NCBI GenBank assembly: GCA_024742835.1
Contig: JANSXS010000012.1
Coordinates: forward strand, 1 to 64,000
DNA from: Paracoccaceae bacterium
Lineage (GTDB): Bacteria > Pseudomonadota > Alphaproteobacteria > Rhodobacterales > Rhodobacteraceae
Length of the DNA stretch: 64,000 nucleotides
Reading direction: 5' to 3'
In this document: one piece after another, positions 1 to 64,000 of the stretch
Layout of the letters: each line of letters begins with the position of its first letter
Numbering within the stretch: the stretch's first letter is position 1
Position numbers and translations under genes: made by a program
The notes under the pieces: model-generated
Database searches by the model: none
Seen by the model: only the letters and a program-made list of their open reading frames with translations
Told to the model about the DNA's origin: nothing

Positions 1-126
1 GCGCTGGAACGCGCGCCAAGCTGCAACGGATGGACCTATTGGTGCATCCGGCGTGAGGGCAAACAAGTGCCGATCGACGTTAACCGCCAGCAGATCCGCG
101 CGGAGATGGCGAAACGGCCGAACTGA
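1..126 (+). CDS. ccrM: C-terminal fragment of a CcrM-like adenine DNA methyltransferase
   Basis: Only the last 41 codons are present; the reading frame is open from base 1 and stops with TGA at 124-126. The translated tail contains SCNGWTYW followed by VPIDVNRQQIR. This matches what I know of the C-terminal RAMA domain of CcrM-type adenine methyltransferases, which methylate GANTC in Alphaproteobacteria as part of the CtrA/CcrM cell-cycle circuit. The catalytic domain (the DPPY region) lies outside the window, so the identification rests on this tail alone. Another methyltransferase carrying a RAMA domain remains possible. The gene ends about 140 bases before a strong rho-independent terminator. 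Confidence 0.6.
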   Translation, partial: ALERAPSCNGWTYWCIRREGKQVPIDVNRQQIRAEMAKRPN

Positions 127-164
127 GACCCTGCGCACGCAAATCACGAAACCGGATGTGGTGC

Positions 165-294
165 GCGCTGTTCGCCGGGCTGACAGGCCCGGTCAGCGGT
201 GGTGCGTGAAGAGACAACAAGAACACCGCCGGTGCCTGTGGCCTGAACCAAGGCACCAACTCACCTCCCCCGCCCTTGTGGCGGGGGTTTTTTT
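165..294 (+). ncRNA. Candidate structured small RNA or long 3' UTR after ccrM
   Basis: Four stem-loops lie in a row: CCGGGC/GCCCGG (175-180/187-192), GCGGTG/CACCGC (196-201/224-229), GGTGCCT/AGGCACC (231-237/251-257) and the terminator stem (267-274/280-287). Between the third hairpin and the terminator is a probably single-stranded stretch, AACTCACCTCC, whose CACCTCC part is complementary to a Shine-Dalgarno sequence. No convincing reading frame covers it. It could be an independent sRNA or the 3' UTR of the methyltransferase mRNA. I could not match it to a named RNA family. The SRP RNA loop signature is absent. Confidence 0.45.
267..294 (+). terminator. Rho-independent terminator
   Basis: A perfect 8-bp stem, CCCCCGCC/GGCGGGGG, closes a CTTGT loop and is followed by seven T residues. 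It ends the ccrM transcript and the RNA candidate upstream of it. Confidence 0.92.
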
Positions 295-385
295 GTTGAG
301 CAGACTGCGGACACAGATGCGGTTTCGGGGCAGAATGGCCGCCTGTTTTCACGATGACGGTTTATGCGTCTTGCCGCGTTCCGAG

Positions 386-437
386 CTAAAGCGTTTCGCG
401 AAAAACCTGGGTCACAGCTTTTCGTGGAACGCTTTAG
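386..437. repeat. Dispersed palindromic repeat, type A copy 1
   Basis: Two 19-base arms, CTAAAGCGTTTCGCGAAAA (386-404) and the near-complement ending in CGCTTTAG (419-437), flank a 14-base centre (ACCTGGGTCACAGC). The arms differ at two positions. The same layout occurs at 17831-17882, with perfect arms, and in degraded form at 57008-57054. The related type B copies are at 25742-25793 and 57076-57124. The size and intergenic location suggest a REP-like or MITE-like element. Confidence 0.85.
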
Positions 438-457
438 ATAGGAAAAGCCTATCTAAA
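433..457. repeat. 10-bp hairpin abutting the palindromic repeat
   Basis: TTTAGATAGG (433-442) and CCTATCTAAA (448-457) pair perfectly around a 5-base loop. The left arm reuses the last five bases of the type A repeat, so the two structures would compete. There is no T tract, so this is not a typical terminator. Confidence 0.6.
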
Positions 458-557
458 ATTCTTGTTTTCATATCTTGGTTCACGACGTGCGTTTCTCCAC
501 GTGGTCATTTGATGGCGCTCATGCCGTCATGGAGGAGTTTGAAAAAGGGAGATAATC

Positions 558-842
558 ATGCAGACATCGACATCCTTTTTTGCGATCGCAGCCGGGTTTT
601 TCCTGATCGCGGCGCCAGCGCAGGCCATGGTCAGCGTTATCAACGAAACGGATGCCAAGAAGGCCGTCACATTCGATCACGGTGACACCGAAAACCAACA
701 TGATCTGGAACCGGGGGCCAGTGTCGAAGAGGCCTGCCCCACGGGCTGTGCCGTACGCTTTACCGGGCATGACTTTGTGGCGCAGGACGGGGATCAATTG
801 GCCATCGAGGGGGATGCGACGCGCCCCGTCACGCGCAACTGA
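558..842 (+). CDS. Small secreted hypothetical protein
   Basis: A 94-residue product with a clear Sec signal peptide (hydrophobic AIAAGFFLIAAPAQA, cleavage probably after AQA near residue 23). The mature part is about 70 residues and acidic, with two cysteines in the motif EACPTGCAVRF that could form a disulfide. I do not recognise the family. The start is supported by a purine-rich ribosome binding region (AAAGGGAG) about 7 bases upstream. The gene stands alone between a repeat-bearing gap and a convergent substrate-binding protein gene. A periplasmic location is inferred from the signal peptide only. Confidence 0.75.
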   Translation: MQTSTSFFAIAAGFFLIAAPAQAMVSVINETDAKKAVTFDHGDTENQHDLEPGASVEEACPTGCAVRFTGHDFVAQDGDQLAIEGDATRPVTRN

Positions 843-855
843 GCCGCTATGGAAG

Positions 856-885
856 GGCCGCCGGAACTGCGCCGGCGGCCTTGTG
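856..885. terminator. Terminator-like hairpin between convergent genes
   Basis: A perfect 9-bp stem, GGCCGCCGG (856-864) with CCGGCGGCC (872-880), lies between the plus-strand gene ending at 842 and the minus-strand gene ending at 904. A short T-rich stretch (TTGTGTT) follows on the plus strand. It may serve both directions. Confidence 0.65.
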
Positions 886-903
886 TTCATCGCGCTGTAA
901 CGA

Positions 904-2481
904 TCAGGCGAACCACCAGCGGTGATAGCCGCGCGCGCCGTCAAGTTCCCACACTGCCGCGATGCTGTCCTCATGCATGACATTGTCGCGCCGCGCCGAG
1001 GTGCGGTTGCGGAAAAACGGCACGATGGCGCCGCCATCGTCGCGGCACAGGCTTTGCATCTCGGCATACATTTCCGCGCGCAGTTCCTGATCGAGTTCCG
1101 ACTTGGCCTTGAGCAAAAGCTCGTTGAAGCGCTCGTTTTCCCAATGGCTTTCGTTCCATTCCGCGCCCGCCTTGTAGGCGAGCGAGAACATCACGTCAGG
1201 GGTAGGGCGGGCGGCCCAGGACACTACGCAGAACGGCTTTTTCAGCCAGACGCTGGACCAGTAGCCATCGGCGGGTTCCTGATTGACGGTCAGGTCGATC
1301 CCGGCGGGACGGGCCTGTTCGGCAAAGAGCGAACACATATTCGTTGCGCCCGACAGCAATGTGTCATTGACCGAGATTTCGACTGAAAGCCGGTCATGCC
1401 CGGCCTTTTTCAGGTGGTAGCGGGCCTTGTCCAGATCCTGTTCCCGCTGTGGCAAATCGGCGTGGTAGGGCATGGTGGGCGCGATGGGATGATCGTTGCC
1501 GATGGTGCCACGGCCAAAGAGGATCTTGTCGACGATTTCCTGCCGGTCCATGGCATGTTTGAGCGCAAGGCGCACGTTGACATCGTCAAAGGGGGCCACG
1601 TCACAGAACATGGGCATGGTGATATGCGTGCCCGAAGCAACGTCATCAAGGATCACGCCGGGCGCGCGGGCCAGCATGTCTGCGGTCTTGAGGTCGATAT
1701 CCGTCACCGCGTCCACGTCGCCCGTCACGATGGCGGCCTGACGCGCGTTGGGGTCGTTGAGCACGGTCATTTCGATGGCGTCGAACCATGCGCCGCTATC
1801 GGCGCGGTGCCAGCCGTCATGACGCTCAAAAGACGCGCGGATGCCTGCCTTGAATTCGGTCACCTTGTAGGGGCCGCAGCCGATGCCATTGGCCCAGTCG
1901 ATGGTGCCGTCCTCTTTGCCGGGCTGGATCACGAGGTGATAATCGGACAGCAGGTAGGGCAGATCGGCATTGCCGCCCGTGAGGCTAAAGATCACCGCGT
2001 GATCGCCATCGGCGCGGATCTCGATGATGTCGGCGAGCAGGGGCGCCACGGCAGAGGTGCTTTCGGGGCCACGGTGGTGGTTGATGGAGGCGATGACATC
2101 TTTTGCGGTCACCGCGCGCCCATCGTGGAACGTGGCGTTGCGGGCCAGCTCGAATCGCCATTCGCTGGCATCGTCGGCAAGCGCGGTCCAGTCGGTGGCA
2201 AGATCCGGGCCAAGCGTGTTTTCGTTGGTGATCTCGGTCAGGTAGGCGCGGGCGACGTGGCTGCTGTGGATCATCAGGATGCTGGACGTGGTGGCCGGAT
2301 CCCAGCTGTCGGTGCTGTTGCCATCATGCACGCCGACGCGGAACACGCCGCCGCGCGAGGGAGCGGCGCGGGCGATCCCCGGCAGGCTGCCGGCAAAACC
2401 GGCGGCAAGCCCGGTTGCGGCGGCGCCCCGCAGCAGGCCACGGCGGCTGATGTTATGTCTGGTCGGGTTTCGGTATGTCAT
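904..2481 (-). CDS. Peptide/nickel-type ABC transporter substrate-binding protein
   Basis: A 525-residue protein of the DppA/OppA (SBP_bac_5) family, the periplasmic receptor of dipeptide, oligopeptide or similar uptake systems. The N-terminus has a Tat signal (ISRRGLLRG near residue 10, then a hydrophobic stretch ending GIARA). The family core GPDLATDWTALADDASEWRF and the segment IGCGPYKVTEF are typical. The reading frame is open far upstream, but I place the start at 2481 because the Tat motif follows it directly and AGGACG lies just upstream. No permease or ATPase gene is next to it. The neighbouring upstream gene encodes a receptor of a different ABC family. The substrate cannot be told from sequence. 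Confidence 0.88.
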   Translation of the reverse strand: MTYRNPTRHNISRRGLLRGAAATGLAAGFAGSLPGIARAAPSRGGVFRVGVHDGNSTDSWDPATTSSILMIHSSHVARAYLTEITNENTLGPDLATDWTALADDASEWRFELARNATFHDGRAVTAKDVIASINHHRGPESTSAVAPLLADIIEIRADGDHAVIFSLTGGNADLPYLLSDYHLVIQPGKEDGTIDWANGIGCGPYKVTEFKAGIRASFERHDGWHRADSGAWFDAIEMTVLNDPNARQAAIVTGDVDAVTDIDLKTADMLARAPGVILDDVASGTHITMPMFCDVAPFDDVNVRLALKHAMDRQEIVDKILFGRGTIGNDHPIAPTMPYHADLPQREQDLDKARYHLKKAGHDRLSVEISVNDTLLSGATNMCSLFAEQARPAGIDLTVNQEPADGYWSSVWLKKPFCVVSWAARPTPDVMFSLAYKAGAEWNESHWENERFNELLLKAKSELDQELRAEMYAEMQSLCRDDGGAIVPFFRNRTSARRDNVMHEDSIAAVWELDGARGYHRWWFA

Positions 2482-2593
2482 GGGGGCGTCCTGTTCTGCC
2501 TTGTTACAAGGCCAGTTAGATCGCCACCCGGTGCCGTCCACCAAAGCGGTGTCGGTTTCCCGAAACGTCCCTGACTTTATCGCGTCCTGCGCA

Positions 2594-3868
2594 TCACAAG
2601 GGCTGCGTGGTATAGTCCACCATGTCGGGATAGACGGACTCGTCGATCGCGGTGGTGTGGACCCGCTTGAGCGTTCCGTTCTGGACACGGGTGATGAACT
2701 GATGCCCGAAGACCTGATGGGTCTTGCCGTTGAACCGCTTGGTGCCCTGCGGATGCGCAAGGCTTTCGGGCATGTCGGTCATCGCCTCGACCGCCTCGAT
2801 CAGCGCGGGGCGGTCCGCGTGGCCGCGATAGCCTGCCGCCTCCATCCCCGCCTTTATGATATGCAGCGTTTCCCAACACCCGAACATGTGCCCATAGGTG
2901 GACACATCCGCAGGATCGCTGAGCGACGCGCCGCGCGCATCCACGCCCACGGCCGCGCGGTAGGCGGTTTCATACGGGCTTTCGTCGGGTTGCTGGTGGC
3001 GGCACATGCCCTCCCAGAAATGGCTGCCTTCGAGAAAGTCGAGCCCGGAACTGTCAATCGCCACGGCCTCCAGGCTGTCGATGAAGCCGAAAAGCTGCGG
3101 GCCGCGCCCGCCAAAGAACTCGCCCAGTTCCTTGACGAAGGTCAGCACGGCGGGGCCGACCATGACGTGATACAGCACCTCTGTGTCGCGGGGAATCTTG
3201 GGAAAATACTTGGTAAACGAGGTTTCCGACGGCGGGATCGCGATCTTGGCAAGGACCTTGCCGCCCTGTGCCTCGATGGCGGGGCCAAGCGCGTCGCGGT
3301 GGTCATAGCCGAAGCCGTAATCGGGAAAGATCATCGTGACCTTCTTGCCCAGATTTTCAGTGATGAAAGGGGCCATGGCAATGACCTGGCTGCGCACATC
3401 GGTGATGCCGGGCTGAAGCGTGTAGCGGTTGAGCATTCCGGACGAGACATGCGTGCCTTCGGACACCACGAAATAGGGCAATTTCAGCTCTCCGGCGCGG
3501 GGGGCGGAGCCGACGACGACATGGCTGAACAGCGTGCCGAAACCCACGTCGCAGCCATGCTGATTGGCGAATTTCTCGACCACCTCGGCACCACGCTTGG
3601 GGTCGGTGCCGTCATCCTCTGCGATGATCTCAACCGGGCGACCGTTGATGCCGCCCTCGTCATTGATCAGCTTGACCGCCGCCTGCGTGGTGCGCCCGTA
3701 CCAGCGGCCATAGGCGGCCCCGATGCCGGTCGAATGCTGCTGAAAGCCGATGCGAATGGGTTCGGACGTTTGCGCCTGCGCATAGCGCGCCCAAAGCGGC
3801 AGGCTGGCCGCGCTGGCGGCCCCGGCCAGAGTGGTAAGCGCGCCCCGGCGCGTGGTTTTCATGTTCAT
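2594..3868 (-). CDS. Branched-chain amino acid/amide-type ABC substrate-binding protein
   Basis: A 424-residue periplasmic receptor of the Leu/Ile/Val-binding type (Peripla_BP_6). It starts with a Tat-like signal (KTTRRGALTTLAG, then a cleavage region near ARYAQA). The mature protein opens with PIRIGFQQHSTGIGAAYG and has AVKLINDEGGINGRPVEII, a hallmark segment of the family. An internal ATG two codons downstream is an alternative start. The gene sits 112 bases upstream of the peptide-type receptor on the same strand, with no transporter membrane or ATPase genes nearby. The ligand is unknown; urea, amides and amino acids are all possible for this family. Confidence 0.87.
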   Translation of the reverse strand: MNMKTTRRGALTTLAGAASAASLPLWARYAQAQTSEPIRIGFQQHSTGIGAAYGRWYGRTTQAAVKLINDEGGINGRPVEIIAEDDGTDPKRGAEVVEKFANQHGCDVGFGTLFSHVVVGSAPRAGELKLPYFVVSEGTHVSSGMLNRYTLQPGITDVRSQVIAMAPFITENLGKKVTMIFPDYGFGYDHRDALGPAIEAQGGKVLAKIAIPPSETSFTKYFPKIPRDTEVLYHVMVGPAVLTFVKELGEFFGGRGPQLFGFIDSLEAVAIDSSGLDFLEGSHFWEGMCRHQQPDESPYETAYRAAVGVDARGASLSDPADVSTYGHMFGCWETLHIIKAGMEAAGYRGHADRPALIEAVEAMTDMPESLAHPQGTKRFNGKTHQVFGHQFITRVQNGTLKRVHTTAIDESVYPDMVDYTTQPL

Positions 3869-3945
3869 GTCGGACGTCTCCCGTTGCGTGACGTAGGCGC
3901 AACTTTGCGAAGTGGTGCGCGGATTGTCCAGTGGTTATGCCCGCG

Positions 3946-5349
3946 TCATATTCCCCGTGGCGAGGCCAGAAGCCACAGGCCGAAAATGGTATAGCCTACC
4001 ATGAAGATGGCCAGCGGTGCCTGACCGAGAACCGCGCGGCGCGCATCTGTGCCGTCCCGTACGGCAAGCGCATGGGCCAGAAGAATGGCGATCACATGCC
4101 CGGCCACGACCGCGCCCGCCTGGGCAAGCCAGATCCTGCGCACGGTGTCGGGCGTGTTGAAAAACCCGGTGGTGACATAGGCATCCTCCAGCCCCAGAAT
4201 GTGCCAGCCCCGCCCCAGCGGATCATCCAGCGCCAGCGCCAGATATTGCCCCTCGACCAGCGCGGCGGTCAGGTAATGCGCGATATGATAGCCAAGGGCG
4301 ATGGGCAGCAGCGTGGGCGCGAACAGGCAGAGTGCCTGTGCCAAGCCGCGCCCGGTGCGGGCCAGCCGTTCCCCCAGCCAAAGGGCAAGGGCGAACACCG
4401 CCAGCAATCCCAGATTGGCCAGCACAAGCCCGCTCAGGTTTGCCCCGACCACGGCGGAGCGGCCGGGAAATTCCAGCGGGTTGAGGCCAAGAACACCCAT
4501 CCACCAAAAGGTTTCGTTCAGCCCGTCAAAGCTGCCGGTGCCCAGCAGTACGACCATGAACACCGCCAGCGACAGTGGCGGCGCGCGGCGTGTCAGCACC
4601 TGCCAGCCGGGCAAGCCCAGCGCCAGCCGCCCCTTTGCGCGGCCCAGCGCGCCCATGCGCCCATAGGCGCGCATCAGCACGGTGATCGCCTCGGCCCGGA
4701 CCATCCATGCCGGGCCGAACAGCACCAGCCCCAAAAGCATCGCGTACCAGTAAAGCCCGACCGCCACGGCAAGCCGCGCGGGATCGGTGGGGGCGATATC
4801 AGCCAGAAGAAACCCCGCGAAGGCGGCAAAGCCCGCCAGTGCCGGCCAATGGCCCAGCCTGCGCGGATAGCGCAGGGGCGCGGCCTGCCCGGTGACGCGG
4901 TGCAGCATGGCTCCCGCGCCCGTCCATGGATTGAGCCAGCGCCAAAGATTGCCCAGCAGCCCCTGAAGCGTTACCAGCCCGATCCACCAGCCTGTCCAGA
5001 CCATAAGTGGCAAGGCGTTGCGCAACGGATCGCGCGAGCCGTAAAGACCCTGCCAAATCAACAGCACAAGAATCAGCGTCATGACAAGGCTGGTCAGATG
5101 CCGTGCCCTGACGGTGGCGGGCGCAAGCAGTGGAAGTACGGCAAACAGCCGATGCGCCGCGCCGGGCGGCAGGACCAGCAGCAGCAGCACCGTCAACGCC
5201 ACGGTCGCGCCCCCGGCGGCGATGTAGATGTCGGTGGGCAGCAGCAGCACGAACCCCTGTTCGGCGGCGTGGGCATGGGCAAGCCCGGCGCAAGACACTG
5301 CGCCCAGTCCTGTCATCAAGCAGAGCCAAAATGCCTTTTGCCGTGTCAC
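3946..5349 (-). CDS. Polytopic inner-membrane protein, possibly fenitrothion-hydrolase family
   Basis: A 467-residue protein with an N-terminal signal-like segment (LGAVSCAGLAHAHAA) and about ten hydrophobic segments. The sequence after the signal, EQGFVLLLPTDIYIAAGG, resembles proteins that databases often label fenitrothion hydrolase, but I recall this from memory and no catalytic motif is evident. A transport or membrane-assembly role fits the composition equally well. It lies 77 bases upstream of the receptor gene, on the same strand, and 39 bases downstream of the BLUF gene, so the three may be co-transcribed. No true function should be assumed. Confidence 0.7.
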   Translation of the reverse strand: MTRQKAFWLCLMTGLGAVSCAGLAHAHAAEQGFVLLLPTDIYIAAGGATVALTVLLLLVLPPGAAHRLFAVLPLLAPATVRARHLTSLVMTLILVLLIWQGLYGSRDPLRNALPLMVWTGWWIGLVTLQGLLGNLWRWLNPWTGAGAMLHRVTGQAAPLRYPRRLGHWPALAGFAAFAGFLLADIAPTDPARLAVAVGLYWYAMLLGLVLFGPAWMVRAEAITVLMRAYGRMGALGRAKGRLALGLPGWQVLTRRAPPLSLAVFMVVLLGTGSFDGLNETFWWMGVLGLNPLEFPGRSAVVGANLSGLVLANLGLLAVFALALWLGERLARTGRGLAQALCLFAPTLLPIALGYHIAHYLTAALVEGQYLALALDDPLGRGWHILGLEDAYVTTGFFNTPDTVRRIWLAQAGAVVAGHVIAILLAHALAVRDGTDARRAVLGQAPLAIFMVGYTIFGLWLLASPRGI

Positions 5350-5388
5350 CAGTGGCCCCCCGACCCCCTGCGCTTGATGCCTATGCTG

Positions 5389-5805
5389 TCAGGTCTCGCG
5401 CGGTGGGACCACGTGCTGTTCGGCAAGACGTTCGAAAAAGCCCAGAACCTCGGCTTCGGTCGCGCGTTCGATGGCGCCGTCGCGCACCTCTTGGATGGTC
5501 CAGATCCAGCTATTGGCCGGGTCGTCGCGCATCGCCCAGCCGGGAAAGAGACGGGTGTCGATCGAGCGATCCACAAGGCGCTGGGCCTCTGTGTGGCGGT
5601 CATCCTTGCGGATCCGCTCGTAACAGGCGGTGACGGCGGCCTCTGGCCCTTCGAGCATTTGAAGGTACAGGTCGCCCCGGCAGATCAGCGCGCCGGTGAT
5701 GTCGTCGCGCGCATTGGCCCGCCGCGCATCGACCAGAATGCCGTTGAGCATGGCCTGATCAAAGCCAAAGGGGCGCGAGGCGTAGACGATTTGTTTCAGG
5801 GGCAT
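5389..5805 (-). CDS. BLUF-domain blue-light sensor
   Basis: A 138-residue protein consisting almost only of a BLUF domain, which binds FAD and switches hydrogen bonding in blue light. The photoactive residues are present: Tyr8 (IVYAS), Asn31 (ARRANARDDITGAL) and Gln49 (DLYLQMLEG). A FPGWAM segment near residue 90 supplies the semi-conserved Trp/Met region. There is no attached output domain, so signalling must work through protein contact, as in short BLUF proteins such as those of the SlrI/PixD type. The neighbouring membrane protein is 39 bases downstream. No EAL, GGDEF or regulator gene is nearby. Confidence 0.92.
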   Translation of the reverse strand: MPLKQIVYASRPFGFDQAMLNGILVDARRANARDDITGALICRGDLYLQMLEGPEAAVTACYERIRKDDRHTEAQRLVDRSIDTRLFPGWAMRDDPANSWIWTIQEVRDGAIERATEAEVLGFFERLAEQHVVPPRET

Positions 5806-5857
5806 GGGAGCATCCTTTTACTGTATCCTACGCCGATCTTTTCGCGCCGTCATCCGT

Positions 5858-5880
5858 AGGGTGTGCGCTTCGCACACCCT
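5858..5880. repeat. Short perfect palindrome
   Basis: AGGGTGTGCG and CGCACACCCT pair perfectly around a 3-base centre, between pheS and the BLUF gene start. There is no T tract on either strand. Similar GGGTGTGCG palindromes are, from memory, common between genes in related bacteria. It may be a small dispersed repeat or a weak transcription end for pheS. Confidence 0.6.
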
Positions 5881-5889
5881 TGGGGCAGA

Positions 5890-6963
5890 TTACCTACTCA
5901 ACCCGCCATGCAGCGTGGGCACATCCAGCGCCGCAAAACCGTAGTGGCGCAGCCAGCGCAGGTCGGAATCGAAGAAGGCGCGCAGATCGGGGATGCCGTA
6001 TTTCAGCATCGCGATCCGGTCGATGCCAAGGCCAAAGGCAAAGCCCTGCCATGCGTTCGGGTCGATATTGCCCGCCTGCAAGACCTTGGGATGCACCATG
6101 CCCGAGCCGAGGATTTCAAGCCAGTCGTCGCCTTCGCCCACCTTGAGCGTGCCGCCTTCCCAGCTACAGCGGATATCCACCTCTGCCGATGGCTCGGTGA
6201 AGGGGAAATGCGAGGCGCGAAACCTCAGGTCAACGTGATCGACCTCGAAAAACGCCTTCACGAACTCTTCCAGCACCCATTTCAGGTTGGCCATGGAAAT
6301 GTCGCGGTCTATCGCCAGCCCCTCGATCTGGTGGAACATGGGCGTATGGGTCTGGTCGTAATCGGCGCGGTAGACGCGACCGGGTGCGATCACCCGGATC
6401 GGTGCGCCCTGTGCCTGCATCGCGCGGATCTGCACGGGGCTGGTATGGGTGCGCAGCACATGCGGGGGCCGGTCGTCGCCCGCGTCGCGGTGAAGATAGA
6501 ACGTGTCCATTTCCGCGCGGGCCGGGTGGTGGCCGGGAATGTTGAGCGCGTCGAAATTGTACCAGTCGCTTTCGATCTGCGGGCCTTCGGCGACGGCAAA
6601 GCCCATATCGGCGAAGATCGCCGTCACTTCCTCTGTGACCTGGCTGATCGGGTGGATTGTGCCGGGGCGGCGGGTGCGGCCCGGCAGCGTCACGTCAAGC
6701 CATTCGCCGCGCAGGCGTTCGTCCAGCGCGGCATCCTCCAGCGCGGATTTCTTGGCGACGATGGCCGAGGTGATCTCGTCCTTCAGCGCGTTGAGCTTGG
6801 GCCCCATGATCTGCCGTTCTTCCGGCGTCATCTTGCCAAGTTCGCGCATCTTGAGCGCCACCTCGCCCTTTTTGCCGATTGCCTGCACGCGCAGATCCTC
6901 CAGCGCGGCCTCGTCATTGGCCCCGGCAATGGCTGTCAGGTACTTGTCTCGCAGATCGTCCAT
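5890..6963 (-). CDS. pheS: Phenylalanyl-tRNA synthetase alpha subunit
   Basis: A 357-residue class II synthetase subunit that charges tRNA-Phe as part of an alpha2-beta2 enzyme. An N-terminal coiled-coil arm (residues 1-90) is followed by the catalytic core. [29 protein letters not shown], and the motif-3 segment [18 protein letters not shown] near residue 320 are diagnostic. The frame is open further upstream, but MDDLRDKYL at 6963 matches the normal family start and length. The beta subunit gene pheT does not follow; the next gene downstream is the BLUF gene. The upstream partners rplT and rpmI are 220 bases away, beyond a terminator. Confidence 0.97.
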
Positions 6964-7124
6964 CTGGTGTTTCCGCTTTGATCCCTTTGCGGTCGGGTTA
7001 CCGCGCCTGCGCGGTCTGCGCAAGTCGGGGCATCCACAGATCGGCAACACCGGGGGCTGCGTGATGGGTGGCACAGTGCGGTGCGGGCTTTGATCCGTGA
7101 TGATCCAAAACAGCGCGATGTCAC

Positions 7125-7163
7125 AAAGAAAAACGCCGCCCGAACGGATCGGACGGCGTTTCA
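7125..7163 (-). terminator. Rho-independent terminator after rplT
   Basis: On the minus strand, an 11-bp stem with one mismatch (AACGCCGTCCG with CGGGCGGCGTT) closes a 7-base loop and runs into five T residues. It lies 24 bases past the rplT stop codon and would separate rpmI-rplT from pheS. Confidence 0.85.
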
Positions 7164-7183
7164 TTGTATCCGTGGTGCGACGC

Positions 7184-7549
7184 TTATGCGGCGAGGGCGC
7201 TCTTGGCCTGTTCCACGATCGCGCCAAAGGCGGCGGGCTCGTGCACGGCGAGATCGGCCAGCACCTTGCGGTCAACCTCTACACCGGCCAGCGTCAGGCC
7301 ATTGATGAAGCGCGAGTATGTCAGCGCCTCGTCATGCGCGCGCACGGCGGCGTTGATCCGCTGGATCCACAGGGCGCGGAAATTGCGCTTGCGGTTCTTG
7401 CGGTCGCGCGTGGCGTATTGGTTGGCCTTGTCGACGGCCTGTGCGGCCACCTTGAAGGTATTCTTGCGACGGCCGTAATAGCCTTTGGCGGCCTTGACGA
7501 CTTTCTTGTGACGGGCGTGCGTGACGACGCCACCTTTAACTCTGGACAT
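7184..7549 (-). CDS. rplT: 50S ribosomal protein L20
   Basis: A 121-residue basic protein with the standard L20 sequence: [15 protein letters not shown] at the start, [14 protein letters not shown], and [20 protein letters not shown] in the middle. L20 is an early-assembling large-subunit protein. It is encoded 13 bases downstream of rpmI, and a terminator follows its stop. The length matches the family. Confidence 0.98.
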
Positions 7550-7562
7550 GTCTCAAACCTCC

Positions 7563-7763
7563 TTAGCGCGCGTAGGGCATCATCGGCTTGATGATTTGCT
7601 CATCAGCCTTGCAAAGCGTCGTGGTGCCACGCGCGTTGCGGATGAATTTATTGGTGCGTTTGATCATGCCGTGGCGCTTGCCCGCCTGGGCGGCCACCAC
7701 GCGGCCCTTGGCCGTCACCTTGAACCGCTTTTTGCAGCTCGATTTTGTCTTCATCTTGGGCAT
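7563..7763 (-). CDS. rpmI: 50S ribosomal protein L35
   Basis: A 66-residue basic protein beginning [16 protein letters not shown] and ending with the usual [16 protein letters not shown]35 is a small large-subunit protein, and the rpmI-rplT order is conserved across bacteria. infC, often upstream, is not in the neighbourhood. Confidence 0.97.
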
Positions 7764-8137
7764 TTCCGGCTCCTCGATCTTCGGACGGTTGACGCGCGAC
7801 TCGGCATGCCACTTGGGCCGGACGCGCAGGATTGAGCGCGCCGTATATGCCGGCAGCGCGCATAACGCAAGGGGGATGGTGTTTGAGGGGGAAGGGGCGG
7901 AGCGTGGCAGCGGCGCTTTTTGGTTGGGGGTGGTGGTTGGTCGGATGAATGGTTGCAGCCCGGTGCGCCCCCCAATAGCCGGGGTTCAAACAGGCGATAG
8001 CCGACCTTCGCTACGCTGTCCGCGAACTGGTAAGATGCGGACAAAGTGAGCCTTCGCTGCAAGCATCACAATGTCCGGTTCAGCGAACCGTGGCTCTCGG
8101 GAGGAGGTGAATGTTTACGTCGACCCTTGTTGTCGCC
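7764..8137. other. Intergenic region upstream of rpmI
   Basis: A 374-base stretch with no supported gene. Its left part should hold the rpmI-rplT promoter and leader on the minus strand, but I could not identify convincing -35 and -10 boxes. Its right part (about 7980-8100) contains GCCGACCTTCGCTACGCTG and GTGAGCCTTCGCTGC, which resemble decayed intergenic sequence common in roseobacters. The frames that cross it have compositions typical of chance ORFs. Confidence 0.5.
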
Positions 8138-8515
8138 TCACTTCGTCTTGTGTGTCAGGGGAGGTTCCGTTCGCTTGCGGGCAGGCTGGCCTGTTTCCAT
8201 GTTGCGCAAGGCTTCTTGAAATTCCCTTTCCTTGCGGCGTGCAGACCATGATGCCCACTGGCTGACAAGCGTGCCGATAAACGCTGACGCTAACCCAAGC
8301 GCGACCATCGAGGCTTCGTACCAACCGTCTCCAGACCCGTAATGATTTCCAGACAATACAGTAAACCAACCATATCCAAGCGGCAGGCAAAGCAGGATGC
8401 CGATGATTGAGAGAAAGCTCGTGCCTCCTCCGGCGCCTATGGCATTTTTCAGGGCGGCTATGGGGGCCATTATCAACACAACCGAAAGCAAGATTGCCGG
8501 GATGAGAATACCCAT
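8138..8515 (-). CDS. Small membrane protein of unknown function
   Basis: A 125-residue protein with three hydrophobic segments: residues 3-23 (IPAILLSVVLIMAPIAAL), about 30-52, and about 70-90. A charged cytoplasmic tail (RRKEREFQEALRNMETG) follows. I place the start at 8515, not at the longer in-frame ATG at 8557, because AGAGGAATGATTTC lies directly upstream and the hydrophobic segment begins immediately. No family is recognised. It lies on the same strand as pyk and the 74-residue membrane protein, so it may be the last gene of that transcript. Confidence 0.65.
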   Translation of the reverse strand: MGILIPAILLSVVLIMAPIAALKNAIGAGGGTSFLSIIGILLCLPLGYGWFTVLSGNHYGSGDGWYEASMVALGLASAFIGTLVSQWASWSARRKEREFQEALRNMETGQPARKRTEPPLTHKTK

Positions 8516-8626
8516 GAAATCATTCCTCTTTAAATGGGATGCAACCAGCACAATCAAACCATGGGATCAAACACCTCAGCAGTTTCCACTGCATTACGCT
8601 CGAACATTGGCTATCGTAATGGCCCC

Positions 8627-8851
8627 TTACGTCAGGTACTTCGCGACCACCTGCACAAATACATCCGGGATGTCGCCGAACGCGTAGCCGCCCGGCTTTG
8701 TCTGGATCGCCCAGACCACCATCACGCCCGCCGCGATGGTGGTGAAGGCCGCAACGCGGGGGGCGCGGCCTTCGGAGAAGGCGGACATGATCGACGGGAC
8801 GGAAAACACGGCCAGAACAAGGCCAATTACAAAAATCAGGTCGGGGTCCAT
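8627..8851 (-). CDS. Short two-segment membrane protein
   Basis: A 74-residue protein with two hydrophobic stretches (FVIGLVLAVFSVPSIMSAF and AAFTTIAAGVMVVWAIQT) joined by a short charged loop (SEGRAPR). The C-terminal part contains GGYAFGDIPDVFVQVVAKYL. It sits 41 bases downstream of pyk on the same strand, which suggests co-transcription. I recognise no named family. The compact two-helix layout and downstream-of-pyk position look conserved in relatives, but that is recollection and not shown here. Confidence 0.75.
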   Translation of the reverse strand: MDPDLIFVIGLVLAVFSVPSIMSAFSEGRAPRVAAFTTIAAGVMVVWAIQTKPGGYAFGDIPDVFVQVVAKYLT

Positions 8852-8892
8852 TCCAGTTTCCTTTACTGCTCATACGCGCAGCATATCCTAAT

Positions 8893-10338
8893 TCAACCCG
8901 GATCGGTGGAAGAAATTAGGCTTTCCTGACAGGGCGCTACGCGCAGGATATTGGTGGTACCCGGTACGTTGAACGGCACGCCGGCGGTCACCACGATCTG
9001 GTCAAGCTCGCTTGCATACCCTTGTTCGCAGGCAGCTTTGGCCGCGCTCAGCACGGCCTGCTTGAAGCGCGACAACTGTCCCGTCATCACGCAATCCACC
9101 CCCCAGGTCAGCGCCAGACGGCGCGCGGTGCCCATCATGTTGGTCATCGCGATGATCGGCACGCGGGGCCGTTCGCGCGCGGTCAAAAGCGCGGTGGTGC
9201 CTGACTGGGTGAAACAGCAGATCGCCTTGATATCCGTGGTCTCGGCGATCTCGCGGGCGGCGGCGACGATACCGTCGGCCACGGTGGTGCGGACCGCCTT
9301 GCGCGATGCCTCCAGGATTTCGGTATAGGTGGGGTCGCCTTCGACCTCGCGGGCGACATCATCCATGGTGCGGACCGCATCGACCGGGAAATCGCCCGCC
9401 GCCGATTCCGCCGAAAGCATGATGGCGTCCGCGCCTTCGTAAATGGCGGTGGCCACGTCCGACACCTCGGCGCGGGTGGGCATCGGGCCATGGACCATGG
9501 ATTCAAGCATCTGCGTGGCCACGATCACCGGCTTGGCGGCGGCCCGGCATTTGCGCACCATGCGCTTTTGCAGCGGCGGCACGTTTTGTACCGGCAGTTC
9601 CACGCCCAGATCGCCGCGCGCCACCATGATTCCATCGACCTCGGCCAGGATGGCGTCGAAATCGGTCACGGCGGCGGGCTTTTCGACCTTGACCATGATC
9701 GCCGCGCGGCCTTTGACCAGTTCGCGCGCCTCGATCACGTCCTCGGGGCGTTGCACGAAGCTGAGCGCGAGCCAGTCGACACCAAGTTCACAGGCAAATT
9801 CCAGGTCCACGCGGTCTTTTTCGGTGAGCGCGGCCAGCGGCAGCACCACGTCAGGCACGTTCACGCCCTTGCGGTTGGAGATGACACCGCCGGTGATGAC
9901 CTCTGTTTCGGCGAAATCCGCGCCGCATTCCAGCACCCGCAGCCGGATGTTGCCGTCATTGACCAGCAGGCGCGCGCCGGGTTCAAGTGCCGCAAAAATC
10001 TCGGGGTGGGGCAGGTTCACGCGGTCGATGGTGCCGGGCGTTTCGTCGAGATCGAGCCGGAACCGTGCGCCGTCCTGCAAGTCCTCTTCGCCATTGGCAA
10101 AGGTGCCGACGCGCAGTTTCGGCCCCTGAAGGTCGGCGAGGATGGCGATGGGGCTGCCCATCTCTTCTTCGATCTGGCGGATGATCCGGTGCTTTTCGCG
10201 GATACCTGCATGATCCCCGTGGCTCATGTTGAGGCGGAACACATCCGCGCCGGCCTTGTGCAGGGCCAGAATGGTCTCGTGCGTTTCCGAGGCCGGTCCC
10301 AGCGTGGCCACGATCTTGACGTTGCGATGGCGTCTCAT
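8893..10338 (-). CDS. pyk: Pyruvate kinase
   Basis: A 481-residue enzyme that converts phosphoenolpyruvate and ADP to pyruvate and ATP. The start MRRHRNVKIVATLGPAS matches the family; the frame is open upstream, but nothing there is conserved and GAAGGGAC sits just before this ATG. Diagnostic segments are RLNMSHG, the signature IMVKVEKPAAVTDFDAIL with catalytic Lys, IMVARGDLGVELP, and KPVIVATQMLESM. A C-terminal regulatory domain (residues about 350-480) is complete. It is divergent from the amidohydrolase gene, with 187 bases between. Confidence 0.97.
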   Translation of the reverse strand: MRRHRNVKIVATLGPASETHETILALHKAGADVFRLNMSHGDHAGIREKHRIIRQIEEEMGSPIAILADLQGPKLRVGTFANGEEDLQDGARFRLDLDETPGTIDRVNLPHPEIFAALEPGARLLVNDGNIRLRVLECGADFAETEVITGGVISNRKGVNVPDVVLPLAALTEKDRVDLEFACELGVDWLALSFVQRPEDVIEARELVKGRAAIMVKVEKPAAVTDFDAILAEVDGIMVARGDLGVELPVQNVPPLQKRMVRKCRAAAKPVIVATQMLESMVHGPMPTRAEVSDVATAIYEGADAIMLSAESAAGDFPVDAVRTMDDVAREVEGDPTYTEILEASRKAVRTTVADGIVAAAREIAETTDIKAICCFTQSGTTALLTARERPRVPIIAMTNMMGTARRLALTWGVDCVMTGQLSRFKQAVLSAAKAACEQGYASELDQIVVTAGVPFNVPGTTNILRVAPCQESLISSTDPG

Positions 10339-10525
10339 CTTTGTCCCTTCGTTCTTTATTTTGACGTTCCGCGTGCCGGGCATCGCCTGCGTTAGCGGTA
10401 ACGGTTTGGCGCGGACAATAGCGGTTTCCATTTTGGCCGCAACTGTCACGATGCGTTTGGCGCGCGGCGGTCTTTCGGTTTTCGGCGTAACGCGGTAGAG
10501 AATCGCCAACCAACATGACAGGCCG

Positions 10526-11266
10526 ATGACCTATCACTCATTTCATATCGAAGGGGCCGCGCGGCCCGCGCGCTGGCTTGTGACTTGCGATCATGCCACC
10601 AACACCGTGCCCGATTTCGTGGGCGGCGGCACGCTTGGCCTGTCAGAGGTCGACATGGCGCGGCATATCGCCTTTGATCCGGGAGCAGCGGGGGTGGCAA
10701 GGGCTTTGGCCCGCGCGCTGGACGGCCCGTGCATCACGTCGAATTTCTCGCGGTTGGTGATCGACCCGAACCGGGGCGAGGATGACCCGACGCTGGTGAT
10801 GAAGCTGTATGACGGAACGATCATTCCCGGCAATCGCGCGGCGGACAAGGCCGAGATCAACCGGCGGCTCAACCGCTGTTACCGACCCTATCACACCGCG
10901 CTGGCGGAACTTGCCGCGCGGCGCACGGATACGGTTCTCCTGTCGATCCACAGCTTTACGCCGCAATTGCGTGGGCGCGCGCCGCGGCCATGGCATGTGG
11001 GGGTACTTTATGCCGCCGACCGGCGGTTGACCGATCCGCTGATCGACCGACTGCGCGCCGAGCCGGATTTGTGCGTGGGCGCGAACGAGCCTTATGGCGG
11101 GCATTTGCCCGGCGATGCGGTTGCGCGGCACGCGATTGCCTTTGAACGGCCCAACGCGCTGATCGAGCTGCGCAACGATCTGATCGCCACGCCAGAGGCG
11201 CAGGCGGCCTGGGGCGCGCGGCTGGCCCCGCTGGTGCGGGAGGCGGCGCAAAAGGCGGGCGTCTGA
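10526..11266 (+). CDS. N-formylglutamate amidohydrolase family protein
   Basis: A 246-residue member of the FGase family (HutG-like), zinc-dependent deformylases of histidine degradation, though many members act on unknown substrates. Visible motifs include LVTCDHATNTVP near the start (metal-binding His), SRLVIDPNRGEDDP, LLSIHSFTPQL, and NEPYGGHLPGD. No other hut genes are present, so a role in histidine breakdown is not supported. The gene is divergent from pyk and 108 bases upstream of the DUF1244 gene on the same strand. Confidence 0.85.
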   Translation: MTYHSFHIEGAARPARWLVTCDHATNTVPDFVGGGTLGLSEVDMARHIAFDPGAAGVARALARALDGPCITSNFSRLVIDPNRGEDDPTLVMKLYDGTIIPGNRAADKAEINRRLNRCYRPYHTALAELAARRTDTVLLSIHSFTPQLRGRAPRPWHVGVLYAADRRLTDPLIDRLRAEPDLCVGANEPYGGHLPGDAVARHAIAFERPNALIELRNDLIATPEAQAAWGARLAPLVREAAQKAGV

Positions 11267-11374
11267 GCCGGTTGCGCGGGCGGCGCGTCTTTCGGGCTTT
11301 GACGAGGGCTGGATCGCAGGCTTGAACCTGCCCGGTGTCAAGCGCATGTTATGGCCAGATGAATGGAGGATCAC

Positions 11375-11689
11375 ATGGACGACCAGACCCGTATCGAGCT
11401 TGAGGCTGCCGCGTTCCGCACCCTGCGCGCGCATCTGATGGAAAAGCGCACCGATGTGCAGAATATCGACATGATGAACCTGACCGGATTTTGCCGGAAT
11501 TGCCTGTCGCGCTGGTATCAGGAAGCCGCCAACGCGCGCGGCATCGAGATGTCCAAGGACGAGGCACGCGAGACTTTCTACGGCATGACCATGGACGAGT
11601 GGAAAGCCAATTACCAGACCGAGGCGGGTGCCGACAAACAGGCGGCCTTCAAGACCGCCTTTGCCGAGAATGTGGGCGACAAGGGCTGA
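11375..11689 (+). CDS. DUF1244 family protein
   Basis: A 104-residue protein of a small, widely conserved family of unknown function. The pattern AFRTLRAHLMEK...DVQNIDMMNLTGFCRNCLSRWY and ETFYGMTMDEWKANYQ is characteristic, with a CRNC cysteine pair that may bind a metal. The start at 11375 follows GGAGGATCAC; an upstream in-frame ATG at 11363 lacks such a site. It ends 22 bases before the convergent D-amino-acid transaminase gene. Confidence 0.88.
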   Translation: MDDQTRIELEAAAFRTLRAHLMEKRTDVQNIDMMNLTGFCRNCLSRWYQEAANARGIEMSKDEARETFYGMTMDEWKANYQTEAGADKQAAFKTAFAENVGDKG

Positions 11690-11711
11690 TACGACCTAAA
11701 GGTGGCGCGCT

Positions 11712-12572
11712 TTAGATCGCCGCCTTTAGGCTTTCTTCGAGGTAGATTTCGCGCAGGCGGCGCGAGACCGGTCCGGGTTTGCCGTCGCGCACGGGCGCGC
11801 CGTCGATTTCCACCACCGGCTGCACAAAGGCGCTGGCCGAGGTGATGAACGCCTCGTCGGCGTCTTTCGCCTCTTCGATGGTAAAGGAGCGTTCCTCGAC
11901 CGTCATTTGCGCCTCTTTTGCGAAGCGCAACACGGCGGCGCGGGTGATGCCATGCAGGATCTCGTTGGACAGCTTGCGCGTGACGATCTTGCCATCCTTC
12001 ACGATATAGGCGTTGTTTGACGTGCCTTCGGTCACGTAACCGTCCTGCAACATCCAGGCATCGTCACAGCCGGCCTTCTTGGCCATCATCTTGCCCATCG
12101 ACGGGTACAAAAGCTGCACCGTCTTGATGTCGCGACGATCCCAGCGCAGATCGTCGATGCTGATGATCTTGATACCCGTCCGCGATGTGGGATTGTCGGC
12201 CAGCCCCGGTTTGGACTGGGTGAACAGCACCACGGTCGGCGTGGTCGTTTCGGGATCGGGAAAGGCGAAGTCGCGATCGCCCGGCGCGCCGCGCGTCACC
12301 TGAAGATAAACCAGCCCGTCTTCGATCTCGTTGCGGCGCACAAGCTCTCGGTGGATCTCGAGCAGATCGTCGAAGACAGCGGGCCTTGGCATGTCGAGTT
12401 CGGTCAAGGACCGGTCAAGCCGGGCGCGGTGGCCATCAAAATCAATCAGCTTGCCTTGCAACACGCTGGTCACTTCGTAAACGCCATCGCCCATCAGGAA
12501 GGCGCGGTCGAAAATCGACACTTTGGCCTCTGTCTCGGGCAGGTACTCTCCGTTCACGTAAACTATCCGCAT
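11712..12572 (-). CDS. dat: D-amino-acid transaminase (fold-type IV PLP enzyme)
   Basis: A 286-residue fold-type IV aminotransferase, which moves the amino group between D-amino acids and 2-oxo acids. The sequence opens RIVYVNGEYLPETEAKVSIF and FDRAFLMGDGVYEV. The central KTVQLLYPSMGKMMAKKAG segment and VTEGTSNNAY and ILHGITR are typical of the D-alanine aminotransferase branch. Three in-frame ATGs occur at 12584, 12578 and 12572; I choose the last because GGGGATGACC is the best ribosome site, although the ATG at 12578 overlaps the dgcA stop as ATGA. It is the last gene of the dgcN-dgcA-dat set. Confidence 0.88.
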   Translation of the reverse strand: MRIVYVNGEYLPETEAKVSIFDRAFLMGDGVYEVTSVLQGKLIDFDGHRARLDRSLTELDMPRPAVFDDLLEIHRELVRRNEIEDGLVYLQVTRGAPGDRDFAFPDPETTTPTVVLFTQSKPGLADNPTSRTGIKIISIDDLRWDRRDIKTVQLLYPSMGKMMAKKAGCDDAWMLQDGYVTEGTSNNAYIVKDGKIVTRKLSNEILHGITRAAVLRFAKEAQMTVEERSFTIEEAKDADEAFITSASAFVQPVVEIDGAPVRDGKPGPVSRRLREIYLEESLKAAI

Positions 12573-12574
12573 GG

Positions 12575-13540
12575 TCATCCCCATAGGTTGGCGTCGGGCG
12601 GGTGAACCCCCGCCGCGTCAAAGCATAGCGCATGATCCCGGTCTTCGGCCAGAAGCAACGGCCCGTCAAGATCGGTGACACGCGCACCTTGCGCCACCAG
12701 CGTGGCAGGCGCCATCGCAAGGCTGGAGCCGACCATGCAGCCCACCATGATGTCATATCCCTGATCGCGGGCCTCATCGCGCAGGCGCAGCGCCTCTGTC
12801 AGACCGCCGGTCTTGTCGAGCTTGATGTTGACCATGTCGTATTTGCCCTTGAGCGCGGGCAGGCTGCTGCGGTCATGGCAGCTTTCGTCGGCGCAGACAG
12901 GCACCGGGCGGTCCATGCCGATCAGGGCTTCGTCCTCGGACGCGGGCAAGGGCTGTTCCACCAGCGTCACGCCAAGCCGCAGCAGATGCGGGGCAAGATC
13001 GGCATAGACCTCGGCCGACCAGCCTTCGTTGGCGTCGATGATGATTTCCGCGTTGGGCGCACCGGCGCGGACGGCCTCCAGCCTTGGCATGTCGTCGGGC
13101 GTGCCCAGCTTGATCTTGAGAAGCGGGCGGTGGGCGTGTTTCGCGGCCTGAGCGCGCATCTTTGCAGGGGTATCCAGCGACAGGGTATAGGCGGTGATTT
13201 CCGGGCCCGGAGCGGCCAGCCCGGCCAGTTCCCACACGCGTTTGCCGGCCTGTTTGGCCGCCAGATCCCACAGCGCGCAATCGACGGCATTGCGCGCGGC
13301 CCCGGCGGGCAGCAGATCGTAAAGTGCCTCTCGGTCAAAGGTTTCGGGCAACGCCTCGATCTCGGCGGTGACGCTGTCCAGCGTCTCGTCGTAACGTGCG
13401 TAGGGCACGCATTCGCCCCAGCCTGTCACGCCGCCATCGGTGATGCGCACGGTCAGCACCTGTGCCTCGGTTCGTGATCCGCGGGAGATCGTGAACACCT
13501 CGGCAAGGCGGAAGACATCGCGCGTCACGGTTATCTGCAA
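12575..13540 (-). CDS. dgcA: N-acetyl-D-glutamate racemase / dipeptide epimerase-like enzyme
   Basis: A 321-residue enolase-superfamily protein. The catalytic frame is visible: KIK lysines in LLKIKLG, metal ligands in IIIDANEGW, LVEQPLP and VCADES, and the second-side lysine in MVNIKLDKTGG. Sequence alone would suggest an L-Ala-D/L-Glu epimerase. Its position directly after a DUF1611/DgcN gene and before a D-amino-acid transaminase instead points to DgcA, the racemase reported to convert N-acetyl-D-glutamate to the L form in D-glutamate breakdown. It starts 48 bases after dgcN and is coupled to dat. Confidence 0.85.
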   Translation of the reverse strand: MQITVTRDVFRLAEVFTISRGSRTEAQVLTVRITDGGVTGWGECVPYARYDETLDSVTAEIEALPETFDREALYDLLPAGAARNAVDCALWDLAAKQAGKRVWELAGLAAPGPEITAYTLSLDTPAKMRAQAAKHAHRPLLKIKLGTPDDMPRLEAVRAGAPNAEIIIDANEGWSAEVYADLAPHLLRLGVTLVEQPLPASEDEALIGMDRPVPVCADESCHDRSSLPALKGKYDMVNIKLDKTGGLTEALRLRDEARDQGYDIMVGCMVGSSLAMAPATLVAQGARVTDLDGPLLLAEDRDHALCFDAAGVHPPDANLWG

Positions 13541-13588
13541 GGCACCGGTCCTTTCATCTGTCCCAATATCGTTGCGCCAAGGGCGGCT

Positions 13589-14590
13589 TTATATCGCCGC
13601 AAGCGCCTCTGCCAGTTTGGCCGCGCCAAAGCGGTAAGGATCGGTGGCGGGCAGGTTCATGTCCGCTTCGACCTTTTCCAGATAGGCGCGCGCGTCATCC
13701 TCGGGCATGTGCTGTGTGTTGACCGACACGCCCACCACCTGACAGGCGGAATTGGCGATGCGGGCCAGCGGCAAGGCGGTATCCATCAGCGTTTGCAAGC
13801 TGGGCGGCTGGTAATCCGGCAAGCCGCGCATATGGGTGCGGGTGGGTTCGTGGCACAGGATCAGCGCGTCGGGCTGGCCGCCATGGATCAGCGCCAGCGT
13901 CACACCGGAATAGGACACGTGAAACAGGCTGCCCTGCCCTTCGATCAGATCCCAGTGGTCGGGATCGTTGTCGGGTGTCAGCCACTCGATGGAACCGGCC
14001 ATGAAATCGGCGATCACCGCATCCAGCGGCACGCCATCCCCGGTGATGAGGATGCCGGTCTGGCCGGTTGCCCGGAACGTGGCCTTCATGCCGCGCGTCC
14101 GCATCTCGCGTTCCATTGCCATGGCCGTGTACATCTTGCCCACAGAACAATCCGTGCCCACGGCCAGGCACCGCTTGCCGGTGCGGGGCTTGCCGTCGGC
14201 GATGGGGTATTTGACCTCTGGCACGCGCACATCGTGCAAAGTCCGGCCCGTCGCCTGTGCAACGGCTACCAGATCGGGTTCGTCGCGCAGCAGGTTGTGC
14301 AACCCCGCGGCCAGATCGAAACCCTCTTCCAGGGCGGTCACAAGCACCTTTTTCCATTCCTTCGAAATCACGCCGCCCCGGTTGGCAACGCCGATGACCA
14401 GTGTTTTGGCACCTGCCGCCCTGGCCTGTGCCAGATCCATGTCGGCAAGGCCCAGATCCGCGCCGCAGCCGGGCAGGCGGAACTGGCCCACCGCATGATC
14501 GGGCCGCCAGTCGCGGATGCCGATGGCCACTTTCGCGGCAAGCATATCGGGCGCATCGCCCAGAAAGAGAAGATATGGGGTCTGGATCAT
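13589..14590 (-). CDS. dgcN: DUF1611 protein, D-glutamate N-acetyltransferase DgcN
   Basis: A 333-residue two-domain protein. The N-terminal half (PYLLFLGDAPDMLAAK ... LVIGVANRGG) and C-terminal P-loop-like half (AVGTDCSVGKMYTAMAM near residue 150, then ATGQTGILITGDGVPLDAV and EGQGSLFHVSYSGVTL) match the DUF1611 family. In marine Proteobacteria this family member is known as DgcN, which acts with DgcA to turn D-glutamate into L-glutamate through N-acetylated intermediates. It is the first gene of the set, reading away from mcl1 across a 316-base gap. Confidence 0.85.
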   Translation of the reverse strand: MIQTPYLLFLGDAPDMLAAKVAIGIRDWRPDHAVGQFRLPGCGADLGLADMDLAQARAAGAKTLVIGVANRGGVISKEWKKVLVTALEEGFDLAAGLHNLLRDEPDLVAVAQATGRTLHDVRVPEVKYPIADGKPRTGKRCLAVGTDCSVGKMYTAMAMEREMRTRGMKATFRATGQTGILITGDGVPLDAVIADFMAGSIEWLTPDNDPDHWDLIEGQGSLFHVSYSGVTLALIHGGQPDALILCHEPTRTHMRGLPDYQPPSLQTLMDTALPLARIANSACQVVGVSVNTQHMPEDDARAYLEKVEADMNLPATDPYRFGAAKLAEALAAI

Positions 14591-14906
14591 GGGGCGGCCT
14601 CCGAACGGTTTCGCACCATGTTACCCTGCCCTGTCTGGAAACTTGTCGCAAACAGGGCCGGTCAATGCGGCGCGAAAAGAAGGTTCTTCGGCAAAGATTG
14701 CCTGATTTCGAATCATCTTCGACGTATTGCGGGACTCGGCGGGACGATCACTGGGTTCGCACGGGTGCCGCCCATGGCCCTTTTTGCGCCGCAGCACGGG
14801 TGCTACAGGGCTTTTGCCGCGTTGCGGCGAAACCGTCTTGCACAGGCCCGCGACATTTCATAACCCCTAGGGGAACACTGACGCAATTTCCTGACTGAGA
14901 GGCACC
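14591..14906. promoter_or_regulatory. Divergent control region between dgcN and mcl1
   Basis: A 316-base stretch with no supported gene. Near mcl1 it contains the palindrome CCCCTAGGGG (14864-14873, 33 bases before the start codon) and an imperfect inverted repeat TTTTGCCGC-GTT-GCGGCGAAA (14812-14832), either of which could be an operator. I cannot name the regulator. The frames crossing it look like chance ORFs. Confidence 0.4.
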
Positions 14907-15866
14907 ATGAGTTTTCGTATCCAGCCCAGCCCCGCCGCCCGTCCGAATCGTTGCCAGCTTTTCGGCCCGGCCTCGAACACCAAGCTGTTCGAAAAGATGG
15001 CCACATCGGATGCCGATGTGATCAATATCGACCTGGAAGATTCGGTCGCGCCCTCGGACAAGGACGTGGCGCGCAAGAATGCCATTCAGGCGATCAACGA
15101 TATCGATTGGGGCAAGAAGACCCTGAGCGTGCGAATCAACGGGCTTGATTCGGCATGGTGGTACAAGGATGTCGTGGACCTGATGGAGCAGACCAACGGG
15201 CGGCTGGACCTGATCATGATCCCCAAGGCGGGCTGTGGCGAGGATGTCTATGCGGTGGATGCGCTGGTGAGTTCCATCGAGGCGGCCAAGGGCCGGGAAA
15301 AGCGCGTGGGCTTTGAGTGCATCATCGAATCGGCGGCGGGCATCTGCCATGTCGAGGATATCGCCAAGGCCAGCCCCCGGATGGAGGCGATCAGCCTCGG
15401 CGCGGCGGACTTCGCGGCGTCGATGGGCATGGCCACCACGGGTATCGGCGGCACACAGGAGCCTTATTACATGCTGCATGAGGGCCAGAAATACTGGCCC
15501 GACCCATGGCATTGGGCCACCGCCAAGATCGTGGCCGCCTGCCGCACGCATGGTGTGTTGCCCGTCGATGGCCCGTTCGGGGATTTCTCGGATGACGAGG
15601 GCTTCCGTGCGCAGGCGCGGCGCGCGCTGACGCTGGGGATGGTGGGCAAATGGGCCATCCACCCCAAGCAGATCGCGCTGGCGAACGAGATCTTCACCCC
15701 CTCTGACGAGGCGGTTCAGGAAGCCCGCGAGATACTGAAAGCGATGGAAGACGCCAAGGCGCGCGGTGAGGGTGCCACGACCTACAAGGGGCGTCTGGTG
15801 GATATCGCCTCGATCAAGCAGGCCGAGGTCATCGTGAAATCTGCTGAGATGATCGAAAACATGTAA
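14907..15866 (+). CDS. mcl1: L-malyl-CoA / beta-methylmalyl-CoA lyase
   Basis: A 319-residue CitE-like aldolase that splits L-malyl-CoA to acetyl-CoA and glyoxylate and beta-methylmalyl-CoA to propionyl-CoA and glyoxylate. It takes part in the ethylmalonyl-CoA pathway for C2 assimilation. Diagnostic segments are NRCQLFGPASNTKLFEKM, the metal site VINIDLEDSVAP, GFECIIESAAGICHVEDI and GKWAIHPKQIALANEIF. The length equals that of the Rhodobacter enzyme. The start follows GAGAGGCACC. A strong terminator follows 19 bases after the stop, so it is probably monocistronic. Confidence 0.95.
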   Translation: MSFRIQPSPAARPNRCQLFGPASNTKLFEKMATSDADVINIDLEDSVAPSDKDVARKNAIQAINDIDWGKKTLSVRINGLDSAWWYKDVVDLMEQTNGRLDLIMIPKAGCGEDVYAVDALVSSIEAAKGREKRVGFECIIESAAGICHVEDIAKASPRMEAISLGAADFAASMGMATTGIGGTQEPYYMLHEGQKYWPDPWHWATAKIVAACRTHGVLPVDGPFGDFSDDEGFRAQARRALTLGMVGKWAIHPKQIALANEIFTPSDEAVQEAREILKAMEDAKARGEGATTYKGRLVDIASIKQAEVIVKSAEMIENM

Positions 15867-15884
15867 TCGCAGGACATGCGGTTG

Positions 15885-15920
15885 AAACGGCCCTCCGCCT
15901 TCGCGGGGGGCCGTTTTTTT
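15885..15920 (+). terminator. Rho-independent terminator after mcl1
   Basis: A 14-bp stem with one G-T pair (AAACGGCCCTCCGC with GCGGGGGGCCGTTT) and a 4-base loop ends in a run of seven T residues. Confidence 0.92.
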
Positions 15921-16093
15921 GTGTCGCGCCTTCCAAAACGGGCCGTCCTGTGGTTTCAATTCACCTGTGCCGGGGTGCTGAGGCCCTGGCGCGGATCGCG
16001 GTGGGCCCTTGCGTGCCACAAGCGCCGCAAGGCGGCGCGCGGTTGAACCGAAATCCCGGTCACTTTCCTGCCAGTTCCTGGAGGCGATGCCAC

Positions 16094-17716
16094 ATGACCG
16101 ATACAGACCGGCGCGCTGCCGATATCCTGGCCCAACGGCTTTACAAGGCGGGCTGCCGCCACGCCTTCGGGATGCCCGGCGGCGAGGTTCTGACCCTGAT
16201 CGACGCGCTGGAAGAGGCGGGGATCGCCTTTACGCTGATCAAGCACGAGAATGCCGGGGGCTTTGTCGCCGAAGGGCTGCACCACTGTGATGGCGCGCCC
16301 GCGATTCTGGTCGCGACCGTGGGACCGGGCGCGATGAACGCTGTCAATGTCATCGCCAATGCCGAACAGGACCGGGTGCCGATGATCCTGTTGACCGGCT
16401 GTGTCGATGAGGATGAGGCGCTGACATATACTCACCAGGTGCTGGATCATCAGGCGGTGTTCCGCCCCATCACCAAGGGCAGTTTCCGCCTGAGCGCCGC
16501 CGGAGCCGGAATCATTGCCGACAAGGCGGTATCGCTTGCGACCGAGCCGCGTTGCGGCCCGGTGCATATCGACGTGCCGATCAGCGTGGCCGATGCCCCC
16601 TTTCCCGCAGGTGCGCCGGAACCGCTGCACCCGTCGCCCAGCCCGGTGGCACCGAGCGGCGGTGATGCGGCGCGGGCACAGGCATCGGTGGCCTCTGCCG
16701 CGCGGCCCATCGCCATTGTCGGGCTGGATGTTCTGCGCGACCGGTCCGAATTGTTGCTGCGCGCCTTTGTGGAGCAGTTCAGCATTCCGGTCATCACCAC
16801 CTACAAGGCGAAGGGCGTGATCCCCGAGGATCATCCGATGTGCCTTGGTGCGGCGGGTCTGTCGCCGCTGGCGGATCGACATCTTTTGCCACTGGTCGCC
16901 AAGGCGGATGTGGTGCTTTGCATCGGCTATGATCCGGTGGAAATGCGCACCGGCTGGCGCGATGCCATCGACCCCGAGCATCAGACCGTGATCGACATCT
17001 CGGCAGAGCCGAACAGGCATTACATGCATCAGGCGACGGTGAATATCGTGGCCCATACCGGCGAAACGCTGGAGCGGCTGGCACAGGGGCAACGCGGGCG
17101 TGTGACATGGGACGCGGGCAATCCCGGCCAGGTGCGCAAGGCGTTGGCAGCGGCGTTCCCGACAGATGACGCGTGGGGCCCTGCCGCCGTTATTGCCGAG
17201 ACGCGGGCGGTGATGCCCGAAGGCACGCTGGCCACCGCCGATAGCGGCGCGCACCGGATCCTGTTGTCGCAGATGTGGCGTTGTGACGAGCCGCGCAGCC
17301 TGATCCAGTCTTCGGGGCTGTGCACCATGGGCTGTGCCGTACCGCTGGCGATGGGCGTGAAGATGGGCGAACCGGAACGCCCGGTGGTGGGCTTCACCGG
17401 CGATGCCGGGTTCCTTATGGTCGCCGGAGAGCTGGCCACGGCGGCGGAACTGGGTCTGGCACCGATTTTCGTGGTCTTTGTTGATGCCAGTCTGGGCCTG
17501 ATCGAGATGAAACAGCGCCAGCGCGGGTTGAAGACACGTGGCGTGGTCTTTGGCCGGCATGACATGGCCGCGATCGGGCGCGCCTTTGGCGGCCATGGCG
17601 TGACGGTACGCGACCGCGCCGGTTTGCGCGACGCGTTGCAAGAGGCGATGAGCGCCGACCGCTTTACCGTGATCGCCGCTGAAATAGAGGCGGGTGCCTA
17701 TGACGGGCGGATCTGA
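16094..17716 (+). CDS. ThDP-dependent enzyme, acetolactate synthase-like
   Basis: A 540-residue protein with the three-domain layout of the acetolactate synthase/pyruvate oxidase family. The N-terminal pyrimidine-binding domain has the activating Glu in LIKHENAGGFVAEG. The C-terminal domain has the ThDP-Mg motif GDAGFLMVAGELATAAELGL. The start at 16094 follows CTGGAGGCGATGCCAC; the frame is open upstream but not conserved. No regulatory subunit gene (ilvH) is near, so it need not make branched-chain amino acids. The Glu argues against glyoxylate carboligase. The substrate is unknown. Confidence 0.85.
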   Translation: MTDTDRRAADILAQRLYKAGCRHAFGMPGGEVLTLIDALEEAGIAFTLIKHENAGGFVAEGLHHCDGAPAILVATVGPGAMNAVNVIANAEQDRVPMILLTGCVDEDEALTYTHQVLDHQAVFRPITKGSFRLSAAGAGIIADKAVSLATEPRCGPVHIDVPISVADAPFPAGAPEPLHPSPSPVAPSGGDAARAQASVASAARPIAIVGLDVLRDRSELLLRAFVEQFSIPVITTYKAKGVIPEDHPMCLGAAGLSPLADRHLLPLVAKADVVLCIGYDPVEMRTGWRDAIDPEHQTVIDISAEPNRHYMHQATVNIVAHTGETLERLAQGQRGRVTWDAGNPGQVRKALAAAFPTDDAWGPAAVIAETRAVMPEGTLATADSGAHRILLSQMWRCDEPRSLIQSSGLCTMGCAVPLAMGVKMGEPERPVVGFTGDAGFLMVAGELATAAELGLAPIFVVFVDASLGLIEMKQRQRGLKTRGVVFGRHDMAAIGRAFGGHGVTVRDRAGLRDALQEAMSADRFTVIAAEIEAGAYDGRI

Positions 17717-17830
17717 GCGATCAGTCCTGATGTTTTGGCGTAAGTGCCGATGTTGAGCGGCCGCGCACTTGTCCACCTGGCATGAAATTTGTTTACGACC
17801 GTTTATGGCGTGTCCGGCTCTCTTGGATGA

Positions 17831-17882
17831 CTAAAGCGTTTCGCGAAAAACCTGAATCACAGATTTTCGCGAAACGCTTTAG
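17831..17882. repeat. Dispersed palindromic repeat, type A copy 2
   Basis: Perfect 19-base inverted arms, CTAAAGCGTTTCGCGAAAA (17831-17849) and its exact complement (17864-17882), flank the centre ACCTGAATCACAGA. It matches the copy at 386-437 closely, including the centre. It lies in the 246-base gap between the ThDP-enzyme gene and hemY, which are convergent. Nothing else in that gap is recognised. Confidence 0.9.
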
Positions 17883-17962
17883 CAAACTGGCGTCTCTTTA
17901 TCTTCAAGATGACGTGTGTGCCGATAGGCGTTTCCCGGTTCTAAGGCCGGATCGGACAAAGG

Positions 17963-19444
17963 CTATTTTGCTGTTTCTTCGGACTTCTCGGTTTCAACGA
18001 TTTCCGCGTCCGGCACGTTTTCGGGCGCATCGGATTTCTGCTCTGGCGCAGTGTCGGGGCCTTGCTCTATTGCGCCGATGATGAGCGGCAGCATTTCCAG
18101 CCCGGTAGAGGAGCTGACCTCGGTCGCGGGCGGGGATTTCCAGCTAAGCGTGTCGAAGGATTGGCAGTTTTCGCAGGCGGGCACCCATTCGGAATGGATG
18201 TGCTGGCACTTTTCACACACCCATTGCGGGCCGCGCGGGGCGGACAGCGCCCGTGCCAGCCAGCCCTTGACGATACTGTCCGGTGCCCCTTCGCCGCGTT
18301 CGATGGCAGCCATGATCGTGAGCGCGCGTGCATCCGCGTCCACCTCGGCCAGATCGCCAAGGGCACGGCGAGCGGCAGGAAATTCATCTGCCGCGATGTA
18401 AAGCTCTGCTTTTACCAGTCGGGTCTCGCGATGGTCGGGATGGATCTTGAGCAACTTGCCAAAACGCTTGACGCGCGCGGCTGGCGTTTCGGACGGTTCG
18501 ATCTCGGCGAAAACCGCTGCCAGATCGGGATGCGGCTGTGCGTCCCAAGCCTTGCGGATGACGCGCCACGCGTTCCATTTGGACCCCTGTGCGATATATC
18601 CGCGCGCGGCCAAAACTGCCGCAGGCACCAGATCCGGGGACATGCGGTTCGCCTCGATGCTGGCTTCGCGGGCTTCGATATCCTTGCCTTCGTCCAGTAT
18701 GTCGCGGGCCTCGGACAGGGCCAAAACGGCATCGCGGCGCTTGTGCACATCTCGTGGCAAGTTGCCGTATTTCAGCTTTGCATGAAGCGTGCGGCGGGCA
18801 CCGGCCCAGTCATGCGCCTGCGCCTGAAGTTTCAACAGCGCATCTTGCACTTCTTCGTGGCGCGGCTTGAGTGAAAAGGCGGTTTGCGCCAGTTTCAGCG
18901 CGGTTTCGGTATCGCCGTCCGCCAGCTTTTGGTTCATGATCCCGCGCACACCGACAAAGCGGGTCTTGTCGTTTTTCAAAAGCCGTTTGTACACTTCCTC
19001 GGCCTTGCGCCGATTGCCCGACATTTCGGCGGCCTGTGCGGTAATCAGGTTGGTCAATGCAGGCTTGCGCAGGTATTTTTCCGCTTTCGAGGCCTTGGCC
19101 ATCGCAAGCGACCCCTCGCCAGAGGCAAGTGCCATAAGCCCTTCGGACAGGGCCTGATAGCCCTTTGCCTGCCGGTTTCGGTCAAAATGGCGGGACAGGG
19201 CGGTTTCATCCCCGTTGATAAACCGCAGCACCGCCACAAGCAGACCGGCCAGTTTCAGGATCAACCAAATTCCAAACACCAGAACGATCAAGGCGATCAC
19301 GGTCATGATCGGAGACAGGTTGAATTCCTGACCGACCATGACGATGCGCACGCCGCCCTCGAATTCAAGAAGAAAGATTGCAGCAAAGCTTGCCGCGGCG
19401 ACAAGGCCGATGAACAGCACAATCTTTATAATGGACCACAACAT
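17963..19444 (-). CDS. hemY: HemY-like TPR membrane protein with C-terminal zinc ribbon
   Basis: A 493-residue protein of the HemY family, found with heme-synthesis genes but not the oxidase of the same name. Two transmembrane segments (residues 4-26 and 42-62) are followed by TPR-like helices. The TPR region contains KGYQALSEGLMALASGEG and AKASKAEKYL. Near residue 420 is a four-cysteine module, CEKCQHIHSEWVPACENC, that looks like a zinc ribbon; the acidic tail after it is low-complexity. The gene lies 18 bases after mic60 in a hemD-mic60-hemY operon. Its molecular role is not firmly known. Confidence 0.85.
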   Translation of the reverse strand: MLWSIIKIVLFIGLVAAASFAAIFLLEFEGGVRIVMVGQEFNLSPIMTVIALIVLVFGIWLILKLAGLLVAVLRFINGDETALSRHFDRNRQAKGYQALSEGLMALASGEGSLAMAKASKAEKYLRKPALTNLITAQAAEMSGNRRKAEEVYKRLLKNDKTRFVGVRGIMNQKLADGDTETALKLAQTAFSLKPRHEEVQDALLKLQAQAHDWAGARRTLHAKLKYGNLPRDVHKRRDAVLALSEARDILDEGKDIEAREASIEANRMSPDLVPAAVLAARGYIAQGSKWNAWRVIRKAWDAQPHPDLAAVFAEIEPSETPAARVKRFGKLLKIHPDHRETRLVKAELYIAADEFPAARRALGDLAEVDADARALTIMAAIERGEGAPDSIVKGWLARALSAPRGPQWVCEKCQHIHSEWVPACENCQSFDTLSWKSPPATEVSSSTGLEMLPLIIGAIEQGPDTAPEQKSDAPENVPDAEIVETEKSEETAK

Positions 19445-19462
19445 GGCTCTGCCCCCCGGGCT

Positions 19463-20995
19463 TTAGTTTAGTTTCTCGCTCAGCGTCTGAGCGGCATTTA
19501 TGGCATCCAGCCGGCGGTTGGCCTGAGCGATCCAATCGGTCACAACGGCCTTGCCTGCCTCGGGCAGTGCGTCGAGTTCGTCAATGGCATCGGCAAGCCT
19601 GCCATCGCGCACGGCGGCTTCGGCGCGCGACAGCACGGCGTCAGGGTCGTTGCCCTCTTGCGGTTCAAGCGAGCGTGCGCCCAGTTGGCTGCGCAGGAAA
19701 TCGGAAAATCCGCCAATCTCGCCACCATCCACCGCCGCCTGTCGCGACGCAGAAAGGGCGGCGCGCGCGATATCGGGGAAACTTGACTGCAATTCGGTGG
19801 CGGATGGCGCACCGCCGCTCGCTACGGCGGCAAGCACCTGCGGAGTTTCGACCCCGGTTGTTTTCAGTTGCGACAAAGCATCGGCAAAAGGAGCGCCGCT
19901 TTCGACAGCCGCTGTGATGCGGCTCATTGCGGCACGGCGCGTTGCCTGCGTAGCGGCTTCTTCAGCGTCGGCTTCCGTGGCTTTTGCCTCGTCGATCATG
20001 GCGGCAAGCTCGTCGCGCTGCGCCTCCATTTCCGCGCGCTGCTCGGCGATCTGCGCACGGGCCGCGTCAAGTTCGCGCTCATAGGCGCGTACCGCCGCTT
20101 CCGAGGCTTCCAAGGTGATGGGGGCCTGTTCCATTTCGGACAGGCGCGCGTCGATTTCGTCAATCCGGTCAGACATCGCCGCAAGCCCGGACATGTTAGC
20201 GCTGATCGACGCACCCATATCGGCAGTTTGAGCGGCAAGCTCTTCGATGCGACTGTCCAGCGGGTCCAGATCCGGGGCTGCGGGCGCCTCATCCAGACGG
20301 GCGTTCAAATCATCAAGCGTCTGCGCCTGACGCGTCATTTCGGTTGACAGCTCGTCAAGACGCGGTGCGATGCTGGCATTCGGATCAGGTTGCTGCACAA
20401 GGCCGAAATAGGCCGCGGCGAAACCGGCGGCACCGGCTGCTACCCCACCAAGCAGGACGGGTACGAAGCCACCCTTCCTGACGACAACCTGTTCCACCCG
20501 TGTAGGGGCGGTCACAGAATCATCAGGCGCGCTATTGTGCCCTTGGCCGGTTGCATCGTGATCGGTAGCCTCTGCCGTGTGCCCGGACGGGGTATCGCTT
20601 GTGGGGCTGTCTTCGTCAGGTGCCTTGTTTTGGTCAAGCGCGTCGGTTTCTGCATTCGCAGGATCCGCTTCGTCGGCAAGACCATCGCGGTCTTTGGCGG
20701 GGTGCCCGTCGGCGGTCGGGCTGTCAGTCTCGTCTACTGGTCCGCCCTCGACGGTTTGCCGTGCCGCTTCGGGGTCTGGTTCTGACGTGTCCGGCTTTTC
20801 TTCGTGAATTGCCGCCGCGTCGGTGCCAGCCGGCTTTTCCTGCACCTTGTTCAGCGCGTCGGGCGGTGTATCTGTCGGCGTTTCCGGGGAAGAGGATTGA
20901 TCCTTTGTGGGACCGGCTTCGGCTTCTGTCACCTTGTCGGAAACAGTGTCTTCGGGCGCTTTGGGTTCCGCCTTGGGAGTATTTTTCTTCGCCAC
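19463..20995 (-). CDS. Mic60/mitofilin-like inner-membrane protein
   Basis: A 510-residue protein built like alphaproteobacterial Mic60. Residues 1-170 are an acidic, Pro/Thr/Asp-rich disordered region. One transmembrane helix follows (GGFVPVLLGGVAAGAAGFAA near residue 180), then a long coiled coil (about residues 200-360) and a C-terminal mitofilin-like helical domain. Mitochondrial Mic60 shapes cristae junctions, and bacterial homologues shape internal membranes and are typically encoded beside heme genes. Here it sits between hemD (47 bases upstream) and hemY (18 bases downstream). The coiled coil could mislead, so the family call rests on both architecture and context. Confidence 0.8.
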   Translation of the reverse strand: MAKKNTPKAEPKAPEDTVSDKVTEAEAGPTKDQSSSPETPTDTPPDALNKVQEKPAGTDAAAIHEEKPDTSEPDPEAARQTVEGGPVDETDSPTADGHPAKDRDGLADEADPANAETDALDQNKAPDEDSPTSDTPSGHTAEATDHDATGQGHNSAPDDSVTAPTRVEQVVVRKGGFVPVLLGGVAAGAAGFAAAYFGLVQQPDPNASIAPRLDELSTEMTRQAQTLDDLNARLDEAPAAPDLDPLDSRIEELAAQTADMGASISANMSGLAAMSDRIDEIDARLSEMEQAPITLEASEAAVRAYERELDAARAQIAEQRAEMEAQRDELAAMIDEAKATEADAEEAATQATRRAAMSRITAAVESGAPFADALSQLKTTGVETPQVLAAVASGGAPSATELQSSFPDIARAALSASRQAAVDGGEIGGFSDFLRSQLGARSLEPQEGNDPDAVLSRAEAAVRDGRLADAIDELDALPEAGKAVVTDWIAQANRRLDAINAAQTLSEKLN

Positions 20996-21042
20996 GTATC
21001 AGCCTTTCTCGAATCTTGCGCAGGCCACTGCGTTTTCTGACA

Positions 21043-21774
21043 TTACTGCGCGGGGTCGCGTCCCTCAAGCCGATTGGCAGTGACCCATAGGTCGTAGACT
21101 GCGTCAAGCATTGCGGGCTGGTTCGGATGCGACGCCGTTACACAGACGTTTCTGCCTGCTTGTGAAACAAGCTGTGTCACGTTTTCACTGATCGCAACAA
21201 TATCCAGCGGGGCGGTGAACGGCCCCTGCGCAAAGAAAAGCGCCGCGCTGCGCGGGGAAAAAAGTGGCACTATGACGCGCGCGGAGCCGGACAAAAGCCG
21301 CTGCGCCTGTGATGTCAAAGGCTGCGGCACCTGACGGTAAACCACGCGGCTATGCGTCTCTAACCCGGCGGCATTCAGCGCCTTGGCAATATCGAAGGCG
21401 ATGTGATCCCCCCGGAGATAAAGACAGGGGGCCGGGGGCATGTCTGCCTTGATCTGCGCGACAAGCGCCTGCCCGGTGCCTTTCCCGCTGATCGGGGCAA
21501 AGCCCGCGTTTCGGGCAACCTGTGCTGTCGCGGGCCCAACCGTGTAACAGGTGACATCGCGACGATCGGTCAGGGATGTGTAGTGGGTCACGGCGTGGGC
21601 CGAGGTGAAAATCACTGTTCGAATGCTGTGATCATCGACATGGGCAGACACCGGCTCGATCCTCAGCAAGGGAGAAAGCACGATGCGACAATCCGGGCCA
21701 AGCCGCGCCTGCAAATCCTGCACAAGGGTGCCGGACGCGGCGGCCGGGCGTGTGATCAGGACCGGGGGTGACAT
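21043..21774 (-). CDS. hemD: Uroporphyrinogen-III synthase
   Basis: A 243-residue cytoplasmic enzyme that closes hydroxymethylbilane to uroporphyrinogen III with inversion of ring D. The beginning, [19 protein letters not shown], and [15 protein letters not shown] plus [17 protein letters not shown] fit the family, which is very divergent. The frame is open far upstream, but the start at 21774 gives the normal length and leaves a 72-base gap to divergent tsaD. hemC, its usual partner, is not adjacent; the gene instead leads the mic60-hemY operon. Confidence 0.88.
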
Positions 21775-21846
21775 ACACTCTCCGCAGTTGTTTGCGCACT
21801 CTTCCGGTGTTACCTGCGCTTGACCATGGGTGCAACGGGCAGGCCG

Positions 21847-22929
21847 ATGACCGCGACACTGACGATCCTCGGACTTGAAAGCAGCTGCGACGATACCGCG
21901 GCGGCTGTTCTGCGGCTTGTGGACGGGGTACCGCATATCCTGTCCTCCATCGTGCAGGGGCAATCGGATCTTCATGCGGATTTCGGCGGGATCGTGCCCG
22001 AGATCGCAGCGCGTGCCCACGCCGAAAAGCTGGATATCTGCGTACAACAGGCACTGGACAAGGCGGATATCGGGCTTGATGCGCTTGATGCTGTCGCGGT
22101 GACCGCCGGGCCGGGGCTGATCGGCGGCGTTCTGTCGGGTGTGATGTGCGCCAAAGGCATTGCCGCCGCGCGGGGGCTGCCTCTGGTGGGGGTCAATCAC
22201 CTTGCCGGCCATGCCCTGACCCCGAGGCTGACGCATGGTCTGGCCTATCCTTACCTCATGCTGCTTGTGTCCGGTGGGCATTGTCAGTTTCTTCTGGTCG
22301 AGGGGTGCGACCGTTTCACCCGCTTGGGCGGCACCATAGATGACGCACCGGGCGAGGCTTTTGACAAGACAGCGCGTCTTTTGGGTCTGCCGCAACCCGG
22401 CGGCCCGGTGGTGGAACATACGGCAAAAGACGGGGATGCGAGGCGGTTCACCTTTCCGCGCCCCCTGCTGGATCGTCCGGGATGCGATCTTTCGTTTTCC
22501 GGCCTCAAGACGGCGCTGTTGCGGGAACGCGACAGGATCGTGGCGGAAAAATCGGGGCTGACCCGAAAGGACAGAGCCGATCTTTGCGCCGGGTTTCAAA
22601 GGGCGGTCAGTGATGTTCTTGCTGAAAAATCCCGACGCGCCCTTTCGGCTGCGACGGGATGCTCGGCATTTTGTGTCGCGGGCGGTGTTGCGGCAAACGC
22701 CACCATTCGCGCCGCGCTGGAACAGGTCGCCGCGGAACACGGGACAGAGTTCATCGCCCCCCCGCTGGCGCTTTGTACGGATAATGCAGCCATGATCGCC
22801 CATGCCGGGGCCGAGCTTTTCCTGTCCGGGCATCGGGACGACATGACGCTGGCCGCGCGCCCGCGCTGGCCGCTTGACCGGCAAAGCCCGTCCATCCTTG
22901 GCGGTGGCAAGAGAGGGGCCAAAGCATGA
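21847..22929 (+). CDS. tsaD: tRNA threonylcarbamoyladenosine transferase subunit TsaD
   Basis: A 360-residue ASKHA-fold protein that transfers the threonylcarbamoyl group to A37 of tRNAs reading ANN codons. Diagnostic segments are [14 protein letters not shown] at the start, the metal-binding [22 protein letters not shown] and [20 protein letters not shown]. The upstream ATG at 21820 would add nine residues that are not conserved. The stop overlaps the gpsA start as ATGA, implying translational coupling. It diverges from hemD. Confidence 0.96.
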
Positions 22930-23882
22930 TCGGAATCGTTGGCGCGGGTGCATTCGGCACGGCCCTTGCGGTTGCCCTGGCACGACACACGCCGGTCTGG
23001 CTTTGGGCGCGCGATACAGGGGTGGTGCGGACCATCCAGGCACATCGCGTGTCTCCCCGTCTGCCAGAAATACAGCTGCCTGAAAATGTCACTGTGACAG
23101 CCGATCTTGCCTCTTTGTCCAAGGCAAAGCTGATCCTGCTGGCAATCCCGACGCAAACCCTGCGCGGGTTTCTCGACACGCAGATGGGCGTACCGGACAC
23201 CGTGCCGCTTGTTGCCTGCTGCAAGGGGATCGAGCTTGGCACTGGTCAACTGCCCTCTGAAATCCTGTCGCAATATCGCCCCGGCTCTGTTCTGGGCATT
23301 CTGACTGGCCCCTCTTTTGCGGCCGATATCGCGATGGGCCTGCCCACCGCGCTTACGCTCGCCTGTGCGTCAGACCGGTCCGGCGAGATGCTTCAGGCTG
23401 CTTTGACCACGGATACGCTGCGGCTTTACCGGACGCGGGATGTGACCGGGGCGCAGCTTGGCGGGGCGCTCAAGAACGTTATGGCCATCGCCTGTGGCGC
23501 GGTGATGGGCGCGGGGCTTGGGGAAAGCGCGCGCGCCGCCTTGATGACGCGCGGCTTTGCCGAAATGGTCCGGCTTGCCGAAACGCGGGGGGCAAGGCCG
23601 GAAACGCTTGCCGGGCTGTCCGGTTTCGGCGATCTTGTGCTTACCTGTACATCGGGCCAGTCGCGGAACTATCAATTCGGCGAAAGCCTTGGTCGTGATG
23701 CGCCGTTCGATCCCGATATCACCGTCGAGGGCGCGGCAACCGCCCGCGCCATGGCGGAGGAGGCCCGCAGGACAGGTGTTGAGATGCCGGTGACACAGGC
23801 GGTAGCCGCTGTCGTTTCCGGTGAACTGAAGATCTTGCAGGCGGTCGACATGCTGTTGTCCAGGCCGTTGAGGGAAGAATAG
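22926..23882 (+). CDS. gpsA: Glycerol-3-phosphate dehydrogenase [NAD(P)+]
   Basis: A 318-residue enzyme that reduces dihydroxyacetone phosphate to sn-glycerol 3-phosphate for phospholipid synthesis. The N-terminal Rossmann motif [36 protein letters not shown], the catalytic lysine in [12 protein letters not shown] and [12 protein letters not shown] are all present. It overlaps tsaD by four bases, and the next gene starts one base after its stop, so tsaD-gpsA-yciI-EVE form one operon. Confidence 0.96.
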
Positions 23883-24152
23883 ATGCTGATTGTGTTGATC
23901 GCCCGCGATAAACCCGGCGCGCTGAAAACCCGCCTCGACAATCGTGAGGCTCATCTCGCCTATATCGAGAAAACCGGCGTCGTGACGCAAGCCGGCCCGC
24001 TTCTTGATGCCCAGGGGGCGATGATCGGTTCCTTGATCGTACTTGATGTTTCCGACCTGTCCTCGGCCGAGGATTGGGCCGCGAATGACCCTTATAACCA
24101 TGCAGGTCTTTTCGAGAGCGTCGAGATGATCCCGTGGAAAAAGGTGATCTGA
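23883..24152 (+). CDS. YciI-family protein
   Basis: An 89-residue protein with the YciI pattern: NREAHLAYIEK early and the conserved ANDPYNHAGLFESVEMIPWKKV end. YciI proteins are small alpha-beta dimers with a conserved His-Asp pair whose physiological reaction is mostly unknown. It begins directly after gpsA and ends four bases before the EVE-domain gene. The start codon is the first ATG after the gpsA stop. Confidence 0.9.
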   Translation: MLIVLIARDKPGALKTRLDNREAHLAYIEKTGVVTQAGPLLDAQGAMIGSLIVLDVSDLSSAEDWAANDPYNHAGLFESVEMIPWKKVI

Positions 24153-24155
24153 CAG

Positions 24156-24575
24156 GTGCGCTACTGGCTGTTCAAATCCGAGCCGGGCAACTGGAGTTGG
24201 CAGGACCAGGTGGCGAAAGGCGACGCCGGAGAAGAGTGGGATGGCGTGCGCAACTATCAGGCCCGCAATTTCATGCGCGACATGTCTGTTGGTGACCGTG
24301 GTTTTTTCTATCACAGCCAGAACGAAAAAGCGGTCGTCGGCATCGTCGAGGTCATGGCAGAAGCGCATCCCGACAGCACCACGACCGATGAGCGATGGGC
24401 CTGTGTTGACATCAGGGCGATCGCATCCGCGAAACAGCCGGTTGCCCTGGATCAGATCAAGGCAGATCCCCGTCTGTCCGACATGATGCTGGTGCGCAAT
24501 CCGCGTCTGTCCGTCCAGCCCGTGACGGAGCGGGAATGGGGCATCATCTGCGACATGGCAGGCATCGCGCCGTGA
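24156..24575 (+). CDS. EVE-domain protein (GTG start)
   Basis: A 139-residue single-domain protein. The family pattern YWLFKSEPGNWSWQDQ, WDGVRNYQARNFMRDMSVGDRGFFYHSQ and MMLVRNPRLSVQPVTE is clear. EVE domains share the PUA-like fold and are thought to bind modified bases in DNA or RNA; no enzymatic role is established. Translation appears to start at GTG, since no ATG fits before the conserved YWLF. It is the last gene of the tsaD operon and is followed by a long hairpin. Confidence 0.92.
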   Translation: MRYWLFKSEPGNWSWQDQVAKGDAGEEWDGVRNYQARNFMRDMSVGDRGFFYHSQNEKAVVGIVEVMAEAHPDSTTTDERWACVDIRAIASAKQPVALDQIKADPRLSDMMLVRNPRLSVQPVTEREWGIICDMAGIAP

Positions 24576-24590
24576 CCCCAAGACATTGAA

Positions 24591-24625
24591 ACGGAAGGTG
24601 CCGGTATGCGACCGACACCTTCCGT
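24591..24625 (+). terminator. Hairpin after the tsaD operon
   Basis: ACGGAAGGTG (24591-24600) pairs with CACCTTCCGT (24616-24625) around a 15-base centre that can add a few pairs. There is no T tract, so termination efficiency is uncertain. Confidence 0.55.
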
Positions 24626-24804
24626 TCACCCACGTGCTCCCTTGCACCACACGCGTATCTCGAAAGTTCGGCCATACTGGCGTCACGACAGGTTTAACAT
24701 GCAAGATGTCATGCTCCAAGCCTGATGTAACCCGTATTGTATGATGATTAACCTATATTTTTCAGAAACTTGAAGTGTAATACCGCAGTGCGCCAAAGCG
24801 GGAT

Positions 24805-24819
24805 TTAACCGCTCCGTAA
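24805..24819 (+). promoter_or_regulatory. CtrA-box-like motif upstream of motB
   Basis: TTAA-N7-GTAA lies 48 bases before the motB start codon. It departs from the TTAA-N7-TTAA consensus at one position. I give weight to it because the same 7-base spacing recurs ahead of other flagellar operons here. Confidence 0.4.
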
Positions 24820-24866
24820 CATTTGCCGTGCTAGCCCTGTTGCCGGGTGAGAAAGCAGGTGGTGAT

Positions 24867-25736
24867 ATGGGTGCGCATGGTAATGATGCGGCGCCGGTTA
24901 TTATCAAAAGGAAAAAAATAGTCGTCGCAGGTGGCCATCACGGTGGTGCCTGGAAGGTCGCGTATGCGGATTTCGTTACGGCGATGATGGCATTTTTTCT
25001 TTTGATGTGGCTGTTGAACGCAACAACGGAACAGCAACGCAAGGGGATTGCGGATTATTTCAGCCCTACGATTCCGATCAATCGTGTCTCTGGTGGTGGA
25101 AACGGGGATTTCGGTGGCGAAAGTGTTTTTTCAGAAGAACAACTGCCACAAAACGGTACTGGTGCCACCAATCGAAACCCGACCGAGGCTCGTCAGGCGC
25201 GAGGCGAGATCGGCTTGTCGGAAACCGGCCGCGACGGATCATCCCGTGCAGATCCCGAAGAGGCGGCACAGGATCGCGAGTTCGAGGCGCTTGAGGATGC
25301 TTTGCAGGGGCGCGGTGGGGAAAGTACCGTCTCGACCGAAACCATGCGCCATATCGTGACCCGTATCACCGATGAGGGGCTCGTAATCGAGTTGTTCGAT
25401 CGCGGCGACTCCTCTCTTTTCGTCGGAAACAGTGATGAACCCACCCCGCTTTTACGCGATCTTGCGGTGATTGTCGGATCTGTCAGCGCGTTGGTGCACA
25501 ACGATATCGCCGTTGAGGGCCATGTGCGGGCCGCGCCTGTGGTGCGTGTCGATCATCCGGTCTGGGATCTGACAGTTGACCGGGCCGACGCCATGCGCCG
25601 ACTTCTTGAAGCCCAGAACATCGAGCAACATCGTATGCGCCGCGTGACCGGACATGGCGACAGGGAACCCGTTGTGGCAAACACCCTGTCGGAAAGCAAT
25701 AATCGGCTTGAAATCATCCTGTTGCGCAACCGATGA
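24867..25736 (+). CDS. motB: Flagellar motor stator protein MotB
   Basis: A 289-residue stator subunit that anchors the proton channel to peptidoglycan. One transmembrane helix (about residues 32-52, YADFVTAMMAFFLLMWLLN) includes Asp35, the proton-binding residue. A long acidic linker follows, and the C-terminal OmpA-like domain includes VEGHVRAAP and SNNRLEIILLR. The start at 24867 follows AGGTGGTGAT; an upstream ATG at 24828 lacks a site. The stator partner motA is 10 kb away in another block. A type B palindromic repeat lies just after the stop. Confidence 0.93.
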   Translation: MGAHGNDAAPVIIKRKKIVVAGGHHGGAWKVAYADFVTAMMAFFLLMWLLNATTEQQRKGIADYFSPTIPINRVSGGGNGDFGGESVFSEEQLPQNGTGATNRNPTEARQARGEIGLSETGRDGSSRADPEEAAQDREFEALEDALQGRGGESTVSTETMRHIVTRITDEGLVIELFDRGDSSLFVGNSDEPTPLLRDLAVIVGSVSALVHNDIAVEGHVRAAPVVRVDHPVWDLTVDRADAMRRLLEAQNIEQHRMRRVTGHGDREPVVANTLSESNNRLEIILLRNR

Positions 25737-25741
25737 GGCTA

Positions 25742-25793
25742 CTAAAACGTTTTGTCTTTAACCTGCGGCATCAATAGAGGGCGAAACGCTTTA
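25742..25793. repeat. Dispersed palindromic repeat, type B copy 1
   Basis: Sequence CTAAAACGTTTTGTCTTTA, then ACCTGCGGCATCAATAG, then GCGAAACGCTTTA, with imperfect inverted arms. The inverse orientation is found at 57076-57124, which shares CTTTAACCTG-GGCATCAATAG. The ends match type A copies, but the centre differs. It lies between motB and the flgE promoter. Confidence 0.75.
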
Positions 25794-25819
25794 TTGGGAA
25801 AAAGGATTAATTTTATTTG

Positions 25820-25834
25820 TTAGCCACCTGTTAA
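25820..25834 (+). promoter_or_regulatory. CtrA-box-like motif upstream of flgE
   Basis: TTAG-N7-TTAA (one mismatch to TTAA-N7-TTAA), 58 bases before the flgE start codon and just after the type B repeat. Confidence 0.5.
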
Positions 25835-25891
25835 ATGGACCCGTCTAAAGCTGTGACCTGATCAGGTTTGATGCAGCAGAAAGGCGTATCC

Positions 25892-27193
25892 ATGACAATT
25901 TCCTCCTCGTTGAATGCCGGTGTGGCCGGGCTTAGCTCGAACGCCACGCGGCTGGCGGCGATTTCCGACAATATCGCGAACTCCGCGACCTATGGTTACA
26001 AACGGGTCGAGGCGGATTTCCAGTCGATGGTGATCTCATCCAAAGGTGGCAGCTATTCGGCGGGCGGGGTCCGCTCCAGCACGCAGCGTCTGATAGACGA
26101 ACGCGGCTCGCTCGTCTCGACCTCGAACGCAACCGACCTTGCCGTGCGGGGGCGCGGAATGTTGCCGGTCGCGCTGTCCAGCGAGGTCGAGGTGGGCAAT
26201 GGCGCGTCGCAGATGCTGTTGACCACAACCGGCTCGTTCCGCACCGATGCCGAAGGCAAGCTTGTCACGGAATCGGGGCTGGTGCTGCTGGGCTGGCCCG
26301 CCAATCCGGATGGCTCGGTCCCGGAATTCCCGCGAGATACCAGCGACGGTCTTGAACCTGTACAGATCAACGTGAACCAGCTGACAGGCGAGCCGACAAC
26401 GCAGATCAACCTCGGCGTCAACCTGCCGGCGACGGATACTGCCGCCGGGTCGAGCGGGGAGGCACAGCCCTTGTCTGTCGAGTATTTCGATAACCTGGGA
26501 AAATCGGAAAACATACTTGTCGATTTCACACCGACGGTGCCTGCGGCCGGGTCATCCAACGAATGGACTATGACCATCACGGATTCCGCTCAGGACCATG
26601 CGGTCGTGGGTGAATACACGCTGGCATTCGACGATTCCCGCTCCTCGGGCGGTACGCTTCTTGGCGTCACGTCTACGCTTGGCGGTGCCTATGATCCCGG
26701 ACTCGGCTCCATCATCGTGGATGTCGGCGGTGGCCCGATGGAGATCAATATCGGCACCATTGGTGCCTCCAACGGGATCACCCAACTGTCTGACAGTTTT
26801 GCGCCGCTTTCCATCTCGAAGGACGGCTCGCCTGTTGGCAACATGCTTGCGGCAGAGGTGGATGAAAACGGCTTCGTTCATGCCTCTTTCGATACCGGCA
26901 TCACGCGGGTCATCTACCAGGTGCCGCTGGTCGATCTGCCCAATCCCAACGGGATGGTGGCCATGGATCAGCAAACCTACCTGCCTTCCCCGGAAAGCGG
27001 ATCCTTCTTTCTTTGGGATGCCGGTGACGGGCCAACGGGCGATGTCGTCTCTTTCGCTCTTGAGGAATCCGCAACCGATGTCGCCGGCGAATTGACCGAC
27101 ATGATCCAGACGCAGCGGGCCTATTCATCGAACGCCAAGGTGATCCAGACAGTTGATGAGATGCTTCAGGAAACCACGAATATCAAACGCTGA
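25892..27193 (+). CDS. flgE: Flagellar hook protein FlgE
   Basis: A 433-residue hook subunit. It begins MTISSSLNAGVAGLSSNATRL followed by ISDNIANSATYGYKR, the rod/hook/filament N-terminal motif. It ends with ELTDMIQTQRAYSSNAKVIQTVDEML, the matching C-terminal motif. The middle is a variable Gly/Thr-rich domain. The start at 25892 follows AAGGCGTATCC; earlier in-frame starts lack conservation. It leads the flgE-flgK-flgL-flgI operon, with a 35-base gap to flgK. Confidence 0.95.
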   Translation: MTISSSLNAGVAGLSSNATRLAAISDNIANSATYGYKRVEADFQSMVISSKGGSYSAGGVRSSTQRLIDERGSLVSTSNATDLAVRGRGMLPVALSSEVEVGNGASQMLLTTTGSFRTDAEGKLVTESGLVLLGWPANPDGSVPEFPRDTSDGLEPVQINVNQLTGEPTTQINLGVNLPATDTAAGSSGEAQPLSVEYFDNLGKSENILVDFTPTVPAAGSSNEWTMTITDSAQDHAVVGEYTLAFDDSRSSGGTLLGVTSTLGGAYDPGLGSIIVDVGGGPMEINIGTIGASNGITQLSDSFAPLSISKDGSPVGNMLAAEVDENGFVHASFDTGITRVIYQVPLVDLPNPNGMVAMDQQTYLPSPESGSFFLWDAGDGPTGDVVSFALEESATDVAGELTDMIQTQRAYSSNAKVIQTVDEMLQETTNIKR

Positions 27194-27228
27194 TCATCCG
27201 TTGATATATCAGGCAAAAGGGTGACAGG

Positions 27229-28683
27229 ATGACCATATCTTCCGCGCTTTCCAATGCGCTCTCCGGCTTGGCTGCGAGTGCGCGATCGGCCGGTGTCGTT
27301 TCAACCAACCTGGCGAATGTCCTGACAGAGGGATATGCCCCGCGCGATATCGAACTCCGTGCCAGAAGCTCGGGTGCGGGTGGCGGTGTGCTTGTTGGCG
27401 GTGTTCAGCGAAACGTGAACACCGCGCTTCTGGGTGAGCGGCGGTTGGCAGACAGTGAAGTCAGCCTTAACCGTGTGCTTGTCGATGTGTCCACCACCCT
27501 TGAAAAGGCGATCGGCATACCCGACGAAGAAGGCTCTCTGTCCGCGCGCATAAGCGCGATGGAGGCCAGTCTTGTCACCGCGGCCGCGCGCCCGGACGAG
27601 AATGTGCGATTGCGGGATGTCATGTTCAAGGCTGGCGACGTTGCGGAGAAGTTCAACAAGATTTCCGCGACGATTCAGGAACAACGTACAAAGCTGGATG
27701 ACCGGATCGGGGCCACTGTCGAATCGATCAATACTATTCTTGCCAAGACGGAACGCCTGAACGGCCAGATCGCACGATCGCACGCGCTTGGACACGACGT
27801 CGCCGCGTTGGAAGATCAGCGCCAGCTTCTGATCGACGAACTTGCGACCCATGTGCCGGTCCGGCTGGCTGCCCGCGACAGCGGCGCGGTCGCCATCTAC
27901 ACGCCCGGCGGCGCAGCTCTTTTGGATGGCAAGGCGGCGCAGCTTGGATTTGCACGGTCCAATGTCGTGGCCCCTCATATGACACTGGAAAACGGTTTGT
28001 TATCCGGACTTGAGATCAACGGTATACCGGTCAGAACGGATGGTGCGCGCAGCCCGGTAGCCGGTGGAGGATTGGCGGCCCTTTTCGAAGCCCGGGATGG
28101 TGTCGCACCGGCGGCACAGGCCCGGATCGACGGTTTGGCACGAGATCTGGTGGAACGTTTCCAACAGCCGGGGCTGGATTCCACACGCGCGCTCGGCCAA
28201 CCGGGGCTTTTTACGGATATGCAGGCGGTTTTTGATCCGGCCGACGAGATCGGCATCGCTGGTCGCATAGCACTTAACACCGCAGTTGATGAAGCTGCCG
28301 AGGGTGCTGTTTGGCGGCTTCGTGACGGTCTTGGCGCTGATACACCGGCCAATGCGGGCGACGCTACATTGCTTCAGGTGCTTTCGGACAGCCTTTCACG
28401 CCCCGCGCCGCCCAGCTCTGCCGCGCTTGATGCCGGGCCGGTTTCCCTTGCCGCGCATATCGGCGCGGTAACGTCCAGCATGGGGCAGGCACGTCTTTCC
28501 GCTGAACAAGACCTTGGGTTTGCCAACAGCGTGCAGGCCGGACTGAAGGAAAGCGAACTGGCGCAGGGCGTCGATACGGACGAACAATTGCAGCGTCTTT
28601 TGCTGGTCGAACAAGCCTATGCGGCCAATGCCCGGATGATCCAGACAATGGAAGACCTGCTCGACACCCTTATAAGGATATGA
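27229..28683 (+). CDS. flgK: Hook-filament junction protein FlgK
   Basis: A 484-residue protein (HAP1) that joins hook and filament. It has the paired N-terminal (MTISSALSNALSGLAASARSA, STNLANVLTEGYAPRD) and C-terminal (LLLVEQAYAANARMIQTMEDLLD) rod/hook motifs. The middle includes KISATIQEQRTKLDDRI and LEDQRQLLIDEL, both typical of FlgK. It overlaps flgL by four bases (ATGA), implying coupled translation. Confidence 0.94.
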   Translation: MTISSALSNALSGLAASARSAGVVSTNLANVLTEGYAPRDIELRARSSGAGGGVLVGGVQRNVNTALLGERRLADSEVSLNRVLVDVSTTLEKAIGIPDEEGSLSARISAMEASLVTAAARPDENVRLRDVMFKAGDVAEKFNKISATIQEQRTKLDDRIGATVESINTILAKTERLNGQIARSHALGHDVAALEDQRQLLIDELATHVPVRLAARDSGAVAIYTPGGAALLDGKAAQLGFARSNVVAPHMTLENGLLSGLEINGIPVRTDGARSPVAGGGLAALFEARDGVAPAAQARIDGLARDLVERFQQPGLDSTRALGQPGLFTDMQAVFDPADEIGIAGRIALNTAVDEAAEGAVWRLRDGLGADTPANAGDATLLQVLSDSLSRPAPPSSAALDAGPVSLAAHIGAVTSSMGQARLSAEQDLGFANSVQAGLKESELAQGVDTDEQLQRLLLVEQAYAANARMIQTMEDLLDTLIRI

Positions 28684-29696
28684 ACGTGACCCAGCTCAGC
28701 CTTGGCGATCTCGCCGGTAATTTTCTGCTGCGTCGTCAGAACGCGGCGCTTAAGCAAAGCCTGACCCGTTTGACCAACGAGGTTACAACAGGCCGCGCGC
28801 AAGACAGCGTGTCGCATCTGGCCGGCCGGCTCTCGACGCTATCCGCGCTTGAACGGGATCTCGATCTTATCGGTGCGCACCGTCTGGCGGTTTCGGAAGC
28901 CGGCGTACAGGCCACGTCCATGCAAGCGGCGCTTGGCCAGGTTCATGACAGTGTTGCAGGGTTGGCGGAGACGGTTGGGATGGCCTCACTGGTGCCCGGA
29001 TCCGCCGGCCGCGATTCTGTTACTGTTGTTGCTCGGCAAACCCTTGGCACGATGCTGTCGTCTTTGAACACCCAGGTTGCGGGACGGTCTTTGTTCGCGG
29101 GCACGGATATCGCCGCGCAACCCTTGCAAGACGCCGATACGCTGCAAGAGGCGTTACGCGCTTCGCTGGCCGGTTTGACCACCGCCGAGGATATCATGAG
29201 CGCGGCGGATGCTTTCTTTGATACCGAGGGCGGCGTGTTCGATACGGATATTTACCAAGGCGCGGACACAAATCTGGCTCCCTTCGTTCTTGGTGGGGGC
29301 CAAACTGTGCGGCTGGATATTCGGGCGGATGACCCGGTATTGAAATCCGCCATCAAGACCGCGGCCGTCACTTCATTGATCGAAGACATGGCACCGAATC
29401 TTGCGTCGAACGAGGTCGAAAACCTGTTTACCGCGGTGACAGGGCGCGCCGTCGAGGATCAGGACCGGCTGACGCAATTGCGCGGTGAACTTGGCTTTGC
29501 CGAGCAGCGTATCGACATCCGCCATGTCGAACTTGCCTCAATGCAATCGAACACGGAACAGGCGCGAAATGACCTCTTGTCCGTGGATATGTACCAAAGC
29601 GCGACAGAGCTTGAATCCGTGCAACAGCAACTTGAAACCCTGTATACCCTTACCGCGCGATCTGCGCGCCTTAGCCTGGTGAATTTCCTGTCATGA
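28680..29696 (+). CDS. flgL: Hook-filament junction protein FlgL
   Basis: A 338-residue flagellin-like protein (HAP3) at the hook-filament junction. The N-terminus (RRQNAALKQSLTRLTNEVTTGR) and C-terminus (YQSATELESVQQQLETLYTLTARSA) have the flagellin-type coiled-coil pattern. It overlaps flgK before it and flgI after it by four bases each, so the run is tightly coupled. Confidence 0.9.
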   Translation: MNVTQLSLGDLAGNFLLRRQNAALKQSLTRLTNEVTTGRAQDSVSHLAGRLSTLSALERDLDLIGAHRLAVSEAGVQATSMQAALGQVHDSVAGLAETVGMASLVPGSAGRDSVTVVARQTLGTMLSSLNTQVAGRSLFAGTDIAAQPLQDADTLQEALRASLAGLTTAEDIMSAADAFFDTEGGVFDTDIYQGADTNLAPFVLGGGQTVRLDIRADDPVLKSAIKTAAVTSLIEDMAPNLASNEVENLFTAVTGRAVEDQDRLTQLRGELGFAEQRIDIRHVELASMQSNTEQARNDLLSVDMYQSATELESVQQQLETLYTLTARSARLSLVNFLS

Positions 29697-30805
29697 CACG
29701 TCATCTGATACTGTGCCTCGCTGTTTTGGGCTTGATAGTGCCTTTTGGTCCGGCGCACGCCGATGCGATCCGGATCAAGGATCTGGTCGAGTTTGACGGT
29801 GTGCGCGGCAATGATCTTGTGGGCTACGGGCTTGTGGTCGGCCTCAACGGAAGTGGTGACGGCTTGCGCAATTCGCCCTTCACCGAGGAAATCATGTCGA
29901 ACATTCTGGAACGGCTGGGTGTCAATATCGCTGGCGAGGAGTTTCGCCCCAAGAATGTCGCCGCTGTTTTCGTAACCGCCACAATCCCGCCTTTTGCCCG
30001 TGCCGGCGGCCAGATCGACGTGACAGTGTCGGCCATTGGCGATGCCAACAGCCTGCTGGGTGGGACGCTTGTCATGACGCCGCTCAACGCAGCGGATGGT
30101 CAGATCTACGCCGTAGCACAGGGCACGATAATCGCGGGCGGCGCGGTTGCCCAGGGCGATGCAGGCGCGGTTGTACAGGGCGTGCCTACATCTGGTGTGA
30201 TTCCCGCCGGTGCCCGCATCGAACATGAAATAGATTTCGAGCTCTCTGCATTGGAAACACTGCGTCTTGCCCTGCGCGAGCCGGATTTCACCACCGCGGG
30301 TCGGATCGAGCGGGCGATCAACTCCAATTTCGGCCGCCGGGTCGCCTTGATGCTTGATTCTGGTACTGTCAGACTCGATATCACGGCCACGCGCAGCTTG
30401 TCGCCGGCACATGCGCTGGGCCGGATAGAGAACATTCTCGTGCAGCCGGAACGCAAGGCGCGGGTCGTCGTGGACCAAAGATCAGGAACGATCGTGATGG
30501 GTGAGGATGTGCGTATTTCCCGTGTTGCGGTCTCACAGGGCAATCTGACCCTGCGGGTCGAGGAAGCGCCGCTTGCGGTGCAGCCGGATCCTTTTGCAGA
30601 CGGGCAGACGGTTGTCGTGCCGCGCACAAATGCCGAAATCGAAGAAGAACCCGGAATCGGTTTGGCCGAGATCCGGCCCGGGACCTCGCTGTCAGAGGTC
30701 GTCGCAGGGCTGAACGCGCTTGGCGTATCGCCGCGCGACATGATCGATATCCTCAAGAGTATCAAGGCGGCGGGCGCGCTTCACGCCGAATTCTTGGTAA
30801 GATAG
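29693..30805 (+). CDS. flgI: Flagellar P-ring protein FlgI
   Basis: A 370-residue periplasmic protein that polymerises around the rod at the peptidoglycan. A Sec signal peptide (LCLAVLGLIVPFGPAHA, about residues 7-23) is followed by the conserved RIKDLVEFDGVRGNDLVGYG, LVVGLNGSGDG, and VSAIGDANSLLGGTLVMTPL. Length is typical. It is the last gene of the flgE block and converges on fliP across a 357-base gap. Confidence 0.97.
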   Translation: MTRHLILCLAVLGLIVPFGPAHADAIRIKDLVEFDGVRGNDLVGYGLVVGLNGSGDGLRNSPFTEEIMSNILERLGVNIAGEEFRPKNVAAVFVTATIPPFARAGGQIDVTVSAIGDANSLLGGTLVMTPLNAADGQIYAVAQGTIIAGGAVAQGDAGAVVQGVPTSGVIPAGARIEHEIDFELSALETLRLALREPDFTTAGRIERAINSNFGRRVALMLDSGTVRLDITATRSLSPAHALGRIENILVQPERKARVVVDQRSGTIVMGEDVRISRVAVSQGNLTLRVEEAPLAVQPDPFADGQTVVVPRTNAEIEEEPGIGLAEIRPGTSLSEVVAGLNALGVSPRDMIDILKSIKAAGALHAEFLVR

Positions 30806-31162
30806 AGCCGCACAGATCTGTACAGGTGAGAGGTATAACGAGGGTCCCGGCCTTCTTGCAATCGCGACCCGCCAAAGACCATGCCAAAGCATTGGCGCAA
30901 TGTGCAGGGCATTTTTTGAAGCGTTTGGCGAAACGCAGTGCCATATCCAACCGTCGGACGCGTTCCTTCCTGTTCTGATGCGGTGCGTTACAAGCGGGAC
31001 GCTTTGGATCATGGATAATTTGCGCCGGGAGGGAGCCGCGAAATCGTTCATCCGCTTCTTTCGTCCACGGGGGCCAAGCGCAAGCTGCTGGCGCAGTTTC
31101 CACGAAACCGGCTCGCGTCTTGTTTGCCAACAGCATTCTGTGTGGCGGCCGCGTCCAGCCTT
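30806..31162. other. Gap between convergent flgI and fliP with no supported gene
   Basis: A 357-base stretch. Minus-strand frames cross it, including one beginning TTGA at the fliP stop and running into flgI, but they lack a recognisable domain, a good start or a plausible composition. A small hairpin GCGTTT-GGCG-AAACGC lies at 30921-30936 without a T tract on the minus strand. It may be degraded coding DNA or the 3' UTRs of both operons. Confidence 0.5.
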
Positions 31163-31897
31163 TCAAAAGTATCCGCGAACAAGCCCGTCAGCCACAAGAG
31201 ACCATCCGTCCGCCACTACGAAGAATGCCAGTTTGAAAGGCAGGGATACGATCGCGGGCGGAACCATCATCATGCCCATCGACATCAGGATGGCCGCGAC
31301 CACCAGGTCAATGATCAGAAAGGGAAGAAAAAGCAGGAACCCGACCTGAAATGCGCGAGCGATCTCGGATAGCATGAAACTGGGCACGAGGATCGACAAG
31401 GGGGCATCCTGCAAGTCTGCCTCCAGGTTGGTTTCGGGGCGCAAAGCGGCCATTGCGGTAAAGGTTTCGATATCCATGCGGGCGGCCATGAAGCCCCGAA
31501 ACGGGATCAAAGCACGTGAAAGGGCCGTTTCCAGCTCCAGTTCTTCGTTCAGCAACGGTGCGATACCGGCCTCCCAGGCGGCGGTAAAAACCGGCTCCAT
31601 GACAAAATATGTCAGGAAAAGCGCAAGGCTGACCAGCAGCATGTTGGGCGGTGATTGTTGCAGCCCGATACCCTGTCGCAGGATCGACAGGACGGTGATG
31701 ATAAAGGGAAAACAGGTGATCATGATCGCAAGTCCCGGCGCCAGGCTGAGCACCGTGATCAACAGGATAAGTTGAACCGTACGCGCCGTTATCGATCCGC
31801 CTTCCCCCAGGGATATTGAGATATCCTGTGCCATGGCCGGGCTGCTGGCCAGCAAGAAAAGTACACCGCAGGCGACCAGCCCCGCCCGGCAGATCAT
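31163..31897 (-). CDS. fliP: Flagellar export apparatus protein FliP
   Basis: A 244-residue core protein of the type III export gate. A cleavable N-terminal signal (LVACGVLFLLASSPAMA) is followed by the conserved ILLITVLSLAPGLAIMITCF, SILRQGIGLQQSPPN and MMMVPPAIVSLPFKLAFFV. It has four membrane segments in the mature part. Its start overlaps the fliN stop by four bases, so it is the last gene of the fliF-fliH-fliN-fliP block. fliO is not present. Confidence 0.96.
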   Translation of the reverse strand: MICRAGLVACGVLFLLASSPAMAQDISISLGEGGSITARTVQLILLITVLSLAPGLAIMITCFPFIITVLSILRQGIGLQQSPPNMLLVSLALFLTYFVMEPVFTAAWEAGIAPLLNEELELETALSRALIPFRGFMAARMDIETFTAMAALRPETNLEADLQDAPLSILVPSFMLSEIARAFQVGFLLFLPFLIIDLVVAAILMSMGMMMVPPAIVSLPFKLAFFVVADGWSLVADGLVRGYF

Positions 31898-32181
31898 CCG
31901 AGCCCATCCTGAAGATCTGCGACTTCGGTCAGGCGCACGGCCAGTTGGCCTTCGTTCTCGCCTTCCATTTCCTCCAGTTCGCCTCGGGCGATGAGCCGTT
32001 CGCCGACGTATAGTTCGACCGCATCATCGACGCCCCTGTCAAGCGGCAGGACTGCGTTCTTGCCCATTTTCAAAAGGTCTCGGATGAGGGGGCGGGCCTT
32101 GCCGACGGAAATCGTGATCTCGATGGGGACCGAGGAAAACGGGTTGCGCAACTCTGTGGGGGTCTCGGATGGATCTGACAT
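31894..32181 (-). CDS. fliN: Flagellar switch protein FliN (short)
   Basis: A 95-residue SpoA-domain protein of the cytoplasmic C-ring. SVPIEITISVGKARPLIRDLL and VELYVGERLIARGELEEM are characteristic, while the N-terminal extension of typical FliN is almost missing. The gene overlaps fliH by one base (TGATG) and fliP by four. No fliM or fliG is nearby, which makes this the only clear C-ring component in the window. Confidence 0.9.
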   Translation of the reverse strand: MSDPSETPTELRNPFSSVPIEITISVGKARPLIRDLLKMGKNAVLPLDRGVDDAVELYVGERLIARGELEEMEGENEGQLAVRLTEVADLQDGLG

Positions 32182-32780
32182 CAGGCGATTTCCTTGTTGT
32201 CATTGTCATGAGTTTCAAAAAATGCATCCAGCGCGCCAGAGACGCCCGCAATGACGGCACCAAGGTCAAGTTCGCTTTCGGCGACGGTGCCAAAACGAAG
32301 CCGAACCTGACCTGCAACAAGGGTCTGATCCACCGTGATATTCAGTGGCATGGCGTCCGCGCCGGCGCTTATTTGCTGCAGGGCGTCCACATCTTCGGTT
32401 GAACAGGAAAGTGTCACCGGCTGACGGCCATGCTGGGCCACCATGTCTTGTAAAAGCTGGGTGACCTGGGGGCCGATCATGCCCCGCGCGATCTGTGGAA
32501 GCACGGTATCGACAAGCTGTCGCACCACGGGGCCCAGCGCATTAAGTGCGCCTGCATAGGCTTCGTGATAGGTGAAGGACAGGTGTTGCAGGGTCTGGGA
32601 AATGCGGCGGGTGGCCTCGTCGGTTTCGGAATGCCCGGCGGTGGCGGAATCGTCCCACCCGGCCTGGTAGCCCTTTTCGAAGGCTTCCAGCCTCTCTTCC
32701 TCCAGCCTCAGTTCGCTCAGTTCGATGACATCACGTGGCGCGATATCGCTGAATTCTTCCAAAAGATGTGAAATGGACAT
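32181..32780 (-). CDS. fliH: FliH-like flagellar export protein
   Basis: A 199-residue charged protein. The N-terminal part (LRLEEERLEAFEKGYQAGWDD) has the FliH-like GYxxGW pattern. A helical middle with VVRQLVDTVLPQIARG and a C-terminal alpha-beta domain follow. FliH regulates the FliI ATPase at the export gate. Position between fliF and fliN supports the call; sequence conservation of FliH is low, so a divergent paralogue cannot be excluded. It is coupled to fliF upstream by a 1-base overlap. Confidence 0.75.
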   Translation of the reverse strand: MSISHLLEEFSDIAPRDVIELSELRLEEERLEAFEKGYQAGWDDSATAGHSETDEATRRISQTLQHLSFTYHEAYAGALNALGPVVRQLVDTVLPQIARGMIGPQVTQLLQDMVAQHGRQPVTLSCSTEDVDALQQISAGADAMPLNITVDQTLVAGQVRLRFGTVAESELDLGAVIAGVSGALDAFFETHDNDNKEIA

Positions 32781-34387
32781 CAGACCTTTTCCTCCTCGCC
32801 TTCGAGCCAGCTACGCAGGATTTCCACGGTTTCCTCCTGGCGGTCGTCGATCATGGCGCGAAGCCGGTCGACGGGGTCTTTCTGGCTTTGCTGCAAGGCT
32901 GGCAGAGTGTCCGCTGACGCTGTCAGTTGTGCGGCATCGGTCGGGCCGTCGCCCTCGTCAATCTCGCCGGTCAACGCCTCTGTCACGGGTTGCGTATCTG
33001 CCGGCCGCCGCTCTGGCATTGCCAGCTGCGGGATCTCCTCCCGGCGTGGTGCGGTCAGAACCGGGCGTATGACGAAAAGCCCCAATATCAGAGCCACAAG
33101 CGCGAGGATCGCAGCCTTGATCACGGACGTCGCGTTTAGGTTCAGCCCGGACAACAGCCCGGCCTCGGCCGCGGTTCCCAGCGCGCTTGCGGGTTCGAAT
33201 GCCATGGTCTTTATCGTGATGACATCGCCGCGCGCCTCGTCAAACCCGACCGCCGATGCGACCAGTTCACGCAACGCGTCCAGCTCTTCTTGCGACCGTG
33301 GTTCGAACGTGGCCGCTTCGGCGCTGTCGACAGTTGCAAGACCGTTCACAAGTACCGCGACGGTCAATCGCTTGATCGCGCCGGGTGCGACTGTCACCTC
33401 GCGCTCCGTCTGCGACACCTCGTAATTGACCCGTTCGCGCGTCTCGCTCGTCGTGCTTGAAGACGTGTCACCCCCGGCACCATCACCGTCTGGCAGGTTT
33501 GAGGCGACGGTCACATCGCCCCCGCCTGCATCCGATGAAGCATTTGAAACCTCTTCGGTATCGGTGCTGATCGCTACGCGGCTTGACGGGTCGATCACGC
33601 GCTCGCGCATCGATTCGCTACGCGTTACGGTATCCACACTGACCTCGACGACCGCGTTACCGGGGCCTACGCGCGCCTCCAACAGGCGTTGTACCCGGCC
33701 ACGGAGTGTTTCCGCGCGATCCTCGGTCGATGTCGAGGGGGCCTCCTCAGCGAGACCGACAAGATTACCCGCCCCGTCGATAATAGAAACATCCTCGGGC
33801 AACAGCCCCGGCACGGCGGAGGCGACAAGAAATTTCAGAGCGCGGGCGTGTTTTGCCGATACGTTTCCGGATGCGGTGTTGAGCGAGACAGAGGCAGAGG
33901 ATTTCACATCGCGCTGAAACGGATTCGTTCCGCTATTGGCGATATGCACCCGCGCGGATGTTATCGTGGGATGCGCGACGATCGTGCGGGCAAGCTCGCC
34001 TTCCTTGGCGCGCCAATAGGCGGCATCGAACATTTGCGACGTTGTGCCAAAGCCTGATAGACCGTCCAGCAATTCATAGCCCTTGGCCGAGCTGGCGGGC
34101 AGCCCCTCACTCGCCAGGGTCATGCGCAACTCGTCTCGTCGCGCCGAATCAACAAAGATTGCCCCCCCGCGCACATCATAGGCGACCCCGCGCTGTTCCA
34201 GCGCGGTCACAACCTCTCCGGCGGGTCCGCTTTCCATGCCTGCGTACAGCAGCGACAGGCTGGGCGATGTGGCTGTTCTGGCCAGCGCAAACACGGCGAT
34301 GAACATCGCCACGCCAGCCAGCCCCACAATCACGCGCTGCCGCATTTCCAACGCCGTCCAGACATTCATGATCTGTTGCAAATCCAT
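32780..34387 (-). CDS. fliF: Flagellar MS-ring protein FliF
   Basis: A 535-residue inner-membrane ring protein. Transmembrane segments lie near residues 20-38 (VIVGLAGVAMFIAVFALA) and about 425-448. The ring-building motifs NPFQRDVKSSASVSL, ALKFLVASAVPGLLPEDVSI and the linker of Ser/Asp/Gly repeats (about 280-315) are present. The cytoplasmic end, DPVDRLRAMIDDRQEETVEI, is the expected FliG-binding tail, though FliG is not encoded here. It is first in its block, facing fliL across a CtrA-like motif. Confidence 0.95.
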   Translation of the reverse strand: MDLQQIMNVWTALEMRQRVIVGLAGVAMFIAVFALARTATSPSLSLLYAGMESGPAGEVVTALEQRGVAYDVRGGAIFVDSARRDELRMTLASEGLPASSAKGYELLDGLSGFGTTSQMFDAAYWRAKEGELARTIVAHPTITSARVHIANSGTNPFQRDVKSSASVSLNTASGNVSAKHARALKFLVASAVPGLLPEDVSIIDGAGNLVGLAEEAPSTSTEDRAETLRGRVQRLLEARVGPGNAVVEVSVDTVTRSESMRERVIDPSSRVAISTDTEEVSNASSDAGGGDVTVASNLPDGDGAGGDTSSSTTSETRERVNYEVSQTEREVTVAPGAIKRLTVAVLVNGLATVDSAEAATFEPRSQEELDALRELVASAVGFDEARGDVITIKTMAFEPASALGTAAEAGLLSGLNLNATSVIKAAILALVALILGLFVIRPVLTAPRREEIPQLAMPERRPADTQPVTEALTGEIDEGDGPTDAAQLTASADTLPALQQSQKDPVDRLRAMIDDRQEETVEILRSWLEGEEEKV

Positions 34388-34443
34388 GCCTCCTGATCCC
34401 CGGCCTTCTGCCGTTCGTTGAGGTCATCTTTCGCTGATCTGCC

Positions 34444-34458
34444 TTAACAATCGGTTAG
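34444..34458. promoter_or_regulatory. CtrA-box-like motif between fliF and fliL
   Basis: TTAA-N7-TTAG, one mismatch from a perfect double half-site, in the 119-base gap between divergent fliF and fliL. It could serve both. Confidence 0.55.
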
Positions 34459-34506
34459 TTCCTGCCTGCCTATACTCGGTTGAGACGCGGAAAATGGTGG
34501 ACGCAT

Positions 34507-34998
34507 ATGGCCAAGACGGAAAACGGCGAAACGCCAAGCCCGGCAAAGAAATCCAGATTGCCTTTCGTGATCGGGCTGATACTGGCCATCGCTGGCGGCG
34601 GTGGCGGTTTCTACGCGGTGTATACGGGTCTGATTCTGGGGGAACCGGCCGACTTTGAAGTGGAGTCGAAAGAGGATGCTCCACAGGTCAAGGCCATGCC
34701 CGATGTGCGCTTCGTACCGGTCGAACCGCTCGTGATCAATGTCGACGAGGCCACGGGTACGCATCTGCGCTTTCGCGCACAGCTAGAGGTGCGCACGCCC
34801 TATCAGGCAGAGGTCGAAAACCTTCTGCCGCGCGTGGTGGACGTGCTCAATTCTTATTTGCGGGCGGTGGATGTTGCCGATCTTCGTGACAATACCGCCC
34901 TGGTCCGGCTGCGCGCACAGATGCTGCGCCGTATCCAGATCGTGACCGGAAGAGACCGGGTAAACGATTTGCTGATCATGGAATTCGTACTGAACTGA
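34507..34998 (+). CDS. fliL: Flagellar basal body protein FliL
   Basis: A 163-residue single-pass protein near the stator. A short cytoplasmic part precedes the helix LPFVIGLILAIAGGGGGFYA (about residues 19-38). The periplasmic domain has VRFVPVEPLVINVD and ends LRRIQIVTGRDRVNDLLIMEFVLN. The start at 34507 follows GGTGGACGCAT; an earlier in-frame ATG at 34480 lacks one. A second FliL-type gene lies at 43856-44356. Confidence 0.9.
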   Translation: MAKTENGETPSPAKKSRLPFVIGLILAIAGGGGGFYAVYTGLILGEPADFEVESKEDAPQVKAMPDVRFVPVEPLVINVDEATGTHLRFRAQLEVRTPYQAEVENLLPRVVDVLNSYLRAVDVADLRDNTALVRLRAQMLRRIQIVTGRDRVNDLLIMEFVLN

Positions 34999-35008
34999 GG
35001 ACAGGAAA

Positions 35009-35383
35009 ATGGTTGAAATGATTGCTGATATCCTGCTTGTCGCCGGCGCGATCGGGGCTGGTTTCTATTGCTATGTATTGGCGCGACGGCTGAGCCGTTT
35101 CAACGATCTGGAAAACGGGGTCGGTGGGGCGGTCGCGGTGCTGTCCGCACAGGTCGATGATCTGACAAAAACGCTGGAGGCGGCACAACAGACCGCGTCT
35201 GCGTCTACCATGTCGCTTGACGGCCTGACTGACCGTGCCGAAACCGTGGCGAAACGGCTCGAATTGCTGGTCGCTTCGATGCATGACCTGCCCGAGGACA
35301 GACCAGGCCAAGCCGCACCACCGGAACAGCCCGAATCGCCACTTGGCCCGGTCTTCAAACGGCATGGCGGCGGATCGGCATGA
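35009..35383 (+). CDS. Single-pass membrane coiled-coil protein in the fliL operon
   Basis: A 124-residue protein with an N-terminal hydrophobic helix (IADILLVAGAIGAGFYCYVL), a charged helical segment predicted to form a coiled coil (about residues 40-95), and a Pro-rich tail (PGQAAPPEQPESPLGPVF). The layout recalls the flagellar-positioning protein PflI of Caulobacter, which is also bitopic with a proline-rich tail, but this is resemblance only. It starts 10 bases after fliL and overlaps the next gene by four bases, so it is part of the flagellar operon. Confidence 0.7.
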   Translation: MVEMIADILLVAGAIGAGFYCYVLARRLSRFNDLENGVGGAVAVLSAQVDDLTKTLEAAQQTASASTMSLDGLTDRAETVAKRLELLVASMHDLPEDRPGQAAPPEQPESPLGPVFKRHGGGSA

Positions 35384-35967
35384 TGGCGAAAAAACCGGGC
35401 AAGCGTGGTCGGACACGCGGGAGTCTCATGATCATCGCGGGGCTATTGCTCGCCTCGGCGGCTTTGCGGATCGGCGTAGGCGCGGGCCAGGCCATTGCGC
35501 AAGATCCCGAACAGATCGAGGTCGGCACGCAAAATGCGTCGGCGACCTGCCCTTCCACCGAGGATTTCGAGGCAATGCTGGCCGCCTTCAAATCCCGTGA
35601 GGCGCAGATCGACGCACGGGAAAAGGCAATCGAGGATCGTATGAACGCCTTGCGGATTGCAGATGCCGAAGTAGCTCGGAAACTCGACGAACTTGCGGCA
35701 GCAGAGGCTCAGTTAAGCGATACGCTGGCCTTGGCCGACACTGCGGCAGAGGGTGATCTTGGCAAGTTGACCAAGGTTTACGAGACCATGAAACCGAAAC
35801 AGGCCGCGGCCCTGTTCGAGCAAATGGATCCGAATTTCGCGGCTGGTTTCCTGGGCCGGATGCGCCCCGAGGCCGCCGCAGCGATCATGGCCGGGCTGAG
35901 CCCCGAAGCGGCGCATCTTTATAGCGTGGTTCTTGCCGGACGTAATGCAAACGTGCCCAAGGAATGA
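35380..35967 (+). CDS. motE: MotE-family flagellar protein
   Basis: A 195-residue protein with an N-terminal hydrophobic segment (LMIIAGLLLASAALRIGVGA), a coiled-coil middle (FKSREAQIDAREKAIEDRM), and a C-terminal MgtE-N-like module (KVYETMKPKQAAALFEQMD, FLGRMRPEAAAAIMAGLSPE). In rhizobia MotE is a periplasmic chaperone for MotC. Here it is translated in overlap with the small coiled-coil gene and lies 73 bases upstream of motA. No motC gene is clear, so its client may be the split protein downstream of motA. Confidence 0.82.
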   Translation: MMAKKPGKRGRTRGSLMIIAGLLLASAALRIGVGAGQAIAQDPEQIEVGTQNASATCPSTEDFEAMLAAFKSREAQIDAREKAIEDRMNALRIADAEVARKLDELAAAEAQLSDTLALADTAAEGDLGKLTKVYETMKPKQAAALFEQMDPNFAAGFLGRMRPEAAAAIMAGLSPEAAHLYSVVLAGRNANVPKE

Positions 35968-36040
35968 ATTTTCCCAGAGCAGCGAATTCTTAACCGGTAC
36001 CGGTCAAACTGATTGCAACAGAAACCCGGCGGAGAACGGC

Positions 36041-36910
36041 ATGATCGGTATAATCGGCATTATTATGATCTTTGTGATGGTGTTCGGCGGGTATCTTGCC
36101 GCCGGCGGCAAGCTGGGCATCATCCTCAAGGCGCTGCCATTCGAGATGATGATGATCGGCGGCGCGGCGATCGGGGCATTCCTGATCAGCAATGATATGG
36201 CTGCTGTCAAACACACGCTCAAGGATATGGGCAAGGTATTCAAAGGACCGAAGTGGAAGCCGGAGGATTATCGCGATCTTTTATGCCTCTTGTTCGAACT
36301 GATCCGCCTTGCGCGTACAAACCCGGTCGGCATCGAGGAACATATCGAGGCGCCGGGCGATTCCGCCATTTTTGGCCGCTACCCAAGGATACAGGCCGAC
36401 AAGGAGGCAGTGGCCCTGATCTGTGATACGATGCGCTCTGCATCGATGAATTACGATGACCCACATCAGGTCGAGGAAATTCTCGACAAACGCATGGATA
36501 CGACGATGCATCATGCCATGCATTCCAGCCACGCGCTTCAGACCATGGCCGACGGCTTGCCCGCTCTGGGGATCGTGGCGGCCGTGTTGGGCGTGATCAA
36601 GACCATGGCCTCGATCGACCAGCCTCCCGAAGTGCTGGGAAAAATGATCGGTGGTGCCTTGGTCGGCACATTTCTGGGCGTCTTCCTGTCCTACGGGCTG
36701 GTCGGCCCTTTTGCGGGCAAGGTCAAAGCGGTGGTTGAAGAGGACGCGCAATTTTACCAACTCATTCGTGAGGTGCTTGTCGCCAACCTGCACAACCACG
36801 CCACCAACATCTGCATCGAGGTGGGCCGACAAAATACCCCGACCCATTGCAGGCCCAGCTTTTCCGACCTCGAAGAGGCCCTGAAGGCAGTAAAGCAGGA
36901 CGCCGCATGA
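36041..36910 (+). CDS. motA: Flagellar motor stator protein MotA
   Basis: A 289-residue four-helix stator subunit. Helix 1 starts MIGIIGIIMIFVMVFGGYLA, and helix 2 is near residue 30-50. The large cytoplasmic loop includes charged residues that contact the rotor. Helices 3-4 include MADGLPALGIVAAVLGVIKT and VGTFLGVFLSYGLVGPFAGK. The start at 36041 follows GGCGGAGAACGGC. Its stop overlaps the start of the next gene as ATGA. Its partner motB is at the left end of the island. Confidence 0.95.
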   Translation: MIGIIGIIMIFVMVFGGYLAAGGKLGIILKALPFEMMMIGGAAIGAFLISNDMAAVKHTLKDMGKVFKGPKWKPEDYRDLLCLLFELIRLARTNPVGIEEHIEAPGDSAIFGRYPRIQADKEAVALICDTMRSASMNYDDPHQVEEILDKRMDTTMHHAMHSSHALQTMADGLPALGIVAAVLGVIKTMASIDQPPEVLGKMIGGALVGTFLGVFLSYGLVGPFAGKVKAVVEEDAQFYQLIREVLVANLHNHATNICIEVGRQNTPTHCRPSFSDLEEALKAVKQDAA

Positions 36911-37584
36911 TGCGATGTTTCGTTATTCTGATCATGACATGGGTGCCGGCTCTTGCGAATGCGCAACCTGTTGTGATCCGCTCGGGCGAGCATGATGGGT
37001 ACACAAGGCTGGTCTTCGATTTTCCAATGCGGGTGCCCTGGTCCGTGGAAAATACCGATCCGGGTGCGAAATTGTCCTTTCCCGAGTCTGATTTTCGTTT
37101 TGATCCAAGCGCTGTATTTTCCAGGATTTCCCGTGGCCGTCTGCAAGACCTTCAAGCTGAACCCGATGGCAGGACTATCACGCTGGATTTTGCCTGCGAT
37201 TGTGAGGTCACCGGGTTCTGGCATGCGGATGCGATGCTGGTCCTGGACATCAGGGGTGTTGAAAACAGTCGGCGCGAAACGGTTGACACCACGGAACAAT
37301 CACCCCAACCGGCAAATGATGGTGGGCGTCCTGCCCTCCCAACGAATACAACATCCACTTTGGCCGGTCTGTCTTCATCGGTCCTCGAAAGACCGGATCC
37401 TGCCGTGACACCGTCCGAAACGGCCCTGCCCGGTGCGCTAAACTCCACCAACATTTTCGAGCTGTCCCGCGCGCGCGACGAATTGCTCAAGCAGTTTGGA
37501 CGCGCAGCGTCTCAGGGCCTGCTGACCCCGCGTGTTGCTATTCCGCAAGCGGCTACCGACACCGCTATGCCCCCCCCCCGGTGA
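36907..37584 (+). CDS. Exported protein after motA, 5' part of a probable split gene
   Basis: A 225-residue product with a signal peptide (FVILIMTWVPALANA, cleavage about residue 18). The mature part is beta-rich (VVIRSGEHDGYTRLVFDFP, ITLDFACDCEVTGFW), followed by a Pro/Thr linker and the helical segment NIFELSRARDELLKQFGRAA. It is translated in overlap with motA. It ends in a run of ten C residues (37570-37579) as PPPR-stop. The next frame starts in the GTGA at 37581. I recall relatives encoding both parts as one large protein, so this may be frameshifted. Confidence 0.8.
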   Translation: MMRCFVILIMTWVPALANAQPVVIRSGEHDGYTRLVFDFPMRVPWSVENTDPGAKLSFPESDFRFDPSAVFSRISRGRLQDLQAEPDGRTITLDFACDCEVTGFWHADAMLVLDIRGVENSRRETVDTTEQSPQPANDGGRPALPTNTTSTLAGLSSSVLERPDPAVTPSETALPGALNSTNIFELSRARDELLKQFGRAASQGLLTPRVAIPQAATDTAMPPPR

Positions 37585-39119
37585 CCGGCCTGGAAGGGAA
37601 ACTTGATATCCCAATGGGCCCGCCTGCCCCTCAATCGTTACAGCTACGCGCCCGATCAAGCATGGATAGCGCCTTTATGGACGTCATGACCGAACGCATG
37701 ATGGCGATGTCACAGTCCAGAACATGCCTTGATCCTGCATTGACCGACGTCGCGACATGGGCGACCGACGCGAGTTTTTGGCAGCAAGTGAGTAAGAAAC
37801 GAACTGCCCTGACCGGGGAGTTCGATCGCATGAACAAGGAGGCCGTGATTTCGCTGGCGCAGCTTTATATCCATTTCGGATTCGGCCACGAGGCGAGGCA
37901 GGTCTTGAATGCGGCCTCCTCGGATAGCCTTCAGCATCGTGTCTTGATCGCCATGTCCGATATCATGGATCACGAAACGGCCGGCCATGCATCGCCTCTG
38001 CACGGACAATTCGATTGTGATGGGCGCACGGCGCTTTGGGCGATCCTCGCTCAGGCGAACCCGCCGTTCGATGCAAGATTCGATCCAGACGAGATCGTCA
38101 CGGCCTTTGCCGCGCTGCCCCGGCATTTGCGGGCTCATTTGGGGCCTATACTCTCAAAACGGCTTCTGGATGCCGGATTTACAGGCGCAAGCGAAAAGAT
38201 CCTACGGATTCTCAACCGGACCAAAGACACTGTGACATCGCGGTCCGAACTGGTTTCCGCGGAAACCGACCGCGCGGTGGGGCAGAATGATCGCGCGGAT
38301 GAAAAGCTGCGAAAAATCTCTGAATCTAATTCCGAGAGCGCCGTGACCGCGCTGATCGAGATGATAGAAAGCCTTGTCCAGCGCGAGAAGCCTGTATCGT
38401 ACGACATGGCGCAATTGGCCGGTGCCTATGCATTCGAACAACGCAAAACGGCTGATGCCCCGGCTTTACGGCGCGCGCATGTGCTTGCTCTGGCTGCATC
38501 AGGTGCCTTTGACGAGGCCTATACTGTGCTGGAGACGTTCGCGATGGAGGAGGCTGCAACGATGCGGCCGGCGCTTGCGGATATTCTTACGCGTCAGGCA
38601 CCTGAAATGGTGTTTCTGAAACATGTACTCGCCGACCGCACAGGGCTTGTTGCCAACTTGGAACAGGCCGTGGTGATCAATATGGCCAGCCGCCTTTTCG
38701 AGGCCGGATTCGTCGATGCGGCGGCGAATATCCTCGCCGGCCCTGTCCCGAATGAAGCCCGCGAGACACGGTTGTTGCGTGCGGAAATCTCACTTGCACA
38801 AGGTCTTCCACGCCGCGCCGAAGTGGACCTGTTGGGGCTGGACGGGCCAGATGTCAACATTCTGCGCGCCAGAGCCCGAAGCATGGCGGGTGAGCATGAT
38901 CAGGCCCGCGATCTTTATATGTCAGCCGGCCTCACCGAAGATGCGGACCGCGAAGCCTGGCTCGCCGAGACAGCCGATGCTACATTCAGGCCCCAGCCCG
39001 AGAGTGATCCGGGACCGGTTCTGGCGCGCAACAGAGACCTTCTTGAGGCGTCCAATGCCACAAGAGCCGAGTTGCGCGCGCTCTTGTCGGCCAATCCTGC
39101 TCCAACACTCGACAATTGA
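37581..39119 (+). CDS. Helical-repeat flagellar protein, 3' part of a probable split gene
   Basis: A 512-residue, mainly helical protein that looks TPR-like (for example ISLAQLYIHFGFGHEARQVL, ALIEMIESLVQREKPVSY, RRAEVDLLGLDG). If real as annotated, it starts at GTG overlapping the previous stop (GTGA). No signal peptide is present, which is odd for a partner of an exported protein and supports the idea that it is the C-terminal portion of one secreted protein. Adding one C to the ten-C run would join both frames (about 737 residues). A periplasmic motility role like that of rhizobial MotC is speculative. Confidence 0.8.
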   Translation: MTGLEGKLDIPMGPPAPQSLQLRARSSMDSAFMDVMTERMMAMSQSRTCLDPALTDVATWATDASFWQQVSKKRTALTGEFDRMNKEAVISLAQLYIHFGFGHEARQVLNAASSDSLQHRVLIAMSDIMDHETAGHASPLHGQFDCDGRTALWAILAQANPPFDARFDPDEIVTAFAALPRHLRAHLGPILSKRLLDAGFTGASEKILRILNRTKDTVTSRSELVSAETDRAVGQNDRADEKLRKISESNSESAVTALIEMIESLVQREKPVSYDMAQLAGAYAFEQRKTADAPALRRAHVLALAASGAFDEAYTVLETFAMEEAATMRPALADILTRQAPEMVFLKHVLADRTGLVANLEQAVVINMASRLFEAGFVDAAANILAGPVPNEARETRLLRAEISLAQGLPRRAEVDLLGLDGPDVNILRARARSMAGEHDQARDLYMSAGLTEDADREAWLAETADATFRPQPESDPGPVLARNRDLLEASNATRAELRALLSANPAPTLDN

Positions 39120-39133
39120 GGCGGTCCTTTCGC

Positions 39134-39469
39134 ATGTTCACGAACTGTAAAGAGAGCGCGCGTAGCATGAACTGGACACTGCTGGACATCCCGGTCAACA
39201 CGGAGACTTTCCTCGCCATGACAGTAAAAAACCTGCCCATTCGGGATCATGGACATATCACCGGTCTTCTCCAGGGTGCTAATGTCGAAGCCGCTGCTAC
39301 CGACAGACGAAAAACCCGAATGACCAGTGATCTGGCCCCTATGCGTTCAACAGTTGAAAAAGGGTGGCAATCGACCGGGGCCTCTCTGATCACGATCGAG
39401 GATCTGCGATTTCGGTCTGTACGGGGCATTGACCTTGCGCATCCCCTGCGCGGCAACGGCGGCGGCTGA
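39134..39469 (+). CDS. Hypothetical protein between the split gene and flhA
   Basis: A 111-residue frame beginning MFTNCKESARSMNW, soluble, without a recognisable domain. It contains NLPIRDHGHITGLL and SLITIEDLRFRSVRGIDLAHPL. It fits neatly between the previous stop and the flhA GTG start, 3 bases apart, which is why I keep it. A weak GAGGCGG lies 12 bases upstream of the ATG. An ATG at 39167 is another possible start. It could be non-coding. Confidence 0.45.
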   Translation: MFTNCKESARSMNWTLLDIPVNTETFLAMTVKNLPIRDHGHITGLLQGANVEAAATDRRKTRMTSDLAPMRSTVEKGWQSTGASLITIEDLRFRSVRGIDLAHPLRGNGGG

Positions 39470-39472
39470 CAC

Positions 39473-41557
39473 GTGCCGTCCTTTGCCCTGAAAAACCTCT
39501 TTCAGCCGACTGTTCTTCTCGCCGTGGCCCTTATGACGATCATCGTCATGATGATCCTGCCGATGCCGGCCTGGATGCTCGACCTCGGGCTTGCTACCTC
39601 TTTTGCGCTGGCCATCCTGATATTTACCATCACCCTTTTCATCGAGCGGCCTCTCGATTTTTCTTCGTTTCCAACGATTTTGCTGGCGGCTCTGGTGCTG
39701 CGTCTGTCACTCAATGTCTCGTCCACGAAACTCATCATCGGGCAAGGACATACCGGCACCGCTGCCGCCGGTGACGTGATCCAGGGCTTTGCCAATTTCA
39801 TCATGGGTGGCAGCGTGTTTCTTGGCCTCGTCGTTTTCGGCGTGCTGCTCATCGTCAATTTCATGGTGATCACCAAAGGGGCTGCGCGCATGGCCGAGGT
39901 TGGTGCGCGTTTTGCACTGGACGGGATGCCGGGCAAACAGCTTGCCATCGACAGTGACATGTCGGCGGGTGCGATCAACCATCAGGAAGCGCGCGAAAGA
40001 CGCGAGCGTGAACAACAGGAAACCACCTTTTTCGGCTCTCTCGATGGCGCTTCGAAATTCGTGAAGGGCGATGCCGTAGCCGGATTGCTGATAACATTGT
40101 TGAACCTTGTCATGGGGTTGACGATGGGCACGGTCGTGCATGACATGCCTTTCGGACAGGCCTTTGAAACTTATGCCATTCTGACGGTTGGCGACGGGCT
40201 TGTGACCCAGATACCGGCGGTCATCATCTCGATCGCGTCGGCTTTGCTTTTGGCACGGGGAGGTGCCCAGGGTGCGACCGATATCGCGTTGGGCGCGCAG
40301 ATCGGCCGCCATCCCAAAGCGATGGCCACGGTTGCGATACTCATGGCCCTTTTCGCCTTCGTGCCGGGCTTGCCATTTGTGCCCTTCATGATCGGTAGCG
40401 GCATTCTGGGCGCGACATCCATTTGGCTGTTTCGCCAAAAGAGTCGGGAAACCAACGAAACCACAGCCCCCGACCAAGAGGTCATGGTGCCTCGCACGTC
40501 GCTTGGCGATGTGCTGGATCTTGACGATATCCACGTCGAATTTGCGCCCTCGCTGGTCAATATGGTGCTAGATCCGGGCACCGGTCTTGATGTCCGGATC
40601 GACAATATGCGCCGGTTTATCGCCAGTAGTTTCGGATTGATCCTGCCGGAAATAAGACTGACCGACGAGCCAACCCTGCAACAAGACTGTTACGTCATCC
40701 GAATTCAGGGCGTTGAACAGGCGCGCGCGACGCTCAGACTGGACCATGTTCTGGCGCTTGATCCCGAAAATCAGGCCCATTTGCCCGTCGGAGAGAATGT
40801 TCATGAGCCTGTCTATGGCGCGCCGGCGCGCTGGATTCGCGATAGCGAACAAGACGATGCCGCTTTGGGAGGAACCACGCTCGTCGCGCCAGTGGAAATA
40901 CTCGCGACCCATCTTCTCGAGGTGATAAAGCGCAATCTTGGCCGTTTGCTTACCATGAAATCAATGCGCAAACTGATGGATGAGATGGTCAATCTAAGTG
41001 ATCCAGGGCGGTCCGAGGCCAACCGCAAATTGCTCGACGAGATGATCCCGGACCGGGTACCGACAGATCTGTTGTTGCAGATCCTGCGACTTTTGTTGTC
41101 CGAACAGGTTTCGATCCGCAACATGCCGCTTATCCTTGAGGCAGTCGGTGAAGCGCGGCAAATCCATTCCCATCCCGAAAGCATCTGCGAACTGGTCCGG
41201 CAACGTCTTGGCTTTCAGCTTGTCGCGAGCCACCAGCGGGCCGACGGCACGTTACCGCTGATCCAGCTGGCACCGGAATGGGAGGATACATTCTCGACCT
41301 ATCAAGTGGAGGGCAACAAGGGGCGTTTCGATGTCGCCTTGCCGCCTGATCTTTTCAACGCCCTGACCGACGGGGTCGCAGATGAAGTGTCGCGCGCTGG
41401 TGATATGGGCGTCTATCCCGCCATTGTGACCTCGACTCCCCGCAGGCGGTTCCTGCGCACGGTTCTGTCGGCCAAAAACATCGCCAACCCGGTGCTTTCA
41501 TTTGAGGAAATCGGCGTCGACGCGCGCCCGTCTCTGGTGGGTGTGGTGCGGGCATGA
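39473..41557 (+). CDS. flhA: Flagellar export gate protein FlhA (GTG start)
   Basis: A 694-residue export protein. Residues 1-320 hold about eight membrane helices and the FHIPEP region with VLRLSLNVSSTKLIIGQGH and GDGLVTQIPAVIISIASALL. The cytoplasmic C-terminal domain (about 350-694) carries VNMVLDPGTGLDVRIDN and LLQILRLLLSEQVSIRNMPL, the nonamer-ring region. The GTG start is supported by coverage of the conserved N-terminus. It overlaps fliR by four bases. Confidence 0.97.
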   Translation: MPSFALKNLFQPTVLLAVALMTIIVMMILPMPAWMLDLGLATSFALAILIFTITLFIERPLDFSSFPTILLAALVLRLSLNVSSTKLIIGQGHTGTAAAGDVIQGFANFIMGGSVFLGLVVFGVLLIVNFMVITKGAARMAEVGARFALDGMPGKQLAIDSDMSAGAINHQEARERREREQQETTFFGSLDGASKFVKGDAVAGLLITLLNLVMGLTMGTVVHDMPFGQAFETYAILTVGDGLVTQIPAVIISIASALLLARGGAQGATDIALGAQIGRHPKAMATVAILMALFAFVPGLPFVPFMIGSGILGATSIWLFRQKSRETNETTAPDQEVMVPRTSLGDVLDLDDIHVEFAPSLVNMVLDPGTGLDVRIDNMRRFIASSFGLILPEIRLTDEPTLQQDCYVIRIQGVEQARATLRLDHVLALDPENQAHLPVGENVHEPVYGAPARWIRDSEQDDAALGGTTLVAPVEILATHLLEVIKRNLGRLLTMKSMRKLMDEMVNLSDPGRSEANRKLLDEMIPDRVPTDLLLQILRLLLSEQVSIRNMPLILEAVGEARQIHSHPESICELVRQRLGFQLVASHQRADGTLPLIQLAPEWEDTFSTYQVEGNKGRFDVALPPDLFNALTDGVADEVSRAGDMGVYPAIVTSTPRRRFLRTVLSAKNIANPVLSFEEIGVDARPSLVGVVRA

Positions 41558-42327
41558 CTGCCGCCGCCGAGCTTTTGGCGTTGAGCGAGGATCTGCTTTG
41601 GTTGCATTTCATCGTGTTTTTGCGGACTGGCCCGGTCATGGCGCTCTTTCCCGGCTTCGGAGAAAGCTCTGTTCCGGTCCGCATAAAGCTGATGCTTGCC
41701 ATTATGTTTACGGTTGTGATTGCGCCCGTCCTCGCGCCGCAGCTTGCCGATGTGGTGGCAAACCCGCCGGCGACAGGCTGGCTCGTGCTGTCCGAAACGG
41801 CCGTCGGCGTGTTGATCGGTATCGGCATCCGCCTTTTTCTGTTGGCCCTGCAAACGGCCGGCGCCATTGCCGCGCAAGCAACGTCTCTGTCACAGATTCT
41901 TGGTGCGGCCGGCGTGACGCCTTTGCCCGCCATGGGCCATCTTCTTGTCGTGGGCGGGCTTGCGCTTGCCATGATGCTGGGGTTGCATGTGCGCGTGGCT
42001 GGCATGATGGTGCTGACCTACGGGTTGTTCCCGGTGGCCATGCTGCCTGAGGCGAGCAACGTTGCCGACTGGGGTATCCGTCAGGTATCGGCTGCCTTCG
42101 CGCTGGCTTTCACCCTGGCGGCACCCTTCGTCATCGTGTCGGTGATTTACAATGTGGCGCTTGGAGTGATCAACCGCGCCATGCCGCAAATGATGGTTGT
42201 GTTTGTCGGGGCACCGGTCATCACGGGGATGGGCCTGGTGATGTTGTTTCTGCTTGCGCCGACAATGTTGGAGCTTTGGATCAAGGCGCTTGAGGCTTTT
42301 GTCGTCAACCCCTTCGGAGAGCGCTGA
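41554..42327 (+). CDS. fliR: Flagellar export protein FliR
   Basis: A 257-residue inner-membrane protein of the export gate, with about six hydrophobic helices. Recognisable segments are FIVFLRTGPVMALFPGFGES, VRIKLMLAIMFTVVIAPVL and the conserved QMMVVFVGAPVITGMGLVM. It starts as ATGA with flhA and its stop overlaps flhB by one base (TGATG), so flhA-fliR-flhB are coupled. Confidence 0.95.
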   Translation: MTAAAELLALSEDLLWLHFIVFLRTGPVMALFPGFGESSVPVRIKLMLAIMFTVVIAPVLAPQLADVVANPPATGWLVLSETAVGVLIGIGIRLFLLALQTAGAIAAQATSLSQILGAAGVTPLPAMGHLLVVGGLALAMMLGLHVRVAGMMVLTYGLFPVAMLPEASNVADWGIRQVSAAFALAFTLAAPFVIVSVIYNVALGVINRAMPQMMVVFVGAPVITGMGLVMLFLLAPTMLELWIKALEAFVVNPFGER

Positions 42328-43415
42328 TGGCATCCGGGCAGGAAGACGAAGCGGACAAGTCCCACGACCCCACGCAACACAAACTCGACGAGGCTCGCAA
42401 GAAAGGAGAACTTGCACGATCTGCGGATCTCAACACCGCGGCTGCCTATGGTGGTTTTCTGCTCGCGGCGCTGGTTGCCGGTGCAGCCTCGGTCGAAACC
42501 ATCGGAACCGCCATGGTGGTTCTGCTGGGGCAGGCCGGACCATTGGCCGAGCTTGTCTTCGACGGCGCGGCCTCGGCACCGGTGGGTGGCCTGATTGCGG
42601 CTGTCGTAATTGGATCACTTGCCTGGTTTCTCATTCCTGCGGCTCTGGCGCTGATGTCGGCGCTGGCCCAGCGCAGCGTCGTTTTTGCGCCGTCCAAGGT
42701 CCAGCCAAAGCTTTCGCGGATCGACCCGATTCAGAATGCCAAGAACAAATACGGTCTGTCAGGGCTTTTTGAATTCGGGAAAAGCTTTGCGAAATTGCTT
42801 CTTTATTCCGTGCTGCTCGCCGTGTTTCTTGTGCATCGCTTTCCGGACATGGCAGGCAGCCTTTATGCAGAGCCCCCGGTCGTCAGTGCGCTGATGGGCC
42901 GGATGCTGGTGGAGTTCCTGTTTGTCGTGTTGTTGATCGCGCTTTGCATCGGCGCTGTGGATTACATGTGGCAACATCACGATCACCTGCGCAAGAACCG
43001 CATGTCGCATCGTGAAATGCGCGAAGAGCACAAGACACAAGAAGGCGATCCGCATCTCAAGCAAGAGCGGCGGCAACGTGCCACCCGGATCGCCTTGCAA
43101 CAGATGATGGCGGATGTGCCGACGGCCGATGTGGTGATCGTGAACCCGACCCATTACGCCGTCGCCCTGAAATGGAGCCGTACTCCCGGCAGTGCGCCGG
43201 TCTGCGTGGCCAAGGGGGTTGACCATATCGCACGCGCTATCCGGGAATGCGCCGCCGAACATGGTGTTCCGATCCAGAGCGACCCGCCAACCGCGCGCGC
43301 TCTTCACGCCGCTACGGATATCGGCGCGCAGATCGACCCGCAGCATTATCGTGCCGTTGCCGCCGCGATCCGGTTTTCCGAAGCGATGCGCCGCCGTGCC
43401 CGGAGCAGGCCATGA
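42327..43415 (+). CDS. flhB: Flagellar export switch protein FlhB
   Basis: A 362-residue export protein with a cytoplasmic N-terminal segment (PTQHKLDEARKKGELARSAD), four membrane helices and a cytoplasmic autocleavage domain. The NPTH cleavage motif is present in VVIVNPTHYAVALKW near residue 270. FlhB switches export from hook to filament subunits with FliK. It is followed in ATGA overlap by the FliJ-sized gene. Confidence 0.96.
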   Translation: MASGQEDEADKSHDPTQHKLDEARKKGELARSADLNTAAAYGGFLLAALVAGAASVETIGTAMVVLLGQAGPLAELVFDGAASAPVGGLIAAVVIGSLAWFLIPAALALMSALAQRSVVFAPSKVQPKLSRIDPIQNAKNKYGLSGLFEFGKSFAKLLLYSVLLAVFLVHRFPDMAGSLYAEPPVVSALMGRMLVEFLFVVLLIALCIGAVDYMWQHHDHLRKNRMSHREMREEHKTQEGDPHLKQERRQRATRIALQQMMADVPTADVVIVNPTHYAVALKWSRTPGSAPVCVAKGVDHIARAIRECAAEHGVPIQSDPPTARALHAATDIGAQIDPQHYRAVAAAIRFSEAMRRRARSRP

Positions 43416-43849
43416 GAGACGGTTTTTTTGAAGATCTGTCGCATTTGGCCGATGCCCGGTTTCGCGCGGAACAGTTGCGGATTCAGGCCATCCTCGCGGA
43501 AGAAACCCGGATCCGAGCTAGCATCACGCAATTGCAGGAACGCCAGCGCCGGGCGCGCGCGGCGGCGACGGGCGAATTGCAGGCGCAACGTAGCTTTGGG
43601 GGAGATGCTCTTTGGGAAGGTTGGGTGTCCCGGATGATGCGCGATCTGCAAACCCGTTTGGCGCAGGTGCTGGTCAGGAAAAGTGCCCTGATGCGGGATC
43701 TGGCCCACGCTCATGGCAAGCTTGTTGCGGCCGAGGATTTACAACAAAAGGTGCGCAAGTCCCGGCAGGGCGCGCGACAAAAAAGTCGTAACGAGGCGTT
43801 ACAGAGCCTGTTTATCCTTCAAAAGGGAGAGGCGGACAAAAACCGTTGA
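43412..43849 (+). CDS. Coiled-coil protein after flhB, FliJ candidate
   Basis: A 145-residue, strongly charged, almost entirely helical protein (for example FRAEQLRIQAILAEETRIR and MMRDLQTRLAQVLVRKSAL). Salmonella FliJ has about the same length and the same type of coiled coil, and it works between FliI and FlhA. Here fliI has no following fliJ, whereas this gene is coupled to flhB by a 4-base overlap. The call is based on size, composition and context, not on a motif. The start is 43412; upstream in-frame codons lie inside flhB. Confidence 0.6.
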   Translation: MRDGFFEDLSHLADARFRAEQLRIQAILAEETRIRASITQLQERQRRARAAATGELQAQRSFGGDALWEGWVSRMMRDLQTRLAQVLVRKSALMRDLAHAHGKLVAAEDLQQKVRKSRQGARQKSRNEALQSLFILQKGEADKNR

Positions 43850-43855
43850 AGCGGT

Positions 43856-44356
43856 TCAGATGTCCTGCCGGGCGATATCGGTGATCAGCACGCGCATGAC
43901 AACCGAGCCAACGAGGCTTTGGGCGGTTTCGGTCAGGGCCGCACGCAGCATGTCGAGATTGTTGGCATTCGTGAACGTCCCGTCAAAGCCGCCGATATTG
44001 GCATGATCAAACATCACCTGCAAAAATGCATCGCGCAATTTCGGCTCGCGCGTGTAGATCTCACTGGACATGCCGGGAGCCACTTCGACTGTCAGGGCCA
44101 TGACCACTAACGCATCGACCAGTGTCTCACCCACGACCGGGACGACGAACTGGTTGTTCAGCTTGACATATTCTCCGTCCTCGGTGGGCTTTTTGTCTGC
44201 TGGGGGTGTTTCAGGTACCAGTTTGGCGGCCTGTGAAGGCTCACAGCCAGGATCGAGCGTGGTTTCTCCGGGGGCCGGCTTCAACGCAAGACCGGCGCCG
44301 ACCCCGGCACTGACCCCGCCGATGGCAAGAAGGATCGGCAGAATTTTTCCAAGCAT
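43856..44356 (-). CDS. Second FliL-type basal body protein
   Basis: A 166-residue single-pass protein: a hydrophobic N-terminal segment (ILPILLAIGGVSAGVGAGLAL), a Pro/Asp-rich linker, and a C-terminal FliL-like domain (EYVKLNNQFVVPVVGE, LRDAFLQVMFDHANIGGF, VVMRVLITDIARQDI). It resembles FliL-related proteins more than FliL at 34507, and so is a paralogue in the same island. It is the last gene of the flgB-to-flgH operon, 11 bases after flgH. Confidence 0.8.
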   Translation of the reverse strand: MLGKILPILLAIGGVSAGVGAGLALKPAPGETTLDPGCEPSQAAKLVPETPPADKKPTEDGEYVKLNNQFVVPVVGETLVDALVVMALTVEVAPGMSSEIYTREPKLRDAFLQVMFDHANIGGFDGTFTNANNLDMLRAALTETAQSLVGSVVMRVLITDIARQDI

Positions 44357-44367
44357 GGCGGGTTCCT

Positions 44368-45102
44368 TCAGAACGGCAAAAGCATGTCGAGCGCCTGCTG
44401 TCCGTAGCGGGGCTGCTGAACATCGGTGATCTGACCGCGCCCACCATAAGAGATCCTGGCAGAGGCGATCTTGTCATAGGTAATCTGGTTTTGCCGCGAG
44501 ATGTCCTCGGGGCGTACGAAGCCGGTGACAAGCAGCTCGCGTAATTCGAAATTCACCCGAACTTCCTGTGTGCCCTGGATCGCAAGAACACCGTTTGGCA
44601 GAACCTCTGTCACCGCAGCGGCAATCCGCAGGGTCAATTCCTCGCGTCGGCTGACCGACCCGTCCCCGCCAGACCGGCTGGCCGAATTGGTGCCCACCGC
44701 GTTCGCCATGCTTGCCCCTTCGGGCAGCTTTTCATCAAGCCGCTGCGGGATGCCGAACAGATCTGGAATGCCCAGTGTTTCAGAACCGCTGCGCGATCGC
44801 TCGGAGGAGTTGGAGATCTGTGCCTCGTCATCGATTTCGATCACGACTGTCAGGATATCGCCCCGTTTCATGGCGCGGCGGTCGCCCAGAAGAGACCTCT
44901 GGCCACCACTCCATAAAGAGGCACGATCGACCACCCGTTCGTTTGCGGCGACAAGCGGCAATCCGGGATCATACATCGCGCGTTCTTGGTCGCTGTCCGT
45001 GGTGGGCGTAAAACTCGGCGCTTTGCCGAAGTGATCCAGCCGACCACAGCCCGTGACGAGCAGGCAGGCGCATAAACAGAGACTTATCTGGCGAAAATAC
45101 AT
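44368..45102 (-). CDS. flgH: Flagellar L-ring protein FlgH
   Basis: A 244-residue outer-membrane lipoprotein that forms the L-ring. A signal peptide with lipobox LLVTGC places the lipidated cysteine near residue 19. Typical segments are MKRGDILTVVIEIDDEA, NGVLAIQGTQEVRVNFE and the end GQITDVQQPRYGQQALDMLL. It starts 9 bases after flgA. Confidence 0.95.
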   Translation of the reverse strand: MYFRQISLCLCACLLVTGCGRLDHFGKAPSFTPTTDSDQERAMYDPGLPLVAANERVVDRASLWSGGQRSLLGDRRAMKRGDILTVVIEIDDEAQISNSSERSRSGSETLGIPDLFGIPQRLDEKLPEGASMANAVGTNSASRSGGDGSVSRREELTLRIAAAVTEVLPNGVLAIQGTQEVRVNFELRELLVTGFVRPEDISRQNQITYDKIASARISYGGRGQITDVQQPRYGQQALDMLLPF

Positions 45103-45111
45103 TGTTTTTCC

Positions 45112-45537
45112 TTATTGCGTCACGGCCACGCTGCCATCGGGCATGACCTTTCCGGAAACGGTGCTGCGCGAGGACAGGTTCATGACCCGAACAAATTCGC
45201 CCGGCGCTGCCCGGTCCAGAACACGGCCTTCGGTCAGGATGCTGATCCCATTGCTGTTGAATACGAGCGGCACGATCTGGTTGCGTTCGACAAGGGCCGG
45301 CGGGCCCACGTCATTCATCCGGATGGGCCGCCCGGCATAAAGCGCCACGCGTGTTTCCAGTCCAACCAGCGCCGCCGGATCCTCGACCCCGCCGGGTACC
45401 TTGCCTGATTTGATCGCCAGATCGCTCAGTGTCAGGATTGTCTGCGAGCGGATCGTGCGCGCCGCGACAATCGTGTCTGACCAGGACGGCAGCGCGAACC
45501 CGATACAAAGCAGTGCCGAAATCAGGGCAAATCGCAT
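45112..45537 (-). CDS. flgA: Flagellar P-ring assembly protein FlgA
   Basis: A 141-residue periplasmic chaperone for P-ring assembly. A signal peptide (RFALISALLCIGFALPSWS) is followed by an SAF-type domain (VAARTIRSQTILTLSDLAI, RVALYAGRPIRMNDV) and ends SSRSTVSGKVMPDGSVAV. The protein is shorter than enterobacterial FlgA. Translation starts at an ATG that overlaps the flgG stop (TGATG). Confidence 0.88.
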   Translation of the reverse strand: MRFALISALLCIGFALPSWSDTIVAARTIRSQTILTLSDLAIKSGKVPGGVEDPAALVGLETRVALYAGRPIRMNDVGPPALVERNQIVPLVFNSNGISILTEGRVLDRAAPGEFVRVMNLSSRSTVSGKVMPDGSVAVTQ

Positions 45538-46322
45538 CACCGCACCTGTGTCGTTGCACTCAGCATCTGGTCGACCGCCGTTATGATCTTGGCGTTCAAC
45601 TCGTAGCCGCGTTGCGCTTCGATCAGCTCGGTGATCTCGCGCACGGGATCGACGGAACTGTCCTCCAGATATCCTTGCCGGACGGTGCCAAGCCCGTCTT
45701 GACCTGGGGTGCTTACAAAAGCCCCGCCCGAGGCTTCGGTTTCCACGAAAAGGTTGCTGCCCATCGCCTCAAGCCCTTTGGGGTTTGTGAAGCCGACAAT
45801 GTTGAACTGCCCCATCAACTGTGCCTCGATGGCGTCGTCGAAATAGGCATACACCTCACCCGCCGCGTTGATCGACACGCTTCGGGCATCGTTGGGTATG
45901 GTGATTTCCGGCCCGACGGGATGCCCGTCCGAGGTGACGATCAAACCATCTGCCGACCGTTTCAAAGCGCCATCGCGGGTGTAGGCCGCCTGCCCGGAAG
46001 GCAGCGTAACCTCAAGGTATCCTTTTCCCTCGATTGCCAGATCGAGGTCGCCGCCCGTGGCCGAAAGAGAACCTTGCGCAAGCGTGACGCTGACCGCCGA
46101 GGGCCGCACACCCATGCCAAGCTGTATGCCCGTCGGAAGCAGCGTGCCATCCGTCGCGTTGACAGTCCCGGCGCGGGCAAGCTGTTGATAATGAAGGTCC
46201 GCGAATTCGGCGCGACGTGTGTTATATCCCGTGGTCGACATGTTCGCGAGGTTGTTGGAAATCGTCTCGACCCGCATCTGTTGCGCGGCCATACCCGTTG
46301 CAGCGATCTTTAATGCACGCAT
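45537..46322 (-). CDS. flgG: Distal rod protein FlgG
   Basis: A 261-residue rod protein. It opens ALKIAATGMAAQQMRVET with ISNNLANMSTTGYNTRRAEF and closes EITELIEAQRGYELNAKIITAVDQML, both canonical. Length agrees with the family. It lies 15 bases after flgF in the same operon. Confidence 0.97.
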   Translation of the reverse strand: MRALKIAATGMAAQQMRVETISNNLANMSTTGYNTRRAEFADLHYQQLARAGTVNATDGTLLPTGIQLGMGVRPSAVSVTLAQGSLSATGGDLDLAIEGKGYLEVTLPSGQAAYTRDGALKRSADGLIVTSDGHPVGPEITIPNDARSVSINAAGEVYAYFDDAIEAQLMGQFNIVGFTNPKGLEAMGSNLFVETEASGGAFVSTPGQDGLGTVRQGYLEDSSVDPVREITELIEAQRGYELNAKIITAVDQMLSATTQVR

Positions 46323-46337
46323 GGAAAGCTCCTTGTG

Positions 46338-47051
46338 TCATCTGTTGAAAGTTTTCAGCGTCTCGCGCACGCGGTCGTTTTCCGCATCCAGAAAGCTTTG
46401 GCCCATCTCGTAGGCGCGTTGTACCTCGATCAGGCGGGCCATCTGCCCGATGGGATCCACGTTCGAACGTTCGACAAACCCCTGTCTGACGCGGGGCAGG
46501 TCCACGGGCTCGAAGCCCGCGTCGCTGCGAAACATCACGCCGCCTTCGCGCACCATGGCGTTTCGGTCGGTCGGGGCGACGATGCCGATCTGCCCCATCA
46601 GGCGGCCATCCACGCTGATGGTGCCATCCTCGGCCACGGCGACATCGGCCGCGTCGGGCGGGATAAAGACCGGCGCGCCACCGGCATCCAGTACGCGGTT
46701 GCCGTCATATGTCACCAGATCGCCCGCAGCCGAGAGCGCAAAGCTGCCCGCGCGTGTCAGCCGTTCTCCGGCCTGCGTTTCCACGAGGAAAAACCCATCT
46801 CCCTCGATCGCCAGGTCAAAAGCCGCTCCGGTATGGGTGAGCGCGCCCTGCAAATAGGACGTGTTGCGCACATTCGCCCGCGCCATCGAAAGAGACGGCC
46901 CGCTAGACGTGCCCACCACATGTTCCGAAAAAATCAGGCCCTCCTGCCGGAAACCCGTGGTGGTGGCGTTGGCGATATTGTTCGCGACCGTCTGGATCTC
47001 CCGAAGCAGCCCGGATTGGCGTGTCAGGGTCGTATAACCTGCGTTTTCCAT
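46338..47051 (-). CDS. flgF: Proximal rod protein FlgF
   Basis: A 237-residue rod protein starting NAGYTTLTRQSGLLREIQ and VANNIANATTTGFRQEGLIF, and ending GQMARLIEVQRAYEMGQSFL. It is one base from fliQ, so translation is probably coupled. The gene lies upstream of flgG, the usual order. Confidence 0.94.
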   Translation of the reverse strand: MENAGYTTLTRQSGLLREIQTVANNIANATTTGFRQEGLIFSEHVVGTSSGPSLSMARANVRNTSYLQGALTHTGAAFDLAIEGDGFFLVETQAGERLTRAGSFALSAAGDLVTYDGNRVLDAGGAPVFIPPDAADVAVAEDGTISVDGRLMGQIGIVAPTDRNAMVREGGVMFRSDAGFEPVDLPRVRQGFVERSNVDPIGQMARLIEVQRAYEMGQSFLDAENDRVRETLKTFNR

Positions 47052-47052
47052 G

Positions 47053-47322
47053 TCATCCTCCGATCATGAGCGGCACGAGCCGATCTTGAAAAAATGCGAC
47101 GAGCGATTGCGTCATGAAGCCCATGGTCAGCCAGAACACCGCGACGATGCAGGCCAGTTTCGGCACGAAGGTCAGGGTCAGTTCCTGAATCGAGGTGAGC
47201 GCCTGAAAAAGGCCGACGACCAGTCCCGCGACAAGCGCCACCGTCAGGATGGGCAGCGATATCAGAACCGCGATCCACAGCCCCTGACGCAACGTGTCGA
47301 AAAATATGACCTCATCACCCAT
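47053..47322 (-). CDS. fliQ: Flagellar export protein FliQ
   Basis: An 89-residue two-helix membrane protein of the export gate, with the pattern LRQGLWIAVLISLPILTVALVAG and GLFQALTSIQELTLTFVPKL that identifies FliQ. It sits inside the rod-gene operon between fliE and flgF, separate from fliP and fliR. Confidence 0.96.
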   Translation of the reverse strand: MGDEVIFFDTLRQGLWIAVLISLPILTVALVAGLVVGLFQALTSIQELTLTFVPKLACIVAVFWLTMGFMTQSLVAFFQDRLVPLMIGG

Positions 47323-47326
47323 ACGG

Positions 47327-47617
47327 TCAGACCGGCATCCGCAGGATTTCCTGATAGGCCTCTACAACCTTGTTGCGGACCGTGACCGCGGTTTCGACAG
47401 CCAACTCGGCTTGTGCCAGCGCCTGAACCAGCGCATGGGGATCGGCCTCTGCCGTCATGCTTTGCATTGCGATCTCTTCGCCCTCTTTCAGGGTGGCAGC
47501 AAAATCCCGTGCAAGGCCGGACGCGGCCTCGCCGATTGCGCCCGGCGCGGCTGTCGGTTCTGTCGCGGGGCGGGACGCCGCATATTTCTGAACGGCGTTA
47601 AGTGACGTGATATCCAT
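47327..47617 (-). CDS. fliE: MS-ring/rod junction protein FliE
   Basis: A 96-residue protein linking the MS ring to the rod. The conserved C-terminus AELAVETAVTVRNKVVEAYQ and end EILRMPV are diagnostic. It lies 11 bases after flgC and 4 before fliQ. Confidence 0.94.
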   Translation of the reverse strand: MDITSLNAVQKYAASRPATEPTAAPGAIGEAASGLARDFAATLKEGEEIAMQSMTAEADPHALVQALAQAELAVETAVTVRNKVVEAYQEILRMPV

Positions 47618-47628
47618 TCTGGACCTCC

Positions 47629-48018
47629 TTATTTGCGCAACAGATCCATCAGGCTTGATGACATCTGCCGGGCTTGGTCGAACATTTTCAGGTTGGCTTC
47701 GTAACTGCGTTGCGCCTCACGGGCGTCGGCAAGCTCTATGACAAGGCTCACATTGGAGCCCTCGTAATGGCCGCTTTCATTGGCCAGCGGATGCGCCGGA
47801 TCGAAGATGTCGCGCAGTTCGCCGGGGCTAAGGCTGACGCGGCCCGTCTCGACACCGCCGGCATCCGCGCCGCGGCGGACCGTCTCGAAAGAAACAAGCT
47901 TGCGGCGATATCCCGGCGTGTCGGCATTCGCGATATTCTCGGCCACGTGGCGCAGCCGCTGGCCCTGCGCGCGCAGGGCGCTGGACGAGACCGAAAGCGA
48001 ATCGCTGAAATCTGTCAT
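47629..48018 (-). CDS. flgC: Proximal rod protein FlgC
   Basis: A 129-residue rod protein with LRHVAENIANADTPGYRRK near residue 25 and the end REAQRSYEANLKMFDQARQM. The ATG at 48018 is chosen because it follows AAAGGATCAGAAACA; a TTG six codons upstream is possible but unlikely. Confidence 0.95.
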   Translation of the reverse strand: MTDFSDSLSVSSSALRAQGQRLRHVAENIANADTPGYRRKLVSFETVRRGADAGGVETGRVSLSPGELRDIFDPAHPLANESGHYEGSNVSLVIELADAREAQRSYEANLKMFDQARQMSSSLMDLLRK

Positions 48019-48032
48019 TGTTTCTGATCCTT

Positions 48033-48419
48033 TCAACGACCGAGCGCGCTGCGCATGATGCCAAGCGCGGATTTGTAGATCGCCACGGCGCGGTCGTGCT
48101 GACGTTTGACGCTGACGGCATGGGCCATCTCGGTTTCGACCGACACGGTGTTGCCGTTGGGATCTGCCATGGCACCATCGCGGGCCACGGTCGCATAGGG
48201 GCCTGCGTGGTCGATGCCGTTAAGATGCGCCATCCGCGTGGATTTCTGGGTAAATGATCCAGGCCCGGCCTCTAGCACGGCGGCGAAAGGCACCAGATCG
48301 CGGGCGACATAGCCGGGCGTGTCGCTGTTTGCCATGTTGCGCGCGATCACTGCCTGGCGAGAGCCGGCATGTGTCGCCATGGCGTGCGATACGCGAAAGA
48401 CTTCGATATTTTTGTACAT
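48033..48419 (-). CDS. flgB: Proximal rod protein FlgB
   Basis: A 128-residue rod protein. It has MATHAGSRQAVIARNMANSD and DTPGYVARDLVPF near the N-terminus and SVKRQHDRAVAIYKSALGIM at the end. The start at 48419 follows GAGGGAGAAGCCCCG. It is the first gene of the flgB-to-flgH operon and diverges from fliI. Confidence 0.94.
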   Translation of the reverse strand: MYKNIEVFRVSHAMATHAGSRQAVIARNMANSDTPGYVARDLVPFAAVLEAGPGSFTQKSTRMAHLNGIDHAGPYATVARDGAMADPNGNTVSVETEMAHAVSVKRQHDRAVAIYKSALGIMRSALGR

Positions 48420-48442
48420 CGGGGCTTCTCCCTCGATTGGTT

Positions 48443-48457
48443 TCAACCAAGGCTTAA
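48443..48457. promoter_or_regulatory. CtrA-box-like motif between flgB and fliI
   Basis: On the minus strand TTAA-N7-TTGA, in the 85-base gap between divergent flgB and fliI. One mismatch from the double half-site. Confidence 0.45.
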
Positions 48458-48504
48458 CCGTGATTCCTTTAGAAATTGTTTTCAGAAGATTTGTGGAGAG
48501 TTCG

Positions 48505-49959
48505 ATGACCACGCCGGATATCGACGCGCTGTGCGCGCAATTGTCATTATTGGAATCTGTACGATCGGTGGGTCGTGTTTGCGGCGTCATCGGATCGGTG
48601 ATCGAGGTCGAGGGGCTGTCGCATCAGGCACGTCTTGGCGATCAGGTTCGGATTTACCGCAGGAATGCGGACCTGCTTGTGGGAGAGGTGATCCAGTTTT
48701 CGCCCGATGTGCTTTCTGTGCTGCCCGAAAAGGATCTCGCCGGTGTCTCCCTTGGGGACCGGGTTGCGCTGTGTCACCCTGCGCAAGTTGCCCCGTGCAG
48801 CGCGTGGATCGGTCGCATTCTGGATCCTTTCGGCCAGCCTTTGGATGGTCGCCCTCTTCGGAGTGGTTCGTCGCCCCGTGATCTGCGGGCCGAACCGCCG
48901 CCCGCCGTTACGCGCAAGCCTCTGGGGGCACGGCTTGAAACCGGCATGGCCGTTTTCAACACGATGTTGCCCATTGCGCGGGGACAACGGCTTGGTCTGT
49001 TCGCTGGCTCCGGCGTCGGGAAATCCAACCTGCTCGGGCATCTGGGGCGTGCGATGCAGGCCGATGTGGTTGTCTTTGCCCTCATCGGGGAGCGAGGTCG
49101 CGAATTACGCGATTTTGTGGAAAATACCTTGGGCCCAGAGGGCATGGCCCGTGCGATAATCGTCGCCGCGACGTCGGATCAATCCCCGCTGACACGCCGT
49201 CGTTGTGCCTGGACCGCCATGTGCATCGCCGAATATTTCCGGGATGCCGGTCAGCATGTCCTGTTTCTGGCGGATTCGATTACCCGTTTCGCAGAGGCGC
49301 ATCGCGAAGTGGCCGTCGCCGGTGGCGAATTGCCGGCGCTTCGTGGTTTCCCAGCCTCGACCGCGCATATGATCATGGCGCTTTGCGAGCGCGCAGGGCC
49401 GGGAATCGACGGCGCGGGGGATATCACCGCGCTGATGAGCGTTCTGGTGGCTGGATCGGATATGGACGAACCCGTGGCCGACATTCTGCGCGGTGTGCTG
49501 GACGGGCATGTCGTGCTTGAGCGCGAAATCGCGGAACGCGGTCGATTTCCGGCCATTGATTTGCTGCGCTCGGTGTCTCGGAGCCTGCCACGCGCCGCCA
49601 ACGACGCGGAAAACGAGTTGATTGCGCAAGCGCGGTCACTTTTGGGTACATATGCGAAATCTGAACCCATGATCCGCGCGGGGCTTTATGTGCATGGCAG
49701 CGATCCGGTGCTTGATGAGGCGATAAGAATTTGGGGCGATCTCGATGCCTTTATCGGTGAAAAAGAACCTGTATCGGTGGGAAACAGTTTTCAGCGCCTC
49801 GCGCTTTTGTTGCGCCGCGCGGCCCGCGACAGACCGCAAGGTCAACAAAGACCTTCGACACTGCCTGCTAGGGGCCGCCCTTCGCGGCCATCTGCTCCAG
49901 CTACGTCAGCTCAGGCCGGGGCGCATCGGATCGCACAGGTTTCCGACGATGACGTGTAA
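48505..49959 (+). CDS. fliI: Flagellar export ATPase FliI
   Basis: A 484-residue ATPase of the type III flagellar export apparatus. The Walker A motif is FAGSGVGKSNLLG near residue 170, with VFALIGERGRELRDFVE after it and Walker B-like HVLFLADSITRFAEAHREVA near 250. The start at 48505 follows TGGAGAGTTCG; an upstream ATG frame is not conserved. It is alone on the plus strand here. fliJ does not follow, unlike in many bacteria. Confidence 0.95.
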   Translation: MTTPDIDALCAQLSLLESVRSVGRVCGVIGSVIEVEGLSHQARLGDQVRIYRRNADLLVGEVIQFSPDVLSVLPEKDLAGVSLGDRVALCHPAQVAPCSAWIGRILDPFGQPLDGRPLRSGSSPRDLRAEPPPAVTRKPLGARLETGMAVFNTMLPIARGQRLGLFAGSGVGKSNLLGHLGRAMQADVVVFALIGERGRELRDFVENTLGPEGMARAIIVAATSDQSPLTRRRCAWTAMCIAEYFRDAGQHVLFLADSITRFAEAHREVAVAGGELPALRGFPASTAHMIMALCERAGPGIDGAGDITALMSVLVAGSDMDEPVADILRGVLDGHVVLEREIAERGRFPAIDLLRSVSRSLPRAANDAENELIAQARSLLGTYAKSEPMIRAGLYVHGSDPVLDEAIRIWGDLDAFIGEKEPVSVGNSFQRLALLLRRAARDRPQGQQRPSTLPARGRPSRPSAPATSAQAGAHRIAQVSDDDV

Positions 49960-50040
49960 CCGGCATGGTGCCTTGCGGCCAGTATTGCCCCGCATAAAGG
50001 CCCCGATCGGACCGATCCTCATTTCACGATAACCATTGTA

Positions 50041-50847
50041 TTAGAAAAATCGCTGGCTTTGGCCCGCTTGCAACAGGCTTAGGGCGATGGATGAGGAAGA
50101 CTGAAACCCGAAATCCTTGATCTGCTCCCTTACCAGAAATCCTTTGATAAACTCTTCGCGTAGGGTGTTGTCCTGGAAGTCCGTGAACGCCTCGATGCCG
50201 AATTTCTGTTTTGTTTTTTCTTCGAATATGTCCGCCTGCCTTTCAACATCGAGCTGACCGAAACCGTCTGGCAGCCCCAATGCTGTCTCAAATACGGACC
50301 GCAAAGGGGGCGTGCCAAGGATCCGGTACCATTGTGCGCGGCCCGTTTCTCCGGATGCGGCGATAGATGACAATTCGCGCTGCGCGTTCAAGGCAAGGCG
50401 CATCGCCTCATCCTGAGTTCCGACTGCGACCTCGAATTGCCGCTCAAGATATTTTGTGGTGATTTCGGATGCGAAACCGGGTTCAGTGATGCGAGGCCCT
50501 TCGATTTTGTCGAATCCGAAGGCTTCTGCTAGTGTTGCATAACGCGGATCGCTCATCCGGTTGGCAAGCGCCGCATCATCCCCGGTGCCTTCCTCAAGGA
50601 TCGTCTTGATCAGGTAACGGCTATTGATATCGTCCTGCAATCCGAATGCGCCCAATGTCACACGCAAAAGCCGTCGGTCCGCAACAAGCTCCTCGGCGGT
50701 TTGAATCTTCCCGATTTCCGCCTCAAAATAAGTCGTGTCGCGCGTCAGAGGTGCCGAGGAGTCGAAGGCCGCCTTCTGTGCTGGCAAGGTCTTTTGTAAA
50801 AATGACCAGCCGGTCAGACCCGAAAGTGGCACTACGGGTTGAAACAT
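50041..50847 (-). CDS. DUF1217 flagellar-locus protein
   Basis: A 268-residue, mostly helical protein of a family found in alphaproteobacterial flagellar clusters but without known function. Characteristic parts are VVPLSGLTGWSFLQKTLPAQ, FEAEIGKIQTAEELVADRRL and DINSRYLIKTILEEGT. There is no signal peptide; export by the flagellar apparatus is possible. It starts in overlap with the flbT stop (TGATG), so it belongs to the flagellin operon and probably works with filament assembly. The convergent fliI gene ends 81 bases away. Confidence 0.85.
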   Translation of the reverse strand: MFQPVVPLSGLTGWSFLQKTLPAQKAAFDSSAPLTRDTTYFEAEIGKIQTAEELVADRRLLRVTLGAFGLQDDINSRYLIKTILEEGTGDDAALANRMSDPRYATLAEAFGFDKIEGPRITEPGFASEITTKYLERQFEVAVGTQDEAMRLALNAQRELSSIAASGETGRAQWYRILGTPPLRSVFETALGLPDGFGQLDVERQADIFEEKTKQKFGIEAFTDFQDNTLREEFIKGFLVREQIKDFGFQSSSSIALSLLQAGQSQRFF

Positions 50848-51251
50848 CACGCCGCCCCGCTGGCCAACAGACGTGCTTCACGTGGAAGCAAGGCACGCAG
50901 AGATTTAAGACACTGATAGAATTCGTCCTGAAGAACCGCGTCCGTGGCGCGCGCCAGGTGAGCGCAACTGTCGGGATCGTTAAATACCTGGCTTAGCTCC
51001 TCGATATGACGCAGCAACGGCAGGCGGATGTCAGCCACCGATGCATCACCCGACAAAACCATTTGCGCGGTGTAACAGACCCGTTTCACCGGCGTCGTTG
51101 CCTCTTCCGGGTGAATGGCGTCGCGCAGGCGAAGAATATTCGCATTCGGGCTGAGGATCGAGATACGCGCCCTCCGTTCGCCGTTCTCGATCACGGCACC
51201 ATTGACCAGAACACGTTCCTTTGGACCCAGTTTCAATACAAGCCCGGTCAT
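50847..51251 (-). CDS. flbT: Flagellin synthesis repressor FlbT
   Basis: A 134-residue post-transcriptional regulator that in Caulobacter binds the 5' UTR of flagellin mRNA and promotes its decay until the hook is complete. The start TGLVLKLGPKERVLVNGAVI and EATTPVKRVCYTAQMVLSGD match the family. Coupled by a 4-base overlap to flaF upstream and to the DUF1217 gene downstream. Confidence 0.95.
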   Translation of the reverse strand: MTGLVLKLGPKERVLVNGAVIENGERRARISILSPNANILRLRDAIHPEEATTPVKRVCYTAQMVLSGDASVADIRLPLLRHIEELSQVFNDPDSCAHLARATDAVLQDEFYQCLKSLRALLPREARLLASGAA

Positions 51252-51619
51252 GTCTGCTCCCCCTTCTTTCGCAGTCCGCGCATCATCGCGGTATTGATTT
51301 CCAACAGGGGCGCGCGCGACGCGCCTTTCAGGACAAGACTGCTATGTCGGCGGGTAAACTCTGCGAGGTAAAGAATACGGGCACGCAGATCCGTGGGCAG
51401 GGCATTTGCGTCGCTGGCCACATCTGCTGCCAAAGTGGCCCAAAGGCGACGATTTTCGTGGAGTGCGGCCGCCAATACGGGGCGTGCCGCGGGGTCTGTA
51501 CCAGCAGTTTTCAGACGGTGTGTTGTACGTGCAAAAGCCTCGTATTCTGTCCCACGATCCGTTCTGATTGCCTGGCTGTCATTGCGATAGGCTGATTGCG
51601 CCTTGCGGAGTGCATTCAC
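51248..51619 (-). CDS. flaF: Flagellin synthesis activator FlaF
   Basis: A 123-residue helical protein, positive partner of FlbT, needed for flagellin secretion or translation in Alphaproteobacteria. Typical parts are AQSAYRNDSQAIRTDRGTEY and LHENRRLWATLAADVA. It lies 71 bases downstream of the flagellin gene, after a strong hairpin. Confidence 0.93.
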   Translation of the reverse strand: MNALRKAQSAYRNDSQAIRTDRGTEYEAFARTTHRLKTAGTDPAARPVLAAALHENRRLWATLAADVASDANALPTDLRARILYLAEFTRRHSSLVLKGASRAPLLEINTAMMRGLRKKGEQT

Positions 51620-51656
51620 GGTTCAATCCTTTTGATGCATGCAGGAAATCAAGGAA

Positions 51657-51685
51657 TCATGGGGCGCCGGGCAGGCGCCCCATGA
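51657..51685 (-). terminator. Perfect hairpin between flagellin and flaF
   Basis: A 12-bp perfect stem (TCATGGGGCGCC with GGCGCCCCATGA) and a 5-base loop, 6 bases past the flagellin stop. The downstream tract is only partly T-rich. It may protect the abundant flagellin mRNA end and reduce read-through into flaF-flbT. Confidence 0.75.
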
Positions 51686-51690
51686 CTTGA

Positions 51691-52539
51691 TCAGCCCCGG
51701 AAGAGCGCGAGGATATTCTGCGGTGCCTGGTTTGCGATGGACAGCGACTGTGTCGCCAGCTGTTGCTGCACCTGCAGCGCTTGCAACCTCGCCGAGGCTT
51801 CTTCCATATCCGCATCAACAAGGCCGCCGATGCCTTCGACCATTGAATCGGTCAGCTTGCTGATAAAGTCACCCTGACTTTCCAACCGGCCCGCCGATGC
51901 ACCAAGTGCAGCGGCACCATCGATCGCCGTCTGCAGGAACGTCTCGATTTCGCCAAGTGCCGTGGTGGCCGTTGCCGTGTCCGTGATCGCGGTCAGATCG
52001 GTGGCAAGATCGATATTCGCCTCGAAATCAACAGTCGCCACGGTGATCGACGTTGCCGCCGGCGCGCCGGTGCCAACCCGATCAAGCGACGCCAGAACCC
52101 CAAGCGATGTCGCACCGTTGCCATCTACGTCGGTCGCCAGCAGGTTCGCGCCGTTGAACTGCGCGGCGGAGATGATCGACGCAACCTGCGCGTTCTTCTC
52201 GCCGATATCCGACTGGATCTTGGCGTGGTCGACATTTTCGCTCTGCGCTGAAATGGCAAGCGCCTTGACCTCTTTCATGACCTCGACAACCTGTTCCGCA
52301 GCAGCGGATGCGACCGCAACAGTCGATTCGCCCAATGACAGACTATCCGAGATAGCTTGGAACCCCCGAACATCGGAATCCATCACCTTCGAGATTGCCC
52401 ATATGGCCGAGTTGTCTTTTGCGGAACCAACGGCTTTGCCGGTTGAAATCATGTCCTGGGTCTTTGCCAGGTTGTTATTGACTGATTTCAGGGTTTGCAG
52501 CGCAACCATGGCGCTGTTGTTTGTCAGAATGCTTGACAT
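51691..52539 (-). CDS. fliC: Flagellin
   Basis: A 282-residue filament subunit. The N-terminal domain (SSILTNNSAMVALQTLKSVN, NNLAKTQDMISTGKAVGSAK) and C-terminal domain (ASARLQALQVQQQLATQSL) are typical of short alphaproteobacterial flagellins, with a small variable middle. Start follows AAAGGAAAATGCT. It leads an operon with flaF, flbT and the DUF1217 gene. Only one flagellin gene is found in the window. Confidence 0.97.
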   Translation of the reverse strand: MSSILTNNSAMVALQTLKSVNNNLAKTQDMISTGKAVGSAKDNSAIWAISKVMDSDVRGFQAISDSLSLGESTVAVASAAAEQVVEVMKEVKALAISAQSENVDHAKIQSDIGEKNAQVASIISAAQFNGANLLATDVDGNGATSLGVLASLDRVGTGAPAATSITVATVDFEANIDLATDLTAITDTATATTALGEIETFLQTAIDGAAALGASAGRLESQGDFISKLTDSMVEGIGGLVDADMEEASARLQALQVQQQLATQSLSIANQAPQNILALFRG

Positions 52540-52691
52540 AGCATTTTCCTTTATACCTTGGCGCTTTGCGCCGATTTCAAGCGCGCCTGTGTTTGGCGCA
52601 TCATATCGTCATTCTGACATTTGCAGTTCGTCCGTATCTGTCGCCTGCGCCGTCCCGAACAGGACGCAAATTGATAAATGCTTTTGAAAGA

Positions 52692-52706
52692 CTAACAGAG
52701 CACTAA
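52692..52706 (-). promoter_or_regulatory. CtrA-box-like motif upstream of flagellin
   Basis: On the minus strand TTAG-N7-TTAG, about 150 bases before the flagellin start. No sigma-28-like (TAAA-N15-GCCGATAA) or sigma-54-like (TGGCAC-N5-TTGC) promoter was recognised in the same gap. A long 5' UTR would fit FlbT-type control. Confidence 0.45.
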
Positions 52707-52757
52707 TGGTACCCCGGCGGTTGTGTGGGATTTGAGGTAAAGTTCTCTCGTCTTTTG

Positions 52758-53117
52758 CTATGCCCGTTTCTCAACCTTGCGAACAACCTGTCCCTCGATC
52801 GTATGCCGCCGACCGTCTTCGCCATAAGTCTCCAACTTACGCTGGACCTTGCTCAGGGCTTCGAGGCGAGCAGAAACATGCCGTATACCTTGCAACGCTG
52901 CATTAAGAAGAGACTGATTTTTAGTAATTTTCTCGTGAAGCCGCAGAAGATCACCAGAATCGCGCAGCTTTGAGTGTCCCAGCTGTTCAACCAGCTTCTC
53001 CTTATGCTCGACAAGTGCTGTTGCCCTTGCCAGATCGCCCCGTGCCAACGCATTGCGTTCCGTGTCGAGAAGGTCGTCCATTTCATCAATCAGGGATTCA
53101 GATGTTTCTGACTTCAT
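52758..53117 (-). CDS. FlgN-like flagellar export chaperone candidate
   Basis: A 119-residue charged helical protein (MKSETSESLIDEMDDLLDTE, ATALVEHKEKLVEQLGHSKL, SLLNAALQGIRHVSARLEAL) with the length and FlgN-like pattern of a chaperone for FlgK and FlgL. It is coupled by a 4-base overlap to flgJ. FlgN is poorly conserved, so the assignment is contextual. Confidence 0.65.
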   Translation of the reverse strand: MKSETSESLIDEMDDLLDTERNALARGDLARATALVEHKEKLVEQLGHSKLRDSGDLLRLHEKITKNQSLLNAALQGIRHVSARLEALSKVQRKLETYGEDGRRHTIEGQVVRKVEKRA

Positions 53118-53395
53118 TTGTTTTTCTCCATCATGGATGTGAGGAAATGTTGGGCCAACCCAATGCCACCCGCCGCCGCGATCCTGTCAGCAATCGCTTG
53201 ACGATGAAACGAGGCGAACTGATCTTCACCATTACCACCGGAAAAACTGTTTTCCTGACTTCCAAAACCTGCGGCTTTTAACATTTCTGCAAGAAAACTT
53301 GATTCCATTTTAATAGCAGCTTTGTAGGCTGCTGCTTTTTCAACAGATAAGGGCCCGGAATCAGATTTGCTTTGGATTGGTAAAAATTGGGTCAC
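53114..53395 (-). CDS. flgJ: Rod-binding FlgJ-type protein (single domain, GTG start)
   Basis: A 93-residue protein matching only the rod-binding part of FlgJ: AAAYKAAIKMESSFLAEMLKAAG, GEDQFASFHRQAIADRIAAAGG and IGLAQHFL. The muramidase domain of enterobacterial FlgJ is absent, as in other Alphaproteobacteria. The start is a GTG at 53395 preceded by AGAGGTAAAACA; the frame is open further upstream but without conservation. It is cotranscribed with the FlgN-like gene. Confidence 0.82.
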   Translation of the reverse strand: MTQFLPIQSKSDSGPLSVEKAAAYKAAIKMESSFLAEMLKAAGFGSQENSFSGGNGEDQFASFHRQAIADRIAAAGGIGLAQHFLTSMMEKNK

Positions 53396-53441
53396 TGTTT
53401 TACCTCTTTTAGTGCAACTTGCTGCATTCAACTTCAAAGCG

Positions 53442-53456
53442 GTAAAGAACTGGTAA
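53442..53456. promoter_or_regulatory. Weak CtrA-box-like motif between flgJ and fliK
   Basis: GTAA-N7-GTAA on the plus strand (TTAC-N7-TTAC on the minus strand), two mismatches from consensus, in the 111-base gap between divergent flgJ and fliK. Reported because its spacing equals the other five. Confidence 0.25.
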
Positions 53457-53506
53457 CGATCGTGGTGCATTCTATGCCAAACCGGGAAGAATCCTTGGAG
53501 CGAAAG

Positions 53507-55759
53507 ATGCTTAACTCTCAAATCGGCAAAGTTGTCGATAAAATCGCGACAGCCATGGAGCCAGGCAGGAAAACTGTCGGGGTCCACGCGCTGCCGAATC
53601 GTTCGATTGAGCTGCCTTTATCGCAGGGCTTTGCAGCGATCCTGGCCCGGTTCCATCTGGAGCCGGCCAAGGCCCTTGGGGGGGGCTACTCGACAGAGGC
53701 AGAACATAGTGGGGAAAAGACGCCGGATGTGGCGGTGTCTGCTCCTGTTGAAAGGGCTGAATCGACAAATGCGATTCGACCGCCCGATGCTGATGATACG
53801 ATACCCGGTGGACGCTACGCGGAACATGCCCGCGAGACGGAAAAGGAAGCATATTCGAGTCACTCTTACGCTAAAAATGATCTTGTAACGCAGGGCGGAT
53901 CGGCGGCTTTGCTGGCGGCAGAGGACAGTGAGATCACGCCAGACCGGGAACAGGACAGCTCTGTCACGTCCAAAGTGCCGGACCAGCTGGCCGATATTTC
54001 TTTTGGCCCGATCGCGACATCCCTGGTGTCCGGGCAACAGGATTGCCCGGATGTAGAAACATTCGGCAAAGCACCGAATGTTCTTGGCGCGGCGTTCCAT
54101 GACATCCCGGTCTTTTCAATGCCGGAAGGGGATTCCTTATCCCGGCAGGCGAGGCTTTCTGACACCATGACGGAGCCCGGTTTTCCGCCCAGAGGAACCT
54201 ATGGACATGATGCAGACCGGGCCGATGGTCGCATGACGGCCCAGGATCGCGTGCCGTCCGGGCCACCAATTTTGACGTACCGTCATATGCAGGTGCCTAA
54301 TCAGGGGAATGGCGAATGGCCTGTGCCCAGTGATCCTTTGATGGGTGCTTCCGATCAGTCAGAGATGTTGGGCGTTTCCGATCAGTGGGATATTGCGAGG
54401 CACGCCCGGGAAACCGCTCCCAAGCCTTTATCTGCATGGCTGGACAGCCCGCTGGAAAACGCCTCCGTAACGCGGCCCCAATACCCCCTCGGTTCTTTGC
54501 CAGATATACCTGAAATTACGCCCGTTGCGATAGATCACGGAGCAGGTCAGACCGACTTATCACAAGGCGGGGTCGAGACCGATAAAAAGGTAAATGTGCA
54601 TATACGAGATCAGCCGATCATGCCGAATGGCGTGTCTTTTGCTGAAGCGGCGATTTCTCAATCCATGGGCGTTGTCGTTGAAAATCGGGCATTTGATATG
54701 GTCCCGTCCGCCTTGCCAAACGCATCAACCGTGGATCCCGCCCGTCGGTCAGACGATATGCCCTTGCGGCCAGAACCGCCAAAGCCCGAGGTCCATAATG
54801 GTCCGTTGCGGCCTGTCGGGCCTGTTGCACCCGTGCCGGAGATGGGCAACGCGAAGGTTCCAGCCCGACTTGTGGCAAGCGACACAGTGGCAGCCGCAGA
54901 GCGACCGACGCAATTTGTTGCTACTCCGCCGACCCGTTCCTCCGGGCGCGACACGGTTACGACAATACATGCCAGCGCAGTTGAAGCTGACAGCCCTGAC
55001 CATGCACCAAACCCGGCCATTAAGACTGCCATCGCACCGAGCCAGACCATGGTTGCGGAACATCCTTACAGTCATGCAATTGTCCCAAGACCGGATGCAC
55101 AGGTCACCCCGACCGCCTCACCGCTGATGTCTTCGGTCCAACAGCCTCAAACGTCGGCACCGCCACCGGATCCAAGTGTCATCACCTTCGGTCAGCATTC
55201 AAGTTCTGTGGAAGCATTTCCCGGCCATTCTTTGGAGCGCGGCGAACTCGATCTTTTGCAGCGTCCTGAAACTGTCCGATATTCCACGGCTCAGCTTTTG
55301 GCCGAAGCGGGGGTCCTCCCGCGTGCGGGGCCCCCAGGACAGCCGCCCCAAGCGGACATTCCGCGTCATGTCGCCCAGCAAATCGTGGCTGCCGTGCGCA
55401 GCGGGGGGGAGATGGCCTCTGAACTTCATCTGTCGCCCTCCGAATTGGGGCGTGTACGGATCAGCCTGTCATCCAGTGATTTGGGCATGATCGTATCAAT
55501 CGTCGCAGACAGGCCCGAGACCCTGGAACTGATGCGGCGTCACGCTGACCAACTGGCGCAGGATTTCCACGATATCGGGTATCACGCGGCGCAATTCAGT
55601 TTTGGACAGGGCGCATCCGATCACACGCAGGACGAGCGGGTTCAGCAGGGTAACCAAAGTCAGCATGACATGGGCGTAACAGAGGACAAAACCCACGCGT
55701 CGAAGGTGCCAAATGCCGCGGCGGGAATTGACCTTGACCGTTTGGATCTGCGGATCTGA
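53507..55759 (+). CDS. fliK: Flagellar hook-length control protein FliK
   Basis: A 750-residue secreted ruler and substrate-specificity switch. The C-terminal Flg_hook domain (about residues 620-710) is clear: HVAQQIVAAVRSGGEMASEL, LHLSPSELGRVRISLSSSDL and DFHDIGYHAAQFSFG. The rest is long, Pro/Ala/Asp-rich and disordered. The start at 53507 follows TTGGAGCGAAAG; an ATG at 53474 is an alternative. A G8 run (53678-53685) and a G7 run (55403-55409) lie in the frame. It heads the fliK-flgD operon, 21 bases before flgD. Confidence 0.88.
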   Translation: MLNSQIGKVVDKIATAMEPGRKTVGVHALPNRSIELPLSQGFAAILARFHLEPAKALGGGYSTEAEHSGEKTPDVAVSAPVERAESTNAIRPPDADDTIPGGRYAEHARETEKEAYSSHSYAKNDLVTQGGSAALLAAEDSEITPDREQDSSVTSKVPDQLADISFGPIATSLVSGQQDCPDVETFGKAPNVLGAAFHDIPVFSMPEGDSLSRQARLSDTMTEPGFPPRGTYGHDADRADGRMTAQDRVPSGPPILTYRHMQVPNQGNGEWPVPSDPLMGASDQSEMLGVSDQWDIARHARETAPKPLSAWLDSPLENASVTRPQYPLGSLPDIPEITPVAIDHGAGQTDLSQGGVETDKKVNVHIRDQPIMPNGVSFAEAAISQSMGVVVENRAFDMVPSALPNASTVDPARRSDDMPLRPEPPKPEVHNGPLRPVGPVAPVPEMGNAKVPARLVASDTVAAAERPTQFVATPPTRSSGRDTVTTIHASAVEADSPDHAPNPAIKTAIAPSQTMVAEHPYSHAIVPRPDAQVTPTASPLMSSVQQPQTSAPPPDPSVITFGQHSSSVEAFPGHSLERGELDLLQRPETVRYSTAQLLAEAGVLPRAGPPGQPPQADIPRHVAQQIVAAVRSGGEMASELHLSPSELGRVRISLSSSDLGMIVSIVADRPETLELMRRHADQLAQDFHDIGYHAAQFSFGQGASDHTQDERVQQGNQSQHDMGVTEDKTHASKVPNAAAGIDLDRLDLRI

Positions 55760-55780
55760 CAATTTCTGAAAGGATATGAC

Positions 55781-56446
55781 GTGGAACCGATTTCTTCGAT
55801 ACCGGCAGGGGGTGGGCAAGCGGGCACGCCAGCTGACCCGTCGGCCCAAAAGGGGGTTCTGAGTTCTGATTTCCAGACATTTGTAAAGATGTTGACGGCA
55901 CAAATGCAGAATCAGGATCCTTTGAATCCTATTGAGTCGTCGGATTTCGCGACTCAACTGGCAACATTTTCAAGTGTTGAACAACAGGTGCTGACAAATG
56001 ATTTGCTGTCGTCGCTTGGTGCTCAAATGGGCGCGTTGAACCTGTCCCAGTTATCGGGCTGGGTGGGGATGCAGGCGCGCGCCGTGATGCCGGTTCACTA
56101 TGACGGGTCGCCAGTGACCCTGAACGTTCACGGTAGTGCAACGGCACAATCGCATCAGCTGGTAGTGCGTGACGCAACTGGCGCTGTGCTGTCTCGTGAG
56201 GATATTACCAGCAACCCGCAGGAAGTTACTTGGCGGGGTCGAAATGCTTTTGGCGCCGAATTGCCGCCGGGCATCTATGAAATTGCGGTCGAATCATTCC
56301 TTGAGGGTGAGCTTGTGGCGACCACGCCAGCCGCCGTTGGGGGGCAGATCATAGAGGCGCGACCAGAAAACGGGCTCGTGTCTTTGGTTTTTGAAGGTGG
56401 TCAAGAGGTGCCGTCAGATCAGATTCTGTCGCTTGGACGTATCTGA
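55781..56446 (+). CDS. flgD: Hook capping protein FlgD (GTG start)
   Basis: A 221-residue scaffold for hook assembly. The conserved N-terminal part is FQTFVKMLTAQMQNQDPLNP and SSDFATQLATFSSVEQQVLT; the C-terminal part has a FlgD Ig-like domain (TWRGRNAFGAELPPGIYEI) and ends in a Tudor-like region. GTG is preceded by GAAAGGATATGAC. It is the last gene of the flagellar island on the right. Confidence 0.95.
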   Translation: MEPISSIPAGGGQAGTPADPSAQKGVLSSDFQTFVKMLTAQMQNQDPLNPIESSDFATQLATFSSVEQQVLTNDLLSSLGAQMGALNLSQLSGWVGMQARAVMPVHYDGSPVTLNVHGSATAQSHQLVVRDATGAVLSREDITSNPQEVTWRGRNAFGAELPPGIYEIAVESFLEGELVATTPAAVGGQIIEARPENGLVSLVFEGGQEVPSDQILSLGRI

Positions 56447-56614
56447 TACATCTGCACCGTGGCGAAAATGCCTTTGAATTGCGCGGAATTGACAGGGTTC
56501 CAAAACTAGGGTTGGCTTTTGCGTCGAATAGCTTTCAATATTTTTCTATATGTGAGACCCTTTCATAAGCCTTTTGGCTGATGGAGATGTCTCTCAACTG
56601 ATTTGGAGAATGTC

Positions 56615-56836
56615 ATGAAGAAATTTACCACTCTGGCGTCTGCCGCTTTGCTTGCCATAGCAGGTTCCATGCCCGCATTTGCACAATCCACCGCGAACAG
56701 CGATCCGTTCGTGTCGTCTCAGGCCTCCGTGCCTGCATTCTTGACGATTGGTGGCGTCGGTGGAATCGTAGTTACCACGGTCATCGTGGCTATTGTTGTC
56801 GCAATCGCGGATTCGTCGTCGAGCTCGACCACATAA
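56615..56836 (+). CDS. Small exported Ser-rich protein, YjbE/GfcA-like
   Basis: A 73-residue protein with a Sec signal (KKFTTLASAALLAIAGSMPAFA), a single hydrophobic stretch (FLTIGGVGGIVVTTVIVAIV) and a Ser/Thr-only end. The start follows GGAGAATGTC. The size, signal and Ser/Thr tail recall YjbE and GfcA, the first proteins of exopolysaccharide loci, and YjbF and YjbH follow on the other strand. The match is by pattern only. It has its own terminator at 56872. Confidence 0.65.
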   Translation: MKKFTTLASAALLAIAGSMPAFAQSTANSDPFVSSQASVPAFLTIGGVGGIVVTTVIVAIVVAIADSSSSSTT

Positions 56837-56871
56837 TCCATTGCGCCGCAGTGCGCATATAAAAATTTAGC

Positions 56872-56900
56872 AAAACGGGCCGTGATGGTCCGTTTTGTTT
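56872..56900 (+). terminator. Rho-independent terminator after the small Ser-rich gene
   Basis: Stem AAAACGGGCC with GGTCCGTTTT (one G-T pair) and a 5-base loop, followed by GTTTA. It begins 36 bases past the stop codon. Confidence 0.8.
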
Positions 56901-57007
56901 ATGCTCCTGCGATACAACCCGTTGTGCTTTACCTTCAATGCCTGTCCAAGGCCGGGACGGGCATTGTGTACCGGTTCCGGCGCATGCTTTCGTAAAGGTA
57001 AAACGCC

Positions 57008-57054
57008 TCAAAGCATTTCGCGAACAACCTGGATCACAGCTTTTCGTGAAACGC
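57008..57054. repeat. Dispersed palindromic repeat, type A copy 3 (degraded)
   Basis: AAAGCATTTCGCGAACAACCTGGATCACAGC and TTTTCGTGAAACGC match the other type A copies, but the left end has a G-to-A change and the right end is lost (ACGC then other sequence). It stands 22 bases from a type B element. Confidence 0.75.
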
Positions 57055-57075
57055 ACGCAACCGACCAGTGTTGCA

Positions 57076-57124
57076 CGCCTTTCACCTTCTATTGATGCCT
57101 CAGGTTAAAGGCGAAACGCTTTAG
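57076..57124. repeat. Dispersed palindromic repeat, type B copy 2
   Basis: Inverse orientation of the copy at 25742-25793. Shared sequence, read on the minus strand, is CTAAAGCGTTTCGCCTTTAA then CCTGAGGCATCAATAG. The arm CGCCTTTCACC pairs with GGTTAAAGGCG. Its right end carries the YjbF stop codon (TTA on the plus strand at 57121-57123), so the repeat borders or defines that gene's 3' end. Confidence 0.75.
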
Positions 57125-57816
57125 CGAAGCGCCTTGATGGTCGCGTAGCCGATGCCATCGCCCAGCCATTGCCGTGACATCACGATCCGACCCGAGCCGT
57201 TCACCAGATACACATTGCTGAAACTGCCTTCCTCGGTCTTGCAGAAAACATCGATGCGTGTTGCATGCAGCCGCAGGTCGCCGGATGTGAAAGTTTCACG
57301 CCGATCCGGGGTAAAGGCGCAATCGGCAACCGTTTCGGCAATTATGTTCTCTCCATCGAGGTGCCGCAGCGTCTGTTGCGCGATGCCGTCCTCCAGCCGT
57401 GTGAGCATATGCAACAGGCCGCTAATATCCGAAGACATCAGGTCACTGCCAAGACCACGCGTTGCGGTGATCACCCCGTCGCGCGTGCTGATGCTGCGCC
57501 GCTCGATCGTGCCCCAAGTCGACCAGGTGCGATAGGCACCATTGGTTTCGATCTGGCGCAGGATGGCCACGCTTTTCGTCTTTTCGAAACGGATCAGGGC
57601 AAGCGGCCCACGCTCGGATTGCAGTGCCTTTTTGACTTGTGCCTGTACGATACGTTCGTCGATCTCCGTCGCCTCCTGCCGCTCGGATTTGCGCGCGTCG
57701 ATCAGCGTCTGTGCAACGGACAGCACGTTGACGTCCTGCCGCGTGTTGGTGCAGCCCGTCGCCACCAGCGCCGCGATCAGCCCGACGGCCAATAGGCGCA
57801 CCCTGTTTCCGCTCAT
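57121..57816 (-). CDS. yjbF: YjbF/GfcB-family exopolysaccharide lipoprotein
   Basis: A 231-residue lipoprotein with signal VRLLAVGLIAALVATGC, lipobox cysteine near residue 22. The remainder (VAQTLIDARKSERQEATEID, SVAILRQIETNGAYRTWSTW and the end YLVNGSGRIVMSRQWLG) fits the YjbF/GfcB family linked to group 4 capsule or colanic-like polysaccharide export. It overlaps yjbH by four bases and is translated after it. The frame is open far upstream inside yjbH, but the lipobox fixes the start at 57816. The stop lies in a palindromic repeat. Confidence 0.85.
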   Translation of the reverse strand: MSGNRVRLLAVGLIAALVATGCTNTRQDVNVLSVAQTLIDARKSERQEATEIDERIVQAQVKKALQSERGPLALIRFEKTKSVAILRQIETNGAYRTWSTWGTIERRSISTRDGVITATRGLGSDLMSSDISGLLHMLTRLEDGIAQQTLRHLDGENIIAETVADCAFTPDRRETFTSGDLRLHATRIDVFCKTEEGSFSNVYLVNGSGRIVMSRQWLGDGIGYATIKALR

Positions 57817-59939
57817 CTCCAATATTTCCCCCAGCTTTTGGCGATGTCCGGCTGATGAGACCCGCGTATCGTTTCGTAAAGCCGTTCGTCGACCTCCAGC
57901 CGCTGCCCGCCGTCCCGCGTGAGCGGGCGCAGCGTGGCTTCGGCCTTTTGCGTTGTCGGCTGTCCAAGAATCCACGACAGCGGCACGATGATCCGGATTC
58001 CCTTGTCGAACGAGCCTTCGCCGAATTGTTGCGCGGAGGCGTCGGTGAAGGTGGCAAAGGCGCCCACCTTCCAGCCATTGGCGAATTCGCGGTCGAGTGT
58101 CAGCGTTCCGCCCCAGTCACCGGCCAGATAGCGCCCGGCATCGACCTGTCCGTGAAAGCCGTTGCCGATCTCGTAATAGGCTGACACATGTCCGCTGAAT
58201 TCCGGGATCGTGCCGCCGGGCGTGCTGCGCGACCGAAGGCCGAATTGCTGTTCGAAATCGCGTGGTTGGGCATAATTGACCTCTGCGCCAAGGGCGAAGC
58301 GGCTGTTCACGGGCTTCCACAGCACCTCGCCGGAGACACCCGCATACATGCGTTCCAGGTAGCCGCCGGTCACCCGCCCGTAGACATCCGGGCCAAGCCG
58401 CCCGAATTTCGCCACGGTCAGGTTCTCCAAGAATGGTTCGTCGGTGCGGTTGTAGCGTGACACGTCCGACCGCACGCGTGGCAATTGCGAATTGTTGGGC
58501 CGTGTCACCTCGTCAAGATTGCCCACGATCTTTTGCCCGACCGAGCCGGACACAACCCAGCCTGACCCAAGATGATACTTGCCGCGCGCACGCGCGCCCA
58601 GATCCGCACGGATCGGATTATCGGGATCGAAAAGCGACGTTCGCAGATAGGGGCCGACCGACCATTCGAAACGCGGATAGATGCCCGCGCGTGGGTCCGG
58701 ATAATCGCCAAAGCGCAGCGTGTCGGTAAATCGGGCCACGGCCAGTGCTTCGCGCGCGGGGGCGTGTTCCAGCCGCTCCAGATCGGTTCGGCTGAAACTC
58801 ATCGTACTGGCGGGTATGCCGTTGCGGATCAGCGTGACATGCAGCTCTTCCACAGAGGCGGGCAGTTCGCGGCTCAGGCTGCGCAGGGTTCGGCCAAGCG
58901 CCTCGGAAGTGGCGTCGTAGCGGTCATTACGGATCGAGACATGCGCGCTGCGCCCGTCCAGCTTGATCCCCTCAAGGTCAAGTCCCGCCTGATCGAGGCT
59001 GGTATCAACCCCTGCGGTAATACGCTCTGTGCTGCTGGGTTGCGTCGTCCATCCAAGATCCTGCGCGCTGCCTGCGGGCCGCACCGCGACGGGCAGCGGA
59101 GCAAGCTCTGTCCCGCCGGGCACGGTCGCGTTCCTGGGATTGAGCGAGAATGTCACCAGCGCGCCAATTTCCTCGCCGTGCTGACCGAAGGCACGCAGCG
59201 TGATATCGTCGCGCAGCTGGTAATCCAGTGCCACGTTCCACGGGCTGCGCCGGGTCGTGATGTTGGCGTTTTGGGCAATGTCGTAGTTATCAGAGGAATA
59301 TTCCGCGCTCAGGCTGAACTTGTCGCTGATCTGATAGCTGGCACCGCCGAAAAAGGCGTAATCGCCCTGAAACCAGTCATCGACATTCAGATTGCCGCCG
59401 GTGCCGACCCCGGCAAAGGAAAACGGCGTGCGTGTTCCGATGCTGCCATCGCTGGCGTAACTGCCAAGACGGCCCCAGCCAACGCCCCCTGTCAGCCGAA
59501 GCCGGGGGCCAACCGATTTGGTCGCCACGACATATTCCCCGGCAAGGATGCCCGTCCCGATGAAGTCGCGCAGACCGACAGAGACGGCGGGCGTCCAGTC
59601 CGTTTCATTGAACACGCGAAATTTCAGATCAAAGCTGCGATCGTAAAAAACGTCGAATCCCGGTGCCAGACCTCGCGTCGCGGCATAGCGAAAGCTGCCT
59701 GATAACCTGTCAGTGATCTGAAAGCTCAGCGTTGTCTTGGTGAACCCGTCGAAATGCATGATCGTTGTAGAAAGCTGTCCGTCAGGCGCGCTTTCGGCTG
59801 TAGGCATGTCTATCAGGGCACCGGGATTGCCGTAATTATTGGTCAGCGTGGTTTTCAGTGTGTCGGCGAACACGACCACCGGACCGGCGGCTGCGGCGCA
59901 TATCGCGATCGCGCCAATGACTTTCCGCTTGCGGATCAC
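57813..59939 (-). CDS. yjbH: YjbH-type outer-membrane exopolysaccharide protein
   Basis: A 708-residue beta-rich protein with a Sec signal (IGAIAICAAAAGPVVVFA). TTLTNNYGNPGALIDMPTAE opens the mature part; repeated aromatic-ended beta strands, such as SAEYSSDNYDIA, KYHLGSGWVVSGSVG and ISAYYEIGNGFHGQ-like segments, indicate an outer-membrane barrel. YjbH is associated with export of a polysaccharide in Enterobacteria. It is followed by yjbF. No glycosyltransferase or polymerase gene is present, so the polymer's synthesis genes must lie elsewhere. Confidence 0.87.
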   Translation of the reverse strand: MIRKRKVIGAIAICAAAAGPVVVFADTLKTTLTNNYGNPGALIDMPTAESAPDGQLSTTIMHFDGFTKTTLSFQITDRLSGSFRYAATRGLAPGFDVFYDRSFDLKFRVFNETDWTPAVSVGLRDFIGTGILAGEYVVATKSVGPRLRLTGGVGWGRLGSYASDGSIGTRTPFSFAGVGTGGNLNVDDWFQGDYAFFGGASYQISDKFSLSAEYSSDNYDIAQNANITTRRSPWNVALDYQLRDDITLRAFGQHGEEIGALVTFSLNPRNATVPGGTELAPLPVAVRPAGSAQDLGWTTQPSSTERITAGVDTSLDQAGLDLEGIKLDGRSAHVSIRNDRYDATSEALGRTLRSLSRELPASVEELHVTLIRNGIPASTMSFSRTDLERLEHAPAREALAVARFTDTLRFGDYPDPRAGIYPRFEWSVGPYLRTSLFDPDNPIRADLGARARGKYHLGSGWVVSGSVGQKIVGNLDEVTRPNNSQLPRVRSDVSRYNRTDEPFLENLTVAKFGRLGPDVYGRVTGGYLERMYAGVSGEVLWKPVNSRFALGAEVNYAQPRDFEQQFGLRSRSTPGGTIPEFSGHVSAYYEIGNGFHGQVDAGRYLAGDWGGTLTLDREFANGWKVGAFATFTDASAQQFGEGSFDKGIRIIVPLSWILGQPTTQKAEATLRPLTRDGGQRLEVDERLYETIRGSHQPDIAKSWGKYWR

Positions 59940-60059
59940 CTTGATCTCTCCACTGCCTCACCCGATTTGGGTGGACGCTATCGGAAACGATCGTTTGAAG
60001 CCAACGCTACTTTTGCGCATATCGCGACTGAAAGTGCAGGCGTCACTCCTTTGCCACGG

Positions 60060-61592
60060 CTATAGCAGGTTAAGGGCGATAAATGTGCCGCCGCCCCCGA
60101 TCAGCGTGCCAAGGCCCAGCCACATGACTGATTTCCATCGGATGCCGGGTGGCTGTTCGGGTGGCGGCGTGGCCTGCCGGATCAGCGCCTGTTCCACCAT
60201 CTGCGGCAGGCGTGGCCCATAGCGCGACAAGACCGACACGGTGCGCCGCAAATCCCGCAGCACGGCACCGGGACCAAGGTTCTTGCGGATGTAACCCTCG
60301 ACCACCGGCCGGGCCGCCTGCCAGATGTTGATATTCGGATTCAGGCTGCGTGCGACGCCCTCGACCACCACCATGGTGCGCTGCAACAGGATCAGTTCGG
60401 TGCGGGTTTCCATGCCGAAGCGCTCTGTCACCTCGAACAGATAGCTGAGCAATCCACCCATCGAGATGCGGCTGGCCTCCATCCCGAAAATCGGCTCTCC
60501 GACGGCGCGCAGGGCGCGGGCGAACTCATCCACATCGCGATCCGCAGGCACATATCCCGCCTCGAAATGGACTTCGGCCACGCGCCGGTAATTGCGCTGG
60601 ATGAACCCGTACAGGATCTCGGCATAAACCCGGCGGGTATATTCGTCGATATGCCCCATGATGCCGAAATCAAAGGCGATGATCTCGCCGCCCGGCGCGA
60701 CCTTTAGATTGCCCTGATGCATGTCGCCGTGAAAATACCCGTCGCGCAGCGCGTGGCTCAGGAATAGCTGCAACACCCTCTCGCTCAGTTCGACCCGGTC
60801 ATGGCCGGCCGCGTCGATGGCGGCGTTATCGCCCATCGGCACGCCTTCGGCCCATTCCATCGTCATCACCCGGCGGCTGGACAGATCCCAGTTGACCGCC
60901 GGCAGCATGAAACCCGCGTCATTCGCCGTGTTCGCGTCGAACTCGCTGGCCGAGGCGGCCTCCAGCCGCAGGTCAAGCTCTCCCAGAACGACGCCCTCGA
61001 AATGCGCCACCACGTCGCGCGGGCGCAAACGGCGCGAGGCAGGTGACAGGATCTCGATCACCTTGGCCACCAGGTAAAACGCGTCGATGTCCTTGCGAAA
61101 GGCTCTTTCGATGCCGGGCCGCAGAACCTTTACCGCCACCGAGGCGCCGCTGTCGCGAAGGCGCGCCTTGTGGACCTGCGCGATAGAGGCCGCCGCGACA
61201 GGCTCGCTGAATTCCGAAAAGATCTTTTCAACCGGTGCGCCCAGTTCCTGTGCGATGCTGGCCTTGGCGGTGTCCACCGAAAACGGCGGCAGCTTGTCCT
61301 GCAAGACCCGCAATTCGGCGGCAAGCTCGTCACCCACGATATCGGGCCGTGTCGAAAAGATCTGCCCGAATTTGATGTAGGCCGGGCCAAGCGCGGTCAG
61401 CGCGCGCACCGCTGGCGGCGTTTGCGGATCGCCCTGATAACCAAGCCATTGGAACGGCCACGCCAGACAGCGCAGCGCACCCCGCACCAGTGGCGGCGCA
61501 TCCATGGCATCCATGATCACCCGCATCGCGCCCGTGCGTTCCAGCGTGGCACCGGTGCGGACAAGCCGCAAAAGATTATGAGGACCGCGCAA
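60060..61592 (-). CDS. ubiB: Ubiquinone biosynthesis protein kinase-like UbiB
   Basis: A 510-residue ABC1/ADCK-family protein needed for ubiquinone synthesis, probably an atypical ATPase and not the hydroxylase the old name implies. Signature parts are the KxGQ region YIKFGQIFSTRPD, the Ala-rich loop AAASIAQVH, the invariant lysine in SVAVKVLRPGIE, the catalytic-like GDMHQGNLKV and IAFDFGIMGHI. The C-terminal hydrophobic stretch (VMWLGLGTLIGGGGTFIAL) anchors it in the membrane. It lies 3 bases after ubiE. Confidence 0.96.
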   Translation of the reverse strand: MRGPHNLLRLVRTGATLERTGAMRVIMDAMDAPPLVRGALRCLAWPFQWLGYQGDPQTPPAVRALTALGPAYIKFGQIFSTRPDIVGDELAAELRVLQDKLPPFSVDTAKASIAQELGAPVEKIFSEFSEPVAAASIAQVHKARLRDSGASVAVKVLRPGIERAFRKDIDAFYLVAKVIEILSPASRRLRPRDVVAHFEGVVLGELDLRLEAASASEFDANTANDAGFMLPAVNWDLSSRRVMTMEWAEGVPMGDNAAIDAAGHDRVELSERVLQLFLSHALRDGYFHGDMHQGNLKVAPGGEIIAFDFGIMGHIDEYTRRVYAEILYGFIQRNYRRVAEVHFEAGYVPADRDVDEFARALRAVGEPIFGMEASRISMGGLLSYLFEVTERFGMETRTELILLQRTMVVVEGVARSLNPNINIWQAARPVVEGYIRKNLGPGAVLRDLRRTVSVLSRYGPRLPQMVEQALIRQATPPPEQPPGIRWKSVMWLGLGTLIGGGGTFIALNLL

Positions 61593-61595
61593 TGC

Positions 61596-62339
61596 TCAGA
61601 TCTTCCAGCCGGAATGAAGACAGGCAACACCCATCGTCAGGTTGCGATACTTGGCCTGCTCGAACCCGGCGGCGCGGACCATGCCCAGAAACGTCTCCTG
61701 GTCGGGGAATTTGCGGATCGATTCCACCAGGTACTGATAGCTGTCGCGATCCTGCGCGATAAGCTGCCCCATGCGTGGGATGATGTTGAATGAATAAAGG
61801 TCGTAAACCCTTTGCATCAGCTCGTTCGGGATCTGGCTGAATTCCAGCACCATCAACCGTCCGCCGGGGCGCAGCACGCGGAACGCCTCGTTCAGCGCCT
61901 CTTGCGGGCGGGTCACGTTCCGGATGCCAAAGGAAATCGTGTAGACATCGAAACTGTTATCCTCGAACGGCAGCGCCATCGCGTCGCCCACCACCCAGTC
62001 AAGCGATCCGGCCATCGCCTCGGCCTCTGCGCGCTTGCGGCCCTCGATCAGCATCGGCTCTGTCAGGTCAAGAACCGTGGCATGGCCCGCCCCTGCGCGT
62101 CTGAGAAAACGGAAAGAAATGTCGCCGGTGCCGCCCGCCACATCCAAAAGCCTTTGGCCCGCGCGGGGTGCGAGCCAATCCATCATCGCGTCTTTCCAGA
62201 CCCGGTGGATGCCAAAGCTCATGGCGTCATTCATCACGTCATATTTCGACGCGACAGACCCGAAGACGCCGCGCACGCGCCCGGCCTTTTCATCCTCGGG
62301 GATATCCTGGAATCCGAAATGGGTGGTTTTCTCGGTCAT
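61596..62339 (-). CDS. ubiE: Ubiquinone/menaquinone C-methyltransferase UbiE
   Basis: A 247-residue SAM-dependent methyltransferase of quinone synthesis. Motifs are [20 protein letters not shown], the SAM loop [36 protein letters not shown] and [17 protein letters not shown]. It is upstream of ubiB and divergent from mutM, the gap being 98 bases. Confidence 0.97.
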
Positions 62340-62437
62340 ACCGCTGCGATGGCCCTTGCCGTTTTGTCTGTCACGTCTTCTTATAGGCTGCCGGGGGGCG
62401 GTTACAATGCGCCCCTTTCGCTGTCAAAGAGAGTATC

Positions 62438-63289
62438 ATGCCCGAATTGCCAGAGGTCGAGACGGTCCGCCGGGGGCTGGAACCCGCTATGTCCGGGGCC
62501 GTGATTGCCCGCGCGCAGGTGAACCGGCCTGATCTGCGTTGGCCGTTTCCAGACCGCATGGCCGAGCGGCTGACCGGGCAGTGCGTGCTGTCGCTGCGGC
62601 GGCGGTCCAAGTATATCCTTGCCGATCTCGCCTCGGGGGAAACTCTGCTCATCCATCTGGGCATGTCGGGGCGCATGTTGATCTCGGGCGACCCGCTGGG
62701 GCAGTTCGTGCATGATCACCCCGCGCCCGCCAAACACGATCATGTCGTGCTTGAAATGGCCAACGGCGCGCGCGTCACCTTCAACGATCCGCGACGCTTT
62801 GGCGCGATGGACCTGATCGACACCTGTAATGCCGAAAGCCATCTGTTGTTGCGCAATCTGGGGCCTGAACCCTTGGGCAACGCGTTTGACGGGCCGTACC
62901 TGGCGGGGGCGCTCGCGGGGCGGAACACGCCGGTGAAATCCGCGCTTCTGGATCAGAGAATCGTCGCCGGGCTGGGCAATATCTATGTGTGCGAGACGCT
63001 TTTCCGGGCTGGCATTTCGCCGCTGCGCCGGGCCGGGCGCATCGCTGCGACGCGGGCTGCGGGGCTGGTGCCGATCATCCGTGACGTCCTGTCAGAGGCC
63101 ATTGCCGCCGGTGGTTCGTCGCTCCGGGATTTCCGGCAAGCCGATGGTGAGCTTGGATATTTCCAGCACAGTTTCGACGTGTACGGGCGCGAGGGCGAGG
63201 CTTGCCGCCGAGAGGCCTGCACCGGCACGATCCGCCGCAAGGTACAGTCAGGGCGGTCGTCCTTCTATTGTGCGGTATGTCAAAGATAA
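62438..63289 (+). CDS. mutM: Formamidopyrimidine-DNA glycosylase MutM
   Basis: A 283-residue bifunctional glycosylase/AP lyase that removes oxidised purines such as 8-oxoguanine. The catalytic N-terminal proline and glutamate are in [15 protein letters not shown]. The active-site lysine is in [11 protein letters not shown], the helix-two-turn-helix in [20 protein letters not shown], and the zinc finger has four cysteines in [12 protein letters not shown] and YCAVCQR. The product is complete. Confidence 0.97.
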
Positions 63290-63355
63290 GGTTGAACCGC
63301 GCCGCAACAGTGGTAAGGAATCGGGATTGTCTGACAACAAGCGAAAGCAGATTTC

Positions 63356-64000
63356 ATGGCCTATGAGACGATCATCGTCGAAATAGAAGACCACGTCGCC
63401 AAGATCACCCTCAACCGCCCCGATGCCCTGAACGCGCTGAATGACCAGCTTTTGCGCGAACTTGTGGCCGCGCTTCGGGATGCGCAGGCCAACGACAAGG
63501 TTCGTTGCATCGTCATCACCGGCTCGCAAAAGGCATTTGCCGCCGGTGCCGATATCAAGATGATGTCGGAAAAATCCTTTGTCGACGTATTCACAGAGGA
63601 TCTGTTCGGCCCTGATCACGACGCGATCACCCGGATCCGCAAGCCGATCATCGCGGGTGTGTCCGGGTACGCGCTGGGCGGCGGGTGCGAGTTGGCCATG
63701 ATGTGCGATTTCATCATCGCCTCGGATACCGCCAAGTTCGGCCAGCCCGAGATCAATCTGGGCGTTATGGCCGGGCTTGGCGGAAGCCAGCGGCTGACGC
63801 GCTTCGTCGGCAAGTCGAAATCCATGGACATGAACCTGACAGGCCGGTTCATGGATGCCGAAGAGGCAGAGCGCGCCGGTCTGGTCAGCCGGGTTGTGCC
63901 TGCGAAAAAGCTGATGGACGAGGTGATGTCGGCGGCGCAGAAAATTGCCGAGAAATCCATGCTCAGCACGATGGCGGTCAAGGAAGCGGTGAACCGCTCC
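63356..64000 (+). CDS. Enoyl-CoA hydratase, 3' end beyond the window
   Basis: The first 215 codons of a crotonase-family protein, acting on 2-enoyl-CoA in fatty acid oxidation. Typical parts are ITLNRPDALNALNDQLLREL, the oxyanion-hole segments GSQKAFAAGADIKMM and ALGGGCELAMMCDFIIAS, and the catalytic glutamate region GQPEINLGVMAGLGGSQRL. The family is about 258 residues, so roughly 43 are missing. It begins 66 bases after mutM. Confidence 0.95.
   Translation, partial: MAYETIIVEIEDHVAKITLNRPDALNALNDQLLRELVAALRDAQANDKVRCIVITGSQKAFAAGADIKMMSEKSFVDVFTEDLFGPDHDAITRIRKPIIAGVSGYALGGGCELAMMCDFIIASDTAKFGQPEINLGVMAGLGGSQRLTRFVGKSKSMDMNLTGRFMDAEEAERAGLVSRVVPAKKLMDEVMSAAQKIAEKSMLSTMAVKEAVNRS

Follow-up and report, generated by a model that had tools for sequence, protein, structure and literature searches.

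As written, a flagellar operon in a Rhodobacteraceae genome carries a broken motK allele instead of a gene for intact MotK: its coding sequence is divided at a run of ten C (C10) into two open reading frames. The window analysed is a stretch of 64,000 nt from contig JANSXS010000012.1 of the Paracoccaceae bacterium assembly GCA_024742835.1. Judged from the homologues of both parts, the two frames, which a first-pass annotation had described as two coupled flagellar ORFs, represent a single gene, named motK here, and that description is corrected accordingly. Very probably, this one gene is broken by the length of the tract and not by a programmed device. The genes and gene parts concerned are the following.

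34480..34998, + strand: fliL, by an NCBIfam FliL match (E 3e-20, below the curated cut-off)
35009..35383, + strand: pflI-like small gene, named by position only, the gene order being as described in PMC10954123
35380..35967, + strand: motE homologue, by its position before motA and weak matches
35933..36910, + strand: motA, stator protein (TIGR03818 MotA1, 363.8 bits, over the cut-off)
36907..37584, + strand: motK 5′ part, by homology to the N-terminal part of the relatives' single protein
37570..37579, + strand: C10 tract at the frame change, within a disordered proline-rich linker as predicted from a homologue model
37581..39119, + strand: motK 3′ part, by homology to relatives; remaining linker and TPR-like alpha-solenoid
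39473..41557, + strand: flhA, intact, the downstream flagellar gene (TIGR01398, 800.9 bits, over the cut-off)

In Cereibacter sphaeroides, the MotK operon is described as having the order fliL-pflI-motE-motA-motK (PMC10954123). The same order is found here, with motK as the gene after motA, pflI being placed by position only and motE by position and weak matches. The pflI-like gene has no NCBIfam match at E 1e-5, and the motE homologue matches MgtE_N over the cut-off (3.1e-06) and FlbB-collar weakly, below the cut-off (0.0013). The start given for motA is that of the longest ORF, and the real start may be further downstream. Between motK and flhA, there is an ORF of 117 aa at 39116-39469 with no family match over the cut-off; among relatives, the gap between these two genes varies widely, from almost none to about 1000 bases.

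MotK of the C. sphaeroides Fla2 system (RSWS8N_12065) is described as a periplasmic protein of 652 aa encoded in one frame; its N-terminal domain is AMIN-like, its middle is disordered with stretches rich in proline, and its C-terminal domain consists of TPR-like helices. It binds MotE and MotB, and the Fla2 flagella need it to rotate; when motK is disrupted in the laboratory strain, the cells still have flagella but do not swim (PMC10954123). The gene in the window is like it in operon order, in the AMIN-like/disordered proline-rich/TPR-like architecture and in the signal sequence (here by inspection), but, unlike the one-frame gene, is broken at C10 into two frames; the two MotKs are likened by description, not by sequence. 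The 5′ part comprises the likely signal sequence, the AMIN-like domain and the first half of the linker. Its N-terminus, MMRCFVILIMTWVPALANAQ, is signal-sequence-like by inspection only, and Pfam AMIN-like matches this part at 0.002, below the cut-off, while the 3′ part is, also by inspection, without a signal sequence. In Pfam, neither part matches any family over the cut-off, the TPR matches being below it, and no second motK copy is found in the genome.

The C run lies at 37570-37579, exactly where the first-pass annotation had placed it, and the remark made there that it is the longest homopolymer noticed holds for the whole window, in which the next is a G8. The first frame starts with an ATG at 36907 that overlaps the motA stop and ends with a TGA at 37582-37584 (225 aa, C-terminus AMPPPR), and the second runs from a GTG at 37581 to 39119 (512 aa). 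The frame of 512 codons is thus −1 relative to that of 225 codons, as had been worked out before. A codon-usage score, which is noisy, favours the first frame in scoring windows starting at 37396-37516 and disfavours it from 37540; for the second frame, the same noisy score is clearly positive first at 37566 and dips at 37614-37638. These frame-specific scores indicate that the coding frame switches at or near the C10 tract.

The position of the tract in the protein can be read from a structure model of L097, the closest intact homologue (mean pLDDT 85.1, pTM 0.62). The beta domain at residues 19-119 of the model matches the AMIN domain of AmiC (4bin) with Z 12.9 and rmsd 2.3 over 100 aligned residues, and the model is helical from about residue 253, matching TPR chains up to Z 16.9 (rmsd 6.0, 263 aligned). 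The first and second parts from the window align to residues 2-220 and 244-753 of L097, respectively; by way of the model and these alignments, the first part has an AMIN-like N-terminal domain and the second a TPR-like C-terminal domain. Since the gap between the aligned parts falls within residues 205-250, which are modelled at pLDDT <50, the C10 tract is, on this model, predicted to sit in a disordered linker between the AMIN-like and TPR-like domains. The best Foldseek match of L097 is 9hmf chain K, a periplasmic scaffold of C. jejuni (E 6.3e-06, TM 0.17, 11% identity), which is probably PflA; this chain is absent among the best 50 VIA structural matches, most of which are TPR and other repeat solenoids. 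MotK and PflA, the periplasmic motor scaffold of Campylobacter jejuni, are called structurally similar (PMC13023049), a resemblance that agrees with the Foldseek match of L097, but the TM of this match is only 0.17.

In relatives, the two parts are encoded together. A homologue of the motK 3′ part is found in 54 of the 83 other genomes of the same genus, three copies being cut by contig ends (G032, G097 and G102), and every one of the 51 complete homologues is a single frame of 728-788 aa (median, 757), compared with 225 + 512 aa here; the start codons of the 51 were chosen by a script, at the end of the motA stop or three bases before it. In 29 of the 84 same-genus genomes, which are perhaps non-motile, incomplete or too diverged, the second part of MotK has no match. 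A scan of genome contigs with the window protein as a query gave no match; a profile search found 103 relatives, and the N- and C-terminal parts share one open frame at 79 of the 80 named loci kept, which are mostly from Roseovarius and other roseobacters, the remaining one being cut by a contig end. The same-genus and named-locus sets overlap; with the cut copies as well as L121 and L154 omitted, 129 genes were kept, 109 of them distinct.

Furthermore, a family-wide search gave a match in 260 of 394 genomes, and an open frame of at least 700 aa, taken as a proxy for an unbroken gene, is present at 148 of 150 places among the matches listed, the exceptions being the source genome (599) and G147 (585). 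G147 was rejected as a second broken homologue, as its frame runs to the contig end. Internal stops in 11 of the 150 matches listed were likewise dismissed: apart from G147, they are ten ordinary gene ends, in which the match finishes with the stop or at most two codons from it. The earlier suggestion that the two frames make one exported protein is supported by the intact homologues examined, all of which encode one protein. In the alignment with homologues proposed at that time as a check, relatives with two separate proteins, the outcome that would have spoken against the suggestion, are not seen among those examined.

These comparisons make it extremely unlikely that the two frames are a true gene fission into two coupled proteins with separate functions. 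The stop/start overlap, GTGA, resembles translational coupling, and with an identity to relatives of no more than about 46% over the second part, the alignment is compatible with a recent functional split specific to this lineage. However, a separate second protein would, by inspection, lack any signal sequence, although the matching region in homologues is the C-terminal domain of a secreted protein; a purine-rich ribosome-binding site is absent, by inspection, just before the GTG, which comes directly after the C run; and fission is seen in none of the relatives examined.

The C run might also allow full-length protein to be made from the broken allele, either by transcriptional slippage or by a programmed −1 shift of the ribosome. 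A C CCC CCC heptamer within the run is phased as −1 slippage would require (by inspection). Nevertheless, none of the 51 same-genus relatives needs recoding or has a frame change conserved at this place, and pseudoknot-free folding of 37560-37660, which takes in the tract and the bases after it, shows no stable RNA structure that could be stimulatory (z 0.62, with 145 of 200 shuffles folding as well or better). With neither an RNA structure nor conservation, programmed frameshifting was rejected, and recoding of either kind is very unlikely. Of the four causes that the first-pass annotation had listed, programmed frameshifting and true gene splitting are disfavoured because they are seen in no relative examined; sequencing error stands, and so does slippage of an unselected kind.

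In the 109 distinct genes, the proline content is 10.9% in linkers versus 4.6% elsewhere, with the linker limits set by an approximate rule, and C runs of at least 7 occur 10 times in 53,307 nt of linker versus twice in 198,570 nt elsewhere. Linkers with C7-C9 runs and an unbroken frame are present in 10 of the 109 distinct relatives, and all seven of the ten linker runs that were checked codon by codon, including the C9 in L035, contain in-frame proline codons. The 10 linker runs of at least C7 observed in the 109 genes compare with 12.9 expected from synonymous shuffles and 12.2 from codon-order shuffles. Composition therefore suffices to account for the linker runs and there is no sign of selection for tracts; a selected tract in linkers was rejected, C runs being no commoner than composition predicts.

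This result bears on reversible phase variation, in which slippage in the tract would turn MotK, and hence flagellar rotation, on and off. A slippage-prone repeat, C10, is located right at the frame change, the surrounding flagellar genes that were checked look intact, and the gene with the long C tract is one on which rotation is described as depending in a relative (PMC10954123). Precedents of tract-length switching are fliP of Helicobacter pylori and flhA of Campylobacter coli (PMC3930126). As in these two cases, a flagellar gene is frameshifted at a homopolymer, but switching is shown for them, as described in that source, while motK here is one sequence (PMC3930126). Phase variation is also opposed by the relatives examined, among which neither an equally long C tract nor an off state is found (the longest run is C9), by the presence of MutS and MutL, and by the 109 distinct genes, in which the tract is not kept beyond composition, the linker runs falling short of the 12.9 expected; since the linker runs match composition, an evolved phase-variation device is unsupported by relatives. 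Among the papers listed on homopolymer or frameshift phase variation, MotK was not found, which does not prove its absence from the literature, and the papers found on phase variation in Rhodobacter or roseobacter motility gave nothing on point, as judged by title. Reversible phase variation is thus an unlikely explanation, and it is improbable that motK serves this Roseovarius-like bacterium from the sea as a contingency switch driven by its C tract. If such a switch were true, the toggled periplasmic protein would be one thought to recruit or activate the stator, and populations would be mixtures of swimming cells and paralysed but still flagellated ones.

As a bare run, C10 is not beyond chance expectation. 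Under a first-order Markov model, 0.086 C runs and 0.114 G runs of at least 10 are expected per window, which scales, by arithmetic, to about 9-10 C/G runs of this length in the genome. The genome has 16 C/G tracts of at least 8 bases, and the three of at least 10 (13, 11 and 10 bases) are fewer than this simple Markov estimate. At least one C/G tract of 10 or more is found in 68 of the 84 same-genus genomes, the source genome counted. The G13 tract (L083:2110-2122, G000:C4) and the G11 tract (L096:3065-3075, G000:C75) are seemingly intergenic by the ORF table, each being also within a longer unproven ORF. If they are intergenic, then on that reading C10 is the only C/G tract of at least 9 within a gene. 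The gene adjoining G11 is presumably trkH, which it resembles by eye, and the G13 and G11 tracts are possible slippage sites near promoters. A G8 lies in the open frame of a FliK-like hook-length gene (Flg_hook; L090:3055-3062, G000:C43), which is thus a second flagellar gene of the genome with a long G/C run.

Ten-base homopolymers are error-prone in sequencing, and a consensus or assembly error, in which the tract in the cells differs in length and motK is intact, is a possibility to be taken seriously. The genome is a draft in 76 contigs. Where the window is conserved in three relatives, no other real gene is seen to be broken: the frame break in motK is the only one against them judged to lie within a real gene of the window, in a comparison blind to breaks with a second piece of ≤35 bits or E >1e-8, and 9 of the 12 frame-change lines were set aside as shadow ORFs over better-matching genes, by inspection. 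The GeneTack survey expects sequencing errors to lie behind lone unclustered frameshifts that have a protein match, and a lone break within its family accordingly leans to a miscount (PMC3711429). The motK break is like the singleton frameshift genes of that survey in having one broken member with the other copies examined intact, but differs from them in its place, a long homopolymer within a linker predicted to be disordered (PMC3711429).

On the other hand, 8-base C/G tracts elsewhere in the genome are located in intact genes. Thirteen such tracts exist and ten were examined, five of which are inside a domain or between the two domains of one frame, in genes for a valyl-tRNA synthetase, a FixG-like protein, a heparinase-like protein, an HTH/ScfR-type regulator and a response regulator-GGDEF protein. 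These indicate that miscounting is not general in this genome, and general homopolymer miscounting was rejected; in-gene tracts of at least 10 cannot be calibrated because the C10 of motK is the only one.

Long homopolymers are prone to slippage. As the cause of the break, replication slippage without selection, whether in the lineage sequenced or in its culture, comes close to an even call and is slightly likelier than a miscount. Motility genes are known targets of slippage, as described in PMC3930126 and PMC2831843. Both mutS and mutL are intact, which makes real slippage less likely, if still possible, and loss of mismatch repair was rejected as a cause. Probably, proline codons in the linker built up a long C run, and its number of units may then have risen or fallen through slippage, whether in cells or during sequencing. 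From the allele as written, the N-terminal fragment would be secreted, while the C-terminal one, if made at all, would stay in the cytoplasm, and cells with this allele would, by analogy with C. sphaeroides motK mutants, have non-rotating flagella.

Most likely, the tract-length frameshift in motK is not a new device but an ordinary one, arising either from unselected slippage or from a miscounted homopolymer. A wrong tract length would be a consensus error worth correcting. With a true length of ten, paralysed flagella are to be expected in the strain, and the linker of MotK would be a plausible hotspot of slippage.
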